Of a DNA stretch of 64,000 nucleotides, positions 1-64,000 are shown piece by piece. The translations under genes and the position numbers were made by a program. Position 1 is the first letter of the stretch. Each line of letters opens with the position of its first letter. The stretch covers positions 1,267,773 through 1,331,772 of the forward strand of contig NZ_CP030040.1 of assembly GCF_003260995.1 (NCBI RefSeq). Reading direction: 5' to 3'. The stretch is from Acetobacterium sp. KB-1 (GTDB lineage: Bacteria; Bacillota; Clostridia; Eubacteriales; Eubacteriaceae). Under the pieces are notes generated by a model. That model was not told the origin of the DNA. It searched no databases and saw nothing but the letters and a program-made list of their open reading frames with translations.

Positions 1-654
1 CGAGGTATAAAGTGCCCCTCCATCAATCAGGGCCTGCTTGATCACTGATGGTAATTTTGGGATCGAGACTACTTCCTGGATATGATAAATTGGCGATAGT
101 CCCGTTTTTTTCGGGGTATCATAAGGGTCACTGCTCTCACTGACCGGACCACTCCAACGCGCCAGATAAGCAGTCGCCATGGTATAATTTCCACCTTCAT
201 CAGCGGTTCCGTCAAAACCGCTATTCCACATCAGATTGTTTTCTGAAAAATCCACTGTGGTATCTTTCTTTAAATAGGATTCCAGGGAAGCCAGACTGGC
301 AAACGCCCAGCAGCTGCCATAATCGCCCTGATCACGAACCGCTGTGATACGACCAGTGTCACGGAGATCAAAGGCGGCTGGGAGGGTGGCCGATGGGGTT
401 ATTGTGGCCTCATCAACTGTTCCTTCATAGCGTTCCAGCGGTGGTGGGATATGTCCCCGAGAATGGCCATCAAAGGTGGAAGTGTTAAGCGTTCCCGACT
501 TGACCTCTTCCTGGTATTGGACAAAACCCGGATTTAAGGGCGCCACTGTTGGCTCAGTGGTTTCTTCCAAAGCCCAGACCCCGCTTGGGATTAAAACAGT
601 CAACATTAGGCTTACTAGTAACAATGACAGTGATCGCTTGAAATTTCTTTTCAT
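1..654 (-). CDS. Secreted papain-family (C1A) cysteine protease, 3' end cut by window edge
   Basis: Read on the minus strand from an ATG at 654, preceded by a GAGGAG ribosome site; 218 codons are present and the C-terminus lies off the left edge. The first ~28 residues are a signal peptide (basic start, then a Leu/Val-rich core ending near VWALEE). A propeptide-like stretch follows, then the papain active-site motif QGDYGSCWAF with the likely catalytic Cys at residue 115. The His/Asn part of the catalytic site would lie outside the window. C1A members of this type in Clostridia are exported and often carry wall-binding or lectin-like C-terminal domains, which cannot be checked here. It lies 73 bp downstream of the MCP-PhnD gene on the same strand. 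Function as a secreted peptidase is well supported; substrate is unknown. Confidence 0.85.
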   Translation of the reverse strand, partial: MKRNFKRSLSLLLVSLMLTVLIPSGVWALEETTEPTVAPLNPGFVQYQEEVKSGTLNTSTFDGHSRGHIPPPLERYEGTVDEATITPSATLPAAFDLRDTGRITAVRDQGDYGSCWAFASLASLESYLKKDTTVDFSENNLMWNSGFDGTADEGGNYTMATAYLARWSGPVSESSDPYDTPKKTGLSPIYHIQEVVSIPKLPSVIKQALIDGGALYTS

Positions 655-727
655 TTTCGCTCCTCTTTCTCGTTATTTGCTTTTCTTATCAAAAAGATTA
701 TACCCGATTCACCTGCTTTTTAACACC

Positions 728-2626
728 CTACATAACTTCCCGAATGACATCGTATTTGGCATCATCACTTTCCACAAAGCCTTCCACGGGGGATTTGATA
801 TTTGGTGCTTTCACATACTCCACAAATGCCTGTCTTAAAAGATCCGAAAATTCTTTTGGCAATTTCGGATTTACGGCAATCGCATCCTTGGGGATGTCCG
901 GGGTTTTCGCAATGATCCGGAGCTCATCCAGGTTAACGCCGCTTTTTTGTGCCTCTTCCATGGCTTCGTTATAAGTGGCTCCAGCATCATATTCCCGAGA
1001 CAGTACCGCTTTAATTACACTGTCATGACTACCCAGATAAGACGTCTTACTGAAAATCGTCTTGGGATTCAGGCCTTCAGATTTAATACTATGCTGAGCA
1101 TAGAGGTATCCCGAAGCGCTACCCTCATCCACATAAGCAAAGCTTCGGTCTGTTAATCCCCTTAAACTGCTAACCCCGCTGTCTTTGCGGGTAATAATAC
1201 AGCCATTATAAGACACCTTTCCATAGACTCTTGGGGTTACCAATGGCTCGATACCGATTTTTTCATGGGCATTGACATAGGCAAAGGGAGAGAACCAGGC
1301 CACGTCAATGATGCCTTCCTTCATGCCTTCACTCAGGGCATCATAATCCTTGACAATCATGGTACGCACGTTATAGCCGATTTTTTTGAAGACCGCATTT
1401 AAGATCGGCACGTACATGGTTTTAATGTTTTCCGGCGAAGTAAAAGGATTGACCCCAAAAATAATTTCATTCTTATTTTTATTTTTGGCAGTGAGTTTCT
1501 GAACACTACTGGCCATTTCTGAAAGCTTGGTGCAGTAATTCAACAACTCAATATTTTTTGACTTTTGCGTCACAATGGTGCTAATCGTATTGGAGGTTAC
1601 CCGGTGAGTGGTATCCACTGCTTCGGACACCTTGGCGATGGAGGACTGAATGCCATGGGAGGTGTTCACTTGGAGACTGGAAATCTCTTTGATTTCATTC
1701 ATGGAGTGGTTTAACTCAATCAGTACTTTCTGAATTTCTTCGATAACAGCGCCGGATTTCTGGGCAGCATTTTCAATATCTCTGGTTCGGATGGTGCACC
1801 GTTCAATGGATTTATTGGAACGATCAACTTCCACAATGACCTGATTGACAATCTGTTCGATTTCGGTAGCAAAGGTAGAGGTGCTGTCAGATAGCCGTTT
1901 AATTTCTTCTGCCACTACTGAAAATCCTTTACCGGCGGCTCCGGCCCGGGCAGCCTCAATGCTGGCATTTAGAGCCAGAAGATTGGTCTGTCGGGAAATA
2001 TCCTTAATATAATCGACAAACTTGCTGATCTGTTTGGACGAGCCGTCCAATTCGCAATTAATACCTGAGGCCTGCTTCACCCCATCAATAAGATCCAGCA
2101 GCAGATCAGAGATACTCTCGATGGTGGATCGATTCTGATTAAGCATATCAACTGAATGACTGGAGTTTTCTTCGATTCGGACAATATTCCCCTGAAGCTT
2201 GTTGGAAACCTGGGTAAAATTATTGATTTCTGAATTGATTTCATAGGTGCTAGCGGCATTTTCCTCACTCAGTTTAGCAATTTCATCAGCCTGGGCGACG
2301 ATGGTGTTAAAGACTTTGACATTTTCTTCGGAAAACCAGCTCAGCTTTTTAATATCGAAGTCCATGGTCTCCAGCAGTGAAAAAAGTTCACTGTTGACAT
2401 TATCTTTTTCCTCATCTTCGATAGGTTCTTCTTTTTCTGCCATGGCGGTGAGTAAGTTATAAATGCTGTTGATGGTGACCTTGTTTTCGTTTAAGATCTC
2501 GACCGACTGAGCCGAACTTTCTTCCAGGGTCATGATATTTTGTTTCAGCTCTTCCGAGGTTTGAACAATGGTTTTGACTTCCTGGTGGATATTTCCCAAA
2601 TTGATTTCATTTTTAATTTCTTCCAT
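728..2626 (-). CDS. Soluble methyl-accepting chemotaxis-type protein fused to a PhnD-like binding domain
   Basis: 632 aa from the ATG at 2626, chosen because GGAG precedes it; an in-frame start at 2671 would overlap the upstream gene and has no ribosome site. Residues 1-385 are helical with MCP signalling features, including the conserved hairpin tip around residues 213-245 ([14 protein letters not shown], then [15 protein letters not shown]). Residues ~388-632 resemble the PhnD family of phosphate/phosphite/phosphonate binding proteins (FGVNPF at its start; GSASGYL and [10 protein letters not shown] further on). No signal peptide or transmembrane segment is visible in either part, so the protein should be cytoplasmic, although PhnD relatives are normally exported. 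By inference it senses an intracellular anion or phospho-compound and signals to CheA. Its gene follows the M29 aminopeptidase by 35 bp, probably in one operon. Confidence 0.85.
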
Positions 2627-2661
2627 GATCCATCTCCGTTTCTTAAATTTGTGATGACGTT

Positions 2662-3891
2662 TTACGCCCAATTACCATTTTTGAAAATGGGAATTTCCTG
2701 ACCATCTTTGGTGATGCCGATAATCTCCAAATCGTTTGTGCCAATCATAAAATCCACATGGGTATCCGATTGGTTCCCGCCGACAGCAATTAGTTCTTCC
2801 TTGTTCATTTTTCCTCCACCCCGGATATTGGTTGGATAACATTCCCCCAGGGCAAAATGACAGGCGGCATTTTCGTCAAACAGCGTATCATAAAAAAGAA
2901 TTCCGGTGTTAGAAATGGGTGAATCATGGGGTACCAGCGCCACTTCCCCCAATCGCCTTGATCCCTCATCGGTTTCAATCAGGCTCTTTAAATATTCCTC
3001 ACCTTTTTGGGCCTGATAGTTGGTCACCTCGCCATCATGAAAAGTCAGGCTGAAATCCTCAATGAGATTTCCCTGATAAGAAAGCGGCAAGGAGGAAACC
3101 AGGGTGCCTTCAGCCTGGCGGCAATCCGGTGCGGTAAAAATTTCTTCAGTGGGCATATTCGCAAAGAAATATACCTGATCTGGCGTAAGCTCACCACCAC
3201 CTTCCCAGATATGCTCTTTTTGAAGACCGACTGTAAAATCCGTGCCAAGGCTGTTTTTATAACGCAGCGCATCAAAATGGGCATCATTAAGAACGCGGCA
3301 TTTTTCGGCGAGAAATAGCTTATGGTCATTCCAGGCTTTGACGACATCGCCTTTACCGATGCGCACAGCATCAAAGATGGCATCCCAAAGTTTCGCAATG
3401 GCTTCCTGTTCATAAAGCTCAGGAAAGACTTTTTTTGCCCATTTGGTCTCAGGGACAGCTGCCACACACCACTGGAATTCGCTGTTCATCATCTTTTTAT
3501 AATAAGGTTCAAACGCTTTAGCTGAAGCCTTACTGCTGGTTTTGAGTTTTTCGCTTTCGACCCCTTTATAAGCCTCCGGATCGTTGCCAACAATAGAAAT
3601 AACAGCTGCTTTCTGCTTGGCATAATAATTACGGGATTCTGCTAGCCAATTGGGGATATTTCCCAAAACATCCAGACCTACATTATCAAAACGGAGTCGG
3701 TTGGTTCTGACATCATTCCAGAAGACGATTACATCTTTAGCCCCAGCTTTATAGGCCTCGGCAACAATCATCCGACCAAATTCAAAATTCTCCACTGAAC
3801 AATTAACCACTGCCAATTGGTCTTTCTGCACATTCGCTCCAGTTCGGACAACAAGTCGGGCGTATTCCCTTAATTTTTCCATATGGTCCAT
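2662..3891 (-). CDS. M29 family aminopeptidase (AmpS/thermophilic aminopeptidase type)
   Basis: 409 aa, the usual length of M29 metallo-aminopeptidases, cytoplasmic enzymes that release N-terminal amino acids using two metal ions. The start at 3891 follows AGAGGAACTAA. Family features include the N-terminal segment [16 protein letters not shown], the central glycine-rich GGELTPDQV region, [21 protein letters not shown], and the C-terminal metal-binding stretch [14 protein letters not shown]. No signal peptide is seen. It is followed after 35 bp by the MCP-PhnD fusion gene. The ~290 bp upstream is AT-rich and contains a TATAAT-like -10 on the minus strand at about 4032-4037, a possible promoter. 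Substrate range cannot be read from sequence. Confidence 0.92.
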
Positions 3892-4180
3892 TTAGTTCCT
3901 CTTTTCTTCTTGTCTCGCTATAAGATGCCTGCGCTGTTTGCTGCAAGACATCAATTCCCGGCTACAAAAACTCGCAACTCATTCATTTTTGTAAAATTTG
4001 TATTTTTTCTTTTTTCGAGTGTTGTATTAAAATTATATCACTTTCATCAAATAAAGAAACAAGAAAAATTTGTGAAATACGCTTTATTGTTACTTAAACT
4101 GGGAGCAATTTGTCAACGATTGCCCTTTTTCACTGTCCATATCATTAAAAGTTTCATTTAATCTATTGTAAACCCTCCCT

Positions 4181-5341
4181 TTACGCAAATTTTATCCGCA
4201 GTTTTCCCTCTTCATATCGGGCACTTTGAACCGTTTTGTTACGGAGTACATCCGGCAAGGTAAAGCAGCGTTTTTCATTCTTAATCTGAATCATCAGTTC
4301 GCTACCTTTTTGGCCCATATCAAGATCTGATTTTTCGGCAAAAGGAACGTTTAAAATAAAAGCGTAGCCGTCCTCTTCCTTCTTCACTTCAAAGATTGTA
4401 TCCTTAAATAAAACCGCCGCGGGATCAGTATCACCGAAAATCTGCTCGGCTGCTTCTAAAAGAATGGCTTCGGTGGCGAGTTCTTTATTGAGTAGCATCA
4501 GAGTGAAAACCGGCACCGCGGAAAAGCTCTCGCGAATCTCCTTTAGTCCCTCCTCCTGAAGATTAATCCATTTGCTAAAATACCCATCTAATGCTTTTGG
4601 CGGATAAACCTTGTTGACGATGATGGCATCAATATTATAGTTATACAAGTGAAGATAGGTAAAATTTCGTTTAGCTTCTTTTATGACAATCCGCTCCGGT
4701 GTCGTCACGATACGAATGCTGAGGGTTTCCTTGTTGGTCATAATCGCCTGAAGCTGATAGAGTTTTTCATTTAATTGCTCCACATCATCAAAGACATTGT
4801 CCTCGGGCATCGGGATTTTCATGACTTTTTCCATCATCGGACCAGCCACCTTAACCGCCTTTTTTTTCATCGGCAACACGGTTTTTATCATATTGCCGAA
4901 CATTTCCGGAAATTTAAGCAGCGACAGGGTTTCCCCAGTGGGTGCACAGTCAACAATCAATACATCGTACCGATTTTCTTCATAAATATCAGTGATTTTA
5001 AACAGCGAAAATAATTCTTCCAGCCCTGGAAAGACCAGCAGTTCCTCTGCTTCAATTCCCCCTTCCGCTCTGGCTGTCAGCAATTCCTTCATATAGTTTT
5101 TCATATTTCCCCAGGCTCGTTCACCTTCTAGGATGGCATCAATTTCCAGGCCCCAGAGCTTATCACTGATCTTAACTGGGGTGTTCTTAAGTTTTACGCC
5201 AAAAGAATCGGATAGACTATGAGCCTGATCGGTACTCATAATCAGCACTTTTTTACCATTTTTGGCCAGCTTTACCGCCGTTGCGGCGGCCACACTGGTT
5301 TTGCCGACACCGCCTTTGCCTGTATATAAAATAATTCGCAT
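4181..5341 (-). CDS. ArsA/Get3-family ATPase with C-terminal Hsp20-like domain (copy 1)
   Basis: 386 aa. The deviant Walker A motif GKGGVGKT lies at residues 8-15, a switch-I motif TDQAHSL at 37-43, and a switch-II motif DCAPTGETLSLLKFPE in the middle, as in the arsenite-pump/tail-anchored-protein-targeting ATPase family. The last ~65 residues (from about YAFILNVPFAEK) match the small beta-sandwich ArsA-HSP20 domain found at the end of many bacterial relatives. No ArsB, ArsC or ArsR gene is nearby, so arsenite efflux is not supported. It is the third gene of a run (copy 2, small protein, copy 1), 42 bp after the 81-aa gene. The two ATPases have the same architecture and may form a heterodimer or redundant pair; that is inference. 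Confidence 0.88.
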   Translation of the reverse strand: MRIILYTGKGGVGKTSVAAATAVKLAKNGKKVLIMSTDQAHSLSDSFGVKLKNTPVKISDKLWGLEIDAILEGERAWGNMKNYMKELLTARAEGGIEAEELLVFPGLEELFSLFKITDIYEENRYDVLIVDCAPTGETLSLLKFPEMFGNMIKTVLPMKKKAVKVAGPMMEKVMKIPMPEDNVFDDVEQLNEKLYQLQAIMTNKETLSIRIVTTPERIVIKEAKRNFTYLHLYNYNIDAIIVNKVYPPKALDGYFSKWINLQEEGLKEIRESFSAVPVFTLMLLNKELATEAILLEAAEQIFGDTDPAAVLFKDTIFEVKKEEDGYAFILNVPFAEKSDLDMGQKGSELMIQIKNEKRCFTLPDVLRNKTVQSARYEEGKLRIKFA

Positions 5342-5383
5342 TGTCTTCTCCCTTTTATTTAATCGACTAATTTATCGATTCAT

Positions 5384-5629
5384 TCAGTCAATAGTAACTT
5401 TTTTGACTTTTTTTTCACCATCGGTTTCGCCAGTTTTTTCTTTCTCGGCGTCGTTTACCGCACTGCTTACATCTAAAGCCCATTCTTTGGCGAGGTCAAA
5501 GATCATTCCTTTGACTTCTTTTTCAATCACCTGAACATGTTGGGCGATGGTCGGCGATAGCAGCGACAAGAAAGCATCACGTTCGTATTGCTTTGCCAGG
5601 ATTACATTTTTAATAAATTCACGGTTCAT
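5384..5629 (-). CDS. Small conserved-context protein between the two ArsA-type ATPases
   Basis: 81 aa, start preceded by GGGAGG. No family is recognised. The protein is predicted mostly helical, with a hydrophobic/helical first half (FIKNVILAKQYERDAFLSLL) and a very charged Lys/Glu tail (EKEKTGETDGEKKVKKV). There is no signal peptide or convincing membrane helix. It sits 42 bp before copy 1 and 89 bp after copy 2 of the ATPase genes, in the same direction, so co-expression is likely. A partner or adaptor for the ATPases is plausible but is inferred only from position. Confidence 0.7.
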   Translation of the reverse strand: MNREFIKNVILAKQYERDAFLSLLSPTIAQHVQVIEKEVKGMIFDLAKEWALDVSSAVNDAEKEKTGETDGEKKVKKVTID

Positions 5630-5718
5630 TTTGTAGACCTCCCTTATTGTTTTTAATCTTAATCGAACACAACTTGCTTTGAAGTTTATCGTAAACAGCT
5701 AAGCTCATCGCACGCTAT

Positions 5719-6891
5719 TTAATACGATTGAAATGCAATGACCAGGGTACTCTGGTCAAAGGTTGCACTGGTGACTTCCATCCCTCTGAGGGTATTGGGC
5801 ATCGGAATATTACGTTTGTAATTGCCAATTTTAACAATGACATCCGACCCGGACAGATTGACCGCTACCTCATCCTTGGTGATATTCGGTAAAAAAAGCT
5901 TCAAATCATAACCCGTTTCGGTCTGCTCGTATTTTTCACCTTCGATATCTGCCTTGATCTCAAACAAATCGGTTCTTTTTGCGAAGGCATCATCACAGAT
6001 CCGATTGATGGCATCCAGTCCCAGTAGATCAGTGTCATACCAGGGGATATAATATTTGGGAATCTGGTCAAAACATGTTTCAATTTCGGCGATGTATTTT
6101 TTCTGGATGGTGATCCATTCTTCGAAAAAGGGGTTACCGATTTCACGGGGCAGGATTCGGTTGATAAAGATGCCATCGACATTATAGTTGTAGAGTTTCA
6201 TATACATATAGTTTCGCTTGGTTTCTTCCACCACCATTTTCTCGGGAATGGTCACCAAGCGTACCGAGGATACTTCTTTGTTTTTTAACAACTCCTGAAG
6301 TTCGATCAGTTTGACATAGAGCGTTTCAATGTCGCTCATGGCGTGGCGATCGGGCAGCTGTATTTTGAATAATGATTTTGAAACCGGGGACAAAATTCGC
6401 ACTGCCACCTTCCCGATGGGGAAAAACTTATCCATATACCAGCACATCAGCTCGGGAAATTTAAGCAACGACAGGGTTTCTCCAGTGGGGGCACAGTCGA
6501 CAATAATCCGTTCATAATCGCTATTGTCATATAGTTCCTGGATTTTCAAAAGCGCGAACAGTTCATCCATCCCTGGCATCATTATGAATTCATCCATGTC
6601 ACCACCTTCTGGGTTGATCGAGCCAATCATGTTGCTAAAAGCCCTCATCAAATTTTTGAAATCTTTTTCCATCACATAGTTGGGATCGATTTCCAGAGCA
6701 TAGAGATTATTGGCTACCGCGACTTCCTCTTTTCCGATTGGAACATTAAACAGATCCCCCAGATTGTGGGCCATATCGGTGCTGACGATCAGGGTTTTTT
6801 TGCCTTCCTGTGACGATTTGAGGGCATGAGCAGCAGCCACACTGGTTTTGCCTACCCCACCTTTGCCGGTAAAAATTAGTATTCGTTTCAT
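5719..6891 (-). CDS. ArsA/Get3-family ATPase with C-terminal Hsp20-like domain (copy 2)
   Basis: 390 aa, start after AAGGAGAGCAA. It is a paralogue of the ATPase at 4181-5341 with the same order of parts: GKGGVGKT at residues 9-16, STDMAHNLGDLF as switch I, and DCAPTGETLSLLKFPE as switch II. An ArsA-HSP20-like C-terminal domain starts near YDLKLFLPNITKDE. The two copies clearly differ outside the motifs, so the duplication is old. It is the first gene of the run after a 91-bp gap that holds the MarR gene's terminator and a candidate MarR operator. The family couples ATP hydrolysis to conformational change on a bound client (oxyanion or hydrophobic helix); the client is unknown here. Confidence 0.88.
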   Translation of the reverse strand: MKRILIFTGKGGVGKTSVAAAHALKSSQEGKKTLIVSTDMAHNLGDLFNVPIGKEEVAVANNLYALEIDPNYVMEKDFKNLMRAFSNMIGSINPEGGDMDEFIMMPGMDELFALLKIQELYDNSDYERIIVDCAPTGETLSLLKFPELMCWYMDKFFPIGKVAVRILSPVSKSLFKIQLPDRHAMSDIETLYVKLIELQELLKNKEVSSVRLVTIPEKMVVEETKRNYMYMKLYNYNVDGIFINRILPREIGNPFFEEWITIQKKYIAEIETCFDQIPKYYIPWYDTDLLGLDAINRICDDAFAKRTDLFEIKADIEGEKYEQTETGYDLKLFLPNITKDEVAVNLSGSDVIVKIGNYKRNIPMPNTLRGMEVTSATFDQSTLVIAFQSY

Positions 6892-6918
6892 TTGCTCTCC
6901 TTCTACATTTTATAATTC

Positions 6919-6950
6919 ACTTGTCGAATAGTTCGTTGTCCGAAGTATAT
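6919..6950. promoter_or_regulatory. Candidate MarR operator upstream of the ArsA-type operon
   Basis: An imperfect inverted repeat (ACTTGTCGAA ... TCCGAAGT) lies 28 bp before the copy-2 ATPase start. The right half, TCCGAAGTAT (6939-6948), recurs exactly upstream of the MarR gene at 7543-7552. This suggests one regulator acts at both places. Inference from sequence only. Confidence 0.45.
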
Positions 6951-6955
6951 CTTCT

Positions 6956-6978
6956 AAAAAATGCTGCCCGAGGGCAGC
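6956..6978 (-). terminator. Rho-independent terminator of the MarR gene
   Basis: On the minus strand GCTGCCCTCGGGCAGC folds into a tight GC-rich hairpin followed by ATTTTTT, 5 bp after the marR stop. It separates the regulator from the ATPase genes, which therefore need their own promoter. Confidence 0.8.
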
Positions 6979-6982
6979 GGTC

Positions 6983-7480
6983 TTATTCAATCATGATCTT
7001 TCTGATTTTTGGCTTAGTTTGTTTTTCTGCGGTCTTACTGGCGTCTTGACTAAGGGTGTCCATAACCTTATCTACCATTTTGAAAACCAATTGAACTTCC
7101 TCACGGGTAAAGCTGTCCATTATCAGTTGTCCGTAACGGATCATCTCATTAAGAATATCCCGGATCGTTGCTCTACCAGCCTTGGTAAGTTTTATGGTGA
7201 CTACCCGCTTGTCTTCTGAGCTTCTTTCGCGGACTAAAAAGTCCCGTTTTTCCATCCGGGCGACAATTCCGGTGGCCGTATTTAAAGGAACATTGAGGTA
7301 GTCGGCAATCTGGGTCATGTTCACATCATTTCGTCGATATAAGAGTAGTAGCACAAACACTTCATTTTTCGAACAATTAAAAATTTCATTTCCCCAGATA
7401 TCCGAGGATAACAAGTATTTTATTTTGTCGATATATTCAAAAATCATTGCTTCAAGATTACCGTTAAAGCCATTGTCCAT
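6983..7480 (-). CDS. MarR-family transcriptional regulator
   Basis: 165 aa, typical for MarR proteins. The winged helix-turn-helix is visible: MTQIADYLNVPLNTATGIVARMEKRDFLVRERSSEDKR is the usual recognition helix and wing (given here only to locate it, within residues ~55-92). The flanking helices form the dimer interface. Divergent orientation to the phosphoesterase gene and upstream position relative to the ATPase genes suggest it controls the latter and itself. The half-site TCCGAAGTAT occurs before both. The inducing ligand is unknown. Confidence 0.9.
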   Translation of the reverse strand: MDNGFNGNLEAMIFEYIDKIKYLLSSDIWGNEIFNCSKNEVFVLLLLYRRNDVNMTQIADYLNVPLNTATGIVARMEKRDFLVRERSSEDKRVVTIKLTKAGRATIRDILNEMIRYGQLIMDSFTREEVQLVFKMVDKVMDTLSQDASKTAEKQTKPKIRKIMIE

Positions 7481-7510
7481 TTAATTTATCCTTTTTTTCT
7501 ATTTGCAAAG

Positions 7511-7552
7511 TACTTCACTCTTCGAATTAATTTAATTCTACATCCGAAGTAT
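7511..7552. promoter_or_regulatory. Candidate MarR autoregulatory site
   Basis: TACTTC at 7511-7516 and GAAGTA at 7546-7551 form an inverted pair around an AT-rich core; the right arm TCCGAAGTAT is identical to part of the site at 6919-6950. It lies 30-70 bp upstream of the MarR start. It could also affect the divergent phosphoesterase gene. Confidence 0.4.
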
Positions 7553-7715
7553 TACGTTGTCAAGCCATTTTTTTCTTTTTTTGTTCTACTCAATCTTTAC
7601 GGCGATCTGTCGATTTAATTTGTCAGCAATGCCAGAAAAGAGGACAGCGCTTCTGTTCTTTAAAGAGCCTTTAAAGATTACAGGTTATAATGCACTGAAT
7701 ACAAAAGGAGTACCC

Positions 7716-8543
7716 ATGAAATTAGGAAAATTATTACTGATCACCACCATCACACTAACCACAATTATTGTGGGTGGCTATATTTATTCCCGTTATGTTG
7801 AACCAAGCCTCTTAATCGTTAATCGTGAAAAGCTTGAAAACAGCAAACTAGAGGCCCCCCTTAAACTTGTCTTTTTCGGCGATACACACCTGGGCGAATT
7901 TAATGACAATGATCAGCTTGATCGCATCGTTGCAAAAATAAACGCCGAAAACCCCGATCTCGTTATCTTTACCGGCGATCTGATTGGTTCTACTAAAAAT
8001 TTCTCTGTCAATCCTGAAGAAATTTCCCTGGGTCTTTCAAAGATCAATGCCACCTATGGCAAGGTCGCTGTTATGGGAAATCATGAATACGCCTTAATCG
8101 ATAACTACAATTATGAAGATCTGATGAACGCCGCTGGCTTTGAGGTACTGGTTAATGACTGGCTGGATATACCTGAACTCAACGTTCGTCTTCTTGGTCT
8201 GGATGATGTCTACCGGGGCAACCCGGATATAGACCTGACCGATGAAGTCCTTGAAAGCAGCTATAATATTCTCTTAACTCATGAGCCGGATATTGTGGAT
8301 GAGATGACCATCGATGCCGTTCAACTGGTTTTAGCTGGGCATACCCATGGGGGGCAGATTACGCTTCCCTATTTAACCGAAATGATTTTGCCAGCCAACG
8401 GAAAAAAATATGTAAAGGGTCTTTTTGTTATTGGCAACCAGGGTCAAACCAGTCTGTTTGTTACCAAAGGCACCGGAATGACCAAACTACCCTTTCGATT
8501 TATGAACGTCCCGGAAATTGTCGCCATTGAGGTCAGTCCCTAG
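7716..8543 (+). CDS. Calcineurin-like metallophosphoesterase, membrane-anchored (YkuE type)
   Basis: 275 aa from the ATG at 7716, chosen because AAAAGGAG precedes it; the longer open frame upstream has no ribosome site. Residues 1-24 form an uncleaved-looking signal anchor. The metal-binding motifs of the family are all present: GDTH with Asp56/His58, then FTGDLIG, GNHEY, LLTHEPD and GHTHGG. Relatives such as Bacillus YkuE are exported or membrane-anchored dimetal phosphohydrolases. The gene converges on the SNF2 gene; their 3' ends overlap by 4 bp and no terminator separates them. The natural substrate is unknown. Confidence 0.9.
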   Translation: MKLGKLLLITTITLTTIIVGGYIYSRYVEPSLLIVNREKLENSKLEAPLKLVFFGDTHLGEFNDNDQLDRIVAKINAENPDLVIFTGDLIGSTKNFSVNPEEISLGLSKINATYGKVAVMGNHEYALIDNYNYEDLMNAAGFEVLVNDWLDIPELNVRLLGLDDVYRGNPDIDLTDEVLESSYNILLTHEPDIVDEMTIDAVQLVLAGHTHGGQITLPYLTEMILPANGKKYVKGLFVIGNQGQTSLFVTKGTGMTKLPFRFMNVPEIVAIEVSP

Positions 8544-11197
8544 ATTCCACCTAAACTTAATAATCTCAGCAGTTGTTCATTGTTCAGCTCAGTGATCCAG
8601 CCCTCACCGGAAGCCTTGATAATATCGCCAGCCAGCTGATTCTTTTCTTCAATCATAATATCAATCTTCTCTTCAATGGTACCGACGGTAATAAATTTAT
8701 GCACCATCACATCACGAGTCTGACCAATTCTAAAAGCTCGATCGGAGGCCTGGTTTTCCACCGCCGGGTTCCACCAGCGGTCAAAATGGATAACATTATT
8801 GGCACCCGTCAAATTTAGACCAACCCCACCAGCTTTTAGCGACAGCACCATAAAGGGGATATAGGTTTCCCCATTAAAGGCTTCCACCAGTTCGGTTCGT
8901 TTAGCCACCGGGGTACCGCCGTGGAGCACCAGCCCGCGACGGTGAAAGATTTCTTCCAGAAACCGGGCCAAGGGCGCGGTCAGTTCTTTAAACTGGGTAA
9001 ACACCAGCACCCGTTCCCGCTTTTCATAGATGGTTTCACAAATGCTTTCCAGCATTTCAAACTTTCCACTGTGATCCCGCTTATAAAGATCCTGACCCAG
9101 ATACTGATCCGGGTGATTACAGATCTGCTTGAGTTTGATGATACTGGATAAAACCAGACCTTTGCGGGCAATCCCGTCGCATTCTGCCAGTTTCTTTGAC
9201 AGCTCCGCAACCAGATTCTGGTAGAGCACCATCTGCTTTTTCGACAGCACCGGATATTCTTTGATTTCAATCTTATCCGGCAGATCCGAGATGATCGCAG
9301 CGTCGGTTTTTAGGCGGCGCAGAATAAAAGGATTGACCAGGTTTCGCAGTTTAGTATAGCCGGTAGGATCCTTTTTTAAGCCTTTTGTAAACCCGGTGAA
9401 TTCTTTAGCACTTCCCAGCAGTCCACCATCGAGAAAATCAAAAAGCGACCATAAATCCAATAGGTGATTTTCAATCGGGGTTCCTGTCATGGCAATTCGG
9501 GTTTTGGCCTTGAGCGCCTTGATGGTTTTAGTTCGTTTGGTACCGGGATTTTTAATAGCCTGAGCCTCATCCAGAATAATCAGAGCCCAGTGGATTTCGC
9601 GCAGCGCTGTTACCCGTGCTGCCATGCCATAAGTGGTGATGGTTAAAAAAACAGGTGTTGCCAGAAATGCTTTTGGATCTTTGGCAACTGCCATCCCATG
9701 CAAGACCCTGACCGGCATTTCTGGGGCAAATTTCTTGATTTCCTTTTCCCAGTTCCCAATCAGAGATGCCGGCAAGATTAACAATACCCGATCCCCCTGA
9801 TGACTGCGCAGGTGTTCTAACAGAGCAATGATCTGGATGGTTTTACCCAGCCCCATATCATCAGCCAGGCAGGCCCCCAGCCTCAAGTCGACCATGTATT
9901 TCAGCCAATCGTAACCGGTTTGCTGGTAGGGTCGTAGCGCTCCGCAGAAACCGGGTTCCGGTTTTTGCCCTTGCAAAATCTGAGGATTGCCCATGGTTGC
10001 CGTCACCCGGCGGAGCCAATCCCCGGTTGACACATGGACTTCCAAGTCGGTCGTCGGTATTCCCAGCAATTCTCCCGAACCGAGTTCCAAGCGCATGGCC
10101 TGGGCCAGAGTTAGCTCTTGCTGGTCAGCCAGTGATTCAGCTTTTGATAAGGCCTCTAATGCAGCTTGCAACTGTTTATGATTAATTTCCACCCATTTTC
10201 CTTTAATCAGGGCCAATCCCTGAGTTTCTGCCAAGAGCCCCTGAATCTCGGCCTTGGAAATAGCGGAATCTCCAAACATGAGGTTTGGCTTAAAAGACAA
10301 AATAGCATCCATCCCCACCATTGCCGGTTCTTTTTCCCCCACGGTCAGATTAAGCCTTAGCTGATTAGCTTTCTTGCGCCACCAGTTGGGAATCCGGCAC
10401 ATGATCCCGGCTTCTTCGTAAAGGGGGATTTCAGTTAAAAAAACCGTGGCATCTCGGGCACTTAGTTTTAGAGGTGAAAACAACGCCCCACTTTCCATCA
10501 GATCCGAAATAAACCGACTGACATCGGCCACCCGGCTAACGGTAGACAGCAGCTGAATCAGCTTTTCGGGTTGATTTTGATATTCCCGCAGGGCATTTTT
10601 CAGGGGCGTATGCACCGCTTTTTTGCCGTCCTCGGGTTTGGTGGAATAGGTGGCTAAAAAAGCAAAGGGGTACCGCTTCTCTTCACTATTCTCTACCAGA
10701 TGAAAAAAGATTCGCCCAGCCACATTTATCCCCGCGTGATGCTCGGTTAAAAACGCTGCTACTGTACCCGGATAGCTCATAATTGCTTCACCGTAAACAT
10801 CGGTGAGGCGCTCCCAAATGTTTCTAATCCATCCATCGTCAACATGAGCCATGCCATTTCCAAAGGGAATTATTTTGCGGATTTCTTCGATTTCATCTGC
10901 AGTCAAGCTGAGCTCGACATCTTCCCTGGATAACTCCAAATCCGGCTGTTTGGCAATCTTTTGAATAAATTTCTCGCTGATTTGATAAAGAAAAGCCATC
11001 GTCGGCGAAAGAAAATCCGGATCACTAACAAATCCAAAATAAAAAAGGGTCCGATCTTTATTCGCTCTGAATTGGGCTTGCCATGCCTGCTCAAACTGCC
11101 TTTTATCTTTAGTGAACCCTTTTTTTGCCACCGATTCATAATCTAAGATAAAGTCATCCTTGGTAAAGCTGGCAATTAATTCAATATAGTCTGTCAT
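8540..11197 (-). CDS. SNF2/RapA-family DEAD-like ATPase (helicase superfamily 2)
   Basis: 885 aa. The N-terminal ~400 residues match the bacterial SNF2-associated region (around LPNWWRKK-type sequence and MDAILSFKPN). The ATPase core follows: motif I DDMGLGKT near residue 447, motif II LDEAQAIKN near 543, motif III MTGTPIENHL. The C-terminal helicase lobe has GGVGLNLTGA, HFDRWWNP and DRAFRIGQ. Such proteins translocate on double-stranded DNA and remodel protein-DNA complexes; the bacterial group often sits near DNA repair or defence genes. Here a 104-aa gene and a DUF4391 gene lie upstream on the same strand. Start after AAGGAAGACGACA. No frame damage is seen. Confidence 0.93.
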   Translation of the reverse strand: MTDYIELIASFTKDDFILDYESVAKKGFTKDKRQFEQAWQAQFRANKDRTLFYFGFVSDPDFLSPTMAFLYQISEKFIQKIAKQPDLELSREDVELSLTADEIEEIRKIIPFGNGMAHVDDGWIRNIWERLTDVYGEAIMSYPGTVAAFLTEHHAGINVAGRIFFHLVENSEEKRYPFAFLATYSTKPEDGKKAVHTPLKNALREYQNQPEKLIQLLSTVSRVADVSRFISDLMESGALFSPLKLSARDATVFLTEIPLYEEAGIMCRIPNWWRKKANQLRLNLTVGEKEPAMVGMDAILSFKPNLMFGDSAISKAEIQGLLAETQGLALIKGKWVEINHKQLQAALEALSKAESLADQQELTLAQAMRLELGSGELLGIPTTDLEVHVSTGDWLRRVTATMGNPQILQGQKPEPGFCGALRPYQQTGYDWLKYMVDLRLGACLADDMGLGKTIQIIALLEHLRSHQGDRVLLILPASLIGNWEKEIKKFAPEMPVRVLHGMAVAKDPKAFLATPVFLTITTYGMAARVTALREIHWALIILDEAQAIKNPGTKRTKTIKALKAKTRIAMTGTPIENHLLDLWSLFDFLDGGLLGSAKEFTGFTKGLKKDPTGYTKLRNLVNPFILRRLKTDAAIISDLPDKIEIKEYPVLSKKQMVLYQNLVAELSKKLAECDGIARKGLVLSSIIKLKQICNHPDQYLGQDLYKRDHSGKFEMLESICETIYEKRERVLVFTQFKELTAPLARFLEEIFHRRGLVLHGGTPVAKRTELVEAFNGETYIPFMVLSLKAGGVGLNLTGANNVIHFDRWWNPAVENQASDRAFRIGQTRDVMVHKFITVGTIEEKIDIMIEEKNQLAGDIIKASGEGWITELNNEQLLRLLSLGGI

Positions 11198-11252
11198 TGT
11201 CGTCTTCCTTTTAATTTTACACCAATCTCATGGTGCTTTTGAATTCTTATGA

Positions 11253-11567
11253 TTATTTCTTTTGGGCGTGAAGATGTCTACGGATCTGTTCGACAATTTG
11301 CTCAATGGTGTAATATTCTACCGCGATGACGTTGAGGGTTGTTTCATAACCGTTCTCATTAATAATCTGAGGTGTAAAAACCAACCTTATTTTATTGCCC
11401 TCTTCATCATTCCAGTCGGCAGTCGTCATTTCTTGTTTTAAACTTCTGAAGAACAACTCTATCTGCTTATCATTCAAGGGCAGATAAAACCCTTCGCGGT
11501 TCAGCAAAACATTAATGTCTCTGACGCGTTTTCCGATTCCTTTTATGTTTTTAATTCGTTTTAACAT
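11253..11567 (-). CDS. Hypothetical protein, 104 aa
   Basis: The start is placed at 11567 because AGGAG lies 8 bp before that ATG; a longer frame to 11636 has no ribosome site and adds a spurious hydrophobic leader. No family is recognised. The protein is a small soluble alpha/beta polypeptide with a basic start (MLKRIKNIKGIGKRVRDIN) and a helical C-terminus (TIEQIVEQIRRHLHAQKK). It lies 55 bp before the SNF2 gene on the same strand and may be co-transcribed with it. Confidence 0.65.
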   Translation of the reverse strand: MLKRIKNIKGIGKRVRDINVLLNREGFYLPLNDKQIELFFRSLKQEMTTADWNDEEGNKIRLVFTPQIINENGYETTLNVIAVEYYTIEQIVEQIRRHLHAQKK

Positions 11568-11786
11568 CGCTACTCCTATTTTTATGACAATTAGAATTAA
11601 GAAAAACATTGCACATCGAAATTTTTTGACTAACATGGTCTCTCATCCAATGTCATTTCATTTTTTCTATTATATCAGTTACCGGTTCCAATCTGCAACT
11701 TAATAAAACGTTATCAAATCCGCAGGGTTCCTTCAAAACGCGCTGATGCGATAACTAATCTTTACCGCCACTCCTTTTCGGGTACA

Positions 11787-11817
11787 CCAAAAAAACACTC
11801 ATAATGAGTGTTTTTTT
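11787..11817. terminator. Bidirectional terminator after the DUF4391 gene
   Basis: CACTCA-TAA-TGAGTG flanked by an A run on the left and a T run on the right forms a symmetrical hairpin with U-tracts on both strands. It ends the minus-strand DUF4391 gene 17 bp after its stop. Confidence 0.8.
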
Positions 11818-11833
11818 ACAATCTTTATCGATT

Positions 11834-12646
11834 CTATATCAACGAATAATCAATGCGATTTCCGGTTCGATTCTGCATCTTCATATATACATTGGGGAAA
11901 AAAGACCGTACTGTTTCTGACGGTTCTTCTTGTGCCGTTGCGGGTTTAGGTTGGTGGGTTTCAATATGAATTGACTGCTTTATTTTTCGCACTTCGTCCT
12001 TAGCAGTTTTTAATTCTGTCGCCAGCTTCACCTGTTTACCGAACTGCAGCTCTTTTCTTATTTGACTTTCCAGTTTTTTGATGGCCACTTCCAGCTTTTC
12101 CAACTGTTCGCTTTTTCCGAGTTGTTTTGCTGTTCCAACACCATCATCAGCTTGTTGATCGCTGCTCTCAGCCCTGGTTGGAAAGGGTTCAATCTGCATA
12201 AAAAGGTTCTCATAAATCAGATCAAGATTCCAACCCTCAATCGTCAAGGTTAAATCATCAGTGATCATCCAGTTTGTCTGATAGTAATTCTGACAGTGAA
12301 AGCGATCTTCGTGAGGGTTAGACTGATAATCACAACACCATAACTGTCCCCATTCTTCGTATCTAACGATAAAGATAGCATATTGGTCAATTTCTCTGCT
12401 TATGATCTCGATGATCTTGGTGTTGATGGCTTGGCGGTTTAAAAATATCTCGACAATTGCAATTTCAGTAATCCGTTTCCCCTTCTGTATCGACATCGTT
12501 TCTGATGAAAGGGTGTTGATCCAGTTGATGCTTCTGATTTCATCAATGAAATACTTTTTAGAGATGGGATCACTATTTAAATATTTGTAAAAAAGTTCTT
12601 TGGGCATCTGTTTATACACATTTGTGGTTTTAGGTAAGTCAATCAT
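11834..12646 (-). CDS. DUF4391 domain protein
   Basis: 270 aa, start after AAAAGGAGATGCT. The N-terminus (MIDLPKTTNVYKQMPKELFY, then SKKYFIDEIRSINWINTL) matches my knowledge of DUF4391. Residues ~185-245 are a charged coiled coil (LEKLEVAIKKLESQIRKEL). DUF4391 genes are often found next to helicase and DNA-methyltransferase genes in restriction-like islands. Here the only such neighbour is the SNF2 gene, 637 bp downstream and separated by a terminator. Biochemical role unknown. Family assignment is from recall of the N-terminal pattern and was not searched. Confidence 0.75.
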   Translation of the reverse strand: MIDLPKTTNVYKQMPKELFYKYLNSDPISKKYFIDEIRSINWINTLSSETMSIQKGKRITEIAIVEIFLNRQAINTKIIEIISREIDQYAIFIVRYEEWGQLWCCDYQSNPHEDRFHCQNYYQTNWMITDDLTLTIEGWNLDLIYENLFMQIEPFPTRAESSDQQADDGVGTAKQLGKSEQLEKLEVAIKKLESQIRKELQFGKQVKLATELKTAKDEVRKIKQSIHIETHQPKPATAQEEPSETVRSFFPNVYMKMQNRTGNRIDYSLI

Positions 12647-13006
12647 AGCATCTCCTTTTCAAAATCGTATTCACTGCTCACAATGAGTCGTGATCTTACT
12701 AGTTATGTAATCGACAATCATTCCAAAACCCTTAGCTATTTTTACTCTCTCTTTACAATAATACCCAGATTAATACCCGGAGACCCCGTCCACTCTTTCT
12801 TTTTGTAAACTTATATTCCTTTATCTCCATTACCCTTATATTCACTCAAGCTTTTCAGCCATTTACAGTTATCTTTTCAATTATCTTGAAATTTTGTCTC
12901 GTTAAGTGTTACAATACGAGTTATATCTTTATCGAAGTGAAAAATAGCTCCACAAGCATTGCCTAAATGTCCTGGCTAAGATAAATCTATAAAGGAGGTC
13001 AACATT
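12647..13006. other. 360-bp divergent intergenic region
   Basis: AT-rich and without a plausible gene. It holds the promoter at 12886-12915 and an ~90-nt 5' leader for the diguanylate cyclase. I looked for a c-di-GMP (GEMM) riboswitch in the leader and did not find its conserved core. No promoter stood out for the DUF4391 gene. Confidence 0.5.
12886..12915 (+). promoter_or_regulatory. Sigma-A-type promoter of the diguanylate cyclase gene
   Basis: TTGAAA (12886-12891) and TACAAT (12910-12915) are separated by 18 bp; the start codon lies about 90 bp downstream. Confidence 0.6.
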
Positions 13007-14071
13007 TTGAATTCTAAAAAAAACTGGCATACGCATATCCTTACTTACCTATGGATTGCCATTGGGGTCTCATCATCGGTGACACTTATAAACATGTTTT
13101 TTTCCAGTTTAGATACCAAGACCTTTTTTTTAGAACGGTTTTTATTGCCATTTGTTCTTGAAGTTTTAATTCTCTTCATTCTAAAGTGGCAGATCCGATC
13201 ACATGCTCCAGCCATCCGCTACTATATTGTGATCGGAACCCAGGCTATTGTTACTATTTTGTTTGTCGTTCATTCTTCCATTTTTTATGTGATGTTGGCA
13301 CTTTTCTTAATGCCCATGCTGATTTCGGTTTTTTTTCTGAGTCTTAAATTGATTGATTTTACCTTTTGCTTGACACTGGTTGTGTTAATCGCGATGAAAC
13401 TGTTTTTCCCGCCCTTATCTGTTATGTCAGTTATTGAACTAACCACTTTTGCCGCTATTCTGGTGAGCACTTATTTTTTATCGCGGGAATTGACAAAACG
13501 ATTTTCAGTAGTTTATACCGATATGGTTGTATCCGTTGAAAAAGAAAAAGAACTCTTATATCGAAATATCTATATGGAAAAACTAACCAAAATGGATTTA
13601 GCCACTAATTTATATAACCATAAAACCTTTCATGAATATCTCGAAGAACTGGTCTATCAATGTAAAAATCAGCCCTTTGACCTTTCGTTGGGGCTGATGG
13701 ATCTGGATCTCTTTAAAGGAATAAATGACCGACAGGGCCATTGTAACGGGGATTTAGTTATTTCTACTGCTGCTGCCATTATTTTGGATAACCTGGAAGC
13801 CAATGATTTTGCGGCCCGGTATGGCGGTGAAGAGTTTGCAGTTATTTTTACCGAAAAATCACCCGAAGCCTGTCTCTCCATTTTAGAACAAATTCGCATC
13901 GATCTGGAAACAGCGGTATTTGAAACCATGCCGGACGAAGTGGTAACCATGAGCATTGGCTTTGTCCCGTTTACTCCCAACATGAGTAAAACTGACTTGT
14001 TTGAAGCCGCTGATGCAAGCCTCTATAGTGCCAAAGAAAAGGGGCGAAACCAAATTCAATGTGCATCCTAA
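13007..14071 (+). CDS. Membrane-bound GGDEF diguanylate cyclase
   Basis: 354 aa from a TTG start at 13007, supported by AAAGGAGG eight bases upstream. Residues 1-~170 contain about six hydrophobic membrane helices with no recognisable sensory fold. A short linker helix leads to a GGDEF domain at ~195-350. The active site RYGGEEF lies at 271-277, and the substrate-binding MDLDLFKGINDRQGH is intact, so the enzyme should make cyclic di-GMP from two GTP. The inhibitory I-site position reads EAND rather than RxxD, so product inhibition may be absent. Single-gene unit with its own promoter; the terminator-like structure at 14099-14148 lies just downstream. Confidence 0.92.
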   Translation: MNSKKNWHTHILTYLWIAIGVSSSVTLINMFFSSLDTKTFFLERFLLPFVLEVLILFILKWQIRSHAPAIRYYIVIGTQAIVTILFVVHSSIFYVMLALFLMPMLISVFFLSLKLIDFTFCLTLVVLIAMKLFFPPLSVMSVIELTTFAAILVSTYFLSRELTKRFSVVYTDMVVSVEKEKELLYRNIYMEKLTKMDLATNLYNHKTFHEYLEELVYQCKNQPFDLSLGLMDLDLFKGINDRQGHCNGDLVISTAAAIILDNLEANDFAARYGGEEFAVIFTEKSPEACLSILEQIRIDLETAVFETMPDEVVTMSIGFVPFTPNMSKTDLFEAADASLYSAKEKGRNQIQCAS

Positions 14072-14098
14072 CCGTTGCTACAATTAAAAACAACCACA

Positions 14099-14148
14099 AA
14101 AAAGACTAATGCCGATTCCACGCTTTTACCTGTAGAATCGGCTTAGTC
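14099..14148. terminator. Terminator of ncRNA copy A (also placed to end the cyclase gene)
   Basis: GACTA-x2-GCCGATTC pairs with GAATCGGC-x2-TAGTC, with a run of T on the minus strand (CTTTTTT). It lies 28 bp after the cyclase stop. On the minus strand it ends the unit that starts at ~14583. The same position in copy B is occupied by a hairpin with different arm sequences, so the structure, not the sequence, is conserved. Confidence 0.8.
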
Positions 14149-14166
14149 CAAAATCTCTGTTGTCAT
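14143..14166 (-). other. Seven-codon mini-ORF at the 3' end of ncRNA copy A
   Basis: ATG-ACA-ACA-GAG-ATT-TTG-GAC-TAA (peptide MTTEILD), preceded by AGGAGG with an 11-nt spacer. Its stop codon lies inside the foot of the terminator stem. Copy B encodes the same peptide with two silent or stop-codon changes. Confidence 0.4.
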
Positions 14167-14589
14167 CCGTTTGGATTCCTCCTCTGATTTTTTCATCAAT
14201 TCTCTTCTTCTCACTACTAAATGTAAATCTTGCCAACTTTTTGATGTTTTTACTTTTAAGATCCGATTCGTTTTATTCTCACTTGATCATTATTTACTGG
14301 ATTCTTTACTTGGTATCTTTGATCTAAGAACATTTTCTCGTTTCCAATTCTTTTCATTGGATGTGGTTTTCAGAAACCGTGAGAACTTTTCTTTTTTCAT
14401 TCATACTTTTCTTTTATCGTTCATTTAATTCGTTGTGAGTTGACCTTCTTATCTTAATTTCATAACAATCTGTTTTCTTTAATCTAATCAATTTAACCAG
14501 TCTTTAGGTGATCTGAGTTATCTCAATTATCTTTAAGGGCGTCGGTTCGTATTTACTTTTATAGGGTCAGTTGATCTTTGATTAACTCT

Positions 14590-14617
14590 ATTATAACACC
14601 TTTTTCTAATCTGTAAA
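14590..14617 (-). promoter_or_regulatory. Promoter of ncRNA copy A
   Basis: Minus strand: TTTACA (14617-14612), 16-bp spacer, perfect TATAAT (14595-14590). Copy B has the same layout. Confidence 0.65.
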
Positions 14618-14775
14618 TAGTTTTTTTGTAAACGTTTGTATATTTTTTGTATAGCCTTCGCGTCAAACAATTGTTTAGTTGTTTACCAACTACTTGGATG
14701 CCAGCAAACACGTAATCTAAAAAAAATCGTCCAAGTATTGACTTGGACGATCCTTCTTATCGCCATGAGTAATTT

Positions 14776-16047
14776 TTATTTAAATACTTTTATCTTTAAC
14801 TCGCTCGCACTGCTCGCATCCAGATGGTCAATGATATTTAAATTTTCCAATGCAATTTTTCGAGTGAATAAATACCGAACCCGTTCTTCAAAAGCTTCCG
14901 GAAACGCTTCAGCCAGGCTGAGATCCCGGGCAATAGCACGGCTTCTGCCCTTGCCATTATTGTGACAAAGCACCCATTTGTCCTGGGTGATGCTAAACAC
15001 ATCGGCTGTGTTGGTTGGACCTGGACGAAGATAAGAGGTCATCGCCTGTTCTGCTTTTTCCGTCGAGTCGCCACACCCCACGGTGAGAAAAACACATGCC
15101 GGATGATCGGTAAGAGTTTTTGTAAAAGCTTCTTTGGTTCCCTCAATGAGCTGTAGCAATTCGGGCCCTATCTGGTCGTTTGTTTCAAAACAACCCAGAT
15201 TTTTCCGAGCCTTTAAAATATCAAAACACTCCCCTTTTAAATCCTCCACCCGTTTCCCGCCGTCGGTAAAGAGGAATTGAGAATAATTATAAAAGTCCCC
15301 GGTGATACCTGATCCGAATTCATAAGCAACAATCTGCTGCTTCTTTTCATCATATTTACAGCCAAACCGTCGACGATGCTGTTGACCTTTAGCGGTTGCC
15401 TTGGTCTTTAGTCCATTGGCTTCAATATAATACCCTTTATTTTTCTTGTTGTTGTAAAGATTTTTGCGATACCCCGATTTATAGGCTTGCCATGAATATT
15501 TGCATTCAATGAGCACCATCTCGTGCTTTCCATTCTGCTTAACCTTAGAAATAGCAACCATATCCAGTCGGCCCAACGAGGTGGCTTCAGGTGCGTAGTT
15601 TAAATCCACACAGTACCAGTTCGAATCCGGATTAGCATTGTTATTACAGGCAATGATCCCCTGATATTTTTGTCCCAGTGGCCCGGCTTTTGCTTCAATG
15701 GGAGCACTTTCAACCAGGGCATTTTCGACATTTTCTTTGAGTTCCGGGTAAGATTCAACAAAGGCGGAAACAAATTCCTGGTTAAAAGGAAAGATCATCA
15801 CATCCGCTTTCTGGGTGAATTTCAGTCCGCAAAATGCGGTTCGATCAATAAAAAATTTACTGATTTTAACGTGGCATTGCTGATCTTCTGTATAGATCAG
15901 CTCCATCATGTTTTTACCCCAATAATATAAGATGATGTTCTCGTTTCGAATACCTAAAAATAATTCTTTGTTTCCAATAACCCTATTTTTTAAAAAAGCT
16001 TCCACTTCTGGAATGCTTAGTAATTTTTCTATGTTTCCTCTTGGCAA
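14776..16047 (-). CDS. Candidate PD-(D/E)XK-type nuclease of unknown family
   Basis: 423 aa from a TTG at 16047, chosen because GGAGG lies 8 nt upstream; the ATG at 16098 has no ribosome site. No close family is recognised. Residues ~160-185 read GRLDMVAIS, then about ten residues later MVLIECKYSW. This gives Asp162-x18-Glu181-x-Lys183, the spacing and hydrophobic context of a PD-(D/E)XK restriction-endonuclease-like core. A basic patch follows (around KATAKGQQHRRRFG). No signal peptide, membrane helix, helicase or methyltransferase is attached. The gene is bracketed by two paralogous non-coding units in the same orientation (14099-14583 and 16204-16683). The upstream unit's terminator lies ~150 bp before the start. 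The local arrangement looks like an accessory cassette. Nuclease activity is inferred from one motif. Confidence 0.6.
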   Translation of the reverse strand: MPRGNIEKLLSIPEVEAFLKNRVIGNKELFLGIRNENIILYYWGKNMMELIYTEDQQCHVKISKFFIDRTAFCGLKFTQKADVMIFPFNQEFVSAFVESYPELKENVENALVESAPIEAKAGPLGQKYQGIIACNNNANPDSNWYCVDLNYAPEATSLGRLDMVAISKVKQNGKHEMVLIECKYSWQAYKSGYRKNLYNNKKNKGYYIEANGLKTKATAKGQQHRRRFGCKYDEKKQQIVAYEFGSGITGDFYNYSQFLFTDGGKRVEDLKGECFDILKARKNLGCFETNDQIGPELLQLIEGTKEAFTKTLTDHPACVFLTVGCGDSTEKAEQAMTSYLRPGPTNTADVFSITQDKWVLCHNNGKGRSRAIARDLSLAEAFPEAFEERVRYLFTRKIALENLNIIDHLDASSASELKIKVFK

Positions 16048-16203
16048 ATAAATTTCCTCCGATACTATTTGTATACATAATTGCACTGAATGGTCCATGA
16101 GTTACCAACAAATATTCAATGCTGTCTCGACGGATTATATAATTTTACAATTAAAGTTTATTATAACCTTTATAATATAAAGACGCAACCAAGATTTTTT
16201 TAA

Positions 16204-16256
16204 CAAAAAAGACTAAGACCGATTTTACAGTTTCATCTGTAAAACCGGTCTAGTCT
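16204..16256 (-). terminator. Terminator of ncRNA copy B
   Basis: ACCGATTTTACAG pairs with CTGTAAAACCGGT, extended by GACTA/TAGTC, followed on the minus strand by TCTTTTTTG. It separates copy B from the nuclease gene, about 150 bp before that gene's TTG. Confidence 0.85.
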
Positions 16257-16273
16257 AAAATCTCTGTTGTCAT
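16250..16273 (-). other. Seven-codon mini-ORF at the 3' end of ncRNA copy B
   Basis: Encodes MTTEILD, as in copy A. The Leu codon is TTA instead of TTG and the stop is TAG instead of TAA. AAGGAG lies 9 nt upstream. The stop codon overlaps the base of the terminator stem, so a ribosome finishing here could affect hairpin formation. Confidence 0.4.
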
Positions 16274-16689
16274 CCGTTTGGACTCCTTCTGTTGATTTTA
16301 CCAAAAATCTTCTTTTTCGCTTTTCTTTTAAACTCCGCCAACTTTTTGGAATCATCTTACTCTTTAGAATGGATCTGTTTAACTCATTCACATCATTCAG
16401 AAATCATACTGCCATCATCTTCACCGAATGGTTTTTCTTGATACCCAATGATCGTTGGCTATCTCTGTTTGATGTCTTTGAGGTTTCATCCGTTCTTCAT
16501 TTCGGAGCAATCTGTTTTCTCATTCAAATTTTTCCCACTGCCCATAAAAGAATCAATTGTCCATTAACTAATTTTCTCAGCTAACCCTGGCAATTTTTAT
16601 TTTTCTGGTGAGTCGTGCGACCGTCTATGATTCAATAACCGAAATCATTGAGTCAAGAAAAGGATTAGGTTGATCTTTGGTTCATTTAT

Positions 16690-16717
16690 AGTATATCACT
16701 TTATTCGCATAAGTAAA
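16690..16717 (-). promoter_or_regulatory. Promoter of ncRNA copy B
   Basis: Minus strand: TTTACT (16717-16712), 16-bp spacer, TATACT (16695-16690). Same spacing as copy A. Confidence 0.6.
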
Positions 16718-16882
16718 TAGACAAGCTGTAAATGTTTGTATTGATTTTTCTAACAATAATAACCACAATGTAAAAATTGGCCGATTCTTACCTAATTATC
16801 TATGATTCTCTCTTTAATAAAACACAGTGGAACAAAAATATTTATTGCTTGGTTGAATCTTTGTATTTTTTTTAAAGAATGA

Positions 16883-16911
16883 TTGCAAAATTTATAATAA
16901 GAGTGTAAAAT
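16883..16911 (+). promoter_or_regulatory. Promoter of the CHAP/ChW exoprotein gene
   Basis: TTGCAA, 17-bp spacer, TAAAAT. The start codon is about 135 bp downstream. Confidence 0.5.
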
Positions 16912-17046
16912 TTAAGTAACAAATTGTATCTGAAAAAAGTATATTTAAAAACTTAAGACGTTTGTTCCTAATCATACGAATTAATACGATAATTAAGAAC
17001 GAATCTACGATAAACCAAAAATTTGTTGACCAGGAGGATACTGGAA

Positions 17047-18477
17047 ATGAAATTTGTTAGAAGTATTTTTTTATGCATTGTTTTTGCTCTGTCATTGGGG
17101 ATTTTTCCTTCTGCTGCATTGGCTGAGGAAACCACTGTCGAAGGCGCTGCGATCACAGGCCTCGATGCCCAACCACTTGTGGAAACCCGGGAGATGCTCC
17201 CCGGTGATGTTGCCCCAGATCCAGGTTGGCCAGACGAAGCCTATTTAGATGGATCAATGAGCACTTCAGCGGTGTTCTCCCCGCGACTTACCGCCCCAAC
17301 AACGGACAATGATTATTTTTTTTCCAAAAACATTTTTTATCTCGCTGGCTACGGTATGCCAAACTGTACCGCTTATGCCTGGGGACGAGCCTATGAGATC
17401 CTGGGAAGCAAACCTAAATTAAGCAACGGTAATGCCAATCAGTTCTGGGGATATAACCAAAACAGCGGTGCCTATCCTCACGGAACGACGCCAAAACTGG
17501 GAGCAATTCTGTGCTGGGACGGCAATTCATATGGTCACGTTGCCGTTGTTGAAAAAATTGAAGGCAACAAGGTCACTGTTTCAGAATCATCCTGGAGCGG
17601 CTCGTTCTTTTACACCAACACCTTCACTGCCGGTTCTGAGGACTCCGTCTCTGTGGGTGGATTCCAGGGCTATATCTATATTGATGATTTTGATCCGGCA
17701 GTCCCCCCAGACACCACCCCGCCAACAATAACTAATGCTCGGATCACTGATGTCAGTGATGACGGCTTTACGATCACCTGTGACGTGACCGATACTGATT
17801 CGGGAATCGATTCTGTTTATTTCCCAACCTGGACCGATGCAAACGGTCAGGATGATATTATCTGGCATCGCGCTTCAATAAGTGGCAATACCGCATCTTT
17901 CCGGGTTTTATACAGCCAACATAACAATGAATTTGGAACCTATTCGGTTCATGTCTATGCTTATGACAAAGCCGGAAATAGTTCTGCTACAGCGTTAAGC
18001 CTTTCGGCACAAAAAAGCATAACTTGTTCCTATCAAACCCATATCCAGGACGTTGGCTGGCAGGATTGGAAAACAAACGGTCAGATCAGTGGCACCTCCG
18101 GGGAGTCCAAACGTCTAGAAGCCATTGGCATTCGATTGGATAACATGGGTTATGATCTCGGCATTGAGTATCGTACCCATATCCAGAACATTGGCTGGCA
18201 AGATTGGAAACGCAACTGTGAAGTAAGCGGCACCTCCAACCAGGGCTTACGTTTAGAGGCGATTGAGGTCAGACTAACCGGTGCCGATGCTTATCGATAC
18301 GACGTTTATTACCGGGTTCATGCCGAGAACGTCGGCTGGTTGGACTGGGCTAAAAACGGTGGCAGTTCTGGTACTGAAGGCTTCGGCTACCGGCTTGAAG
18401 CCATCGAAGTGATCGTCGTACCGACCGGTTCACCGGCACCAGGAGCCACTATACGGGCTTTTCAAAGCAATCATTAA
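17047..18477 (+). CDS. Secreted CHAP-domain peptidoglycan hydrolase with three ChW repeats
   Basis: 476 aa from the ATG at 17047, preceded by GGAGGATACTGGAA. Residues 1-~28 are a signal peptide ending in SAALA-EE. Residues ~95-190 form a CHAP amidase/endopeptidase domain with catalytic Cys107 (in NCTAYAWG) and His164 (in GHVAVVE). Residues ~225-320 match the GBS-Bsp-like beta domain (DTDSGIDSVYF). Three ChW repeats start near residues 329, 375 and 422, each with the GWQDW-type core and RLEAI. ChW repeats are typical of clostridial surface/secreted proteins. It probably cleaves peptidoglycan cross-links outside the cell. It stands alone with its own promoter and terminator, and shares its ChW architecture with the subtilase at 28662-30656. 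Confidence 0.92.
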   Translation: MKFVRSIFLCIVFALSLGIFPSAALAEETTVEGAAITGLDAQPLVETREMLPGDVAPDPGWPDEAYLDGSMSTSAVFSPRLTAPTTDNDYFFSKNIFYLAGYGMPNCTAYAWGRAYEILGSKPKLSNGNANQFWGYNQNSGAYPHGTTPKLGAILCWDGNSYGHVAVVEKIEGNKVTVSESSWSGSFFYTNTFTAGSEDSVSVGGFQGYIYIDDFDPAVPPDTTPPTITNARITDVSDDGFTITCDVTDTDSGIDSVYFPTWTDANGQDDIIWHRASISGNTASFRVLYSQHNNEFGTYSVHVYAYDKAGNSSATALSLSAQKSITCSYQTHIQDVGWQDWKTNGQISGTSGESKRLEAIGIRLDNMGYDLGIEYRTHIQNIGWQDWKRNCEVSGTSNQGLRLEAIEVRLTGADAYRYDVYYRVHAENVGWLDWAKNGGSSGTEGFGYRLEAIEVIVVPTGSPAPGATIRAFQSNH

Positions 18478-18484
18478 ATAATCA

Positions 18485-18515
18485 CAAAAGCACCCCGAAT
18501 CGGGGTGCTTTTGTT
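18485..18515. terminator. Terminator after the CHAP gene
   Basis: AAAAGCACCCCGA / TCGGGGTGCTTTT hairpin with T and A runs, usable in both directions. It ends the CHAP gene and the minus-strand CsbD gene, which converge here. Confidence 0.88.
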
Positions 18516-18535
18516 TTTGGCTCTATTTAAGAATT

Positions 18536-18739
18536 CTATTTTTTAATTTTTCCTTTTAAATCTTCAATGGCTTTTTCAGCGGCTTCTTTGGTCATCCCGT
18601 ATTTTTCCTGAAGTTTTCCAACCAGAATTTTTGCATCACCTTTGACAATTTCCAGATCTTCATTGGTAAGTTTCCCCCAGGTTTTCTGAGCTTCGCCTCT
18701 CATCTGTTCCCATTTTCCTTCAAATATGTCTTTATTCAT
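18536..18739 (-). CDS. CsbD-family stress protein
   Basis: 67 aa, start after AAGGAGGAAGAAA. The whole length matches the CsbD fold: KWEQMRGEAQKTWGKLT, then DLEIVKGDAKILVGKLQEK and a charged helical end. CsbD proteins are small, very hydrophilic and induced in general stress responses in many bacteria. Their molecular role is not established. Single gene; no clear operator was seen. Confidence 0.9.
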   Translation of the reverse strand: MNKDIFEGKWEQMRGEAQKTWGKLTNEDLEIVKGDAKILVGKLQEKYGMTKEAAEKAIEDLKGKIKK

Positions 18740-18939
18740 TTTCTTCCTCCTTAAAATATTGTTATTTTATTATTTACCCTGACTAAACGAGTCTAAACAA
18801 GTTTAAGCTTTGCAATTGTTTTTTTAAGTAATTTCTCTTTATGATCAATAATACTTATCTGTTTCTACCACAGCGTTTATTTAAGAAATCATGATAGAAT
18901 GATGCTAGTTTATAAATCGATCGATTGGAGCTCTTAAAA

Positions 18940-19746
18940 ATGAAGAAAGACCTTATTTTATCTAAACAGATGACAATTCTTGAAAAACATGAACAGAAGT
19001 TTCTAAATCAAACAGAAAGTCAGTTTAGTAAATCAAATCTCACCCCTGTGGTTAACAAGCTCCAGGCGAAAATACCTGATAAATTACAATCTACCCTGGA
19101 TACGGCTTTCTATATGGGGTTTCATATGGTCTTTGAAAAAGGAAGCCCCATTATCGAAAAAACAATTAATAAAGAAAAAATTGCGGTGGACTATGATTTA
19201 AGTAATTACGCCATTGAAAAATACATGCAAAAAAAACATCTCAAAACGCTGGATAAATCGTCAAAGCATTGCAAAACGATCAATGAATCCATTGCTGCCA
19301 TAGAGGGTAGCGTTCTTGGTTTACTGGGAATTGGACTCCCTGATATCCCTCTGTTTCTTGGTGTCATCGTCAAAACCATTAATGAAATCGCATTATCCTA
19401 TGGTTTTTTATGCACCTCCAAAGAAGAAAAAGCATACCTGCTTTATTTAATCTGTGCTGCTATGACTAAAGAAGACCGGCGAAAAGCCTATGACAAAAAA
19501 ATTGAGCACTTAGGTCAGCATATCGATGCACAAACACAAACCAGTATTGATTTAGAAACAGTTATGAAGGAAACCTCCGACATTTTATCCAACACCCTGC
19601 TGACCGCCAAATTTATCCAGGGACTGCCGATTGTAGGCGTCATCGGCGGTGTGGTCAATCCTTTTATGATCAACAAAATCGGCACATACGCCCGGATCAA
19701 GTATAAGAAACGGTACCTGCTGGGAAAAATAAATTCTCTACTATGA
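18940..19746 (+). CDS. EcsC-family protein
   Basis: 268 aa from the ATG at 18940, which follows TTGGAG by 9 nt. The conserved EcsC core is seen around residues 115-175: AAIEGSVLGLLGIGLPDIPL, then LGVIVKTINEIALSYGF. A second glycine-rich hydrophobic stretch near the C-terminus (IVGVIGGVVNPFMINKIG) could associate with the membrane. The family is named after a protein of the Bacillus ecs locus, but its function is unknown. Single gene. Confidence 0.85.
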   Translation: MKKDLILSKQMTILEKHEQKFLNQTESQFSKSNLTPVVNKLQAKIPDKLQSTLDTAFYMGFHMVFEKGSPIIEKTINKEKIAVDYDLSNYAIEKYMQKKHLKTLDKSSKHCKTINESIAAIEGSVLGLLGIGLPDIPLFLGVIVKTINEIALSYGFLCTSKEEKAYLLYLICAAMTKEDRRKAYDKKIEHLGQHIDAQTQTSIDLETVMKETSDILSNTLLTAKFIQGLPIVGVIGGVVNPFMINKIGTYARIKYKKRYLLGKINSLL

Positions 19747-19757
19747 CGAACACACAA

Positions 19758-20006
19758 CTAATTTATAAGGTTCAAACCCCAGGAAAACAGTAGCATTCCA
19801 ACCCATAAAAACAAGAAAACAAACTTCATGGTAGTGGACCATGAGCAAACCGTTGCCATAAATATATTTTGCTGAGGATAATTGTTGATTAGTACCATTA
19901 ACAACGTATTCTCGATCAAGTCAAATAGTGCCCGAGCGACGGCTAAGACAATTAATACATTACGATACAATGGATTCGTTGTACTCTTGAATGATAGGGC
20001 CAACAT
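19758..20006 (-). pseudogene. C-terminal remnant of a small multi-pass membrane protein
   Basis: An 82-codon frame with three hydrophobic segments and the pattern ALFDLIENTLLMVLI ... MKFVFLFLW. I associate this with the last part of a common 4-helix conserved membrane protein of 150-180 residues. The frame has no ribosome site, and an in-frame TGA lies just upstream, so the N-terminal half appears lost. It may be a non-expressed fragment; a genuine short membrane protein is the alternative. Confidence 0.4.
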
Positions 20007-20116
20007 TAACAGGTTTTTTCAATATGTATGGGCTTTCCGGTCAATCATATTTAAAATTTCTAGATGTTAAAGAAAATGATTTTATCAAAACCAACCTCTT
20101 GTTATTGATTGATACT

Positions 20117-20206
20117 GTCAAGAAATAGCACTGTTTCTTGACGCAATCAGCAAAAAAGACCGATCCCGGCAAAACCCACTGGGTAACTGCCGGGAACGGT
20201 CTTTTT
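20117..20206 (-). terminator. Terminator region of the corrinoid methyltransferase operon
   Basis: Two successive hairpins. GTCAAGAAA/TTTCTTGAC spans 20117-20142. A stronger GACCGATCCCGGC-type stem spans 20152-20206, with A and T runs on either side (bidirectional). The second ends 16 bp after the methyltransferase I stop. Confidence 0.85.
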
Positions 20207-20222
20207 GTTATGATTATTGGTG

Positions 20223-21200
20223 TTAAAACATTTCTTTTGATAATTGATCAATAACTTTTGTTGTTTCTTCATAAACACCCGGGAATGAACTAAAGTTTAA
20301 ACCTTGGGTCAAGTTAGGAATAAAGTATAATTTTCCACATTCTTTGCACGCTTTTTCAGTATATTCAGCCACGATTTCTGGTGTCCATCCTGGAAAATCA
20401 ACAACACCGCTATCAATCGCACCCATGAATGCGATCTGTTTGCCATATTTTTCTATCAGTTCTGGCACATTATTGGTTGTCATGACACCCTGCCAGATAT
20501 CGATGCCCATGTCGATCATGAAAGGAACCAGGTTGACACCATAAGAATCGCTATGGTGAACAATCAGTTCAACGCCGTTTTCTTTATAGAAACCATAGAT
20601 TTTTTTATAGGCAGGCAAAAAGAACTCTGCAAACATTTCTGGTGAAACAAAAGACGAACGTTGGCTACCCCAGTCGTCATGATGAAAGATACAATCCGGA
20701 TGAATTCGGTTAATCAATTCTTTTGCATAGGCCAGTTCATAGTCAACCAGATAGTCGATCAGGTCATGCATGTCTTCCGGTTCTTCATAAAGAGCCATTA
20801 AGGCGTCTTCCATGCTCATCAAATGATGGGTCATTTCGAAAACTCCGGGAGCCACAAAGGCAGTTACAAATTCTTCGTTACGATCTACGGCTTTAGCATG
20901 CGCAACAGCGGCGGCCCATGCTTCATCTGACGTGGCAACAACTGGTGCCTTGACTTGGTTTTTCCAGTCAGTGATATCTTTTAATACCTTATGTTCCGCA
21001 TCATGCACCGGGAATCCACCCAATTGATCAGCTGGCCAACTAAAAGTAATCCCCCAACCATTAACGATTGTCTGACCTGGCCCTGCCATTTCGCCCAATG
21101 GTGCTTCCATGATCAAATTCATAAATTCGTATTGATTTACAAACCGATCAGGATTGCCACCCTTAATGGTTTCCATTAAATTCTGTCTTTTTGTTAACAT
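20223..21200 (-). CDS. Corrinoid-dependent methyltransferase I, uroporphyrinogen-decarboxylase-like fold (MtvB-like)
   Basis: 325 aa, start after AAGGAGACCGAGA. It belongs to the UroD superfamily that includes MtaA/CmuA and the substrate-specific methyltransferase I of acetogen ether-demethylating systems. Features: N-terminal LTKRQNLMETIKGGNPDRF, central FHHDDWGSQRSSFVSPEMF, then IVHHSDSYG where MtaA-type enzymes have their metal-binding His-x-Cys, and a late CKECGK pair. By family role it transfers a methyl group from a substrate such as an aryl methyl ether or another methoxy compound to the Co(I) corrinoid protein encoded just upstream. It is last in a three-gene operon (methyltransferase II, corrinoid protein, this gene). 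Substrate cannot be deduced. True UroD activity is unlikely in this context. Confidence 0.82.
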   Translation of the reverse strand: MLTKRQNLMETIKGGNPDRFVNQYEFMNLIMEAPLGEMAGPGQTIVNGWGITFSWPADQLGGFPVHDAEHKVLKDITDWKNQVKAPVVATSDEAWAAAVAHAKAVDRNEEFVTAFVAPGVFEMTHHLMSMEDALMALYEEPEDMHDLIDYLVDYELAYAKELINRIHPDCIFHHDDWGSQRSSFVSPEMFAEFFLPAYKKIYGFYKENGVELIVHHSDSYGVNLVPFMIDMGIDIWQGVMTTNNVPELIEKYGKQIAFMGAIDSGVVDFPGWTPEIVAEYTEKACKECGKLYFIPNLTQGLNFSSFPGVYEETTKVIDQLSKEMF

Positions 21201-21261
21201 TCTCGGTCTCCTTAAGATTTATTCGTCTAAGTTAGTTTTTGAGTTTTTCCAACCTTTATTT

Positions 21262-21888
21262 TTAGGCAACCATTTCTTTCGCTTTAACAGCCGCGCTACC
21301 AGCATCAGGAGCAAATCCGTCAGCGCCGATTTCAGCTGCATATTCTGGGGTTACAGGTGCGCCACCAACAATAACTTTTACATCCAGACCGCTGGCTTTG
21401 ATCGTTTCGACCGCTTCTTTAAGTGCCGGCATGGTTGTCGTTAACAAACCGGAACAAGCAACCAGGGTGACGTTTTCGTTCTCTTTGATGGCTTCTACAA
21501 AGCGTTCTGCGGGTACATCAACACCCAGGTCAACCATGGTGAATCCGGCGCTTTCGATCATCATCGAAACCAGGTTTTTGCCAATATCATGTAAATCGCC
21601 GGCAACGGTTCCAATGATACAGGTGCCCAGGGAGGCGGAAGTGTCTCCGGCTAACAGTGGACGCAACACATCAACGCCTTTAGCCATCGCTTTAGCAGCG
21701 ATTAACATTTCAGGAACGAAGATTTCTCCGGAAGAGAACTTTTCGCCAACAACGCTCATGGAATCAACCATTGCTTGCAGGATTTCGCTTGCTGGACTGC
21801 CTTCGTCTAAGGCTTCCTGAACTAATCCGGGAATCAGTTTTGTTTTACCAATTTCTACTTTTGCTTTTACTTCTTCAATTTTTGACAT
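21262..21888 (-). CDS. Corrinoid protein (MtvC/MtaC-like methyl carrier)
   Basis: 208 aa, start after AGGAG. Residues ~5-85 form the helical cap domain of methionine-synthase type. Residues ~88-208 form a Rossmann-like B12 domain with the base-off/His-on motif Asp98-Leu-His100-Asp-Ile-Gly (GDLHDIGKNLV). Later glycine-rich segments (VACSGLLTTTM, VIVGGAPVTPEYA) also fit. It shuttles the methyl group from methyltransferase I to methyltransferase II on cobalt. It lies between the genes of both enzymes, with gaps of about 60 and 125 bp. Reactivation of oxidised corrinoid would need an ATP-dependent activating enzyme, which is not in this window. Confidence 0.93.
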   Translation of the reverse strand: MSKIEEVKAKVEIGKTKLIPGLVQEALDEGSPASEILQAMVDSMSVVGEKFSSGEIFVPEMLIAAKAMAKGVDVLRPLLAGDTSASLGTCIIGTVAGDLHDIGKNLVSMMIESAGFTMVDLGVDVPAERFVEAIKENENVTLVACSGLLTTTMPALKEAVETIKASGLDVKVIVGGAPVTPEYAAEIGADGFAPDAGSAAVKAKEMVA

Positions 21889-22012
21889 CTTTTTTCTCCT
21901 GTTCAGTCATTTATTTTTAAATGGTATATATAACCGGGCAACCGATTGTGTGATCAGATGACCGGATTTGTAGCAGAATTATTAAATTAGTGTGTCATTA
22001 TATTAAGACCAA

Positions 22013-22816
22013 CTATTTCTTCTGACCGAAGATCCCTTCGCGATAAGCACCAATGTATTCCATGCAGTAGTCATCTTCGCCGAGTAAAGCTTCGGTGGCA
22101 AAGATAATGCCCATTAAGTCACCATTCGTTGGGTCAAGAATGGCACTGTCCAGACCGGCGTTCATAGCCAGGACGGTAAAGCCCATGTTGACCATTTTTC
22201 GGGCGGGCAGGTTGAAGGAAATATTACTGACGGCGCCAGTGACATGAATGGTCGGGTATTGTTCTTTAATACTGCGAATCACTTCGACGACCATGGCAAT
22301 CCCGTCTTCTGAGGTACACAGCATTTCAACTAATGGATCAATGTGCATCCGGGAAGGATCAATGCCATATTCTTTAACTTTAACCATTAAATCGGCAAAT
22401 ACATCCAGACGGTCTTTGGCTGTTTTAGGAATCCCTTTGTCACTGTTAAGCAGTGCCACACAGTCCCATTTAGTATCAGCGATCGCTTTAAAAGCAGCGT
22501 CAATTTTGTCGCCTTCTAATGAAACGGAATTAAATAAACCGGGTTTGTTACAGTATTTCATGGACTCAATACAGGTATACACATTGGGGCTGTCCACCGC
22601 AATGGGGGTATCTGTGACTTCCTGAACCAGATCAATTAACCATTTCATGGTTTCCAGTTCGATATCATCATCAACTGATGCGCAAACATCAATGTAATCC
22701 ACACCGGCTTCGGTTTGAATCTTGGCCAGATTCTTGATGAATTCTCCATCTTTTGCGGCAATGGCTTTTGCGGTAGACGGAATGGCACCGTTAATTTTTT
22801 CTCCGATAATAATCAT
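22013..22816 (-). CDS. Methyltetrahydrofolate:corrinoid methyltransferase II (MtvA-like, pterin-binding)
   Basis: 267 aa from the ATG at 22816, preceded by GGAGG; an in-frame GTG at 22840 lies upstream of the ribosome site. It has the TIM-barrel pterin-binding fold shared with dihydropteroate synthase and MetH: IGEKINGAIPS at the start, VDYIDVCASVD, TPIAVDSPN, VTGAVSNISFNLPARK, and MNAGLDSAILDP. It would move the methyl group from the corrinoid protein to tetrahydrofolate, feeding the methyl branch of the Wood-Ljungdahl pathway. It is the first gene of the operon; a perfect 10-bp inverted repeat lies ~160 bp upstream. Confidence 0.9.
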   Translation of the reverse strand: MIIIGEKINGAIPSTAKAIAAKDGEFIKNLAKIQTEAGVDYIDVCASVDDDIELETMKWLIDLVQEVTDTPIAVDSPNVYTCIESMKYCNKPGLFNSVSLEGDKIDAAFKAIADTKWDCVALLNSDKGIPKTAKDRLDVFADLMVKVKEYGIDPSRMHIDPLVEMLCTSEDGIAMVVEVIRSIKEQYPTIHVTGAVSNISFNLPARKMVNMGFTVLAMNAGLDSAILDPTNGDLMGIIFATEALLGEDDYCMEYIGAYREGIFGQKK

Positions 22817-23296
22817 TTTACTCTTACCTCCTGGTAACACTATTTTTCACAGTTATTAAACTGATCTCAAACTAATTGCGACGTCTTTATTTACGAAATA
22901 TCATCATTCCACAAAATCTTCACGCAGTTTTCAGCTTCTCCGCGATAAAAATACAACGGAACTCAAATATCAACTATATTGATCGTAAGTATCAATATAG
23001 GTTTTTAAATAACTTTTAATTGACTACTAATCACTATAAAACGTTTTCTTTTTTTATTGCATTTTAGATATAATAAAACTATTGGTTCGACATCGTCAAT
23101 TTCTTGAGTTTAGTATAGCATCGTTGTAAAGGGACGTCAATCACTTTTTTAAATGTATTTAATATTTTACAAATTTAGGTGGATCGATTTGTTTAAAGGT
23201 TATTGTAACGCATTTTTATTACTTTATTATCTATATTTAATATTCGTTTATACTACTTTTTTGCATAATACTCAGACGATAAATTATCGGCAAATA
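22817..23296. other. Intergenic promoter region upstream of the methyltransferase operon
   Basis: About 480 bp, very AT-rich, without a convincing gene. It holds the inverted repeat at 22974-23000 and two weak minus-strand promoter-like pairs: TTGATA...TGATAT overlapping the repeat, and TTGACG near 23090. No cobalamin riboswitch core was found. Confidence 0.5.
22974..23000. promoter_or_regulatory. Perfect inverted repeat, candidate operator of the methyltransferase operon
   Basis: CTATATTGAT, 7-nt spacer, ATCAATATAG. It overlaps a possible minus-strand -35/-10 pair, so a bound repressor would block transcription. No regulator gene is adjacent. Confidence 0.5.
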
Positions 23297-23327
23297 AAAA
23301 AAGCGGGACTTCTCCCACTTTTTTTCG
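23297..23327 (-). terminator. Terminator after the DUF4153 gene
   Basis: AAGCGGGA-CTTC-TCCCACTT hairpin with A/T runs on both sides, directly after the stop at 23328. Confidence 0.75.
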
Positions 23328-25133
23328 CTATTTTATAGTGATCAACACATAAAAGTCACCATTATTGATCGTCCCTGCTTCAGTTTTTTCGATAGCCAAA
23401 GACGTTGCTATCAGTGAAATAGCAGCCTGATCATTTTCTATCGTAAAACTCGCCTCATCAGCATTCATACTATCCTTGCTGGTTTGATAATTACCCGAAA
23501 GCGATGTCGTAAAATGATCAAACACTGCTTTCATGTCAATCCGCATCAACTCCTGGCCGGTTTCATCCACTAGTACCAGAGCCCCGCCCTGTTCCGCTGT
23601 TTTTTCTCTTGACAAACGATAGGTTTTTCCTCCTGACTCAAAGTTACCAATAAGGGGATCCCATTTTTCCTTTTTTTGATAGTAATTCAGAACCATAAAG
23701 GTCTCGTAGCCTGAAATATCAATGGGTGATTGCTGATTCAAACTCAAATATATAGAATTCTGGCGGTACTGATTGTCTTCGTATCGATAAAACCCAAAGG
23801 TACTATAGAAGTCCTCATAAACATCAAAATTTTCACCAAGATAGGATATTTCTTTTGTATATGCCATCATAGCCAGATAATCGACGGCATCGGAGATTAT
23901 TTTTTTATCCTCTTCCGACACCGATCCGTTGGGATTAACCTGTTCATTTTCCAGCATTTTGTTTTCAACCAGGGTATTGGTGAGTCGATTGACCTGATTC
24001 CCACGGCTGATGGTAAAGGCATCTACTGGTGGCATGATGGAAAACAGCGAAAAACCGATCAGTAGTGCCGCAATGACCCCGTTGTTACGGGCCGGCATAA
24101 AACTCATCCAAAGACCAGAAACAGCAGCAAAAATTCCAAAAAGAATTGCATAGTAACGACCATGAGTCAAACCAACTTCCTGAATCTGCAATACCGAAGC
24201 CACAATCTGAAACAATACGATGGGTACCAGCACTTTGGGGAAAATTTTTAAAAACCATTCGGCCACCTTGTTTTCCAGGCTGCTGGCAAGAATATAAATA
24301 AAAATAACCACGATGGCAAAGCTTACCAACATCGACTCCAGACGGTTGTCACTCCAAAAATCACCTGTGATGTTCCCAACGATATAAATAATCAGAATAA
24401 TTGTATATGCTGCCAACAGTGGGATCACTATGTAAGAAACCAGAACTTCCAGAAATTTCGGACATTGGCAGGATCGTACCAACTTTCCCCGGTCATTGAT
24501 CACTTTCTCTGGTGGTCGGTTTTTATTTGAAAGACCGGGATATATGGGAATCAGCGAGAGAAAATAAATAGGAAAAAACAGCATCCCAACACAATTTAAG
24601 CTATGTAAATAGGCTTTATCGGATACGTCAAAAAGTAGCAGGTCAATGGCAGTAATAATCAGGGTGATTCCGATAAACAACACACCTGAAAAAAGCAACG
24701 CATTAAAGAGCGCTTTAAATGTCGCCATAAAACTCTGATTATAACGAATCTCACTTTTTATCACCGGAATCCAGGTAAAAGCAATAAACACTGCAAAAAT
24801 GGCGACCGATGAACGGATCCCGATTTCCATACTGATGCTGGTGTATTGTCTGACAATAAGAAAATACCCCAGCGTCAGTGTCAAACACAGAGCCATCGCT
24901 ACGATCCGAACGGAAGTCCTGTCATAAAAACGCTCCCATGCTCCCTGAAGGGTAATCCCCAGAAAAGCTCCCATCAAAAATGTCAATAAATATCTGGTAT
25001 AATCAACTTCCTGCTGAATTGCCATCGCATTTATCACCACCGCTGCCATTAAAAAAGCAACCGTCAAGGGATATCGGGACAATGCCTCAACCAATCCACT
25101 CAGTTTTTCTTTGATCTTGTCGATAAATTTCAT
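23328..25133 (-). CDS. DUF4153 multi-pass membrane protein
   Basis: 601 aa, start after GGGAGCTAAA, 1 bp beyond the stop of the preceding GGDEF/EAL gene, so translation is probably coupled. About the first 400 residues contain ten or more membrane helices. The last ~190 (from around residue 410) are soluble with a DYLAMMAYTKEISYLGENF region and should face one side of the membrane. The overall pattern matches DUF4153. No enzymatic motif is visible. Its place in an operon with a binding lipoprotein and a c-di-GMP protein suggests a role in envelope signalling or an output, which is inference. Confidence 0.75.
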   Translation of the reverse strand: MKFIDKIKEKLSGLVEALSRYPLTVAFLMAAVVINAMAIQQEVDYTRYLLTFLMGAFLGITLQGAWERFYDRTSVRIVAMALCLTLTLGYFLIVRQYTSISMEIGIRSSVAIFAVFIAFTWIPVIKSEIRYNQSFMATFKALFNALLFSGVLFIGITLIITAIDLLLFDVSDKAYLHSLNCVGMLFFPIYFLSLIPIYPGLSNKNRPPEKVINDRGKLVRSCQCPKFLEVLVSYIVIPLLAAYTIILIIYIVGNITGDFWSDNRLESMLVSFAIVVIFIYILASSLENKVAEWFLKIFPKVLVPIVLFQIVASVLQIQEVGLTHGRYYAILFGIFAAVSGLWMSFMPARNNGVIAALLIGFSLFSIMPPVDAFTISRGNQVNRLTNTLVENKMLENEQVNPNGSVSEEDKKIISDAVDYLAMMAYTKEISYLGENFDVYEDFYSTFGFYRYEDNQYRQNSIYLSLNQQSPIDISGYETFMVLNYYQKKEKWDPLIGNFESGGKTYRLSREKTAEQGGALVLVDETGQELMRIDMKAVFDHFTTSLSGNYQTSKDSMNADEASFTIENDQAAISLIATSLAIEKTEAGTINNGDFYVLITIK

Positions 25134-25134
25134 T

Positions 25135-27537
25135 TTAGCTCCCTTCTATCGGTTTTAGATCGTTATTTAGTAGGGTTTCAAGTTCTTTTGCGGGCACCGG
25201 TTTGCTAAAAAGATACCCTTGAGCCCGATCTCCATTATAGGCTAAAATTGCCTCAAATTGTTCTTTTGTCTCAACCCCCTCGGCCACGACAACGAGGTTC
25301 ATGCTATGGGCGATTTCAATGGTGGCCTTAATCACCACCTCTTCAAAACTCCCCGGTCTCATGTTTTGGACGAATTGTTTATCAATTTTCAAGTGATCAA
25401 TGGGCAGTTTATGAAGATAATTCAATGATGAATAACCCGTTCCGAAATCATCTAAAGAAAACTTGACCCCCTTATTTTTGATCTTTTTGATGATTGATAG
25501 TGTGTTCTCCAGGTTTTCCATGGCAATACTTTCGGTGATTTCGATATCCAATAACTCCGGTCTCATCCCGGTTTTTCTCAAAATACCAAAAACCACCTCG
25601 ACGATGTCCTTTTTGTTTATTTGTTTAGCCGAGAAATTAACCGCCATGGTTAAATCTTTGTAGCCGGCATTTTCCCAAATCACGCTTTGACGACATGCCT
25701 CCGTCAGAATCTGCTCACCAAGCGGGACAATCAGACCGGATTCTTCTGCCAGTTCAATAAACTCAAATGGTGGCAACAAGCCCCGGGTCGGATGCTGCCA
25801 CCTCACCAATGCTTCCACGCCACAGATTAAGCCTGTAAGAAAGTCAATCTGAGGCTGATAATACAGCACAAATTCACGGTCTCTGATGCCTCGTCTGATC
25901 TCATACTGAAGTTCAATCTTTTTAACCATCATTTCATTGGCGCTTTGCTCGAAAAATTTAAACTGATCTTTTCCCTGTTCCTTCGCATGGTACATCGCCG
26001 AATCGGCATTCATGAGCAGCTTATTAATGTCCGTTCCATCCTCCGGAAACATCGTAATCCCGATACTGCAAGTAATAATAAATTCAAACCCGTCAATGTT
26101 CCGGGGGTTACTGATAATTCTCATAATTTCATTGGCCAGCTTGCTTGCTTCCATCATTGTACAGTCTTTATTAATGACTATTAGTTCGTCACCAGCAATT
26201 CTGGCAATGGTATCATAATGAATCGCTTCCACCAATTCTTTGGCGATGCCAACCAGTACATGATCACCAGCGGCATGTCCCCTAGTATCATTGATAGCTT
26301 TGAAATTATCCAAATCGATGTATAGTAAAGCACCACTTTTACCCGCTTGTTCCGACTCGACAAGTAATTGATTGGAGTGCTCAAAAAGCATCGCCCGATT
26401 AGGCAGTCCAGTTAACACATCATAATAGGCAAGTTTGTTTATGGCTTCCTCGGCATTAATACGGTCAGTGATATCCGTATAAAAGCCGGATACCCGCATC
26501 AATTTATTGTTTTGGTCAAAAATTCCCTTCCCCCGACAAAATAACCACCGGGTTTCACCCTTACTGCCAATTACTCTAAATTCAATTTGACCAAAATTAG
26601 AATTATTCTGATAGAAACCTTGGAGATAATTTTCAAAATGGGCGCGATCCTGAGGATGAATAAAACACATCCATGATTCAAGGCTCATGCTGTTATGCTC
26701 CATTAACCCAATCATCTGTAAACCCCGTTTAGAAACATAGTATTCACAGTTTTGCAAATCCCAATCCCAGATCGCATCGTTGGAACCTTCCACGGCATAG
26801 CGGTAACGTTCCTCGGAAATACGCAGCGCTTCTTCCTGCTTCTCCAATTCTTCATAATTCTCAGTCAATTTAGTTCGGGATTCCAAAATGTCTTCAAACA
26901 ATCTATTGATGCGATCTGCCAAATTTTTAATTTCATGACTATCCTTTACCTGGATTCGGGTTTCTGTATCGCCTTCGGAAAACGCTTTGACACCATCTGC
27001 TATTTTATCAATCGATCCAGAGAGATTTTTGGAACGAAATATAATCAGCGCAACAATGATCAGAATAATAAAAAGGGTTCGGATAAAACCTAAAAAAATA
27101 GCAGTAGTTATTGCCTGATTTAAATAATAGGTAGTAAATACCAGTTGTATTTCACCAATTTTCTGATTGTTTCTAATGATCTCCCGGGTAAATGATGGAT
27201 AAAGATACTTGTTATCATAGGGTTTTGTACGCTTACTGGTTTCAAAAATGGGCTGATTATCAGCATCCATCATTTTTATCGAAGCCACCGCCTGATAGTT
27301 TGCCAACGTCTCTCCGATTTTATTAAGACTGACTTCATTATAAGTCCAAAATGCATCTTCTGCCGCATCGGCCGTAATGGTTAAAATATGCTCTGCCTCA
27401 ATACTCAGTTCCCCAGTTAAATGAAGCTTTTCTGCCGCCGCATCAATGATTGTTAGTGCCATCAGCACTGAAAAAACAGTCGCAATGATTGGTAATAGTA
27501 ATGCGGTGCTTAGTTTTTTTGTTTGAATACCTTTCAT
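25135..27537 (-). CDS. Membrane sensor with HAMP, PAS, degenerate GGDEF and intact EAL domains
   Basis: 800 aa. TM1 is near residues 11-31, an extracytoplasmic loop runs to ~145, TM2 spans ~146-168, and a HAMP domain lies around 170-225. A PAS/PAC pair (WDWDLQNCEYYVSKRG ... WLFCRGKG) occupies ~240-360. The GGDEF-like domain at ~365-530 has the signature RIAGDELIVIN (AGDEL for GGDEF), probably inactive or regulatory. The EAL domain at ~545-790 is complete: CGVEALVRWQHP, DIEITES, LDDFGTGYSSL, VVAEGVET. It most likely degrades c-di-GMP. Its start overlaps the stop of the lipoprotein gene (ATGA), which implies tight co-expression and suggests that the binding protein supplies the signal. Confidence 0.9.
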   Translation of the reverse strand: MKGIQTKKLSTALLLPIIATVFSVLMALTIIDAAAEKLHLTGELSIEAEHILTITADAAEDAFWTYNEVSLNKIGETLANYQAVASIKMMDADNQPIFETSKRTKPYDNKYLYPSFTREIIRNNQKIGEIQLVFTTYYLNQAITTAIFLGFIRTLFIILIIVALIIFRSKNLSGSIDKIADGVKAFSEGDTETRIQVKDSHEIKNLADRINRLFEDILESRTKLTENYEELEKQEEALRISEERYRYAVEGSNDAIWDWDLQNCEYYVSKRGLQMIGLMEHNSMSLESWMCFIHPQDRAHFENYLQGFYQNNSNFGQIEFRVIGSKGETRWLFCRGKGIFDQNNKLMRVSGFYTDITDRINAEEAINKLAYYDVLTGLPNRAMLFEHSNQLLVESEQAGKSGALLYIDLDNFKAINDTRGHAAGDHVLVGIAKELVEAIHYDTIARIAGDELIVINKDCTMMEASKLANEIMRIISNPRNIDGFEFIITCSIGITMFPEDGTDINKLLMNADSAMYHAKEQGKDQFKFFEQSANEMMVKKIELQYEIRRGIRDREFVLYYQPQIDFLTGLICGVEALVRWQHPTRGLLPPFEFIELAEESGLIVPLGEQILTEACRQSVIWENAGYKDLTMAVNFSAKQINKKDIVEVVFGILRKTGMRPELLDIEITESIAMENLENTLSIIKKIKNKGVKFSLDDFGTGYSSLNYLHKLPIDHLKIDKQFVQNMRPGSFEEVVIKATIEIAHSMNLVVVAEGVETKEQFEAILAYNGDRAQGYLFSKPVPAKELETLLNNDLKPIEGS

Positions 27538-28406
27538 CGAGAATCCTCCGACTGATTTATTTCAAGTCCATTTTCCCTTAAAATGCGGTCAATGGTGCCA
27601 TTGTTTTTCAACGTTTGTAAGGCTGTATTGAACTTATCCCGATACATCTGTGAATTGGGATAGTTCTTCGAAATAATCAGATAATAGTCATGCTGAGAAG
27701 CTATATTGGGAAGTGTCGCGAAAGCTCCACGGTCATCTGGAAAAAGCCGGCCAATGGCTTCTTCAGCAACGCGATAATCTTCAATGAGAAAGTCAATTCT
27801 TCCAGCATAAAGCATTTTCAGTAGCGCATCGACATCATTGGCCCACTCAACTTTTACCCCACTGCTCTCAATTACCGCTTTATCACCATACCAATAATCA
27901 TTGGCTCCGCCAAAGGTGTAGTTGGTGAAGTCACTGATTCTTTTAAAATCAGCCCCTTCTTGGGCCAGTTTTTCATTAGATTTAAGATAATAAAATTTGT
28001 GGGGTCCCTGAATAACAGGTTCAGAATAATCATAAATCTGAGCCATTTCATTTACATAACCATAGGGAAATGAAGCCCAGGCGTCTCCACTTTCAACCAT
28101 TTCCGATGCCCTGGCCCAAGGATAGAAAGCAACTTCACTCTCAAGTCCGCTTTCTTTTAAAGCGGCCTCAACAATCTGAGTGAATGCCCCATAACCGGCC
28201 GCCTGCTCTGATGTATAGGGTGCATATTCTCCGGTAACAATTATAAGCTGCTTTGTTTTTAGGTTTTCGCTACTTTCAGGCCGGATATTTGTTGATTCCA
28301 CGCGATCTTGCTGTTTGTTTTCGGTCGTACATCCCCAAAGACAAATTGCTACAATTAGTAAAACCATAATTAATATAACTTTTTGAATTTTCTGATCATT
28401 TGCCAT
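27534..28406 (-). CDS. Family 3 substrate-binding lipoprotein (amino-acid/polar-solute type)
   Basis: 290 aa from the ATG at 28406, which GGAG precedes by 7 nt. The N-terminus has a hydrophobic signal and a lipobox LWGC with the lipid-modified Cys26. The mature part has the type-II periplasmic-binding fold of transporter family 3: LIIVTGEYAPYTSEQAAGYG, EVAFYPWARASEMV, YAGRIDFLIED, then DRILRENGL at the end. No permease or ATPase gene is in the operon. It is instead coupled by overlapping stop/start to the GGDEF/EAL sensor. By inference it is a ligand receptor presenting a solute signal to that sensor rather than a transport component. Confidence 0.85.
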   Translation of the reverse strand: MANDQKIQKVILIMVLLIVAICLWGCTTENKQQDRVESTNIRPESSENLKTKQLIIVTGEYAPYTSEQAAGYGAFTQIVEAALKESGLESEVAFYPWARASEMVESGDAWASFPYGYVNEMAQIYDYSEPVIQGPHKFYYLKSNEKLAQEGADFKRISDFTNYTFGGANDYWYGDKAVIESSGVKVEWANDVDALLKMLYAGRIDFLIEDYRVAEEAIGRLFPDDRGAFATLPNIASQHDYYLIISKNYPNSQMYRDKFNTALQTLKNNGTIDRILRENGLEINQSEDSR

Positions 28407-28599
28407 CGTCATTCTCCTACATCATAAGGTCGTATCCCGATCAAACGGTTAGACACAATTACGATTGATACCGTACTTACACTAATTCGTTTTATTCTAT
28501 ATTATACCCTTTCATATCAGATATAAATGTAAAATCTCAGACAACTCCTATCAAACCTTGATAAATAGCTATTTTTTTACTTCTTTTTTTTGATAAACA

Positions 28600-28628
28600 A
28601 AACCAGACCGGCGTACGCCGGTCTGGCA
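28600..28628 (-). terminator. Terminator after the subtilase gene
   Basis: CCAGACCGGCG / CGCCGGTCTGG perfect inverted repeat at 28603-28626, followed on the minus strand by TTTTGTTTATC. Confidence 0.82.
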
Positions 28629-28661
28629 CAATAACAGTCTATTTAAATCATTGTTTTTTAA

Positions 28662-30656
28662 TCACTTGGTGATAAACGGGCTGTCTGTTGAACCAGGGGC
28701 GATACTGCCCTTGGGAACAACCTCAATCCGAATCCCTTCCAGTCGATAGCCATAACCGGCTGTTCCTGCCTGTTGACCATTTTTTGCCCAGCCCATCCAG
28801 CCGACATTCTGAGCATGCACCTGATAATAGACGTCAAAGAGCTCTGCATCTGTACCCGTAAGTTCGATCTCAATAGCCTCCAGGCGAAGAGACTGCCCTT
28901 CGGTGCCGCTTAGAGCCCCGTCTTCTACAAAATTTTGCCAGCCAATGTTTTGTACATGAGTTTTATACTTCACCCCAAGATTATAGTTCGTTGTGATAGT
29001 ATTGACTTCAATGGCTTCCAGTCTCAGTGATTGCCCTTCGGTTCCACTAACGGCACCATCGGCCATTATGCTCTGCCAACCCACATTTTGCACATGGGTT
29101 CGGTATTCAATGACAGGTGCGGCCTTTTCTTTAATGACATAATTGACAATGGTTTCTTTTACGGTATTACCTTTGCCGTCCACCACCTGTGCTGATAGGG
29201 TATAAATGCCCGGTTGTGTTGGTGTAAATTCAGCCGTGCTAATACTGCTGTAATCTTGAATCGTGATGGTTGTTCCATTCAAATCATAATAAAATCCGTA
29301 TTGATAATCCCCTTCACCCCCACTGGCAGCAGCATTTAAGGTGAGCAGCGTTCCCAGTGTTTGCCCGGTAGGCTTGTCTACTGTAAAGCTGTCAATACTT
29401 AATGGATTTGTAGGCGTGACCTTGGCAAGAGCAGCATCTAACTGAATCATACCATCACCATAATAATCATCTCTTCCTTCTGTACCGAAGTCCAGGGCGG
29501 TTTCTTTAAGGAGCGTTTCGACCCGGGTACTGGTCATCGTGTGATCCGCTGCCATTAAAACTGCACAGGCACCGGCCGTAATGGGGCTTGCAAAAGAAGT
29601 ACCGGAGGTTTCTTCGTAACCACCATCGTGATTTGTGGAATAAATTTTTTGACCAGGGGCACACAAATCAACCAAACTATTGTGTTGAGAAAAATAAGCA
29701 ATCTTGTTGGTTTTGTCGGTTGCACCCACCGAGATAACATTATTATATGACGCTGGCACCGCCAGTTCGCCGCTGTAATTGGGGTTTGCCCCTTCATTAC
29801 CCGCCGCCGCCACTAATACCTTACCAGCGTTAACAGCATTTTCCACGGCTGTCCGCAGTGCAGCAGAAACCATATAGCCGCCAAAACTCATATTGATGAC
29901 TTTAACCTCCGGCCGTGCTGCCGCCTCATACAAGGCGGCGCAAATATAACCGACATCGAGGTTTTTGTCCCCATCATACAAACCGCCAACACGGTATGGG
30001 GCAACCTTAATATTCGCCGCTCCGGCGATTCCCGCCACACCTATGCCATTATTGGTCACTGCCGCCACACAGCCCGCAACCAGTGTACCATGACCGGATA
30101 GGTCAACCATATCGGTCGTTCCATCGACATAGTCATAGCCTGCAGTCACGTTCGCTAAAATATCAGGATGTTGGGTATAAAGGCCGGTATCAATAACAGC
30201 CACGACCACGGTTTCTGAATTACTTATCTTATTCCAGGTCTCATCCGCACCGACTCGTTCAAACTGCCAGGCTTTAGATAAATCCGGATCATCGGGCAAA
30301 GCCGAAGTCTGAATGTAACTATTTTTCTCCGCTACCAGAACATTGGGGTTTTCAGATAGTCTGGCCAAAAGCTCATCCGTATTAGCCGAATCAGCAACCG
30401 CTATAATATCCACTTGTTCACTTAGGGTTTCTCCCCCCTTAATGTCTTTGGTGGTCAGAGAGAGATTTTCCACATGCCCCTGTTCTTTGTAAATAACAAT
30501 AATCTGGTCGCTGTTACGCGAAGCACTATCCAGGTCCGCTACTTGATCAAGACTCTTTATAACCATGGATTGATCTTCTGCCATAACGCCCAGCGGGAAC
30601 GAACTTCCAATTAAAACCATAGCTAACAGGAAGATAATCGCCTTCTTAAATTTCAT
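28662..30656 (-). CDS. Secreted subtilisin-like (S8) protease with I9 propeptide and three ChW repeats
   Basis: 664 aa from the ATG at 30656 (an adjacent TTG at 30659 is the only alternative). Signal peptide 1-~28; inhibitor-I9-type propeptide ~45-115; S8 catalytic domain ~130-415. The catalytic triad is visible: Asp156 (AVIDTG), His189 (SGHGTLVAG), Ser354 (GTSFASP). A beta-sandwich (PKD/Y_Y_Y-like) domain covers ~425-515. Three ChW repeats close the protein, with cores VGWQSI, IGWQNF and VGWMGW. It should be exported, self-process and digest proteins at or near the cell wall. The ChW block is homologous to that of the CHAP protein at 17047-18477, so both may bind the same surface partner. 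Monocistronic. Confidence 0.94.
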   Translation of the reverse strand: MKFKKAIIFLLAMVLIGSSFPLGVMAEDQSMVIKSLDQVADLDSASRNSDQIIVIYKEQGHVENLSLTTKDIKGGETLSEQVDIIAVADSANTDELLARLSENPNVLVAEKNSYIQTSALPDDPDLSKAWQFERVGADETWNKISNSETVVVAVIDTGLYTQHPDILANVTAGYDYVDGTTDMVDLSGHGTLVAGCVAAVTNNGIGVAGIAGAANIKVAPYRVGGLYDGDKNLDVGYICAALYEAAARPEVKVINMSFGGYMVSAALRTAVENAVNAGKVLVAAAGNEGANPNYSGELAVPASYNNVISVGATDKTNKIAYFSQHNSLVDLCAPGQKIYSTNHDGGYEETSGTSFASPITAGACAVLMAADHTMTSTRVETLLKETALDFGTEGRDDYYGDGMIQLDAALAKVTPTNPLSIDSFTVDKPTGQTLGTLLTLNAAASGGEGDYQYGFYYDLNGTTITIQDYSSISTAEFTPTQPGIYTLSAQVVDGKGNTVKETIVNYVIKEKAAPVIEYRTHVQNVGWQSIMADGAVSGTEGQSLRLEAIEVNTITTNYNLGVKYKTHVQNIGWQNFVEDGALSGTEGQSLRLEAIEIELTGTDAELFDVYYQVHAQNVGWMGWAKNGQQAGTAGYGYRLEGIRIEVVPKGSIAPGSTDSPFITK

Positions 30657-31137
30657 CAATAACTACCTCTTACACTTTCTTTTTTTTATCTTAAGCCATT
30701 CAGTTTCGAATAACGCTTTTTTTCTACTTTTTCTTGATCAGGTTTTCATCTTTCTTCATGTTTTATTTTATAATGGTTAAATTATACATGCAAGTGACTT
30801 TTTTTTCAATCGCTTTCATTAAATCGCTTTCATCGATTAATGCACATTACAAAACGCTTAACCTTTTTTAAGTTTTACTAAATTCCAAGCTTCGCTAAAG
30901 GTTAGCAGGGTATTATCTATACAAGAGATAAACATCTCCCCTTTTTCTTTTCATTCCTAATATAAAAAAGGCAGTGCATCCATCCGGGATCACTGCCTTT
31001 TTATTTTTTGCAGCTTTTGTATTTCAACTTTATTAGGACGATTTTTATTTACGATTTGTTCTTCAAAATAAACTATGATAAAATTGTAATAAATTAATTT
31101 CGATTAATAAATCGAATCAGAACAGGAGCTTAACAAA
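30657..31137. other. 480-bp divergent intergenic region
   Basis: AT-rich, with no gene seen on either strand. It contains the hairpin at 30965-31003 and a plus-strand promoter-like pair (TTGTTC ... TAAAAT, about 31056-31084) for the YbaK gene. Nothing explains the isolated hairpin. Confidence 0.45.
30963..31003. terminator. Orphan terminator-like hairpin
   Basis: AAAAGGCAGTG / CACTGCCTTTTT with a 13-nt loop and U-tracts on both strands. No annotated gene ends near it, which could indicate an unannotated short transcript from the 30.7-30.96 kb side or an attenuator upstream of ybaK. Confidence 0.6.
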
Positions 31138-31617
31138 ATGGCAATTGAAAAAGTACGGTCCTATTTTAAACAATGGGATTTGGATTCTCGGATCCAGGAA
31201 TTTGAAACCTCATCGGCAACAGTAGAACTGGCCGCTCAGGCGCTGGGATGTGCGCCGGAACGAATCGCCAAAACCTTATCTTTTAAATTGAACGAAAAAT
31301 GCGTGCTGGTGGTAGCCGCCGGTGACGCTAAAATTGACAATGCTAAATTTAAGGCTCATTTTAAAACCAAGGCTAAAATGCTCTCCCCGGAAGAAGTCGA
31401 TCACTATGTCGGTCATAGCATCGGCGGCGTCTGCCCCTTTGCCATCAATGATGATGTAGCGGTTTATCTGGATCAGTCTCTTAAGCGATTTAATACCGTC
31501 TTTCCGGCCTGTGGCAGTAGCAACAGTGTCATTGAGTTGACCATTGAAGAACTGGAAAAATATTCAAACAGTGTCGCGTGGTCGGATGTTTGCAAAAACT
31601 GGCAACACCAAGTTTAA
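31138..31617 (+). CDS. YbaK/EbsC-family aminoacyl-tRNA deacylase-like protein
   Basis: 159 aa, start after CAGGAGCTTAACAAA. The single YbaK fold is recognisable: AAQALGCAPERIAKTLSF, LVVAAGDAKIDNAKFKAHF, MLSPEEVDHYVGHSIGGVCPF, and a C-terminal GSSNSVIELTIEEL. Family members hydrolyse mischarged tRNAs such as Cys-tRNA(Pro) or related species; exact specificity cannot be read from sequence. Single gene between strong hairpins. No synthetase gene is adjacent. Confidence 0.9.
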   Translation: MAIEKVRSYFKQWDLDSRIQEFETSSATVELAAQALGCAPERIAKTLSFKLNEKCVLVVAAGDAKIDNAKFKAHFKTKAKMLSPEEVDHYVGHSIGGVCPFAINDDVAVYLDQSLKRFNTVFPACGSSNSVIELTIEELEKYSNSVAWSDVCKNWQHQV

Positions 31618-31636
31618 CCCGATTTTTCATTAGTAC

Positions 31637-31674
31637 TTAAGAAACCGCGGTGATTAATCGCCGCGGTTTCTTAA
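31637..31674. terminator. Terminator-like hairpin after ybaK
   Basis: Perfect 14-bp stem TTAAGAAACCGCGG / CCGCGGTTTCTTAA with a 10-nt loop; the U-tract is weak on both sides. It lies between convergent genes. Confidence 0.75.
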
Positions 31675-31706
31675 ATAATTTTATCCCTTTCCCGAACCAA
31701 TTTGGT

Positions 31707-32543
31707 TTAGGAAAATAGGAACATCACTGCTATTCCGGCGATGACACTGCCGATTGCAATAGCTAATGCGATAAATTTTTCATTTTTAATATCATCTAAC
31801 AATTCTTCTTCTGATTTATAGGTCACGTGAGATGGTTTTTTAGTTGTCACCGATCGCCCCACATAAAGCCGACTTCCCCGTTTATGAATTTCACCCAGAA
31901 TATACATTGGTTGATCTTCCGGGAGAATTTCTTCGAAAAAGCGATAACCCAGGAAGCGTGAACCGCGGGGGTTTGAAAAGCTTAAATTAAAGTTGTTTCT
32001 GACCCAGCCAGAGTCAGGTGACTCCATGCGGTTGCAACCTGGCATCAAATCCACATTGCAACCTGGCATCAAATCCACATTGCAACCTGGCATCAAATCC
32101 ACATCGCCACCAAAGCTGGCCATATCAATATAAACCTTTTCATCTGAACTGCTGTCCGAAAGATAAACTTCGACCGGACTCTTTTCACTCGATAAAGAAC
32201 TTTCCACCTTATTTGTAATGGTTCTGGTATTGCCCTTATCATCCCGTTCAGTTCTCGTTTCTTCATTAACGGAAAATACTTCATTTTCGTAATAGGCCAC
32301 CGGCCGTTGGGAAAAAGGTGCTTGCACATCGCCTGATACGCTGTGAAGGTGACCCTTTACCTCGCTGTAATGCCGGTAATTTTCATCCAAACTGGATAAA
32401 TCGCCGACAATGTCCAAAACGTCTTTAATGCAGGTTGTCTGTTGAAACTGAATTTCCTGAGCTTTTGCCTTGCTTTTTTTTAAAACGTAAAAAGCATAGC
32501 AAATCCCTGCAATCATAATCAGTATTCCAATAATAAATGCCAT
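31707..32543 (-). CDS. GIDE-domain membrane protein with an internal 3x octapeptide repeat
   Basis: 278 aa with N-terminal (1-22) and C-terminal (~258-278) membrane helices. The ~235 residues between them resemble the GIDE domain of MUL1-like proteins (VAYYENEVFSVNEETRT, RFFEEILPEDQPMYILGEI), but no RING finger is present. In the middle the octapeptide NVDLMPGC occurs three times. It is encoded by an exact 24-bp tandem repeat (32032-32103) and places extra cysteines in the loop. It follows pspA by 4 bp in the same direction, consistent with an envelope-stress partner of PspA. Ribosome site is weak (AGGAATAG at a distance), so translation may be coupled to pspA. Function unknown. Confidence 0.72.
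   Translation of the reverse strand: MAFIIGILIMIAGICYAFYVLKKSKAKAQEIQFQQTTCIKDVLDIVGDLSSLDENYRHYSEVKGHLHSVSGDVQAPFSQRPVAYYENEVFSVNEETRTERDDKGNTRTITNKVESSLSSEKSPVEVYLSDSSSDEKVYIDMASFGGDVDLMPGCNVDLMPGCNVDLMPGCNRMESPDSGWVRNNFNLSFSNPRGSRFLGYRFFEEILPEDQPMYILGEIHKRGSRLYVGRSVTTKKPSHVTYKSEEELLDDIKNEKFIALAIAIGSVIAGIAVMFLFS
32032..32103. repeat. 24-bp perfect tandem repeat, three copies
   Basis: Unit boundaries are 32032-32055, 32056-32079 and 32080-32103. All three are identical and in frame with the GIDE gene; they would give copy-number variation without frameshift. Confidence 0.95.
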
Positions 32544-32547
32544 GATA

Positions 32548-33216
32548 CTATTCTATTCCTAATTCTGCTTTAAGCTTGGCCAGTTCATCATCAACCGCCG
32601 CCGTTTTTTCCAATGCTTCAAACTCATCTTCAAGACTACTATCTTCTCCGGCCATTTCCGTAAACGCCTGGGCTTCTGCTTCTTTAGCATTTACTTTCTG
32701 TTCCATTTTGTCCAGTTTCGTAAATGCACTTTTACTGTCCGTACTGTTTAAAGAGGTGCTGACACTTTTTTGAGCATCAGCCATTTTTGAACGGGCAATC
32801 AACATGTTCTGTTTCATCCGGGCTTCTTCGAGCTTTGATTTTAACTGACGGACTTGATCTTTTAATTGGCCGACTTGCAAACTCATTGAATCATAAGCGG
32901 CCTGAAACTGAACAAGATCACCATCGACACTTGTTTTTTGTTCCAGCGCTTTTTTTGCTAATGCTTCATTGCCAGCTAATAATGCCGTTTTCGCTTTTTT
33001 ACTCCAGTCTTCTGAAGCAGCTTTTGCGGATTCAAGCTGTTTTAATGCCTGTTTTTCGCTGCCCATGGCGGCACCCAATGCCTGGGTTGCACTGTTAACC
33101 TGCGCTTCCATGTCAATGATAATCTGTTTCACCATTTTTTCCGGATCTTCCGCTTTGTCCAGTATGTCATTAACATTCGCCTTTAACAAGTCACTGAGAC
33201 GTTCAAAAATTGCCAT
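32548..33216 (-). CDS. PspA/IM30-family membrane-associated protein
   Basis: 222 aa, start after CAGGAGGAAAAAA. The protein is almost wholly helical, with the PspA N-terminus MAIFERLSDLLKANVNDILD followed by AEDPEKMVKQIIIDMEAQV. Long coiled coils run through ~25-180. An acidic C-terminal end (LEDEFEALEKTAAVDDELAKL) is present. PspA proteins assemble on stressed cytoplasmic membranes and preserve the proton gradient. The neighbouring GIDE gene follows after 4 bp. No PspF or LiaRS-type regulator is adjacent; a 9-bp inverted repeat about 200 bp upstream may be an operator. Confidence 0.92.
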   Translation of the reverse strand: MAIFERLSDLLKANVNDILDKAEDPEKMVKQIIIDMEAQVNSATQALGAAMGSEKQALKQLESAKAASEDWSKKAKTALLAGNEALAKKALEQKTSVDGDLVQFQAAYDSMSLQVGQLKDQVRQLKSKLEEARMKQNMLIARSKMADAQKSVSTSLNSTDSKSAFTKLDKMEQKVNAKEAEAQAFTEMAGEDSSLEDEFEALEKTAAVDDELAKLKAELGIE

Positions 33217-33657
33217 TTTTTTCCTCCTGCTATTTGTTTTTTTATTTCAGGGCAGTAACTGCCGGGCTATTTGATTATTTTCGGTTATTCCCGGTGACTT
33301 ATCAAATCGCCTTTTTCTGTATGCTAATTTTACCAAATCCGAGAAAATAAGTCTATTTCTTTTTTAATTTCAAGCAACCGTTTATAGCACTTAACTTGCC
33401 TGCAAGTTATCTATTGTCATGCAATTATCTCATCATGACAATTCTTATCCCAATTGTTAAAAAAGACGAATGAAAGCATCCTTTTCGGGTATTCAATTCT
33501 TAACAACGTCCGATTTAAAAAATCTATTTACATAACCGGATTCACCATTGATTATTTTGGCAAAAGCGGTTATCCTGTAAAAAAGTATTAACTGCGTAAC
33601 GCAATCATTTTATTTTATCAGACTAGAATAATTTTTAACACAAAAGGGGTCATGAAT
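33217..33657. other. 441-bp divergent intergenic region (pspA / chemoreceptor 1)
   Basis: No gene seen. Contains the short repeat AACTTGCCTGCAAGTT (33393-33408), the inverted repeat at 33413-33442, and a plus-strand promoter-like pair TTGATT / TATCCT (17-bp spacer, about 33547-33575) for the chemoreceptor gene. No sigma-28 motility promoter was recognised. Confidence 0.45.
33413..33442. promoter_or_regulatory. Inverted repeat, candidate operator
   Basis: ATTGTCATG, 12-nt spacer, CATGACAAT. Symmetry is perfect but the regulator is unknown; a weak hairpin is the alternative. Confidence 0.35.
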
Positions 33658-36600
33658 ATGAAAAGCATTCGAACAAAACTGATGGTTTATTTTTCCGGAC
33701 TGATTCTGGTTGTCTGTGCAATCTTTACCTTTGTCTCCATTAATGCATTAACCAATGCTGTGGTAACTGAAGCCGAGAAATCGCTAAAAACCCAGGCTCA
33801 AAATTCAGCTGAAATTATTAGCAGCCGCAACGAACAGAATTATATTTATCTTGAAGGAATTGCCTCCCGGGATAAAATTTTTGCCAGTACTATTGCAATT
33901 GATGAAAAAATGACGATGCTAAAAAATGACGTCAACAGTTCTAACCGTTTCCTTCGCATTGGTGTTTCCGATCTCAATGGAAACCTTTACCTGTCCGACA
34001 GTTACGGTGATCGTGGCCAAATTGTGGATATCACCAAACGGGATTATTTTCATCTTTCAGCCGCCGGAGAAAGAGGTACCATGAATCCGATTATCAGCGT
34101 TAATCCTGATGATAACGGGGCGCTGATCATGGCCTACTCCGTACCGATTTTTGAAAATGGTGCGGTCACCGGGGTTCTGGTGGCGGTGGCCAATGCCTGG
34201 TTTTTAAATGACATTACCGACACGATGACCTTTGGCGAGACTGGCTATACTTATATTGTAGATTCTACCGGCACAGCTATCTCTCATCCTGACCGGGATA
34301 ATGTCGTTAATCAGATGAATCCCATTAACCTGGCAGAAACAGATGCCAGGTATAAAGCATTCGGGGCTGCCATAGGAACCGGCCTGGAACAAGATACCAT
34401 CGCTACGACCTATACACTTGACAATCAGGAGTATTACATGGCTTCTTCGCAGGTAGAAGGCATGGATTGGACGGTGGTTCTGATTATAGAATCAGATGAG
34501 GTTCTGGCTGCTCTACCTGGCGCCATCTTTAGCAGTATCCTTATTTCTATTGTTGTTTTAGCCATCAGTCTTGTTTTCTGCTACTTTATTGCCAAACGAA
34601 TTACCGATCCCATAAAAAAAGTCAACCATATGATTAAAGAAATGGGACTGGGTCATTTAAGCGATCGTCTCAATATGGAACCGAATGATGAAATCGGAGA
34701 AATGGCCATCGCGATGGATAATTTTGCCGATGTCCTTCAAACTGATGTCATTGCAGTAATGAACCAGATTTCAGATGGCAATGTTTCGGCCACGATTGAA
34801 ATCGGTGATGATCAGGATGAAATTAAGCCAGCTCTTAAAAAAACCATCGAATCAATCCGAGGCTTGATTGCCGAAGCCACCATGCTAGCCCAGGCCGGCG
34901 TTGCCGGTGAACTCTCCACCCGGGGCGATACACAAGCGTTCAAAGGCGGATTTAAAGATATTGTTGTTGGCGTGAATCACACCCTCGACGCTGTAGTCGG
35001 TCCACTTAACGTAGCTGCCGATTATGTTTCTCGTATTGGCAAAGGTCAAATTCCGGAAAAAATAACTGCCACCTACAATGGTGATTTTAATACCTTAAAG
35101 AACAACATCAATGCCTGTATTTACGGTCTGGGGGCTTTGCAGGAAGGTAGCCGTGTGCTTAAAAAAATGAGCCTTAATGATTATTCCGAAAAAATGAATA
35201 CCGATCATTTGGGGATTTACGGCAATATTGCAGAATCAGTCAATGATGTTCACACTCGCTTAACCCGCATTGTTGAAATCTCAACCCATATCGCCAACGG
35301 CGATATGGTCGACCTGGAAGTACTGACCAAAATTGGCAAACGCAGCGATAACGATACCCTGATTCCTGCTCTGGTAGGCATGATTCAAAACATCATTAAT
35401 CTGGTGGATGAAACTGAAAAAATGGCCCGCATCGCCATTGAGGGAAATTTAAGCAATCGTGGTGATGTCTCCGGCTTCCCCGGAGAATACGGAAAAATTG
35501 TCACTGGCTTTAATCAAACACTCGACGCAGTCATTGCTCCCATTGAAGAAGCTTCAGCAATCCTGACCCAATTGTCTCAGGGAAATTTACGTAGCAAAAT
35601 GGAAGGTAACTACCGCGGTGATCATGCCCAGATAAAAGATGCCTTAAACCAAACCATCAGTTTCCTGAGTCAATACGTAGGTGAGATCACCAGTACGCTT
35701 GAAGAAATGGGTCGAAGTAATCTAAGTCAGGAAATCACCACCGACTATCTGGGCGATTTTCAGGCCATCAAGACTGCTCTTAACGACATTAACACCAACC
35801 TTAGCCATACCATGACTGAGATTAATGTGGCCGCCGGTCAGGTTGAGGTCGGTGCTCAACAGATTTCCGGCGGTGGTCAGGCGTTAGCCCAAGGCACCAC
35901 TGAACAGGCTAGCGCAATCGAGGAGCTTACCGCCTCGATCGAAGAAGTCGCCGGTGAAACGAAAAAGAATGCCATGCGCGCCAATGAAGCCAATACGCGG
36001 ACCATTGAGGTCCGTACCAATGCCGAAGTTGGCAATACTCAAATGACAAAAATGATCACCGCCATGAGTGATATCAATACATCTTCCAATGATATTTCCA
36101 GAATCATCAAGGTGATTGATGACATTGCCTTCCAGACCAACATTCTAGCCCTTAATGCCGCCGTTGAGGCCGCCCGGGCCGGACAACATGGCAAAGGATT
36201 TGCTGTGGTCGCTGAAGAAGTAAGAAGTCTGGCTGCCAGAAGTGCCGAAGCCGCCAAGGAGACTACCGGCCTCATTGAAGGCTCCATCGAGAATGTCGGT
36301 ATGGGAACAAAAATAGTCGATGAAACGGCACTTAGTCTCAAAGAAATTCTTAATCAGATTGAGAAAGTGACTGGTCTCGTTGCTGATATTGCCCAGGCAT
36401 CCAATGAACAGGCCTCGGAAATCGCCCAAATCACCTTGGGTATTGAACAGGTTTCTCAAGTGGTTCAGACCAATTCAGCCACTGCCGAGCAAAGTGCCGC
36501 CGCCAGTGAAGAACTTTCTGGTCAAGCCGAAATGCTAAAAGCAATGGTGGGCGCCTTTAAAGTAAAAGGTGTAACCCAAAGCGCGATTAGCACCGCCACT

Positions 36601-36678
36601 GTTTCACAACCGCAAGCCCAGGAAACTCAAGCACCTGCTGAGCCACGTATTCTTCTTGATGAAACGGATAAGTACTAA
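33658..36678 (+). CDS. Methyl-accepting chemotaxis protein 1 (dCache sensor)
   Basis: 1006 aa from the ATG at 33658, placed 8 nt after AAGGGG; the ATG at 33652 is too close to it. TM1 ~8-28 is followed by a double-Cache extracytoplasmic domain at ~35-280 (TKRDYFHLSAAGERG, FGETGYTYIVDSTGTAISHP). TM2 is ~285-310 and HAMP ~312-365. Several HAMP-like helical repeats follow to ~690. The MCP signalling domain lies at ~700-970 with the tip [18 protein letters not shown]. dCache domains usually bind amino acids or other small organic ligands. The protein ends in ILLDETDKY, a tail nearly shared with the next receptor. It is 231 bp upstream of that receptor, with a terminator between. Long cytoplasmic region compared with classical ~550-aa receptors. 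Confidence 0.93.
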   Translation: MKSIRTKLMVYFSGLILVVCAIFTFVSINALTNAVVTEAEKSLKTQAQNSAEIISSRNEQNYIYLEGIASRDKIFASTIAIDEKMTMLKNDVNSSNRFLRIGVSDLNGNLYLSDSYGDRGQIVDITKRDYFHLSAAGERGTMNPIISVNPDDNGALIMAYSVPIFENGAVTGVLVAVANAWFLNDITDTMTFGETGYTYIVDSTGTAISHPDRDNVVNQMNPINLAETDARYKAFGAAIGTGLEQDTIATTYTLDNQEYYMASSQVEGMDWTVVLIIESDEVLAALPGAIFSSILISIVVLAISLVFCYFIAKRITDPIKKVNHMIKEMGLGHLSDRLNMEPNDEIGEMAIAMDNFADVLQTDVIAVMNQISDGNVSATIEIGDDQDEIKPALKKTIESIRGLIAEATMLAQAGVAGELSTRGDTQAFKGGFKDIVVGVNHTLDAVVGPLNVAADYVSRIGKGQIPEKITATYNGDFNTLKNNINACIYGLGALQEGSRVLKKMSLNDYSEKMNTDHLGIYGNIAESVNDVHTRLTRIVEISTHIANGDMVDLEVLTKIGKRSDNDTLIPALVGMIQNIINLVDETEKMARIAIEGNLSNRGDVSGFPGEYGKIVTGFNQTLDAVIAPIEEASAILTQLSQGNLRSKMEGNYRGDHAQIKDALNQTISFLSQYVGEITSTLEEMGRSNLSQEITTDYLGDFQAIKTALNDINTNLSHTMTEINVAAGQVEVGAQQISGGGQALAQGTTEQASAIEELTASIEEVAGETKKNAMRANEANTRTIEVRTNAEVGNTQMTKMITAMSDINTSSNDISRIIKVIDDIAFQTNILALNAAVEAARAGQHGKGFAVVAEEVRSLAARSAEAAKETTGLIEGSIENVGMGTKIVDETALSLKEILNQIEKVTGLVADIAQASNEQASEIAQITLGIEQVSQVVQTNSATAEQSAAASEELSGQAEMLKAMVGAFKVKGVTQSAISTATVSQPQAQETQAPAEPRILLDETDKY

Positions 36679-36753
36679 GTATCACAGTTAGTTACTACCG
36701 TTGCTTGTTAGCACAGACGCTCCACAAAATCGCCTCAATTCATCCCCCCGATA

Positions 36754-36796
36754 AAAGCCCTCTGGTTTATGCGCTGATGCAAACCAGAGGGCTTTA
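36754..36796 (+). terminator. Terminator after chemoreceptor 1
   Basis: AAAGCCCTCTGGTTT / AAACCAGAGGGCTTT, 15-bp perfect stem, 12-nt loop, about 75 bp after the stop. Confidence 0.8.
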
Positions 36797-36909
36797 AACA
36801 GTCTGAAATTTTTAAATAATTGTTATTTAATTTTTCTGTTATTATGTATTTTATTGGGGTAAATAGTTTGCCAAAGAGGAATTTATTCTATTTCAAGGGG
36901 GAATTAAAA

Positions 36910-39768
36910 ATGCGCTGGATCTTAAACATGAAAATCGGAGTGAAACTGATGTTAAGTTTCATTATTATCGCCCTGATCACCGGGGTAGTTGGCGTTGTTG
37001 GCGTTATTAATTTACAGGATCTTCAAAACTCCAATCGTATACTCTACGAAAAGATGACGGTACCAATTGCCGATGTTGGTCAGATTTCCACCTCCTACCA
37101 GCGAATGCGGGTTATCGTCCGGGATATGATCATTGAAAACAGCCCCGAATTGATCCAGTCCAATGCCGATAAGGTCATCATCCGCAATGGCGAAATCGAT
37201 GAGGCAGCAGCGGCTTTCGAGAAAACAATCGTCGATCCGGAGATGCAAGCGGTCTTTGACGATCTGGTTGAATCTCGCAAGGTTCTGGCTCAGGAATTTG
37301 AAAAGGTAAAAGCGCTGGCTATCCAGAATCGGGATGCCGAAGCTTTCGCACTGATGGCCGATACCGGTTCCTATGAAATTGCCGCTTCGGTGGTGATGGA
37401 TACCATTAATCAACTGGTACCGATGAAATTAGAAGAAGCACAGAAAACCGAAGAAATCGATATGGCTACGGAAGACGCGGCCACGACCACCATGATTATT
37501 GTAACCCTGGCAGCCTTCGGTGTTGCGATCATCTTCGGGTTGGTCCTCCGTTCAATGATCAGCAAACCCCTACAACAGGCCAACCACATGATCAAGGAAA
37601 TGAGTCTGGGACATTTCAGCCTCCGTCTCAATATGAAACGGAAGGATGAAATCGGCGAGATGGCCGAGTCCATGGACGACTTCTCCGATGAGATCCAAAA
37701 TGTCATCATTGGGACTATGAACCAGATTTCAAGGGGTGATGTGAGCACCGATGTGGAACCGAAGGATACTCAAGATGAACTTGCTCCCGCCCTTAAACTC
37801 ACCATCGAAACCATTCGCGACCTGATTCGTGAAGCAACCATGCTGGCGCAGTCGGCCATTGAAGGAAAATGGGATACCCGTGGTAACTCAGCAGCCTTCC
37901 AGGGCGGTTTTAAGGAAATTGTTGAAGGTGTTAACGGCACCCTGGATACCGTTGTTGATAAGATGGTCTGGTATGAAGCCATTATCGATGCAGTACCATT
38001 CCCCCTCCATGTCACCGACAACGATATGAAGTGGACCTTTATGAATAAACCCTTTGAAGATCTGATGATTGCCAACGGGGTTATCAAAGATCGCACCTCG
38101 GCCTGTGGCATGGACTGCTACAATGCCAATGCTGATATTTGCCGAACCGAAGGCTGCGGTATCCGACGTCTGGTCGATCAGGGCTTAAACGACAGCTATT
38201 TTGAATGGGTCGGTCGAAGCAATAAACAAGATACCGCCTACCTAAAAAATAAAAAAGGCGAAAATATTGGCTTCGTTGAAGTTGTCACGGACCTAACACC
38301 GATTATCCGGGTCAGCGATTATACCAAGGCCGAAGTTTCCCGTCTGGGGAACAACCTGATTCGTCTCTCAGCGGGTGATTTAGACTTTGATTTAAATATT
38401 GGTGAACCTGATGAATATACAACTGAAGTCAGTGCTCAATTCCACGGAATTGTCAGCACCTTAGGCGATGTTAAAAATTCAGTTGATAATCTGATTAGTG
38501 ATGCGACCATGCTGGCCGAGGCCGGTATTGATGGCCGCTTGGATACCCGTGCCGATGCCAGCCGTCACCAGGGAAATTTTGCCCAAATAGTGGATGGTGT
38601 TAATGCGACCTTGGATGCCGTTGTCAAACCAGTTCAGGAAGCTTCGGAAACCTTAAAAGAACTGGCGGAGGGCAATCTTAACACCAGTATGACAGGGAGC
38701 TACAACGGTGATTATACCCTTATTAAAGACAATATGAACCAGACAATCGCCTTCTTAAAACGATATGTCGATGAAATCACCCATACCCTTGAAGAAATGG
38801 GACGGGGTAATCTCGATCAACAGATCACAACCGATTATCTGGGCGATTTCCAGGCTATTAAAACAGCTCTTAATGATATTACCGGCAACCTCAGCAATAC
38901 CATGACCGAAATCAATATGGCCGCTGGCCAGGTGGATATGGGTGCCAAACAGATCTCTGACGGCGGACAGGCCTTATCCCAGGGCACCACTGAACAGGCC
39001 AGCGCTATCCAGGAATTGACCGCTTCCATTGAAGAAGTGGCTGCCGAAACCAAACGTAACGCCATGAATGCTAACGAAGCCAATGAATTGGCTGTTAATG
39101 TTCGCTCCAACGCCGAAAAAGGCAATCGTCAAATGACCACCATGATTGGCGCCATGGGCGATATCAACGACTCCTCAAATAATATTTCTAAAATTATCAA
39201 GGTCATTGATGATATCGCCTTCCAAACCAATATTCTGGCCCTCAACGCCGCTGTTGAAGCTGCCCGAGCTGGTCAGCATGGCAAGGGTTTTGCCGTGGTC
39301 GCTGAGGAAGTAAGAACCCTGGCCGCCAGAAGTGCAGAAGCTGCCAAAGAAACCACCGGTTTAATTGAAGGCTCCATTGACAAGGTTAGTGTCGGCACAA
39401 AAATAGCTGATGATACCGCCGAGAGCTTAAAAGAGATTTTAAATCAAATTGATAAGGTCGCCGGTTTAGTCGGCACCATCGCCCAGGCTTCCAATGATCA
39501 GGCTTCAGAAATCGCCCAGATCACTCAGGGCATTGAGCAGGTATCCCAGGTTGTTCAAACGAATTCAGCCACCGCCGAAGAAAGTGCTGCTGCCAGCGAA
39601 GAACTTTCCGGCCAGGCAGAAATGTTAAAACACATGGTGGATGCTTTTAAACTAAAATCAAAGCACTCGTCAGAGCAAATACCAATACCAGCGACACAAC
39701 CCATTAAAAAAGTTGAGAAACCGCTGCCTGAACCAAGCATCATACTGGATGATATGGACAAGTATTAG
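36910..39768 (+). CDS. Methyl-accepting chemotaxis protein 2 (four-helix-bundle sensor plus Cys-rich PAS)
   Basis: 952 aa from the ATG at 36910, preceded by AAGGGGG; the longer frame from 36820 lacks a ribosome site. TM1 ~12-34; four-helix-bundle ligand domain ~35-190; TM2 ~192-216; HAMP ~217-270. A cytoplasmic PAS domain at ~350-470 contains a cysteine cluster near 397-417 (CGMDC, then DICRTEGCG) that could bind a metal, haem or Fe-S centre. HAMP-like repeats follow to ~650, then the MCP domain with [18 protein letters not shown]. The signalling domain is very similar to that of receptor 1, and the tail IILDDMDKY is the counterpart of its ILLDETDKY. It may sense an external ligand and an internal redox or gas signal; that is inference. 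Confidence 0.93.
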
Positions 39769-39780
39769 TCGTATATTTTT

Positions 39781-39812
39781 GAGGCCCGGATTCCTGATCC
39801 CGGCCTCTTTTT
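39781..39812 (+). terminator. Terminator after chemoreceptor 2
   Basis: GAGGCC-C-GGA / TCC-C-GGCCTC hairpin followed by TTTTTTT, 13 bp after the stop. Confidence 0.85.
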
Positions 39813-39865
39813 TATCGACCTAATCATTTATATTTTAGTGACCACCGTATAATTGTCTAAACTCG

Positions 39866-39895
39866 TTGACATCCGGTTGTCGTCTTTATTATAAT
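39866..39895 (+). promoter_or_regulatory. Strong sigma-A promoter of the Mrp/Mbh-like antiporter operon
   Basis: Consensus TTGACA and TATAAT, 18-bp spacer, 45 bp before the first start codon. Confidence 0.75.
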
Positions 39896-39939
39896 GAAGT
39901 CTACTTAAATGGTTATTCTAAAAGCAAGGAAGGAGCACT

Positions 39940-40431
39940 ATGAAAAAACTAAGGCATTTCATTATACTTATTTTTATTTTTACTGGCATCTGGCTTATTT
40001 TTAATGAAAGTCTGGCCTTTTCTCAAATCCTGATCGGCCTTTTTTTTTCAGTCGTTTCGGTTTTATTCACCAATCGCTATCTGCTGGAGAACGATTATAC
40101 CGAGGCTTATTCAATTAAACCCGCTATACTCTTTCATTACACTACGTATTTATTCATCCAGATATATCGATCCGGCTTTTCCGCTATTTTAAAAATCATA
40201 AGAGGTCAGGATGCCGTTAAAATTATTGAATATGAAACATGTATCCGTGATGACCTGGCTATTTGCTTATTAGCCAATGCCATCACCCTGACTCCCGGGA
40301 CGGTGACAATCGGAAAGAATGGCCGACTGCTTCAAATTCTGGCTTTTCAGGATGAAAATACCTTCACGGATATCACTGAAGGTAAAACCTGTTCCCCCTA
40401 CGAAATGATCTTAAGGAGTTTGGAATCATGA
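39940..40431 (+). CDS. mnhE: Antiporter subunit E (MrpE/MbhA-like)
   Basis: 163 aa, start after AAGGAAGGAGCACT. Two or three membrane helices in the first ~70 residues, followed by a soluble domain with the MrpE core IVEYETCIRDDLAICLLANAITLTPGTV (located at residues ~100-127). It is a small accessory subunit needed for assembly of cation/proton antiporters of the Mrp type and corresponds to MbhA in membrane-bound hydrogenases. First gene of the eight-gene operon; its stop overlaps the next start by 4 bp. Confidence 0.88.
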   Translation: MKKLRHFIILIFIFTGIWLIFNESLAFSQILIGLFFSVVSVLFTNRYLLENDYTEAYSIKPAILFHYTTYLFIQIYRSGFSAILKIIRGQDAVKIIEYETCIRDDLAICLLANAITLTPGTVTIGKNGRLLQILAFQDENTFTDITEGKTCSPYEMILRSLES

Positions 40432-40694
40432 CCTTTTTAGAAGCCACCCTATTTGTCATTGCCATCTATATTGCCCTAGTTCTTGTTCGGGTTATTCTAG
40501 GACCTACCATTTGGGATCGCCTTTTGGGCCTGAATGCCATTTCAGCAAAAATCATTATGTCGATCATTATTCTATCCCTTATTACCAATCAGCCCTACTT
40601 GCTTGATGTCGCACTGGTTTATGCCCTACTTGGGTTTATCGGCACGGTACTCATTGCCCGATTTATCGAAAAAAAGGAGACCTCTCATGATTGA
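40428..40694 (+). CDS. mnhF: Antiporter subunit F (MrpF/MbhB-like)
   Basis: 88 aa with three membrane helices and the family segment LVRVILGPTIWDRLLGLNAI. Start overlaps the previous stop; its end overlaps the next start by 8 bp. Such overlaps throughout the operon suggest stoichiometric synthesis of the complex. Confidence 0.88.
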   Translation: MTFLEATLFVIAIYIALVLVRVILGPTIWDRLLGLNAISAKIIMSIIILSLITNQPYLLDVALVYALLGFIGTVLIARFIEKKETSHD

Positions 40695-40989
40695 TTTATT
40701 CGCCTATCTACTCATGATTATCGCCCTTCTTTTTATGGCTTTTGGCGTCATCGGTCTGTTTCGGTTTAAGGATTTTTATTCGCGAATCCTTATTTCGTCT
40801 AAAATCGAAACTGTTGGCTTTCTGACTGCCATGATTGCTTTTACCATTTTATCCGGGATCAGTTTTGCTGCCATGAAAATACTGCTGATAACGTTGCTGG
40901 TGATGATCACAAACCCATTAGCCACCCACGCCATTGCCCGATCGGCTTTTTTAAGTGGTTATACCATTGATCAGGAGACCGGGCCATGA
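40687..40989 (+). CDS. mnhG: Antiporter subunit G (MrpG/MbhC-like)
   Basis: 100 aa from the ATG at 40687, preceded by AGGAGA; a longer frame starting at 40534 lies inside mnhF and is not real. Three membrane helices with the MrpG pattern FGVIGLFRFKDFYSRILISS and LLVMITNPLATHAIARSAF. Overlaps both neighbours by a few bases. Confidence 0.88.
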   Translation: MIDLFAYLLMIIALLFMAFGVIGLFRFKDFYSRILISSKIETVGFLTAMIAFTILSGISFAAMKILLITLLVMITNPLATHAIARSAFLSGYTIDQETGP

Positions 40990-41531
40990 CCGAAAACATC
41001 TTTCTCATCGCTTTGGTTATTATGGCAATTATCGCCCTCAACACAAAAAAACTAAGACGGGCCGTTGTCTATTTGGGCGTTTTTTCGCTAATCAGTTCCT
41101 TTGTCTATCTACTTTACGGTGCTCCGGATGTGGCCATTGCTGAAGCGATCATTGGCAGCACGATCACCACGGTTTTATATCTGGTAGCGCTGAGAAAATA
41201 TAAAGTCTTTTCCATTTATTACACAAATGACTCACATTTCCAGGATATTCGACTGGTAAAAAGCAAATCCCCTTTTTTATATAATCTGGAGACCTTTTTA
41301 ATTAAACGGGAAATGGAACCGCAGATTGTTTATTCCCGCGAACCCATTGAAACCATCCTCGCCCAGGAAAAGTTTGACCTGGCCATTCATCATACCGACG
41401 ACGATATTTGGATTTATGGCTGTGCCGAAGATTACCAGATCGATGCATTGGAAGACTATTTACTATCAAACCATGGCGACTTAAATATACATTTGACTCG
41501 TTATGAGGAAGGAGCCGATAATGAATCGTAG
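40986..41531 (+). CDS. MbhD/DUF4040-like subunit with a soluble C-terminal extension
   Basis: 181 aa. The first ~75 residues contain three membrane helices with KKLRRAVVYLGVFSLISSF and GAPDVAIAEAIIGSTITTVL, typical of the C-terminal part of MrpA that is a separate subunit (MbhD) in membrane-bound hydrogenases. The remaining ~105 residues are hydrophilic and acidic (KFDLAIHHTDDDIWIYGCAED), longer than the ~90-aa MbhD core, and have no recognised family. The transmembrane part would belong to the ion-translocating unit next to the MrpD-like subunit. Start after GGAGACC, overlapping mnhG by 4 bp. Confidence 0.82.
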   Translation: MTENIFLIALVIMAIIALNTKKLRRAVVYLGVFSLISSFVYLLYGAPDVAIAEAIIGSTITTVLYLVALRKYKVFSIYYTNDSHFQDIRLVKSKSPFLYNLETFLIKREMEPQIVYSREPIETILAQEKFDLAIHHTDDDIWIYGCAEDYQIDALEDYLLSNHGDLNIHLTRYEEGADNES

Positions 41532-41784
41532 AATTATCACAATGATCTTTACCCTATCGCTTACCGTACTGATTCTTTATCTTAATTTTGATGCACCTTT
41601 GATCGCTGAGCCACTCGTGGCAGATTTTTATATTGAACATTTTAACACGGACACCCATGCCCAAAATGCTGTCGCCGCAATCTACCTCAATTACCGGGTA
41701 TTTGACAGTATTTTTGAAACCCTGATTCTTTTAGTCAGTGTTTCGGCTGTTATTACTCTTTCCTGGAGGCGAACCGATGACTGA
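41521..41784 (+). CDS. MbhE-like antiporter subunit
   Basis: 87 aa from the ATG at 41521, preceded by GGAAGGAG. One N-terminal and one C-terminal membrane helix flank an extracytoplasmic stretch. The conserved piece AVAAIYLNYRVFDSIFETLI identifies the MbhE/MrpA-terminal family. It overlaps the preceding gene by 11 bp and the following one by 8 bp. Confidence 0.82.
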   Translation: MNRRIITMIFTLSLTVLILYLNFDAPLIAEPLVADFYIEHFNTDTHAQNAVAAIYLNYRVFDSIFETLILLVSVSAVITLSWRRTDD

Positions 41785-42166
41785 CCATTCTGAAATTATT
41801 TCTCGTATGACCGGGCTTTTATATCCCTTTATTTTGTTATTTGGATTTTACATTATTTTAAACGGTCATGCCAGTCCCGGCGGGGGATTTCAGGGCGGTG
41901 CTGTATTAGCCGCGGTTTTTATCAGTCGCTATCTGGTAGAACCGGATCGGTGTATCCGACTTAAAACTCTAAAAACCGCAGAAAAGACGCTTTTTGTTTG
42001 TATTATTCTGTACCCGGTTCTTTTTCTATTTCCAACGACCTCCAACCATTCGGAATTCATGAATCTGTGTTATCTTATCGTCATGAATTTTCTAATCGGT
42101 TTGAAGGTCTGCAGCGGCTTTACGATTGTTTTTTTCAGGTTCGTCTTTTATGAAGGAGGTATTTAA
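41777..42166 (+). CDS. mnhB: Antiporter subunit B (MrpB/MbhF-like)
   Basis: 129 aa from the ATG at 41777, chosen for the GGAGG 7 nt upstream. Four membrane helices with the signature GFYIILNGHASPGGGFQGGA, the hallmark of MrpB. Start and stop overlap the neighbouring genes. Confidence 0.9.
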   Translation: MTDHSEIISRMTGLLYPFILLFGFYIILNGHASPGGGFQGGAVLAAVFISRYLVEPDRCIRLKTLKTAEKTLFVCIILYPVLFLFPTTSNHSEFMNLCYLIVMNFLIGLKVCSGFTIVFFRFVFYEGGI

Positions 42167-42519
42167 TGATTGCCATTAACGGAGAATCGATTAGTATTAT
42201 CCTTTTTTTTGTCGGTGTTTATGGCCTGATTGCCAGAAGAAATATCATCAAATCGGTTATGTCTATCAGTATTATGCAAGTCGCCATTATTTTATACTTT
42301 ATTACAACCAATATTGCCCCAGGAAGCGCCCCCCCGATTGGCGATGTTGCCCAGACCCTCCAGGTCGCAGATCCGCTCCCTCAGGCATTGATGATTACCG
42401 ATATTGTTATTGGTATTGGTGTTACCGCTGCTGGTTTAACGATGTTTATTCATCTTTATCATCGTTACGGGTCCAGCAACTGGCAAAAAATTATGAAAAA
42501 AAGGACCCCCCATGATTAA
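42166..42519 (+). CDS. mnhC: Antiporter subunit C (MrpC/MbhG-like, NuoK homologue)
   Basis: 117 aa, three membrane helices, start after AAGGAGGTATTTA. The NuoK-type core is seen in VGVYGLIARRNIIKSVMSI and DPLPQALMITDIVIGIGVTA. It overlaps the preceding stop by 1 bp and the following start by 8 bp. Confidence 0.9.
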   Translation: MIAINGESISIILFFVGVYGLIARRNIIKSVMSISIMQVAIILYFITTNIAPGSAPPIGDVAQTLQVADPLPQALMITDIVIGIGVTAAGLTMFIHLYHRYGSSNWQKIMKKRTPHD

Positions 42520-44113
42520 TTTACACTGGATTATTCTGTTACCGATTATTTTTGGAACCGTTGTTAAGTTGCTTCCCCTTAAAACAGCAAAAAAACTGAT
42601 GGTTTTATTTCAGGCCGTCTTACTGGTTTTGGTCTTCGTGATTTTTATTGAGGTTCGCAAAAATGGCACCATCCTGGAAAACATTGGTGGCTGGCCGGAT
42701 ACGATTAGCATCACCTTAAGAGCTGATCTTCTGGCCTCAGCCATGGCTCTTTTGACCTGCTTATTGTTTTTAGCCATGCTAACCTTTGTTCAAAACAAGC
42801 ACTATGCCGACCACCTGTTTTTCTTTCTTTTTCTGAGTCTTGAGAGCTTAATTATCGGTATTTTTCTTTCGAACGATTTGTTTAATATTTTTGTTCTCAT
42901 TGAAGCCGCCACCCTAATCATTACCATTCTGATTATGTATAAAAAGACCAACCTTTCTATTTATGATGGAATGATGTATTTTTTGATTAACGTTGTAGCG
43001 ATGTCATTTTTTTTGATGGGTTTGGGGATGCTATACAAAAAAATTGGTGTTCTTGACTTCTACGCGCTCGAAACCGCTCTAAGCCAGGTTAAGGACCCCG
43101 ATAGTATGATTCTCCCTTATGCCTTTATGATTACTGCGGTTAGCTTAAAAGCTGCTTTAATGCCCCTTTTTAGCTGGCTGCCAAAGGCCCATGGCACACC
43201 CAGTGCGCCATCTGAGGTTTCTGCTATTCTATCCGGATTATATGTTAAAACAGGGGTCTACCTATTTATCCGCCTGCAGTTAGCCTTTTCACCGCTGATT
43301 GACACCTCTGAACTTTTTATGGTGCTTGGATTTATCACTGCTATTGTCGGTTTTGTGTTAGCCTTTGCTCAAACCGATATTAAACTGCTCCTGGCTTATT
43401 CAACCGTTTCCCAAATTGGCTTGATCATGGTCGGTATCAACATGGGTAGTCCCCAAGCCTATTGGGGTGGTCTCTATCATATTATGAATCATGCTGTTTT
43501 CAAGTCTACTCTTTTTTTAACCGCCGGGATGATTATTACCGAATATAAAACCAGAAATTTAGATGAGATTAAAGGGGTGTTTAATCACATGCCAGCAGTC
43601 GGAATGGCGACTGTCATTTCAATTTTAGGTATCGTTGGGGCCCCACTTTTTAACGGTAGTATTTCTAAATACTTGATCTCCGAGGGTTCCTCCGGTTCCT
43701 GGATCGAATATGGCCTGATTTTTATTAACCTGGGAACCATTATTGTCTTTATTAAATATGGCCAGCTTCTTTTCGGTGAGTCAGGTAAAAAAGAAACCGC
43801 CAACTCCGATATTTTGGAGAAGGCAGTGGTTTTAGGTTTAAGTATGCTTTGTTTTTTCGGCGGAATTTTTGGTAGCGAACTGATTTCGATTCTCTTTGAG
43901 GTCAACTTCCCGGTGGAAATCTTATCCCATGGGGTAAAGCTGCTCTTGTTCGTGGGTTCCTTATTCCTGGGACTAGTTATTTACTACGGATTATTCAAGA
44001 AAAAAAATTATCTGGCCGTTCTTAATGCCATTGAGTTGGGTTTTAATGAAATTTGCCTCTCGATTACACTATTTTTTGCTTTCATGGTTATTTATTTAAA
44101 GATAACACTTTAA
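42512..44113 (+). CDS. mnhD: Antiporter subunit D (MrpD/MbhH-like, NuoM/N homologue)
   Basis: 533 aa with about 14 membrane helices, the ion-translocating subunit. Motifs of the family: FNIFVLIEAATLIITILIM (with the helix-5 Glu), LKAALMPLFSWLPKAHGTPS (helix-7 Lys), AYSTVSQIGLIMVG, and YHIMNHAVFKSTLFLTAG (helix-10 to -12 His/Lys). It is the only large NuoL/M/N-type subunit in the operon; no MrpA/NuoL-like gene is present. The operon order E-F-G-MbhD-MbhE-B-C-D equals MbhA to MbhH. No hydrogenase subunits follow: the next genes are on the other strand, overlapping it tail to tail by 4 bp. Likely exchanges Na+ for H+. Confidence 0.92.
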   Translation: MINLHWIILLPIIFGTVVKLLPLKTAKKLMVLFQAVLLVLVFVIFIEVRKNGTILENIGGWPDTISITLRADLLASAMALLTCLLFLAMLTFVQNKHYADHLFFFLFLSLESLIIGIFLSNDLFNIFVLIEAATLIITILIMYKKTNLSIYDGMMYFLINVVAMSFFLMGLGMLYKKIGVLDFYALETALSQVKDPDSMILPYAFMITAVSLKAALMPLFSWLPKAHGTPSAPSEVSAILSGLYVKTGVYLFIRLQLAFSPLIDTSELFMVLGFITAIVGFVLAFAQTDIKLLLAYSTVSQIGLIMVGINMGSPQAYWGGLYHIMNHAVFKSTLFLTAGMIITEYKTRNLDEIKGVFNHMPAVGMATVISILGIVGAPLFNGSISKYLISEGSSGSWIEYGLIFINLGTIIVFIKYGQLLFGESGKKETANSDILEKAVVLGLSMLCFFGGIFGSELISILFEVNFPVEILSHGVKLLLFVGSLFLGLVIYYGLFKKKNYLAVLNAIELGFNEICLSITLFFAFMVIYLKITL

Positions 44114-44340
44114 TGATATTTTGAAGTAACAACCTGAATTAAAGAGGTGATCTCATAGCCCAAAGCCAGCTGACTCTCTAACAACTCAATGGTCATGGGT
44201 CCCTGATGCTCGGCCGAGATAATTTTTATCAACGCGCCCTTAATAAACCCCATACTATAAAGGCGCTTGTGTGAGGCTTCGTCCACATCTAAATCCTTCA
44301 CAATCACTGTACTTCCTATTTTACACATGGATAATGGCAT
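44110..44340 (-). CDS. feoA: FeoA-domain protein
   Basis: 76 aa, an SH3-like FeoA domain from end to end: CKIGSTVIVKDLDVDEASHK, RLYSMGFIKGALIKIIS, and LESQLALGYEITSLIQV. In Feo systems it is a cytoplasmic accessory of the ferrous-iron transporter FeoB; no feoB is nearby. Its start lies 25 bp inside the HD-GYP gene, after GAGGAGAGAATT, so the two are probably translated together. It may serve another target in this context. Confidence 0.85.
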   Translation of the reverse strand: MPLSMCKIGSTVIVKDLDVDEASHKRLYSMGFIKGALIKIISAEHQGPMTIELLESQLALGYEITSLIQVVTSKYH

Positions 44341-45092
44341 AATTCTCTCCTCATTTTTATTTGCTTAGTTAATTCGCTTTGAGAGTGGCTGTGTTTCTTG
44401 ATGAGATCACCTAAAACTAAAACAATATGCCCATCTAGCATCTGGGGTGATTCTTTTACTATTTCCAAGAAGGCAAATTCATAACTCAAGGCCTCACGAT
44501 AATTACGCTTGCTGGTCATTGCATCAAAAACGTCGGCAACTCCGACAATACGCTCGTGTCGATAGATCTCGTCCCCTGCCAAGTGATTGGGATAGCCACT
44601 GCCATCAAGCCGTTCGTGATGATTATGAACAATTTGAACACTTGAAACGGGCAACCATTTTTGCTTTTTGAGCACCTGAAACCCAATTTCTGAGTGTGTT
44701 TTGATAACATCAAATTCAACTTCACTGAGTTTACAGGGCTTGTCCAGGATTTCTCTGGGAATAAAGAGCTTGCCAATATCATGAAGGATTGCCCCAAGCC
44801 CAATTTCTGTGATCTCCGATTGGCGCAAACCCAACTCTTTAGCAATACCCATGGCCAGCAAAGCGCATCGGATGGAATGTCCCGGCAGGCAATTGCTGAG
44901 ACAGTTTGCATTTCGATACTTTTTCAGATCATCAAACGATGCCTCATTGAGTTTTTTTATCAACTGTTTCAGATAGGCCCGGAATTTTACAGTAAAGATT
45001 TCCTGATTGCCTACTACATAATATCGCAGATACACTTCGTTTAAATATTTCGAAAAATCACAGATCTCTCGGGATGCCTTTTTTTCTGTCAT
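44316..45092 (-). CDS. HD-GYP-domain protein (candidate c-di-GMP phosphodiesterase)
   Basis: 258 aa. A helical N-terminal ~75 residues of unknown role precede an HD-GYP domain. The metal centre is visible: GAILHDIGKLFIP with His104-Asp105, then HSEIGFQ, HNHHERLDGSGYP (the GYP motif, here GSGYP), and VADVFDAMTSKRNYREALS. Such enzymes linearise c-di-GMP. The start follows AAGGATAGTTAG. Directly upstream on the same strand is a broken GGDEF gene, so the locus once held both a synthase and a hydrolase. The downstream FeoA gene overlaps by 25 bp. Confidence 0.9.
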   Translation of the reverse strand: MTEKKASREICDFSKYLNEVYLRYYVVGNQEIFTVKFRAYLKQLIKKLNEASFDDLKKYRNANCLSNCLPGHSIRCALLAMGIAKELGLRQSEITEIGLGAILHDIGKLFIPREILDKPCKLSEVEFDVIKTHSEIGFQVLKKQKWLPVSSVQIVHNHHERLDGSGYPNHLAGDEIYRHERIVGVADVFDAMTSKRNYREALSYEFAFLEIVKESPQMLDGHIVLVLGDLIKKHSHSQSELTKQIKMRRELCHYPCVK

Positions 45093-45119
45093 CTAACTAT
45101 CCTTTCCTCGCGACGGACC

Positions 45120-45591
45120 TTATTTAAATTGAGCGCTGGTAACTCGGTTCTTACCATTTCTTTTTGAACAGTATAAGAGTTCAACGGCCCGATCAATCAA
45201 CATGGTTTGTTCACCCCGACTCAATGCTACCGTTGAATGACAAACCCCAGCTGAAAATGTTATTCGCATTTTTTAATGATCAAATTCAAAAGGGTACTTT
45301 GCAGCAAAAGTACAAATCCACTCGGCAATTTTCTGTCCAAAAGGTTACCGGTAGCAACACCGCAAACTCTTTTCCGCCATATCGGGCCCCGATATCTGAG
45401 GTACGAAGCTGTTTTTTGATAATTTGCGAAACTTCCCGGATCACATAATCACCGAAAAGATGGCCATAGACGTCATTGACTACCTTGAAATCATCAATGT
45501 CAAAGAGTATCAGAATAACTGGCGCATGTTTTTCGACAATGACTTCGAGGGACTGATAAAAGACCTGATCCTTTTGTATCTTCTCCATCAA
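45120..45591 (-). pseudogene. Frameshifted GGDEF-domain gene
   Basis: The first ~80 codons read a GGDEF domain ([19 protein letters not shown], then [12 protein letters not shown]). The frame is then lost near 45320-45345. The homologous continuation [19 protein letters not shown] is in another frame, meets a TAA at 45273-45275, and resumes as MRITFSAGVCHSTVALSRGE. It ends CSKRNGKNRVTSAQFK with the stop at 45120-45122. At least one indel and one nonsense change are therefore needed. The signature itself is GGKEF, and the N-terminal LTGLxNR part is missing. It lies upstream of the HD-GYP gene. Confidence 0.85.
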
Positions 45592-45862
45592 TAACTCCCA
45601 TTACTTCCATTTATCAAATTAACGAATTGCAAATTAAAACTTCTGTTAGACAGTGCTAACTTTTATTTTTTAGTATACCACTTCGTTTTTCTTTTATCAA
45701 GTGGTTTTATCGCGACCATCTGCATGAAATCGGTTCTGATTATTTTCTAACTGCGATTATTTTAAATTTAATGTTATATTTTGCTGAATTTTGTCGATAT
45801 AGTTTATAGAAGCAAGCAAATAATTTAGAAACGATTATTTAATATCTATTAAGGAGGATGTT

Positions 45863-46462
45863 ATGAATGCAAATGCAATTGATGCGAACAAAACTCTGAA
45901 TCAAGCAGTTCAGACAAAGGGCGTCACCCAAAATGCTGACATCAAAGTTGAGCCCGAGGCTGCCGATAAAGTCCAACCCGTTGTACAAAAACTCGACTCC
46001 ATTGAACTTGGCACTGCTACTTCTGAAGACATTGGAACCTACACGGTCGACCGTAAAAAGATAGACGCAATCAAGCAGGATTTTGCCCGAAATACCGAAT
46101 CTTTCAAGAAAATGGTTGAAGCCATGATTGAAAAACAGGGCAAGAAAGTGAGTCAGGTTCTTAAAGATCTGGCCGACGGAAAAGAAGTTAACATCATTGT
46201 TGATTCAAAAACTCAAGCGGCTGCCCAGGAAGCGATTTCTGAAGACGGCTATTATGGGGTAAACAAAACATCAGAACGGATTATTGATTTTGCTAACGCG
46301 CTCTCCGGTGGTGATAAAAGCAAACTTGAAACCCTCAGAAATGCCTTTAAAGAAGGCTTTGAAAGTGCTAAAAAAGCATTTGGCGGTGAACTTCCAGAAA
46401 TCTCCCAACAAACCTATGATAAGGTTATGCAGGGATTTGATGATTGGGCTAAAGAAGAATAA
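45863..46462 (+). CDS. Conserved hypothetical protein, 199 aa
   Basis: Start after AAGGAGGATGTT. No signal peptide or membrane helix. Residues 1-~55 are low-complexity and polar, probably disordered. ~65-110 are helical (ESFKKMVEAMIEKQGKKVSQ). The C-terminal ~75 residues (SERIIDFANALSGGDKSK ... ISQQTYDKVMQGFDDWAKEE) form a pattern I have seen at the end of uncharacterised clostridial proteins, but I cannot name a family. A GTCGATAT stretch ~45 bp upstream resembles a sigma-28 -10 element without a matching -35. Monocistronic. Confidence 0.75.
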   Translation: MNANAIDANKTLNQAVQTKGVTQNADIKVEPEAADKVQPVVQKLDSIELGTATSEDIGTYTVDRKKIDAIKQDFARNTESFKKMVEAMIEKQGKKVSQVLKDLADGKEVNIIVDSKTQAAAQEAISEDGYYGVNKTSERIIDFANALSGGDKSKLETLRNAFKEGFESAKKAFGGELPEISQQTYDKVMQGFDDWAKEE

Positions 46463-46551
46463 CAAACTTCTTCGTAAAGAAGTTTGTGTTCTCTTCGCGT
46501 GCGAAGATCTTACCACCAAAAAAGACAAGGAAAAATTTCCTTGTCTTTTTT
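46463..46551 (+). terminator. Hairpin cluster and terminator after the 199-aa gene
   Basis: Three hairpins in a row: CAAACTTCTT-CGTA-AAGAAGTTTG (46463-46486), TCTTCGC-GT-GCGAAGA (about 46492-46507), and AAGACAAGGAAA/TTTCCTTGTCTT with A/T runs (46518-46551). The last is a typical bidirectional terminator between convergent genes. Confidence 0.82.
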
Positions 46552-46578
46552 GGTTTAATTCTTTTGTATTTAAGCTTA

Positions 46579-49500
46579 TTATTTTAATTTAAACCGCGTG
46601 ATCATTTCCTTGAGCAACTGCGATTGACTGGATAACTCTTCACTGGCTGCTGCCGATTGCTCCGCTGTTGCTGTATTTCCCTGGACAACCTGGGAGACCT
46701 GGTCGACCCCCAGATTAATCTGGGTGATATTGGTAGCCTGATCATTGGAGGCTTCGGCAATTTCCTGAACCAGTTCCGCGGCCTTGGTAATTTCTGCTAC
46801 AATTTCTTCTAATGCGTTGGCTGTTTCATCAGCAATGGCGGTACCATCTTCGGTTTTTCTGACTGATCCTTCGATCAGAGCGGTCGTTTCCTTGGCGGCT
46901 TCTGCACTTCTGGCGGCCAGGGAACGAACTTCTTCCGCAACCACAGCAAAGCCCTTGCCGTGCTGCCCGGCTCGGGCGGCTTCTACAGCAGCGTTTAGCG
47001 ACAGAATATTGGTCTGGAAAGCAATATCATCGATGACCTTGATGATTTTTGAAATATTGCCGGACGCCTGGTTGATTTCATCCATCGATACCTGGAGCTG
47101 GCGCATGCTGTCATTGCCTTTTTGGGCTTTTTCCTGGGCGGTGGTCGAAAGCATATTGGCTTCGCTGGCCCGCTTGGCATTGTCTTTTGTTTTATCTGCT
47201 ATTTCATCAATGGACGAGCTCAATTGCTGGATAGCGGCCGCCTGTTCAGTCGAGCCCTGAGCCAGCATCTGGCTGCCATCCGATACTTGTGACGCCCCGG
47301 CTGATACCTGATCGGCCGCTTCGTTCATGTCGTTTAAGATTCCGTTAAAAGATGCGATGATATGGTTAAGGGCCGTTTTAATCGGTTCAAAATCGCCCTT
47401 ATAGTCCCCGGTAGTACTGACGACCATATTGGAGTTCGCCATCTGGTCCAGAATATCAGACACTTCATCAACAATCCCCTGTAAAAAGTCCAGGGTACTG
47501 TTGAGGGAATTTTTAAGGGCTGAATGCTCACCCTGATATTCCCCTGCCATTCGCAGTTTCAAGCTGCCGTTGGCCACTTCTTCCAGCACCGTGTTGGCTT
47601 CCTGTATTGGTGCCACCATGGCATCGAGAGTGGCATTGACACCAGCGACAATCCGGGCATATTCGCCGCTATGTTTAAAGGTATCGGCCCGGGCATTGAG
47701 ATCTCCTGCAACAGCAGATTCAACCAGACTGTTGGTGTCACCAACTAACATCTTGATACTGTCAAAGGTTTTGTTAACCGAATCCTTAATAACGGCATAC
47801 TCCCCTGTATAATTGCCTGCCATACCCTGTTCTAGATTACCCTGAGCCATTTCCTCAAGAACCCCGGAGGCTTCCTGAATCGGCTCTGCCATGGCGTCCA
47901 GAGTGCCGTTGACCCCGGAAATTATTTTCGCATATTCACCCTGATGTTTGGTGGTATCGGCCCGGGTTTCTAACTCTCCGGCGACAGCAGCTGCTACTAG
48001 AGAATTAGTATCACTGACCAGCATTTTGATACTCTCAAAGGTTTTGTTAACAGAGACTTTAATCAGCGCATGTTCGCCCTTATAGTCGCCCTGCATGTCT
48101 TGTGTGAGATCCCCTCTGGCCATCGCTTCCAGAACGCTGGAGGCTTCTTTAATCGGTTCAACCACCGCATCCAGTGTCTGATTGACCCCAGCAATCACCT
48201 TCTGATAATCGCCATTGTACTTTGACGCATCGGCCCGTTCATCCAACCGACCTTCAACGGCCGCAGTCACTAACATATTCGTATCGGTGATCAACGTTTT
48301 GATGGCTCCCTGGGTATCCTGTAAGGCTGGTCCGACCTGATCATTGTCACCGACCATAATAATTTCATCATCCAGATTCCCCCGGGAAATATGTTCCAGT
48401 TTATCAATCAGATTTTCCTTTACATTCTGCTGCATGGTTGTCACAGCCTTTAGCATCGTACCGATTTCATCCTGTCGATTGAGATATTTACCAGCATTGG
48501 ACTGTTCATTATGTCGAAAATCAAAGCCCGCCAGACGGTTTAATTCCTCGGTGGTTGCCATAATTGGCTTGGCGATGGTGCCACTGATTAGAAATACGGC
48601 AAATGCTGCAACAATAATTGCTAACAGAATCACGGTTATAATAGTATTTCTGACTTCAGCTACCTGAGCATCCACCTCAATCTGATCCATGGCTACTGAC
48701 AGTATCCAGGAAGTCCCTTCAACCGGAGCAAAGCCAATTAACATGTCCTTCCCGTCAAGGCTGTAATCACCATAGCCCGGTTCACGGGTTAACATGTCAC
48801 TGCGTACCAGCTCAGCTAACTGGGCATAATCGGGATTTTCCGCATCAGCCTCAGCAAAATTAAACTGCTGCTTGACCAACTCCAGATTTGCATTTCCCAC
48901 TGCAATCCCATCGTTATTAATCAGTGAGCCAAAACCGGTTTCTCCATAGGTTACCTCACCGACAATGCTGCTTAAGGTTTTTCCTTCTTTTCTGCCATAA
49001 AGAACTGCTGCAATCCCACCGTTTTGATAGACCGGTGTTGCAAACAGCAGTACCGGCTCTCCGGTAACCCGGCTGATAGTAATATCCGATACCGTCGGAA
49101 CACCGGCCGCTGCCCCTTTAAAATAACTTCGATCAGCAATGTTAACGGTATCCCCAGTAATACTTTGGGTAACACCATTCCCTGCCAGATCTGCTAAAAC
49201 AAAGGCGTCATACCCCACTCGTGTAGCTTCTGCTTCAAAAAAAACAACCCGCTGTTCCTGGGACACCGCCGGATCCAGAATCATTGAATTCTGAGCCAGC
49301 GCCTCCATATAGTTCAGTTGGTTATTAATGCTGGTTTCAATATACCGGGCCTGAACCAGCGCCATATTTTGTAATTGTTCATGGGCATCTTCCTCCAGAA
49401 CACTGGTAAACTGACCAACAACAATTACCCCCAAAATACCTGTGACTGCCAAAATGAGTGCGGTGAACAACATGATAAGACGTAACCTGATTGATTTCAT
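46579..49500 (-). CDS. Methyl-accepting chemotaxis protein 3 (dCache sensor, poly-HAMP array)
   Basis: 973 aa, start after AAGGAGAAAGG. TM1 ~9-30; dCache ligand domain ~35-275 ([35 protein letters not shown]); TM2 ~283-306; HAMP ~307-360. Then come three consecutive 91-residue HAMP-like repeats encoded at 48285-48013, 48012-47740 and 47739-47467. Each runs from DTN(S/M)LV to KMLV or its equivalent, with ADxxKxxGxY and GVNxTLDA inside. The MCP signalling domain covers ~690-960 with [18 protein letters not shown]. The protein ends in ITRFKLK and lacks the DKY tail of receptors 1 and 2. The gene's 3' end and upstream flank recur in broken form at 53051-53640. Confidence 0.93.
47467..48285 (-). 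repeat. Three tandem 273-bp coding repeats in chemoreceptor 3
   Basis: Units 48285-48013, 48012-47740 and 47739-47467, adjoining without gaps, each encoding one 91-residue HAMP-like module. DNA similarity is high enough for unequal recombination between units, which the broken copy at 53051-53379 appears to show. Confidence 0.85.
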
Positions 49501-49738
49501 CCTTTCTCCTTCCTTTTCCCTTTATTGTTTGGCTTATCAAAGGTATTAAATTCACTCAATCAGAATTTAATCTACGCGAATTCATACATATTCAAAAAAC
49601 CTCTATTAAGATTAATAGTACTTATATACCATCTTCAACCGTGTGTAAACGTTTTTTACAACGTTCGCATCCAAACTTACTATTTTTTTGCAGCTCACCT
49701 ATTATAATGTTTAAAGCACCCAAAAGCAATGGCATAAC

Positions 49739-49777
49739 GTCAAAAAGACAGGTAATATTACCACCTGTCTTTTTGAC
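49739..49777. terminator. Terminator after the isoprenylcysteine-methyltransferase-like gene
   Basis: GTCAAAAAGACAGGT / ACCTGTCTTTTTGAC, 15-bp perfect stem, 9-nt loop, U-tract built into the arm. The diverged counterpart is at 53499-53542. Confidence 0.85.
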
Positions 49778-49805
49778 CACTGATTTATTTGTGTTCCAAC
49801 GTTCT

Positions 49806-50417
49806 CTAAACAAGTTGCGGAATAAACATTTTTGTTCGACTCATATAATTCTGATAGTCTGTTCCGAATTCTTCGATCATATCCTGTTCTTCTTTTTTTG
49901 CCAGCCGCACATACATAAAAACCATCACCGGGTATAATATCAGCAGCGGCAATGTAACCCATTCTACCATCATTCCCAAAGATAATAAGAGCAGCCCCGC
50001 ATACTGAGGATGGCGAATGTACTTATAAATCCCGGTTTCCACCAAAGTTCCAGTTCCGGTTTCTTTAGACCAGTATTTCTTGTAAATACTATACCAGCCA
50101 TTCATAATTAAAAATATACCCGCTGCCCCACAAGCAATATTAATATACATTCCCCAATAACCTATGGTATCAAAAAGCGTGTGCCCCCATAGAACACCTT
50201 CAGGAAGGTTTTTACCAATTATCCAGGAGATCACATACATACTAAAGGGGATTCCATGCATTTCAATGGCAAAAGCAATCACAAAAGCAAGGTAGGTGCC
50301 AGCCGGCTTCCGATCCATTTTTTTGTAAAATGGCATAAACAGCAAGATCACTCCATAAAGTACCGTAAAAAATAATACTCCAAACCAATTATAAAAATGA
50401 CTGTCCAATGTTTCCAA
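49806..50417 (-). CDS. Isoprenylcysteine carboxyl methyltransferase (ICMT)-family membrane protein
   Basis: 203 aa from a TTG at 50417 with GGAGG 8 nt upstream (a further in-frame TTG at 50432 overlaps that ribosome site). Five to six membrane helices. The C-terminal half has the family signature YIRHPQYAGLLLLSLGMMVEW (residues ~135-155), then LAKKEEQDMIEEFGTDYQNY, the S-adenosylmethionine-binding part of ICMT/phospholipid-methyltransferase-like enzymes. In bacteria the substrates are mostly unknown lipids or small molecules. It is downstream of the two-component genes on the same strand. A degenerate copy of its last ~25 codons remains at about 53545-53640. Confidence 0.85.
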   Translation of the reverse strand: METLDSHFYNWFGVLFFTVLYGVILLFMPFYKKMDRKPAGTYLAFVIAFAIEMHGIPFSMYVISWIIGKNLPEGVLWGHTLFDTIGYWGMYINIACGAAGIFLIMNGWYSIYKKYWSKETGTGTLVETGIYKYIRHPQYAGLLLLSLGMMVEWVTLPLLILYPVMVFMYVRLAKKEEQDMIEEFGTDYQNYMSRTKMFIPQLV

Positions 50418-50528
50418 TTTATCAACCTCCAAATTTTAGTGGAATCACATAAAAAACTTCACGTAATCCCTTACCTTTACTATAGCAAGCAATTCATACA
50501 TGAAGTTGTTTCTTATCTTAAATCCATC

Positions 50529-51933
50529 TTAACTCTTTGGTAAAAACAAAACGAATTCACTTCCAACCTTGTTATCCACTGCCAGTTTGATTGTACCACC
50601 GTGGGCTTTTACAACTTTTCTGACAATCGCTAAACCCAAACCAGTGCCCCCGCTTTCCCGCGATCTGACCTGATCGCCTTTGACAAAGGGTTTAAAAATC
50701 TGATCGCTTAATTCTGAGGAAATCCCTACCCCGTTATCTTTAAAGCGAACTTCAATCATTTTGGGATGCTCCATCAAGCTCAGTTCAATCTGGGTGCCAG
50801 CCTGATTATGGTTGATAGCGTTGTCAACAAGATTTTCAAACACCCGACTCATCTGCTGTCGATCCACCGCTGCCATAATCTCTTGATCGGGAATATGAAA
50901 CAGATAGGAGAACCCGGCGCTATCCAGGTTTGCCACGGCTTCGCTCATTTGCTCCCGAAGATATTCGGCAAAATCGAGTTTTTCCTTGACCAGAACATAA
51001 TCCGAAGTTTCCATTTTTGACAATTCAAAAAGATCTGTCATCAGACGATTAGCCCGACTACTATTGTTATAAATCGTAGTCAGATACCCCCTGAGTTGTT
51101 CAGTAGTCATTTCGGTTTTTATTAAACAGAACTCTACATAGCCGATAATACTGGCAAGAGGATTTTTGAGATCGTGGGAGATATCCAAAATCAGCTTTTT
51201 GCGGTTTTCATCGCTCTGTTTTCTTAAAGCAATTTCTTTTTCAATTTCGTCGGCCATTTCATTGAAAATGGTTGCTAGTTCGCCGAATTCATTATCCAGA
51301 TTTAAGTCAACCCGGGATGTGTAATCGCCTGCTCTTAACTGACTGGCACTGCTGCATAGCTTCTTAAGGGGGTTAACAATACTAAGTGAGGTCAGCTTAG
51401 AATATATAACCGTACTAATTCCCAGTAAGATCAAATAAAATAAGACAATCGCAAAAATGACCCCGACTACTCGCTGAGTATCAACCGATAAAAATTCGGG
51501 ATTATGAACAATGGCAAAATCAATGCGAATTGATGTTGGGAAAGTAACCAACAACCAGAATTCTACCCTGGGATTATAAGCGATACTATAACTGAATGGG
51601 TTTCCCTTAGCTTGACTGGCGGTTAAAAATTCGGTGAACGTCTTCGGGGTTAAACACCTCCGGTAGATTGTTAATTCCCTGGCTGAAAATGACCTCATAA
51701 TTTTTAGAAACCACTTGAACCCCACCGCCATTTTCCAGCACTTGCTCAACATCCATAGCTGAGAGATCATCCGTCATGATTTTTTCTGCCGTGTAGTTAT
51801 AATTGACCAGATTTTTTGAGATCACATCACTGGCAAAGCTTAATAGCGTCACGGCAAAAACACCAATCAGAGTGGAGATTAAAAACATCAGCACATAATC
51901 CGCGACAAAGCGATTCGAAATCCTCTTTTTCAT
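50529..51933 (-). pseudogene. Sensor histidine kinase gene interrupted by a frameshift
   Basis: Start at the ATG 51933, whose first base directly follows the response-regulator stop. The N-terminal frame (TM1, then extracytoplasmic YEVIFSQGINNLPEVFNP) stops at 51607. The rest lies in another frame, from about FTEFLTASQAKGNPFSYSIA to the end. Removing one base from the GGGG run at 51646-51649 (CCCC on the coding strand) joins them into one ~467-aa kinase. Its parts are TM2, HAMP, HisKA (LDISHDLKNPLASIIGYVEF) and HATPase with N (VFENLVDNAINHN), G1 (FKDNGVGIS) and G2 (GGTGLGLAIV) boxes. All catalytic motifs are intact. A true frameshift, phase variation or a single-base sequence error are all possible. 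Confidence 0.85.
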
Positions 51934-51934
51934 T

Positions 51935-52633
51935 CTAGAGAACCTTAGAAATATGGAATTTATAGCCAATTCCACGAATCGTCTTGATATACTCGGGATT
52001 CCTAGGATCTGTTTCTAATTTATTCCGCAGCCGGCTGATATGAACCATAATGGTGTTATCGTCATAATAAAGGTCGTCTTCCCATACCTGCCGATAAAGC
52101 TGCTTTTTAGTAAAAACCTTGTTCGGATTTTTCATTAAGAACAGGAGCATCAAATACTCCTTGGCGCTGAGTTCCACTAATACACCATCTAAATAAATAC
52201 AGCAGCCATCCTCATCAAGAGCTAAATTCCCAACATTCAGATTGGCCTTATTGATCGAATTATTTTCTGAGTATTCATAGTTCCGTCTGAGATGTGCACC
52301 AACTCGGGCAATGAGTTCGGCCATACTAAATGGTTTGACCAGATAGTCATCCCCACCAAGACCCAATCCCAAAACCTTATCCATTTCATCTCCTCGGGCA
52401 GTCAGAAAGATAATCGGCATCTGACTGGTTTCACGGATTTTTCTCAGCAGATTAAAGCCATCCAGCCGGGGCATCATCACGTCGAATATCCCTAAATTGA
52501 TAACATTATTTTTAAAAATCGCCAAGGCTTCCAAACCATCAGCGGCAGTAAAAACCGTATAACCATTTTCTTCAAGATGAAGTTTTAAAAGGTTTTGAAT
52601 ATCTTTTTCATCTTCAGCAACTAAAACATTCAT
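51935..52633 (-). CDS. OmpR/PhoB-family response regulator
   Basis: 232 aa, start after AAGGAGTTTCAT. Receiver domain 1-~120 with acidic pocket Glu7-Asp8, phospho-acceptor Asp51 (GIFDVMMPRLDGF), the Thr in FLTARGDE and the Lys in LVKPFS. The winged-helix DNA-binding domain covers ~130-228 (LSAKEYLMLLFLMKNPNKVF, VHISRLRNKLE, IRGIGYKF). Partner of the frameshifted kinase directly downstream. Targets are unknown; the pst operon 6 kb away is one candidate, but the kinase does not specifically resemble PhoR. Confidence 0.93.
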   Translation of the reverse strand: MNVLVAEDEKDIQNLLKLHLEENGYTVFTAADGLEALAIFKNNVINLGIFDVMMPRLDGFNLLRKIRETSQMPIIFLTARGDEMDKVLGLGLGGDDYLVKPFSMAELIARVGAHLRRNYEYSENNSINKANLNVGNLALDEDGCCIYLDGVLVELSAKEYLMLLFLMKNPNKVFTKKQLYRQVWEDDLYYDDNTIMVHISRLRNKLETDPRNPEYIKTIRGIGYKFHISKVL

Positions 52634-52698
52634 ATGAAACTCCTTGAGTCAGATTATTTTATTCGCTTAATTCAAATGATGTCATGCCTTTTTGTCGA

Positions 52699-52983
52699 CT
52701 ATTCGTTGTTGGCAGAAAAAACATCACCATAGTCCTGATTTTCAGTTAAGACCTTTTCCGCATAGGAGCAGTAGGCGATAATTTTAAGCCTCTTTTCCCG
52801 GGCAAATGCCACTGCCTTTGCCACCAGCTTGACTCCAAGCTCCTGCCCTCTGAGTGCTTTGGTCACATAAACGTGCTCGATAATCAATCGATCACCTTCA
52901 ATGTGATAGTTTAATAAACCAATTGGTTCTTCTTCATTGACACCAATATAAAATTTGTTTTTTGTTACATGGATGGTTTCCAT
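52699..52983 (-). CDS. Small GNAT-family N-acetyltransferase (YjdJ type)
   Basis: 94 aa, start after ATAGGAGGATACA. The short acetyltransferase fold contains the beta strand plus IIEHVYVTKALRGQELGVKL, i.e. the acetyl-CoA pyrophosphate-loop region in reduced form (RGQELG), and a C-terminal LKIIAYCSYAEKVL. The family acetylates an unknown target. The gene is 65 bp upstream of the response regulator on the same strand and may or may not share its transcript. Confidence 0.85.
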   Translation of the reverse strand: METIHVTKNKFYIGVNEEEPIGLLNYHIEGDRLIIEHVYVTKALRGQELGVKLVAKAVAFAREKRLKIIAYCSYAEKVLTENQDYGDVFSANNE

Positions 52984-53009
52984 TGTATCCTCCTATCTGG
53001 TTTTTTATG

Positions 53010-53041
53010 CAAAAAGACAGGATGGTTTTCCCGTCTTTTGT
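53010..53041 (-). terminator. Terminator downstream of the chemoreceptor fragment
   Basis: AAAAGAC-A-GG / CC-C-GTCTTTT hairpin with flanking A/T runs between the MCP fragment and the GNAT gene. Confidence 0.6.
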
Positions 53042-53050
53042 TTGCATTTA

Positions 53051-53379
53051 TTATTTTAATTTAAACCGCGAGATCATTTCCTTGAGTAACTGCGATTGAC
53101 TGGATAACTCTTCACTGGCTGCCGCCGATTGCTCAGCGGTTGCTGTATTTCCCTGGACAACCTGGGAGACCTGGTCGACCCCCAGATTAATCTGGGTGAT
53201 ATTGGTAGCCTGATCATTGGAGGCTTCGGCAATTTCCCGAACCAGTTCCGCGACCTTGGTAATTTCTGCTACAATTTCTTCTAATGCGTTGGCTTCCTGA
53301 ATCGGTGCACATGGCGTCGAGGGTCGCATTAATCCCGGTAACAATCCGGGCTATACTCACCAGTATAATTGCCTGCCAT
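53051..53379 (-). pseudogene. Truncated, rearranged copy of chemoreceptor 3
   Basis: The last 78 codons (ALEEIVAEI to MISRFKLK) differ from chemoreceptor 3 at only three residues, and the DNA (53051-53290 against 46579-46818) is about 97% identical by eye. Upstream it jumps from PIQEAN of repeat 3 straight to the C-terminal end. Before that, MAGNYTGEY of repeat 2 is joined to ARIVTGINATLDAM of repeat 3. Single-base indels break the frame at both joints. The N-terminal sensor, TM helices and signalling hairpin are absent. It cannot make a receptor. Confidence 0.88.
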
Positions 53380-53640
53380 GCTATGGTACTTATATACCAT
53401 TTCAAGCCCCGTGTAAACTTTTTTTTGCAAAGTTTTTATCCAACTTAATTTTTTGCAACTCGTTTATTATAATGCTTAAAACACCCAAAAGCAATGGCGA
53501 AACAGCAAAAAGACAAGTGTTTACCTGCCTTTTTGCTGTTTCACTCTGGTCTCCTAGGTTTTTTAATGAGACAAAAATAGTATTTTGTTCGTTTTATATA
53601 ATTCTGATCATACCTTCTGAGTTCTTCTCTCCTATCTGGA
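53380..53640 (-). repeat. Diverged duplicate of the 49.6-49.9 kb flank (receptor upstream region plus ICMT gene end)
   Basis: Matches 49610-49880 in order: the GTTTACAC...GGTATATAAGTAC leader, the TTATAATG-T-TAAA-CACCCAAAAGCAATGG stretch, a terminator hairpin (53499-53542), and a degenerate end of the ICMT gene (CAGAATTATAT and CGAACAAAA conserved). It shows that a segment spanning the ICMT 3' end through the chemoreceptor was duplicated and then mostly deleted. Confidence 0.75.
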
Positions 53641-53727
53641 TCATTTCAATTATTTAGTCGGTTGCATTCAGAAATTGACCATGTTATACTTAAAAAAAGA
53701 ACCATTTTAAATAACAGGAGAGAAACG

Positions 53728-53958
53728 ATGAATGAATTAAGTAAACTAAGTGATGTCGAACTAAAGAATAAATTGGCCAGTTTGAAAGAAGACTTGGAAG
53801 ACGTTGAAAATGAACGTAGCTTTATTTTTAAACAATCCGGCATGCATGTCTCAAGCGGGAAGATCGTTGCCCAAATGGAAGAATTTGATGCAGAAATAAA
53901 AAAACTCAACGAATGTATCACTGAATGTGACGAAGAAATTAACGGTCGCAATCGTTAA
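53728..53958 (+). CDS. Small coiled-coil protein, 76 aa
   Basis: Start at 53728 after ACAGGAGAGAAACG; a longer frame from 53662 lacks a ribosome site. Very charged and helical, with two heptad-like stretches (LKNKLASLKEDLEDVENE and MEEFDAEIKKLNECITECDE) joined by a short loop. This suggests a helical hairpin or dimer. No family recognised and no export signal. A terminator follows immediately (53966-53985 hairpin). Confidence 0.7.
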   Translation: MNELSKLSDVELKNKLASLKEDLEDVENERSFIFKQSGMHVSSGKIVAQMEEFDAEIKKLNECITECDEEINGRNR

Positions 53959-53963
53959 AGGTG

Positions 53964-53992
53964 GGCAAGGGGTAAATACCCCTTGTTTTATT
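53964..53992 (+). terminator. Terminator of the small coiled-coil gene
   Basis: CAAGGGGTA-AA-TACCCCTTG followed by TTTTATTT, 7 bp after the stop. Confidence 0.85.
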
Positions 53993-54063
53993 TACGCTGT
54001 CGTTCTACTTCTCCCCAGATTCCCGTTTAATCCAATTAATAGGTCGTTTCATGTTTTTAATGC

Positions 54064-54100
54064 AAAAAAAGCCAAAGGAATCAATCCTCTGGCTTTTTTT
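54064..54100. terminator. Terminator of the pst-phoU operon
   Basis: AAGCCAAAGGA / TCCTCTGGCTT with A7 and T7 runs; bidirectional, 15 bp after the phoU stop. Confidence 0.85.
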
Positions 54101-54114
54101 ATTCGTTTTAACGC

Positions 54115-54837
54115 TTAATCTTCTTTTCCGGCGGCTTCAATTTTCTTTTGTGTTTCAATGATACGCACGATGGTTTCCTCATCCAGATCATTAAAATCAA
54201 TATAATCTCCGGTAATGATGTAAAAAACTGTTTCAAAAATATTGGTGGCATGATCACCAATACGCTCAAGATAAGATCCAACAAAAATGAATACCGAACC
54301 TTGATGGATATTTTTAGTATTATCAATCATATAGGCCAAACAGTCATGATGAATCTGCATATTCAAGGCATCAATCTCATCCTCCAGATCAACGACTTCC
54401 CGGAGTCGACTGATATCTTCATGCACAAAAGCTTGAATTGCAAGCTTTAATAATGTCTGTGCCAGATCACAGGTACGAGGGATGTCCACCAGTCGTTTCA
54501 TATAAACAGTATCTGATAATTCCATCACCCGTTTGGAAATATTGACTGTCATATCAGCAATTCGTTCCAGATTGGTAATAATTTTCAAGGTTGACGCCAA
54601 TCGTCTTAAATCGGTGGCAACCGGTCCTTGGGTGGCAATCACCTGACTTACAATCAGTTGAAGCTCAATTTCTTTGGCATCTACTAAATCATCCCGTTCA
54701 ATCACTGATCTGGCCAACTCACAGTCCTGAGATTTTAATGCCTGGACTGAATCAGCTAACATTTTTTCTGTCATCGCTGACATCATCAAAATCTCGTCTT
54801 TGATCATTCTTAATTCTTCGTTATACTCTATTCGCAT
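54115..54837 (-). CDS. phoU: Phosphate-uptake regulator PhoU
   Basis: 240 aa, start after AGGAGAATAAATC. It consists of two similar three-helix PhoU repeats with their acidic metal-binding signatures (ERIADMTVNISKRV in the first half, LERIGDHATNIFE in the second). PhoU links the Pst transporter to the Pho two-component system and prevents excess phosphate uptake. Last gene of the pst operon, 15 bp after pstB. Confidence 0.95.
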   Translation of the reverse strand: MRIEYNEELRMIKDEILMMSAMTEKMLADSVQALKSQDCELARSVIERDDLVDAKEIELQLIVSQVIATQGPVATDLRRLASTLKIITNLERIADMTVNISKRVMELSDTVYMKRLVDIPRTCDLAQTLLKLAIQAFVHEDISRLREVVDLEDEIDALNMQIHHDCLAYMIDNTKNIHQGSVFIFVGSYLERIGDHATNIFETVFYIITGDYIDFNDLDEETIVRIIETQKKIEAAGKED

Positions 54838-54852
54838 GATTTATTCTCCTTA

Positions 54853-55611
54853 TCAACCGAAGCGACCTGTAATGTAATCCTCTGTCCGTTTGTCATTGGG
54901 ATTTGTGAAAATAATCGGTGTTTCATTAAATTCAATCACCTCTCCCATTAGAAAGAAAGCTGTTTTATCTGAAATTCGGCCCGCCTGCTGCATGGAATGA
55001 GTAACGATAATAATGGTATAGTCTTTCTTTAAACTCGACATCAAGTCTTCAATCTTGGCCGTTGCAATGGGATCAAGCGCCGAGGTTGGTTCATCCATTA
55101 AAATCACTTCCGGATTCATGGCAATGGTTCTGGCAATACATAAACGCTGTTGCTGACCACCTGACATGCCAAGAGCCGATTTATTTAATCGATCCTTAAC
55201 CTCGTCCCAGAGCGCCGCTTTCATCAAGCTCTCCTTTACGATTGCGTCCAATTTCGATTTGTCCTTCATACCCTGACATTTGGGTCCATAGGCGATATTT
55301 TCATAAATACTCATGGGAAAGGGATTCGGACTCTGAAAGACCATCCCCACCCGGGTTCTTAAGTTTATAACATCAATATCACCATTAATATCTTTTTCAT
55401 CAAAGAGAATTTCCCCCTTGATTTTTACCGAGTCGATTAAATCATTCATCCGATTCAGGCAACGTAAGAAGGTGGATTTTCCGCAGCCGGATGGTCCAAT
55501 AAATGCGGTAACTTCATTTTCGCGAATTTCCATATTGATTGATTTAAGCGCTTGAAAATCGCCATAATACAAATCAAGATTCTTCGCGTTAAACTTTATA
55601 TTTCTGTCCAT
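54853..55611 (-). CDS. pstB: Phosphate ABC transporter ATP-binding protein PstB
   Basis: 252 aa from the ATG at 55611 (GAGGAG upstream; the in-frame ATG at 55623 precedes that site). Walker [10 protein letters not shown] at 39-47, signature [20 protein letters not shown], Walker [13 protein letters not shown], switch His in IIVTHSMQQ. It drives phosphate import through PstC-PstA. The pstA stop lies only a few bases upstream. Confidence 0.96.
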
Positions 55612-55619
55612 ATTACTCC

Positions 55620-56825
55620 TCATTTTTTATTAAAGACATCCAACTTGTCTGAGGTGATACGGGACAAGATGTTCAGTACAATAACAATTACAATTATGAC
55701 AATGCCGACTGCACAAGCCAGCTCAATATTGCCTTCTTCTTTGGCCACATAATAGGCCTGTACGGTTAGGGTGCTCCCTGGTGAAAATAGCGTACCCGGG
55801 ATTTGAGCAACCGTCCCTGCAGTTAATAGTAGTGCCGCAGACTCACCAACCACCCGGCCAATACTGAGTAGCACCGCTGTGGCAATACCAGGTACCGCAC
55901 AGGGTAGTACGACTTTAAAAATGGTTTGAAGCTTAGTGGCACCAAGTGCCAGAGATCCTTCTCTAAAAGCCATGGGGACCTTTTTTAAAGCTTCTTCTGT
56001 ACTCCGAATAATAACCGGCAAAAGAATGACCGCAACCGTCAGACTCCCGGAAATCAGTGAGATCTGAAAATTCAGAGCGACTACAAAGAAAGCCATCCCA
56101 AACAGACCAAAAATAATCGAAGGAATACCCGCCAGAGATTCGGCAGCAAATCGAATGATATTAACCAGTTTCCCTGGTTTTGCATATTCAGTCAAATAAA
56201 TCGCTCCAAAGATACCCACTGGCAGTGCCACAAGCAAGGAGAGCAAGACCATGTATAGTGTTGTGATAATATTTGATTTGATTCCGCCACCCGGCTGGAC
56301 GATTTTTATTTTCAGTTCACCGGATTCAGTCGCGATGGTTTTGGCGACCTCTTCTAGCGATAAATCAGTAAAATCTTTTCCATTAATACTCTGTAACATA
56401 TAGTCGGGGCCAATTTTTATTTCTGCTCCAGTTGAATCGATAGCACTTTGTAATGGTGAGTCCTTTTCGAGATAGGTAACAACAATCTGTTCGCGCTCGG
56501 TACTATGGTTTTTATAAGCGACCTTAGAAATAGCTGCCCCAATGTTCTCGACGTAGATTGGTCCCTCTAATGCGGTCTCATATCGGTTATCCAATGAATT
56601 TATATCATTAAGCTTTTCTTCATCAATGCTTAAAGGTACGTCCTTGGCCTCAGTAAAGGCATAACCTACTTTTTCATTGAAATCCCGGGTTAAAAAATCC
56701 CAATTAACCAACCCGATTCCTTGAACAAAAATAAAGCCAATAATAAAAAGCAACACACTTAATGTAATGCCGGTTGCCAGATAAATAATACCTTTAACAA
56801 ATAGATCTTTTATGCTTCTGCTCAT
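55620..56825 (-). CDS. pstA: Phosphate ABC transporter permease PstA with an extracytoplasmic insert
   Basis: 401 aa, about 100-120 longer than typical PstA. TM1 is at ~10-35. Then comes a ~135-residue hydrophilic insert up to ~185. Its second half looks PDZ-like ([20 protein letters not shown]). After it the usual permease core resumes: [57 protein letters not shown] (EAA loop). The insert would lie outside the membrane near the PstS docking face. Start directly after the pstC stop. Confidence 0.92.
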
Positions 56826-57707
56826 TTAACTGCCCACCTTTGCCTTAACCAATTTATTAACAATCAGATTAATCAACATGATGAAAATAAATAGCACCAC
56901 ACCGGTTGAATATAACAGCTCCTGATGGACACCGGAGGCGTAACCCATTTCCAGCGCAATGTTAGTGGTCAGCGGACGAACCTGATCAAACAGACTAGTG
57001 GGTATACCGGCAATGGGGTTACCACATACCAGCATAACCGCCATCGTTTCACCAATGGCCCGGCCAATACCAAGAATAACACCGGTCATAATCCCAGAAC
57101 GTGCTGCCGGTAACACTACCTTAAAGATGGTTTGTATTTTCGATGCACCCAACGCATAGGAGCCTTCTCGATATGCCTTTGGAACCACACTGATGGACGT
57201 TTCTGAAATGCTGACGACGGTTGGTAGAATCATAATTGCCAGAACCAGAATGGTCGACAGCAATGACTCCCCTTGAGCCATAGGCGATATTTTCAGCACA
57301 TAAGGAACAATGATTCCTAATCCAAAAACCCCATATAGAACGGAAGGTATCCCTGCCAATAATTCCACCGCAAAACGAATGATTTTGCCTACCTGTGATC
57401 CGGCCATTTCTGAAATAAAGACTGCTGTGAGAATCGCGATTGGCACTCCGATCAGAATCGCGCCTAATGTTGCAAAAACAGATCCCACAATCATGTAAAA
57501 GATCCCATACATATTCGAACCCGGTCGCCATTCAACACCGGATAAAAAATTCCAAAGCGGATAACTGTTGGAAATAAAAGGTTTTAGTCCGTTGTAAAAA
57601 ACGAAGGCAGTGATCGCCAAAACACTGACGACAGCGACAAAAGCACAGACAAGAAAAAAGCCTTCAATTATTTTCTCTTGTTGCTTCTTACGTTTAATTG
57701 CTTGCAA
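56826..57707 (-). CDS. pstC: Phosphate ABC transporter permease PstC
   Basis: 293 aa from a TTG start at 57707, with AAAGGAG 8 nt upstream. Six membrane helices, the family segment VELLAGIPSVLYGVFGLG and the EAA loop [20 protein letters not shown]. Pairs with PstA to form the channel. The pstS-pstC gap carries a hairpin (57771-57792) likely to lower expression relative to pstS. Confidence 0.95.
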   Translation of the reverse strand: MQAIKRKKQQEKIIEGFFLVCAFVAVVSVLAITAFVFYNGLKPFISNSYPLWNFLSGVEWRPGSNMYGIFYMIVGSVFATLGAILIGVPIAILTAVFISEMAGSQVGKIIRFAVELLAGIPSVLYGVFGLGIIVPYVLKISPMAQGESLLSTILVLAIMILPTVVSISETSISVVPKAYREGSYALGASKIQTIFKVVLPAARSGIMTGVILGIGRAIGETMAVMLVCGNPIAGIPTSLFDQVRPLTTNIALEMGYASGVHQELLYSTGVVLFIFIMLINLIVNKLVKAKVGS

Positions 57708-57770
57708 AATAAACGCTCCTTTTCTAACCCATGCAGGTTACTTGATGTCATGGGATTATTTTAATGAAGA

Positions 57771-57792
57771 GAGACTCCTTTTCAGGAGTCTC
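57771..57792 (-). terminator. Intercistronic hairpin between pstS and pstC
   Basis: GAGACTCC-N6-GGAGTCTC, 11 bp after the pstS stop, without a strong U-tract. Probably a partial terminator or mRNA 3'-end stabiliser that favours pstS. Confidence 0.6.
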
Positions 57793-57802
57793 AATTATTT
57801 TT

Positions 57803-58645
57803 TTAAAGTACTGAGATACCACCATGTTCTTCAACAATGGCCTGTCCATCTTTGGTCATCAGGAAGTCAAGGAAAGCAAGAGTTGCATCATCAACCTTTG
57901 ATTTATCATACATAGCCAGGAAGGGTCGTGAAATTTTATAAGTTTTATTTTTAACATTATCCACAGTCGCTTTTACGCCGTCAATATCAACGGCTTTAAC
58001 GGTTTTATCAACAAAGGTTAAAGAAACATAACCAATGGAGTTTTCATTTCCGGCAACCGTACTTTGAACATTTCCATTACCTTCTTTAATGGTGGCATCA
58101 GGTTTGAGTTTTTCTTCAAAATCCGCTAATTCTTCAAATGCACCACGCGTTCCCGATCCATCTTCACGAGATACAACAACAATCGGTGCATCTGCTCCGC
58201 CAACTTCACTCCAGTTGGTGATTTCACCCATATAAATTTTTGCAACTTGTTCAGTTGTCAGGTTGGATACTGTGTTAGCTGGATTTACAACAACAGCAAT
58301 ACCATCAAAAGCAAAGACCAATTCGGTTAAGCTACCCTTTTCTTCGGTTTTTAAGTCTCGTGATGCACAGCCAAAGGAATAAGTACCCGCTGCTGCTCCT
58401 TTAATTCCGTCGGAAGAACCGGTTCCACTGTAGGTAAACTTGACTTCTGGGTTTAAGGCAGTAAACTCTGAACCAGCTGCATCAATGACCTTCAGCACTG
58501 ATGTGGAGCCCCCACCGTTTATTTCTCCTGAAATTGCGTCACTGGTGGTTGCCGTTGTTGATCCTGAAGAACCACATCCTGCGAGGGTCAGCACCGTTGC
58601 ACCGACTAACAATGATACTAAAACTTTTTTCAAACTTTTTGACAT
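57803..58645 (-). CDS. pstS: Phosphate-binding lipoprotein PstS
   Basis: 280 aa, start after AAAGGAGAAAAAA. Signal with lipobox LTLAGC (lipid-modified Cys near residue 24). Phosphate-site motifs: GGGSTSVLKV, the FTYSGTGSSDGIKG loop, SREDGSGTRGAFEEL, and NSIGYVSL. It captures phosphate outside the membrane for PstCAB. First gene of the operon, behind a Pho box. Confidence 0.96.
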   Translation of the reverse strand: MSKSLKKVLVSLLVGATVLTLAGCGSSGSTTATTSDAISGEINGGGSTSVLKVIDAAGSEFTALNPEVKFTYSGTGSSDGIKGAAAGTYSFGCASRDLKTEEKGSLTELVFAFDGIAVVVNPANTVSNLTTEQVAKIYMGEITNWSEVGGADAPIVVVSREDGSGTRGAFEELADFEEKLKPDATIKEGNGNVQSTVAGNENSIGYVSLTFVDKTVKAVDIDGVKATVDNVKNKTYKISRPFLAMYDKSKVDDATLAFLDFLMTKDGQAIVEEHGGISVL

Positions 58646-58727
58646 TTTTTTCTCCTTTAAATTTCCTTAAATTTCGTTGATTGCATAGCTATCTTACCAA
58701 ATAAAAAAGACTAAAAGGTTTTGTGGA

Positions 58728-58755
58728 GGTAAAGAGATTGTTAATACTCTGTTAA
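58728..58755 (-). promoter_or_regulatory. Pho box upstream of pstS
   Basis: On the minus strand TTAACA-N5-TTAACA-N5-TTTACC: three direct repeats with 11-bp period, the layout of Gram-positive PhoP sites. They lie ~85-110 bp before the start, upstream of a TAAGAT -10-like element. Implies induction under phosphate limitation. Confidence 0.75.
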
Positions 58756-58911
58756 ATTGGCAAACAAAAGAGAGGTATTTCTACCTCCCAATTTGATCCG
58801 ATTGACTTTATATGGCCGTCCATTCTCTCCAGCTCGACTGGAGGGAGTAATATTATCTTTTATTAACGCTTCATTCTTTACGTTTATAAGGATCAGCAGG
58901 ACATCCTTCTA

Positions 58912-59454
58912 TTAGTCAAAGATTTCCTGAATCAATTCTTTTAGTTCTTCATACATCGCCAAACCCGCTAGGGGTGCCAATGCGTCCCGCACACCTTTGT
59001 AATACCAGGCCTGCTTGTCCTTACCTCTGACAAAAATATCCCAGACCTCTTCACCAATTCTCTCGTAGTCTACTTTAACACTTCGCAGATTTGCCAGTTT
59101 ATCGGCGCAGGCCAGCATCTGCATCTCCCGGGTCGCTCGGTTCTTGAGAAAATCGATGGTATTTTGCTTGCGTTTTTCCCAGGGCAACAATTTGTCTTCC
59201 GAGTCGGAGGCTACCAGTTCGGCCACTGCTTCTCCGAATTCCCGACGGATCGTTTCCAGACTGGTATCCGTGTCTTCGACCGTATCGTGAAGGAGTCCGG
59301 CACAGATCAGGGCTTCATTTTCTTCCGGATCCACTGTCTCACCGAGAATTTTAGCAACCTCAAAGGGGTGAGTGATATAAGGAATTTTGGAGCCCTTGCG
59401 AAAATGACCGTCATGGGCTTTGGCAGAAAATTCAATGGCTTTTGAAATGGACAT
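58912..59454 (-). CDS. HD-domain phosphohydrolase, SpoT/MESH1-like small alarmone hydrolase
   Basis: 180 aa, start after CAAGGAGGATCT. The HD domain of RelA/SpoT hydrolases without synthetase, TGS or ACT domains. His29 (ITHPFEVA), His56-Asp57 (LLHDTVEDTD) and a later Asp in MLACADKLANL are the expected Mn2+ ligands, and Glu60-Asp61 the catalytic pair. It likely removes the 3'-pyrophosphate from (p)ppGpp or related nucleotides. Single gene near the phosphate operon; no direct link. Confidence 0.85.
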   Translation of the reverse strand: MSISKAIEFSAKAHDGHFRKGSKIPYITHPFEVAKILGETVDPEENEALICAGLLHDTVEDTDTSLETIRREFGEAVAELVASDSEDKLLPWEKRKQNTIDFLKNRATREMQMLACADKLANLRSVKVDYERIGEEVWDIFVRGKDKQAWYYKGVRDALAPLAGLAMYEELKELIQEIFD

Positions 59455-59585
59455 AGATCCTCCTTGATTTTAAATCTTACCATACGTTTGATTAACGGGT
59501 GTGACAAATTAGACTGACAACTAAACAGGTAATCTCGGATCGCCCGTGCTAAACCATTTTACGCAATTTAATATAGACACAACAA

Positions 59586-60134
59586 TCAGCATCTGTTCAG
59601 AATTTTATTATAGACCACCAGCATATGAGGTTCACTGACATGGCTTGACAATTCATCTATCGCGATCCATCTGACCCCACTGTTTTCATCTGGCTTAATC
59701 GCCAGCGGTTCATCTTCATAAGCCGATAGTAAATAGGCTACCGATAAATGCAAATGAGCCGAAACCGGTTGTTCATTTTTAAGATGACCAAAAACTGGCA
59801 AAATATCCAATGAAACAATTTTATCCGCTACGGCGGTTACTTGTTTTAATCCGGTTTCTTCTTTGGCTTCGCGGATAGCTACCTGCAGCAAGTCCGGTTC
59901 ACCATCAGCATGACCGCCGGTCCAGGACCAGGATTTATAAATATTATGATAAATCATTAACAGTTTATCCTGCGCTGGATTAAAAATCAAGGCTGAGCTG
60001 GTCAGATGGGCAATTTTATTTTCCCGAAGCAAGACATTCGGATTTTTTTTGATAAAGGTTATCATCGTTTTTTGATCAGCCTGTTCCTGGGCTGATCCGG
60101 GCTTAAACGCTGTGATGGCTGATAAATAATCCAT
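59586..60134 (-). CDS. NUDIX hydrolase
   Basis: 182 aa from the ATG at 60134 (GAGGTGTCT upstream; a GTG two codons earlier is possible). The Nudix box core is VAIREAKEETGL with the catalytic REAKEE intact, preceded by SWTGGHADGEPD. The first Glu position of the box appears to be Pro, a small deviation. The N-terminal ~45 residues (FIKKNPNVLLRENKIAHLTS) are typical of a subgroup annotated only as NUDIX. It hydrolyses a nucleoside-diphosphate-linked compound; which one is unknown. Confidence 0.88.
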   Translation of the reverse strand: MDYLSAITAFKPGSAQEQADQKTMITFIKKNPNVLLRENKIAHLTSSALIFNPAQDKLLMIYHNIYKSWSWTGGHADGEPDLLQVAIREAKEETGLKQVTAVADKIVSLDILPVFGHLKNEQPVSAHLHLSVAYLLSAYEDEPLAIKPDENSGVRWIAIDELSSHVSEPHMLVVYNKILNRC

Positions 60135-60206
60135 AGACACCTCACTATAATCATTTCACGTGTTACACTTATATAAATCTAATAACTTAATTACTTGATC
60201 ATTTAA

Positions 60207-61697
60207 TTAGTAAAACCGACGAATCGGCTTCTTACGGGCAATGGTAACCGGCTTATCTTCGGCCAGGGTCACCTTTCTAAGCCGCCCCTTAATATTCCTT
60301 GTTTGCAGCTCTTTTAATACCTGAGGGCCTTTGTTATTTAGGATTTCCACAAAGGTGGAAACATCGAGAATCGTGATCACGCCGATATCCGCAGCCGTCA
60401 TGCCCTCCAGATTACAAAGGGTCCCGACAATATCCACCGCTCGCATTTTGGTCTTTTTACCGGCATTGATATGAATCTTGGTGATTTCACTGACCAGATC
60501 ATGGGCTTTGTCCAGCTTTTCTTCTGGTTTCTCGTGAAGCTTTTCCATAAAAGCCGATTTGAGAGAATGGACCGTAGCCAGGGTGGGGCAATCTTTTTCA
60601 ATAATTTCTTTGTCGGTATAATTCTCAATGTCCCGGAACAAGCGACCTTCTTTTGAGGAAACCAGGGTAATGGCTTTACCGGTAGTACCCCGACGGCCCG
60701 TCCGTCCGATGCGGTGGACATAAGTTTCTTTTTCCCAGGGCACATCAAAATTAATGACCAGTGAAATTTCATGGACATCAATCCCCCGGGCGGCTACGTC
60801 GGTGGCAATGAGATAGCGAAAAGCGCCCTTTTTAAAGCGCTGCATAACTAGAGTGCGGTCGTCCTGTTCCATCCCGCCGTGAATCCTTTCACAGGCCTTA
60901 TTGTCCTTGCCAAGAAGATTATAAATAGCATTGACCCGTTCCTGGGTATTACAAAATATAATACAACTGTCAGGGTTTTCTACCACCAGCACATCTTTTA
61001 GTATATCCAGTTTATCTTCATGGCCGGTTTTATAAGCAAATTGTTCGATGGCATCAGTTCGTTTGGCCTCGGCCTCAATTTCAATGATCTGGGGATCATT
61101 CATATATTTTTTCGACAATCGCTGAATCTCATTTTCCAAGGTGGCTGAAAACAACATCGTTACCCGGTTTTTGGGCATTTCATTGATAATTTCTTCTACC
61201 TGATCGATAAAACCCATATTTAGCATCTCATCGGCTTCGTCGATGACCAGATATTTAATCTCATCGGTAATAAAGGTTCCCCGTTCAATATGATCCATGA
61301 CCCGGCCTGGGGTTCCCACTACCACATGGGTTTTCTGTTTCAGTTCTTTTTCCTGACGGCGAATCGGCGATTTTCCATACAGGGCAGATACCTTCACCCG
61401 CTTGAAGCGGCCAATGTTAAAAATATCTTCATGAACCTGCAGTGCCAGCTCCCGGGTCGGAGTCAGCACCAGGGCCTGCGGCTTGTTTTCTTCCCAATCT
61501 AAAAGCTCACAGATCGGAATCCCAAAGGCAGCGGTTTTACCACTGCCGGTTTGAGCCTTGCAGAGAATATCTTTTTTCTCTAAAGCAATCGGAATCACGG
61601 CTTCCTGAACCTTGGTAGGGGTTTCAAAATTTAGTTTTTCGATGGCTTTTAATAGCTCATCACTGAGTTTATACTGGTTAAATTTTTTATTTATCAC
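60207..61697 (-). CDS. DEAD-box ATP-dependent RNA helicase with DbpA-type C-terminal domain
   Basis: 496 aa from a GTG start. Q motif around Phe24-Gln31, motif I AQTGSGKT (48-55), PTRELALQV, motif II DEADEM in LVIDEADEMLNMGF, motif III SAT, helicase lobe ARGIDVHEISLVINFDVPWE and HRIGRTGR. The last ~75 residues (MRAVDIVGTLCNLEGMTAAD to LRKVTLAED) form the DbpA RNA-binding domain, which in DbpA-like proteins binds 23S rRNA hairpin 92 during large-subunit assembly. It may act in ribosome biogenesis or cold adaptation. The leader contains a terminator-like hairpin (61735-61766), suggesting attenuation. Confidence 0.94.
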   Translation of the reverse strand: MINKKFNQYKLSDELLKAIEKLNFETPTKVQEAVIPIALEKKDILCKAQTGSGKTAAFGIPICELLDWEENKPQALVLTPTRELALQVHEDIFNIGRFKRVKVSALYGKSPIRRQEKELKQKTHVVVGTPGRVMDHIERGTFITDEIKYLVIDEADEMLNMGFIDQVEEIINEMPKNRVTMLFSATLENEIQRLSKKYMNDPQIIEIEAEAKRTDAIEQFAYKTGHEDKLDILKDVLVVENPDSCIIFCNTQERVNAIYNLLGKDNKACERIHGGMEQDDRTLVMQRFKKGAFRYLIATDVAARGIDVHEISLVINFDVPWEKETYVHRIGRTGRRGTTGKAITLVSSKEGRLFRDIENYTDKEIIEKDCPTLATVHSLKSAFMEKLHEKPEEKLDKAHDLVSEITKIHINAGKKTKMRAVDIVGTLCNLEGMTAADIGVITILDVSTFVEILNNKGPQVLKELQTRNIKGRLRKVTLAEDKPVTIARKKPIRRFY

Positions 61698-61734
61698 GTT
61701 TTATTTCTACTCTCTTTTTATTTTTCAAATTAAA

Positions 61735-61766
61735 AAGCTGTATCCGCAAAAAAGAAGATACAGCTT
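61735..61766 (-). promoter_or_regulatory. Terminator-like hairpin in the DEAD-box mRNA leader
   Basis: AAGCTGTATC / GATACAGCTT, followed on the minus strand by TTTTTAATTT, 38 nt before the GTG start. If the promoter lies upstream, this is an attenuator; if the promoter lies between hairpin and gene, it only insulates. Confidence 0.5.
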
Positions 61767-61906
61767 GATTGATCACTTGACATTTAATTATAAACTATAT
61801 TTGTAGCATTTACAAGGGTTATTACTTACTTTAGACGATTAAGCCAGAAAAGATACTGTACCTGATTACTTTTCTCTGCTTTTTATTTTAAAACTAATTT
61901 TTTCAT

Positions 61907-62023
61907 CTATAAATCTTCCAGATTCCGACGACTATCCAACACTGAAATAATAAGGACCTGGGTCTGCTCAATCCTATGAATGATGCGCCAGGGAGAAAAA
62001 ACTATTTCACGATCGTTAAAAAA
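61907..62023 (-). pseudogene. C-terminal remnant of a RelE/ParE-family toxin
   Basis: An open minus-strand stretch of ~38 codons reads NDREIVFSPWRIIHRIEQ, then TQVLIISVLDSRRNLEDL and a stop. This is the typical last third of RelE/ParE toxins (beta strands plus the conserved DxRRNLED-type end). A stop precedes it in frame, and the N-terminal helices and the antitoxin gene are missing. Remnant of a toxin-antitoxin pair. Confidence 0.6.
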
Positions 62024-62045
62024 CTAAAGGCTTCCAAATTGTACC

Positions 62046-62080
62046 AAAAAACCTCATCAGCCAGGCTAATGAGGTTTTTT
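62046..62080. terminator. Terminator of the hsp20 gene
   Basis: AAAAAACCTCAT / ATGAGGTTTTTT with an 11-nt loop; bidirectional, ~45 bp after the stop. Confidence 0.85.
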
Positions 62081-62123
62081 GCTCAAAACAAGCGGCAGAA
62101 CTTTTTCTACCGCATCACGACCC

Positions 62124-62573
62124 TTATTCAATTTCAATTAATCGGGACTGTTCCTGTTTTACCGCTTTGGGCACTGTAATGGTCAAAACTCCATCTGTCA
62201 GCTTAGCCTTAATGTCATCAGAAGCTGCGTCTGCCAGAAATACATTCCGGGTCATGGAAGAAAACTTTCTTTCGCGATGAATATAATTCTTTTCATTTTC
62301 TTCCTTGAGTTCTTCCTTCTTAACTGAAATTTGCAGTTTTCCTTCGTCAAGTGAAACATTGATGTCACTTTTAGCAACACCTGGCATCTCTGCTTCGACG
62401 ATGTATTCTTTTTCGTTGTCCTGCAAATCAATTTTGAAGGTGTCACCCGCCAAGCTTCTTCTCATCGGCCAACCCTCTGCAAAAAAGTCGTCTAGCATAT
62501 TTTGGAAATCTTCAAAACCGGTATTCATCAAATCATTTCTTTTTCTGTTAAACGGAATCAGTGCTGTCACCAT
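62124..62573 (-). CDS. Small heat-shock protein, Hsp20/alpha-crystallin family
   Basis: 149 aa from the ATG at 62573, preceded by AAAGGAGTGGTT (a longer frame to 62606 would run into the CIRCE operator). Residues ~45-140 are the alpha-crystallin domain (EYIVEAEMPGVAKSDINVSL, RKFSSMTRNVFLADAASDD, AKLTDGVLTITVPK). The N-terminal arm and short C-terminal tail are normal. An ATP-independent holdase for unfolding proteins. Heat control by HrcA is shown by the CIRCE element immediately upstream. Confidence 0.95.
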   Translation of the reverse strand: MVTALIPFNRKRNDLMNTGFEDFQNMLDDFFAEGWPMRRSLAGDTFKIDLQDNEKEYIVEAEMPGVAKSDINVSLDEGKLQISVKKEELKEENEKNYIHRERKFSSMTRNVFLADAASDDIKAKLTDGVLTITVPKAVKQEQSRLIEIE

Positions 62574-62599
62574 AACCACTCCTTTACATATTTTATTTG

Positions 62600-62626
62600 T
62601 TAGCACTCTCTATCGACGAGTGCTAA
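62600..62626. promoter_or_regulatory. CIRCE element (HrcA operator) of the hsp20 gene
   Basis: Perfect consensus TTAGCACTC-N9-GAGTGCTAA, 27 bp before the start codon. HrcA repression via CIRCE is established for groEL and dnaK operons; here it governs hsp20. Confidence 0.95.
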
Positions 62627-62767
62627 CTTTGATTATTTTATACCACTTTTTAAAAAAGATGTCAAGATGGCACAACTACTATTTTAAGATTTTTTTAAGC
62701 TGTAATTCATTCAAAACTAGAATAGTATTGAGGAATTTTTTACTTGAGTATTAGGTAAGCGCATCTC

Positions 62768-64000
62768 TCAACGCTTCATTTCATAAGTCAACTGCAAATG
62801 CAAAAATGTCTGGTAATGATTCAGCTGGACACCCATAACTTCTTCCATCTTTGATAATCGATATTGAAGTGAGCTACGATGGAGATGTAGCTCCTTGGCG
62901 GTCCGGGCTTGAGAACGGCCGTTTTTCATATAACAATACAGGGTTTCTACCAGATTGGCACCTTTTTTTTCATCATAGACCCTCAGCTTATTAAGGGCCG
63001 GGTGGCAAAGATCTTCACTGTTTTTAAGGTTCGCAAGCAAATCCATCAGATGTGCAAAACGGAATTGGTCATATGAAAACAACAAGCCGTCATTTTCTGT
63101 TTTTAATCCGAACTCAACGGCCACCAATGCTTCTTGATAGGATTTTCTAATTGCCTTAATAGAAAAGCAATCGTCACTGATTCCGGCAACCATTTTTGAA
63201 TCCTTTAGCCAATTTTTTATTTCTGACAAACGTTGACCAGATAATTGTTGCCTACTGTTAGCATTGGCCAGCATCACAATATTATTTTGATGAAGAATAC
63301 AAATGGTATTTTTCATCAGTCCGAGCACTTTTTTTCTCAGAAAAGTCAGCTCATAGTGATTGCGATTGGCATGACTTGACTGAAAAACGATGATAAAAAA
63401 AGAATCCGGAAAGGAAATATTGACAAAATTGATGACTTTTCGCAGTTCATTTTCTGAATGCGGACTACCCGTTAGAATTTCGGCAAACAGATAGCCCAGT
63501 TTAACCCCTTCATTGCTGATCATGGTCTGGTTTTTTTGTAACTCCATGATCAGGATGTCGCTAAAAAAGGCAATGGTCGCTTTTGTACCAATTGAAAAAG
63601 GTACTTCGGTTTCAAAAACAGTTACCAATCCCATTTTTTTATTTTGACTTTTTAAATTCATGGTGCAAAAGGAGTGGGGATAGCGTTCATTACCTGAAAA
63701 GTAAACCGGCTCATTCTGATTCTCAGTTTTTTCTATCAGGTCTTTCATAAAATAAAAATCGTCCACCGTGCTGGAAATATAACCATCTTCGATGCCGTTT
63801 TCAACAATATACTGCCACTCTTCCGGCTTCTGCAAAACACCGGTGGTACGGGCCAGTACCCTAAAATCAGCGTCGGCAACATAAAGTGGATTTCTAAGAA
63901 TCGGTGTCATGGCATTGATAATTTCGGTGAGCCCTTTATTATCCGTGATTCGCTTAATCATTTCATCATAAATCCGATGAAATTCACTGATGATGTCTTC
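62768..64000 (-). CDS. PucR/CdaR-type transcriptional regulator, 5' end beyond the window
   Basis: At least 410 codons; the frame is open to the right edge (… SEFHRIYDE before the Met at 63961), so the true start lies outside and the internal ATG at 63961 is probably not the initiator. Order: N-terminal segment typical of PucR proteins (ITDNKGLTEIINAMTPILRN), a GAF-like region ~40-150, a GGDEF-like/CdaR middle, and a C-terminal helix-turn-helix (GRSQARTAKELHLHRSSLQY, then RLSKMEEVMGVQL). Such regulators control catabolic genes, e.g. purine or other nitrogen-compound use, in response to a small ligand. Targets are not in view. Confidence 0.88.
   Translation of the reverse strand, partial: EDIISEFHRIYDEMIKRITDNKGLTEIINAMTPILRNPLYVADADFRVLARTTGVLQKPEEWQYIVENGIEDGYISSTVDDFYFMKDLIEKTENQNEPVYFSGNERYPHSFCTMNLKSQNKKMGLVTVFETEVPFSIGTKATIAFFSDILIMELQKNQTMISNEGVKLGYLFAEILTGSPHSENELRKVINFVNISFPDSFFIIVFQSSHANRNHYELTFLRKKVLGLMKNTICILHQNNIVMLANANSRQQLSGQRLSEIKNWLKDSKMVAGISDDCFSIKAIRKSYQEALVAVEFGLKTENDGLLFSYDQFRFAHLMDLLANLKNSEDLCHPALNKLRVYDEKKGANLVETLYCYMKNGRSQARTAKELHLHRSSLQYRLSKMEEVMGVQLNHYQTFLHLQLTYEMKR

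Follow-up and report, generated by a model that had tools for sequence, protein, structure and literature searches.

A multicopy structured RNA family of Acetobacterium, Eubacterium and close relatives that ends in a candidate seven-codon open reading frame

Staphylococcal RNAIII, an RNA of about 514 nt, encodes delta-haemolysin in an open reading frame (ORF) of 26 codons, and OLE and other large non-coding RNA classes are large, structured and found mostly in anaerobic Gram-positive bacteria. In type III toxin–antitoxin systems, tandem repeats in the antitoxin RNA lie directly upstream of the toxin gene. The lambda bar minigenes are tiny ORFs that, when translated, alter RNA stability or occupy ribosomes and tRNA. 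The mg2 minigene of axe-txe is likewise described as a tiny ORF that, on translation, influences RNA stability or keeps ribosomes and tRNA engaged (PMC8708949). For ORFs of 2–8 codons, reiterative translation without ribosome release is described as possible and has been demonstrated in vitro for mccA; microcin C precursors are described as keeping a length of seven residues with variable sequence (PMC6495379). Furthermore, the fthC uORF motif is described as combining a ribosome site, a short ORF and a stop codon in a hairpin near an intrinsic terminator (PMC11109978).

The locus analysed here lies in a 64,000-nt stretch of the Acetobacterium sp. KB-1 genome (the window). A preliminary description had placed two paralogous minus-strand units, here A and B, on either side of one gene, and this was borne out by 78% identity across 108 nt (14096–14203 and 16203–16310) together with additional ordered matches. 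The TTTACx-N16-TATAxT promoters were present as described, the shared 32-nt block (14144–14175 and 16251–16282) contained exactly one mismatch, and the terminator arms differed in sequence while retaining their pairing. The units had also been called non-coding. Their description as independently promoted RNA units stood, but the best conserved part, the 32-nt block, corresponds to a ribosome-binding site and a seven-codon ORF, and its sole mismatch is synonymous (MTTEILD in both units). The features are as follows, in window coordinates and all on the minus strand.

14627–14639, minus strand: operator-like element upstream of unit A, ACAAACGTTTACA (from a genome-wide exact-match count and family comparison)
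14590–14617, minus strand: unit A promoter, TTTACA-N16-TATAAT (sequence)
14098–14583, minus strand: unit A RNA, about 486 nt (start predicted from the -10 element)
14570–14582, minus strand: 5' strand of the unit A closing helix, AUCAAAGAUCAAC (duplex comparison; pairing weak in unit A)
14177–14183, minus strand: unit A ribosome-binding site, AGGAGGA (sequence)
14143–14166, minus strand: unit A seven-codon ORF, MTTEILD, stop codon TAA within the terminator stem (kept family-wide)
14098–14148, minus strand: unit A intrinsic terminator, sharing codon 7 and the stop codon with the ORF (sequence)
16727–16739, minus strand: operator-like element upstream of unit B, ACAAACATTTACA (sequence)
16690–16717, minus strand: unit B promoter, TTTACT-N16-TATACT (sequence)
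16205–16683, minus strand: unit B RNA, about 479 nt (start predicted)
16657–16680, minus strand: 5' strand of the unit B closing helix, CCAAAGAUCAACC...AAUCCUUUUC (fold and duplex comparison)
16300–16325, minus strand: 3' strand of the unit B closing helix, GAAAAGCGAAAAAGAAGAUUUUUGGU (fold and duplex comparison)
16283–16289, minus strand: unit B ribosome-binding site, GAAGGAG (sequence)
16250–16273, minus strand: unit B seven-codon ORF, MTTEILD, stop codon TAG within the terminator stem (sequence)
16205–16255, minus strand: unit B intrinsic terminator, sharing codon 7 and the stop codon with the ORF (sequence)
14776–16098, minus strand: neighbouring protein gene, 440 aa, putative nuclease, not counted as part of the RNA system (ORF from first ATG)

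When unit A was used as query against its own genome, unit B was recovered at an E-value of 1.1e-22 and three more copies at 6.4e-16 to 4.6e-8; because of these values, the likeness of A and B is not attributed to chance, and the genome holds five copies rather than the two first noted. The family was present in 18 of the 19 Acetobacterium genomes, with about five copies per genome in the genus and its relatives, and the module was also found in other genera. In a class-wide sample, 11 of 391 genomes matched at E ≤ 1e-4, all from the same order except one chance-like match (G221). RNA length in Acetobacterium is predicted to range from about 350 to 870 nt, and the body differs greatly in primary sequence from one paralog to the next. 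Comparison thus supports units A and B as two of five paralogs in an RNA gene family shared by Acetobacterium, Eubacterium and close relatives. The family is apparently uncatalogued: as the preliminary description had proposed, no described family was recovered, since neither the window nor eight related loci reached the gathering threshold of any Rfam release 15 family, and literature searches on Acetobacterium or Eubacterium small RNAs, structured RNA motifs, heptapeptides and mini-ORFs listed no account of it. Weak Rfam scores for mir-9424, RefA9, Yfr11, sR2, CsrC and IsrM fell far under the gathering thresholds, and these candidates were rejected.

Like microcin C mccA, the family carries a seven-codon ORF followed by a terminator, with conserved length and variable peptide; unlike mccA, it has a long structured body, about five copies per genome and a stop codon inside the terminator stem. 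No MccB-type (ThiF family) gene was found by the RNA copies, and a microcin C-like cluster was rejected, as in the KB-1 genome over 0.5 Mb separates each of the three ThiF matches from any copy. Whereas mg2 acts in cis on the next gene, the members of this family are separate genes with a 3' mini-ORF and no constant next gene. RNAIII is likewise a structured RNA of about 0.5 kb with a small ORF, but here the ORF has seven codons and is 3'-terminal, and the family is multicopy and without an Rfam match. The uORF/terminator leaders share the layout of the 3' end but precede one constant gene. Finally, OLE-type RNAs differ in that the present family has a mini-ORF, a body that diverges between paralogs and no Rfam model.

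Across the 4.0-Mb genome, the exact operator-like element of unit A, ACAAACGTTTACA, has just three matches, each lying in a promoter of the RNA family. Moreover, of the 81 copies with the ORF, 69 have the element at promoter spacing (at most one mismatch). In the favoured reading, each RNA gene has its own promoter, with an operator that appears near-private to the family in Acetobacterium.

Conservation of the ORF was evaluated first among the retained candidate modules. Seven codons were present in 79 of the 85, eight in two (an in-frame 3-nt insertion) and none in four weak modules, and the ORF was present in all 80 strong modules (E ≤ 5.5e-18). Among 38 further matches, 27 showed seven codons with a ribosome site, one showed eight, one ten and nine no ORF; another 12 matches comprised six with seven codons, one with eight and five without an ORF. 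In addition, 84,980 species genomes were scanned with a pattern of the ribosome site and ATG only. This ORF-free scan gave 26 matches in Acetobacterium, Eubacterium and close relatives, 24 with exactly seven codons and two with eight, and five apparently unrelated matches elsewhere. In the GTGAGTCC groups, an in-frame GTG within the ribosome site could lengthen the ORF to 12 codons; this GTG is missing or out of frame in the remaining groups.

At its 5' end the RNA pairs with a stretch that precedes the ribosome site, and in other genera the sequence has changed while pairing was kept. The closing duplex with the RNA's own 3' part scored -14.9 kcal/mol, compared with -8.1 kcal/mol for shuffled sequences (own better in 67 of 69) and -12.6 kcal/mol for 3' parts of other groups (own better in 53 of 69). 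In the other genera, the closing helix score was 7.7 for own pairs, 5.9 for swapped (own better in 12 of 15) and 5.7 for shuffled pairs (13 of 15). Furthermore, in each of the five groups the consensus fold exceeded column shuffles in stability; covarying pairs in group D (3 vs. a shuffle mean of 2.9) showed no excess. Pairing in this helix is weak in L253, L256 and L201, as well as in unit A itself. An early idea that a 5' CCUUUUC pairs with the ribosome-binding site was replaced by the closing helix, a nested pairing with the purine stretch that precedes that site. As in dual-function regulatory RNAs, structure is conserved, both in the closing helix of other genera and in fold stability; such RNAs also contain a translated small ORF, for which the mini-ORF here is a candidate on comparative grounds. 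The family, the ORF and the closing helix are supported by comparison of sequences.

The best reading is that the family is a dual RNA/minigene, with a structured RNA that has a ribosome-loading mini-ORF at its end. Each gene would be transcribed from its own promoter, and the 5' end would pair just upstream of the 3' tail, closing the RNA body. The tail would consist of a strong ribosome-binding site, the seven-codon ORF and an intrinsic terminator whose stem contains the stop codon. The ORF would be translated, and the RNA body would be the effector. We give about an even chance to the account in which this body acts in trans, the mini-ORF serves as a ribosome-docking device and the protein gene is incidental. 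In this account, a ribosome held or cycling on the seven codons would melt the 3' hairpin in every round, ribosome availability would set RNA stability, folding or partner access, and the abundant RNA would in turn occupy ribosomes. More tentatively, we speculated that the family may be a ribosome-parking riboregulator, a multicopy self-closed RNA whose ORF is kept within the length that one ribosome re-translates without leaving; this remains a doubtful proposal. If so, the RNA would trap ribosomes, or ribosomes would open its 3' hairpin, or both, and its level and activity would reflect and adjust the translation capacity of acetogens.

A conserved seven-codon gene, present in several copies within a large structured RNA, would rank among the smallest protein-coding genes known; it lies below the size seen by usual gene callers. 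The family would also offer a natural case for asking why ORF length, like that of microcin C precursors, stays near seven codons where no peptide-modifying partner is known. Its hosts include acetogens that matter to biotechnology, and dRNA-Seq and Ribo-Seq data have been published for A. woodii and E. limosum (PMC8407422, PMC6260860).

Among the alternatives, the heptapeptide itself may be the product, with the RNA as a mini-mRNA for a formylated seven-residue peptide that serves as a signal, an inhibitor or a substrate for modification, its translation being controlled by the long 5' part. We regard this as possible, though well short of probable. The residues M-T-[S/T]-E-[I/V] recur, and Ser3 is encoded by TCA/TCT in Acetobacterium and by AGT in other genomes (G020, G027, G041 and G051), as expected under amino-acid-level constraint. 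The pN/pS ratio was 0.43 for codons 2–5 and 0.53 for codons 2–6 (48 distinct ORFs); since 24 of 300 column permutations were as low as the latter value and one shifted frame gave 0.67, this measure does not prove peptide-level selection. A fixed length of seven residues with variable sequence is likewise described for microcin C precursors (PMC6495379). However, paralog peptides are almost completely unlike (MTVVFKS, MIGVIQN, MKTQIKR and MVIEQHC), seven residues leave no secretion signal, the ThiF-family genes of the genome are distant, and codon 7 lies in the terminator stem and is therefore fixed in part by structure.

An RNA without any coding function, in which the conserved 3' block merely mimics a ribosome-binding site and ORF, is unlikely. 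The nucleotides surrounding the ATG are highly conserved, in searches seeded with that stretch, and an RNA-level motif therefore contributes to the constraint; the terminator stem likewise constrains codon 7 and the stop codon. Nevertheless, the length is fixed at 7–8 codons across nine genera with all three stop codons (TAG 36, TGA 33 and TAA 10 among the 79 seven-codon ORFs), both G014 copies of L130 carry an in-frame codon insertion, the ORF is retained where the flanking GUCC motif is lost (L210 and L211), and 7–8-codon ORFs were still recovered by the ORF-independent scan. Moreover, no promoter was recognised in ten modules without an ORF, but promoterless L214 and L217 retain it.

Quite improbable is a leader-peptide attenuator, in which ribosomes on the mini-ORF would keep the overlapping terminator from acting, so that transcription continues into the next gene. 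The stop codon does lie in the terminator stem, and in most genomes groups B, D and E are followed at about 30–350 nt by a co-directional gene. By contrast, a convergent gene follows groups A and C in most genomes, no single amino acid is favoured at codons 6 and 7, and a leader of several hundred nucleotides would be unusual. The downstream genes vary by group with no common pathway apparent; attenuation of the next gene was rejected for this diversity, which argues for RNA action in trans. One copy in the other genera lies 3' of a radical-SAM gene and a DUF2344-like gene, as in Acetobacterium group D, and this position was considered as a possible ancestral one. When the region 3' of the DUF2344-like gene was scanned in 24 further genomes (23 with a match), the motif gave a few short frames, none convincing.

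The RNA-guarded or RNA-regulated nuclease cassette proposed in the preliminary description, with its likeness to type III toxin–antitoxin loci, is hardly tenable, since co-occurrence across the 19 genus genomes decoupled RNA and protein in both directions. The protein gene, read as 440 aa from the first ATG (not 423), had a match in 13 of these genomes. It was flanked by two RNA copies in seven (G000, G001, G002, G003, G005, G010 and G011), adjoined one copy in G004 and in G015 (a fragment at a contig end), and was unlinked to the RNA in G007, G009, G013 and G017, with no RNA at all in G007. The RNA occurred without a protein match in G006, G008, G012, G014, G016 and G018, and in G008 and G012 units A and B lie side by side with no protein gene between them. 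The RNA is thus widespread without a linked nuclease gene. Because RNA copies lie mostly away from the protein gene and each also occurs without the other, the link is, on this distribution, incidental, the protein gene being an occasional neighbour and not a partner. Membership of the A/B locus in type III toxin–antitoxin systems is not supported; no tandem repeat array was reported or seen in either unit. Protein homologs were absent from the 42 genomes outside the genus among 61 searched. The window protein had no match in Pfam (above cut-off), PADLOC or NCBIfam, and none significant among PDB sequences. The catalytic D...(D/E)xK residues of PD-(D/E)XK enzymes were not conserved among homologs: the putative ExK motif, IECK in the window protein, is LSCK in L084 and IKLK, IKLM or IALK in homologs of about 60% identity, so that its Glu is replaced in several. 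The AlphaFold model of the window protein had a mean pLDDT of 45.7.

The 440-aa protein gene in the window is flanked by two paralogous minus-strand RNA genes, units A and B, whose starts are inferred. Each has a TTTAC(A/T)-N16-TATA(A/C)T promoter upstream and ends in a hairpin with T's:

~14583-14098, minus strand, unit A RNA
~16683-16205, minus strand, unit B RNA
14627-14639, minus strand, near-palindromic element ACAAAC(G/A)TTTACA upstream of the -35 of unit A
16727-16739, minus strand, the same element upstream of the -35 of unit B

This arrangement agrees with the preliminary description; sequence comparison in the window revealed a common stretch of 108 nt with 78% identity, and the single mismatch in the shared 32-nt block was confirmed. 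The units had also been called non-coding. A long ORF is indeed missing, but both 32-nt blocks read as a ribosome-binding site (RBS) followed by a seven-codon ORF (RBS-ATG-ACA-ACA-GAG-ATT-TTR-GAC-stop) encoding MTTEILD; the two ORFs differ by TTG/TTA and by the stop codon TAA/TAG.

The 3,988,268-bp genome contains five full family members, namely A, B and copies at ~1.120, 0.551 and 3.170 Mb of its contig C1. The search of other genomes proposed in the preliminary description, performed with unit A DNA against 61 relatives, matched 18 of the genus's 19 genomes, plus a single genome from a different genus. The more complete genomes carry about five or more copies each, at recurrent yet different chromosomal places. 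By pattern scan, the family was found in Acetobacterium (a woodii-labelled MAG, tundrae, paludosum, bakii, wieringae, dehalogenans and fimetarium) and Eubacterium (callanderi, barkeri and aggregans). Genes next to the copies include a diguanylate cyclase (Pfam GGDEF for the one in the window) and, by putative assignment from sequence, a universal-stress-protein-like gene, Crp-like regulator, NDK-like kinase and DUF2344-like gene, among others.

The length of the mini-ORF was assessed using an HMM of the 3' module (ribosome site, ORF and intrinsic terminator), whose seed pattern covered ATG and codons 2-5 and excluded the stop. After removal of matches with E above 1e-4 and of rows covering the terminator part only (mostly on the opposite strand), the fetched loci gave 85 matches: exactly seven codons in 79 (stops TAG 36, TGA 33, TAA 10), eight in two, owing to an in-frame 3-nt insertion (genome G014, locus L130), and no ORF in four weak ones. 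All 80 strong matches (E <= 5.5e-18) carried an ORF, of seven codons in 78 and eight in 2. At the family level, a covariance model at E <= 0.01 had matches in 30 of 40 genomes, from 8 of 9 genera, the g6 match lacking the ORF and the g4 match having ten codons. Another 38 matches showed a ribosome site with seven codons in 27, eight codons in one, ten in one and no module in nine, one of which retains a seven-codon frame without ribosome site. Seven of these 27 ORFs, read from ATG, give MQTEPKN or MVIEQHC, six with an in-frame upstream GTG. A second model, at order level, had matches at E <= 0.001 in 35 of 67 genomes, representing 12 of 26 genera; some of these matches are plain terminators. 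Twelve newly fetched matches contained seven codons in six (two of them, outside the family, MTSEYNT and MTSEIKN), eight in one and none in five, one of the latter showing a seven-codon frame that lacks a ribosome site. Two matches read later had seven codons (MTIGKQN) and nine, the eighth codon being AGA versus TGA in relatives. These ORF counts leave out seven weak covariance-model matches (E 3e-4 to 0.01) and five second-model matches (E 5e-5 to 1e-3), several of these lying on the strand opposite a known module.

The cleanest test used ribosome site, spacer and ATG only, on an 84,980-species collection. Of 31 matches, 26 fell in Acetobacterium, Eubacterium, Eubacteriaceae records or two Firmicutes/Bacillota MAGs, with seven codons in 24 and eight in two; many are places already counted, so the scan is a test without ORF bias and not new sampling. 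The other five (three Alphaproteobacteria, one archaeon, one further bacterium) had 34, 36, 34, 8 and 2 codons and no hairpin-plus-T-run within the stretch shown. An in-frame GTG inside the ribosome site could lengthen the ORF to 12 codons in the GTGAGTCC groups; as the other groups lack this GTG or have it in another frame, ATG was taken as the start. In L211 and L210, module copies (MTIVFES, MIGVIQN, MTVVFKS) lack the GUCC motif, yet the ribosome site, the seven-codon ORF and the terminator are retained.

At its base, the terminator stem consists of codon 7 and the stop, which co-vary with the 3' arm as read from the alignment (GAC/GUC, AAC/GUU, AGC/GCU). In addition, the RNA 5' end AUCAAAGAUCAACUCAAUCCUUUUC pairs with GAAAAGUGAAAAAGAAGAUUUUUGAU, directly upstream of the ribosome site, forming a closing helix. 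Across 69 copies, its duplex energy was -14.9 versus -8.1 after single-base shuffling (own better in 67) and -12.6 with partners of other groups (own better in 53). The longest contiguous helix in Acetobacterium copies was 8.45 for own, 8.11 for swapped and 6.04 for shuffled partners (own ahead in 49/69 and 66/69), indicating that swapping within the genus costs little. In 15 copies of other genera the values were 7.73, 5.90 and 5.67 (own ahead in 12/15 and 13/15), with altered sequences that keep pairing, such as UCAAUAAAUC/GAUUUAUUGA, UUAAUUGAAU/AUUCAAUUAA and AUCAAUU/AAUUGAU. The helix reaches 15 bp in L146, is slight in L253, L256 and L201, and is poor in unit A. For each of five ortholog groups, together covering 51 of the 69 copies, the consensus fold was stabler than those of 20 column-shuffled alignments, with z between -8.0 and -15.5; the values include the terminator, and the shuffles also break neighbor composition. 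As to the covariation sought in the preliminary description, four groups (A, B, C, E) had more pairs with two-sided changes than the shuffle maximum (9 vs 7, 9 vs 6, 8 vs 4, 8 vs 7), which group D did not (3 vs 7). The RNA bodies of copies in other genera (L196, L146, L203, L205, L207) contain a hairpin of variable stem with GCAUAUAGAGAC or GCAUAUAGAGUC in its loop, which has no Rfam match and was not noticed in the Acetobacterium copies inspected.

The gene family, the mini-ORF, its terminator overlap and the closing helix are established by comparison at the level of sequence; we infer that the units are transcribed and the mini-ORF translated. Ribosomes are reported to re-translate ORFs of 2-8 codons, a range including the seven-codon mini-ORF, without leaving the mRNA (PMC6495379), and strong ribosome sites favor this (PMC8708949). 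Reaching the mini-ORF stop codon would require a ribosome to melt the terminator hairpin; loading of ribosomes is therefore expected to leave the RNA 3' end exposed, while the closing helix would keep the RNA body together. We therefore favor a dual RNA that would be tuned by ribosome occupancy and whose body would act in trans. The main rival holds that the heptapeptide is the product. For 48 distinct ORFs, pN/pS was 0.53 (codons 2-6), 0.43 (codons 2-5) and 0.63 (codons 2-7), compared with 1.05 and 0.67 in shifted frames, and 24 of 300 column permutations reached 0.53. Together with the ORF lengths, these values give far better support for ORF length and frame than for the peptide sequence.

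In the KB-1 genome, ACAAACGTTTACA has three exact matches, all of them in promoters of the family; one mismatch adds ten places, unit B among them, versus five for a reversed control pattern. This near privacy would imply a dedicated regulator. The element resembles LacI/CcpA-type operators. The promoter-plus-operator pattern, run on ORF-bearing copies only, fits 69 of 81. No 5' end was found in the four ORF-less HMM matches, and no promoter in six further ORF-less modules, namely L318 and the members of a decayed group that has lost the start codon or reading frame (L213, L215, L216, L218, L219), nor in L214 and L217, though both keep the ORF. In a remnant, L212 (G013:C22:252997-253112), the promoter region is almost directly fused to mini-ORF and terminator, the RNA body and ribosome site being gone. 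Where Acetobacterium copies have the operator, two members belonging to other families of the order, L258 and L259, show GTTTAA-like and GGGTAT promoter elements, which resemble sigma-B promoters and hint at stress control. These two loci (L258:2800-3400, plus strand, MTSEYNT; L259:2300-2900, plus strand, MTSEIKN) have common flanking sequence.

The proposal of an RNA-guarded or RNA-regulated nuclease cassette, with a layout like type III toxin-antitoxin loci, fared worst. Homologs of the 440-aa protein occur in 13 of 61 genomes, all within the genus. Co-occurrence with the RNA is partial: the gene lies between two copies in seven genomes (G000, G001, G002, G003, G005, G010, G011) and beside one in two (G004; G015, a fragment at a contig end), but is unlinked in four (G007, G009, G013, G017), and in two (G008, G012) the RNA pair stands without the gene, which argues against the gene as partner of the pair. 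The PD-(D/E)XK-like label gained no support: the protein has no Pfam match above cut-off, none in PADLOC or NCBIfam and no significant one in PDB, and the putative IECK motif does not keep its Glu in L084 (LSCK) or in the ~60%-identical homologs. The predicted structure model was too poor for use, and the protein may or may not be a nuclease. An inverted repeat between the unit A promoter and the gene end (14718-14759) is probably the gene's own terminator. Adjoining the RNA pair, 17050-18474 (plus strand) encodes a CHAP-domain protein with three ChW repeats (Pfam), likely a secreted wall hydrolase.
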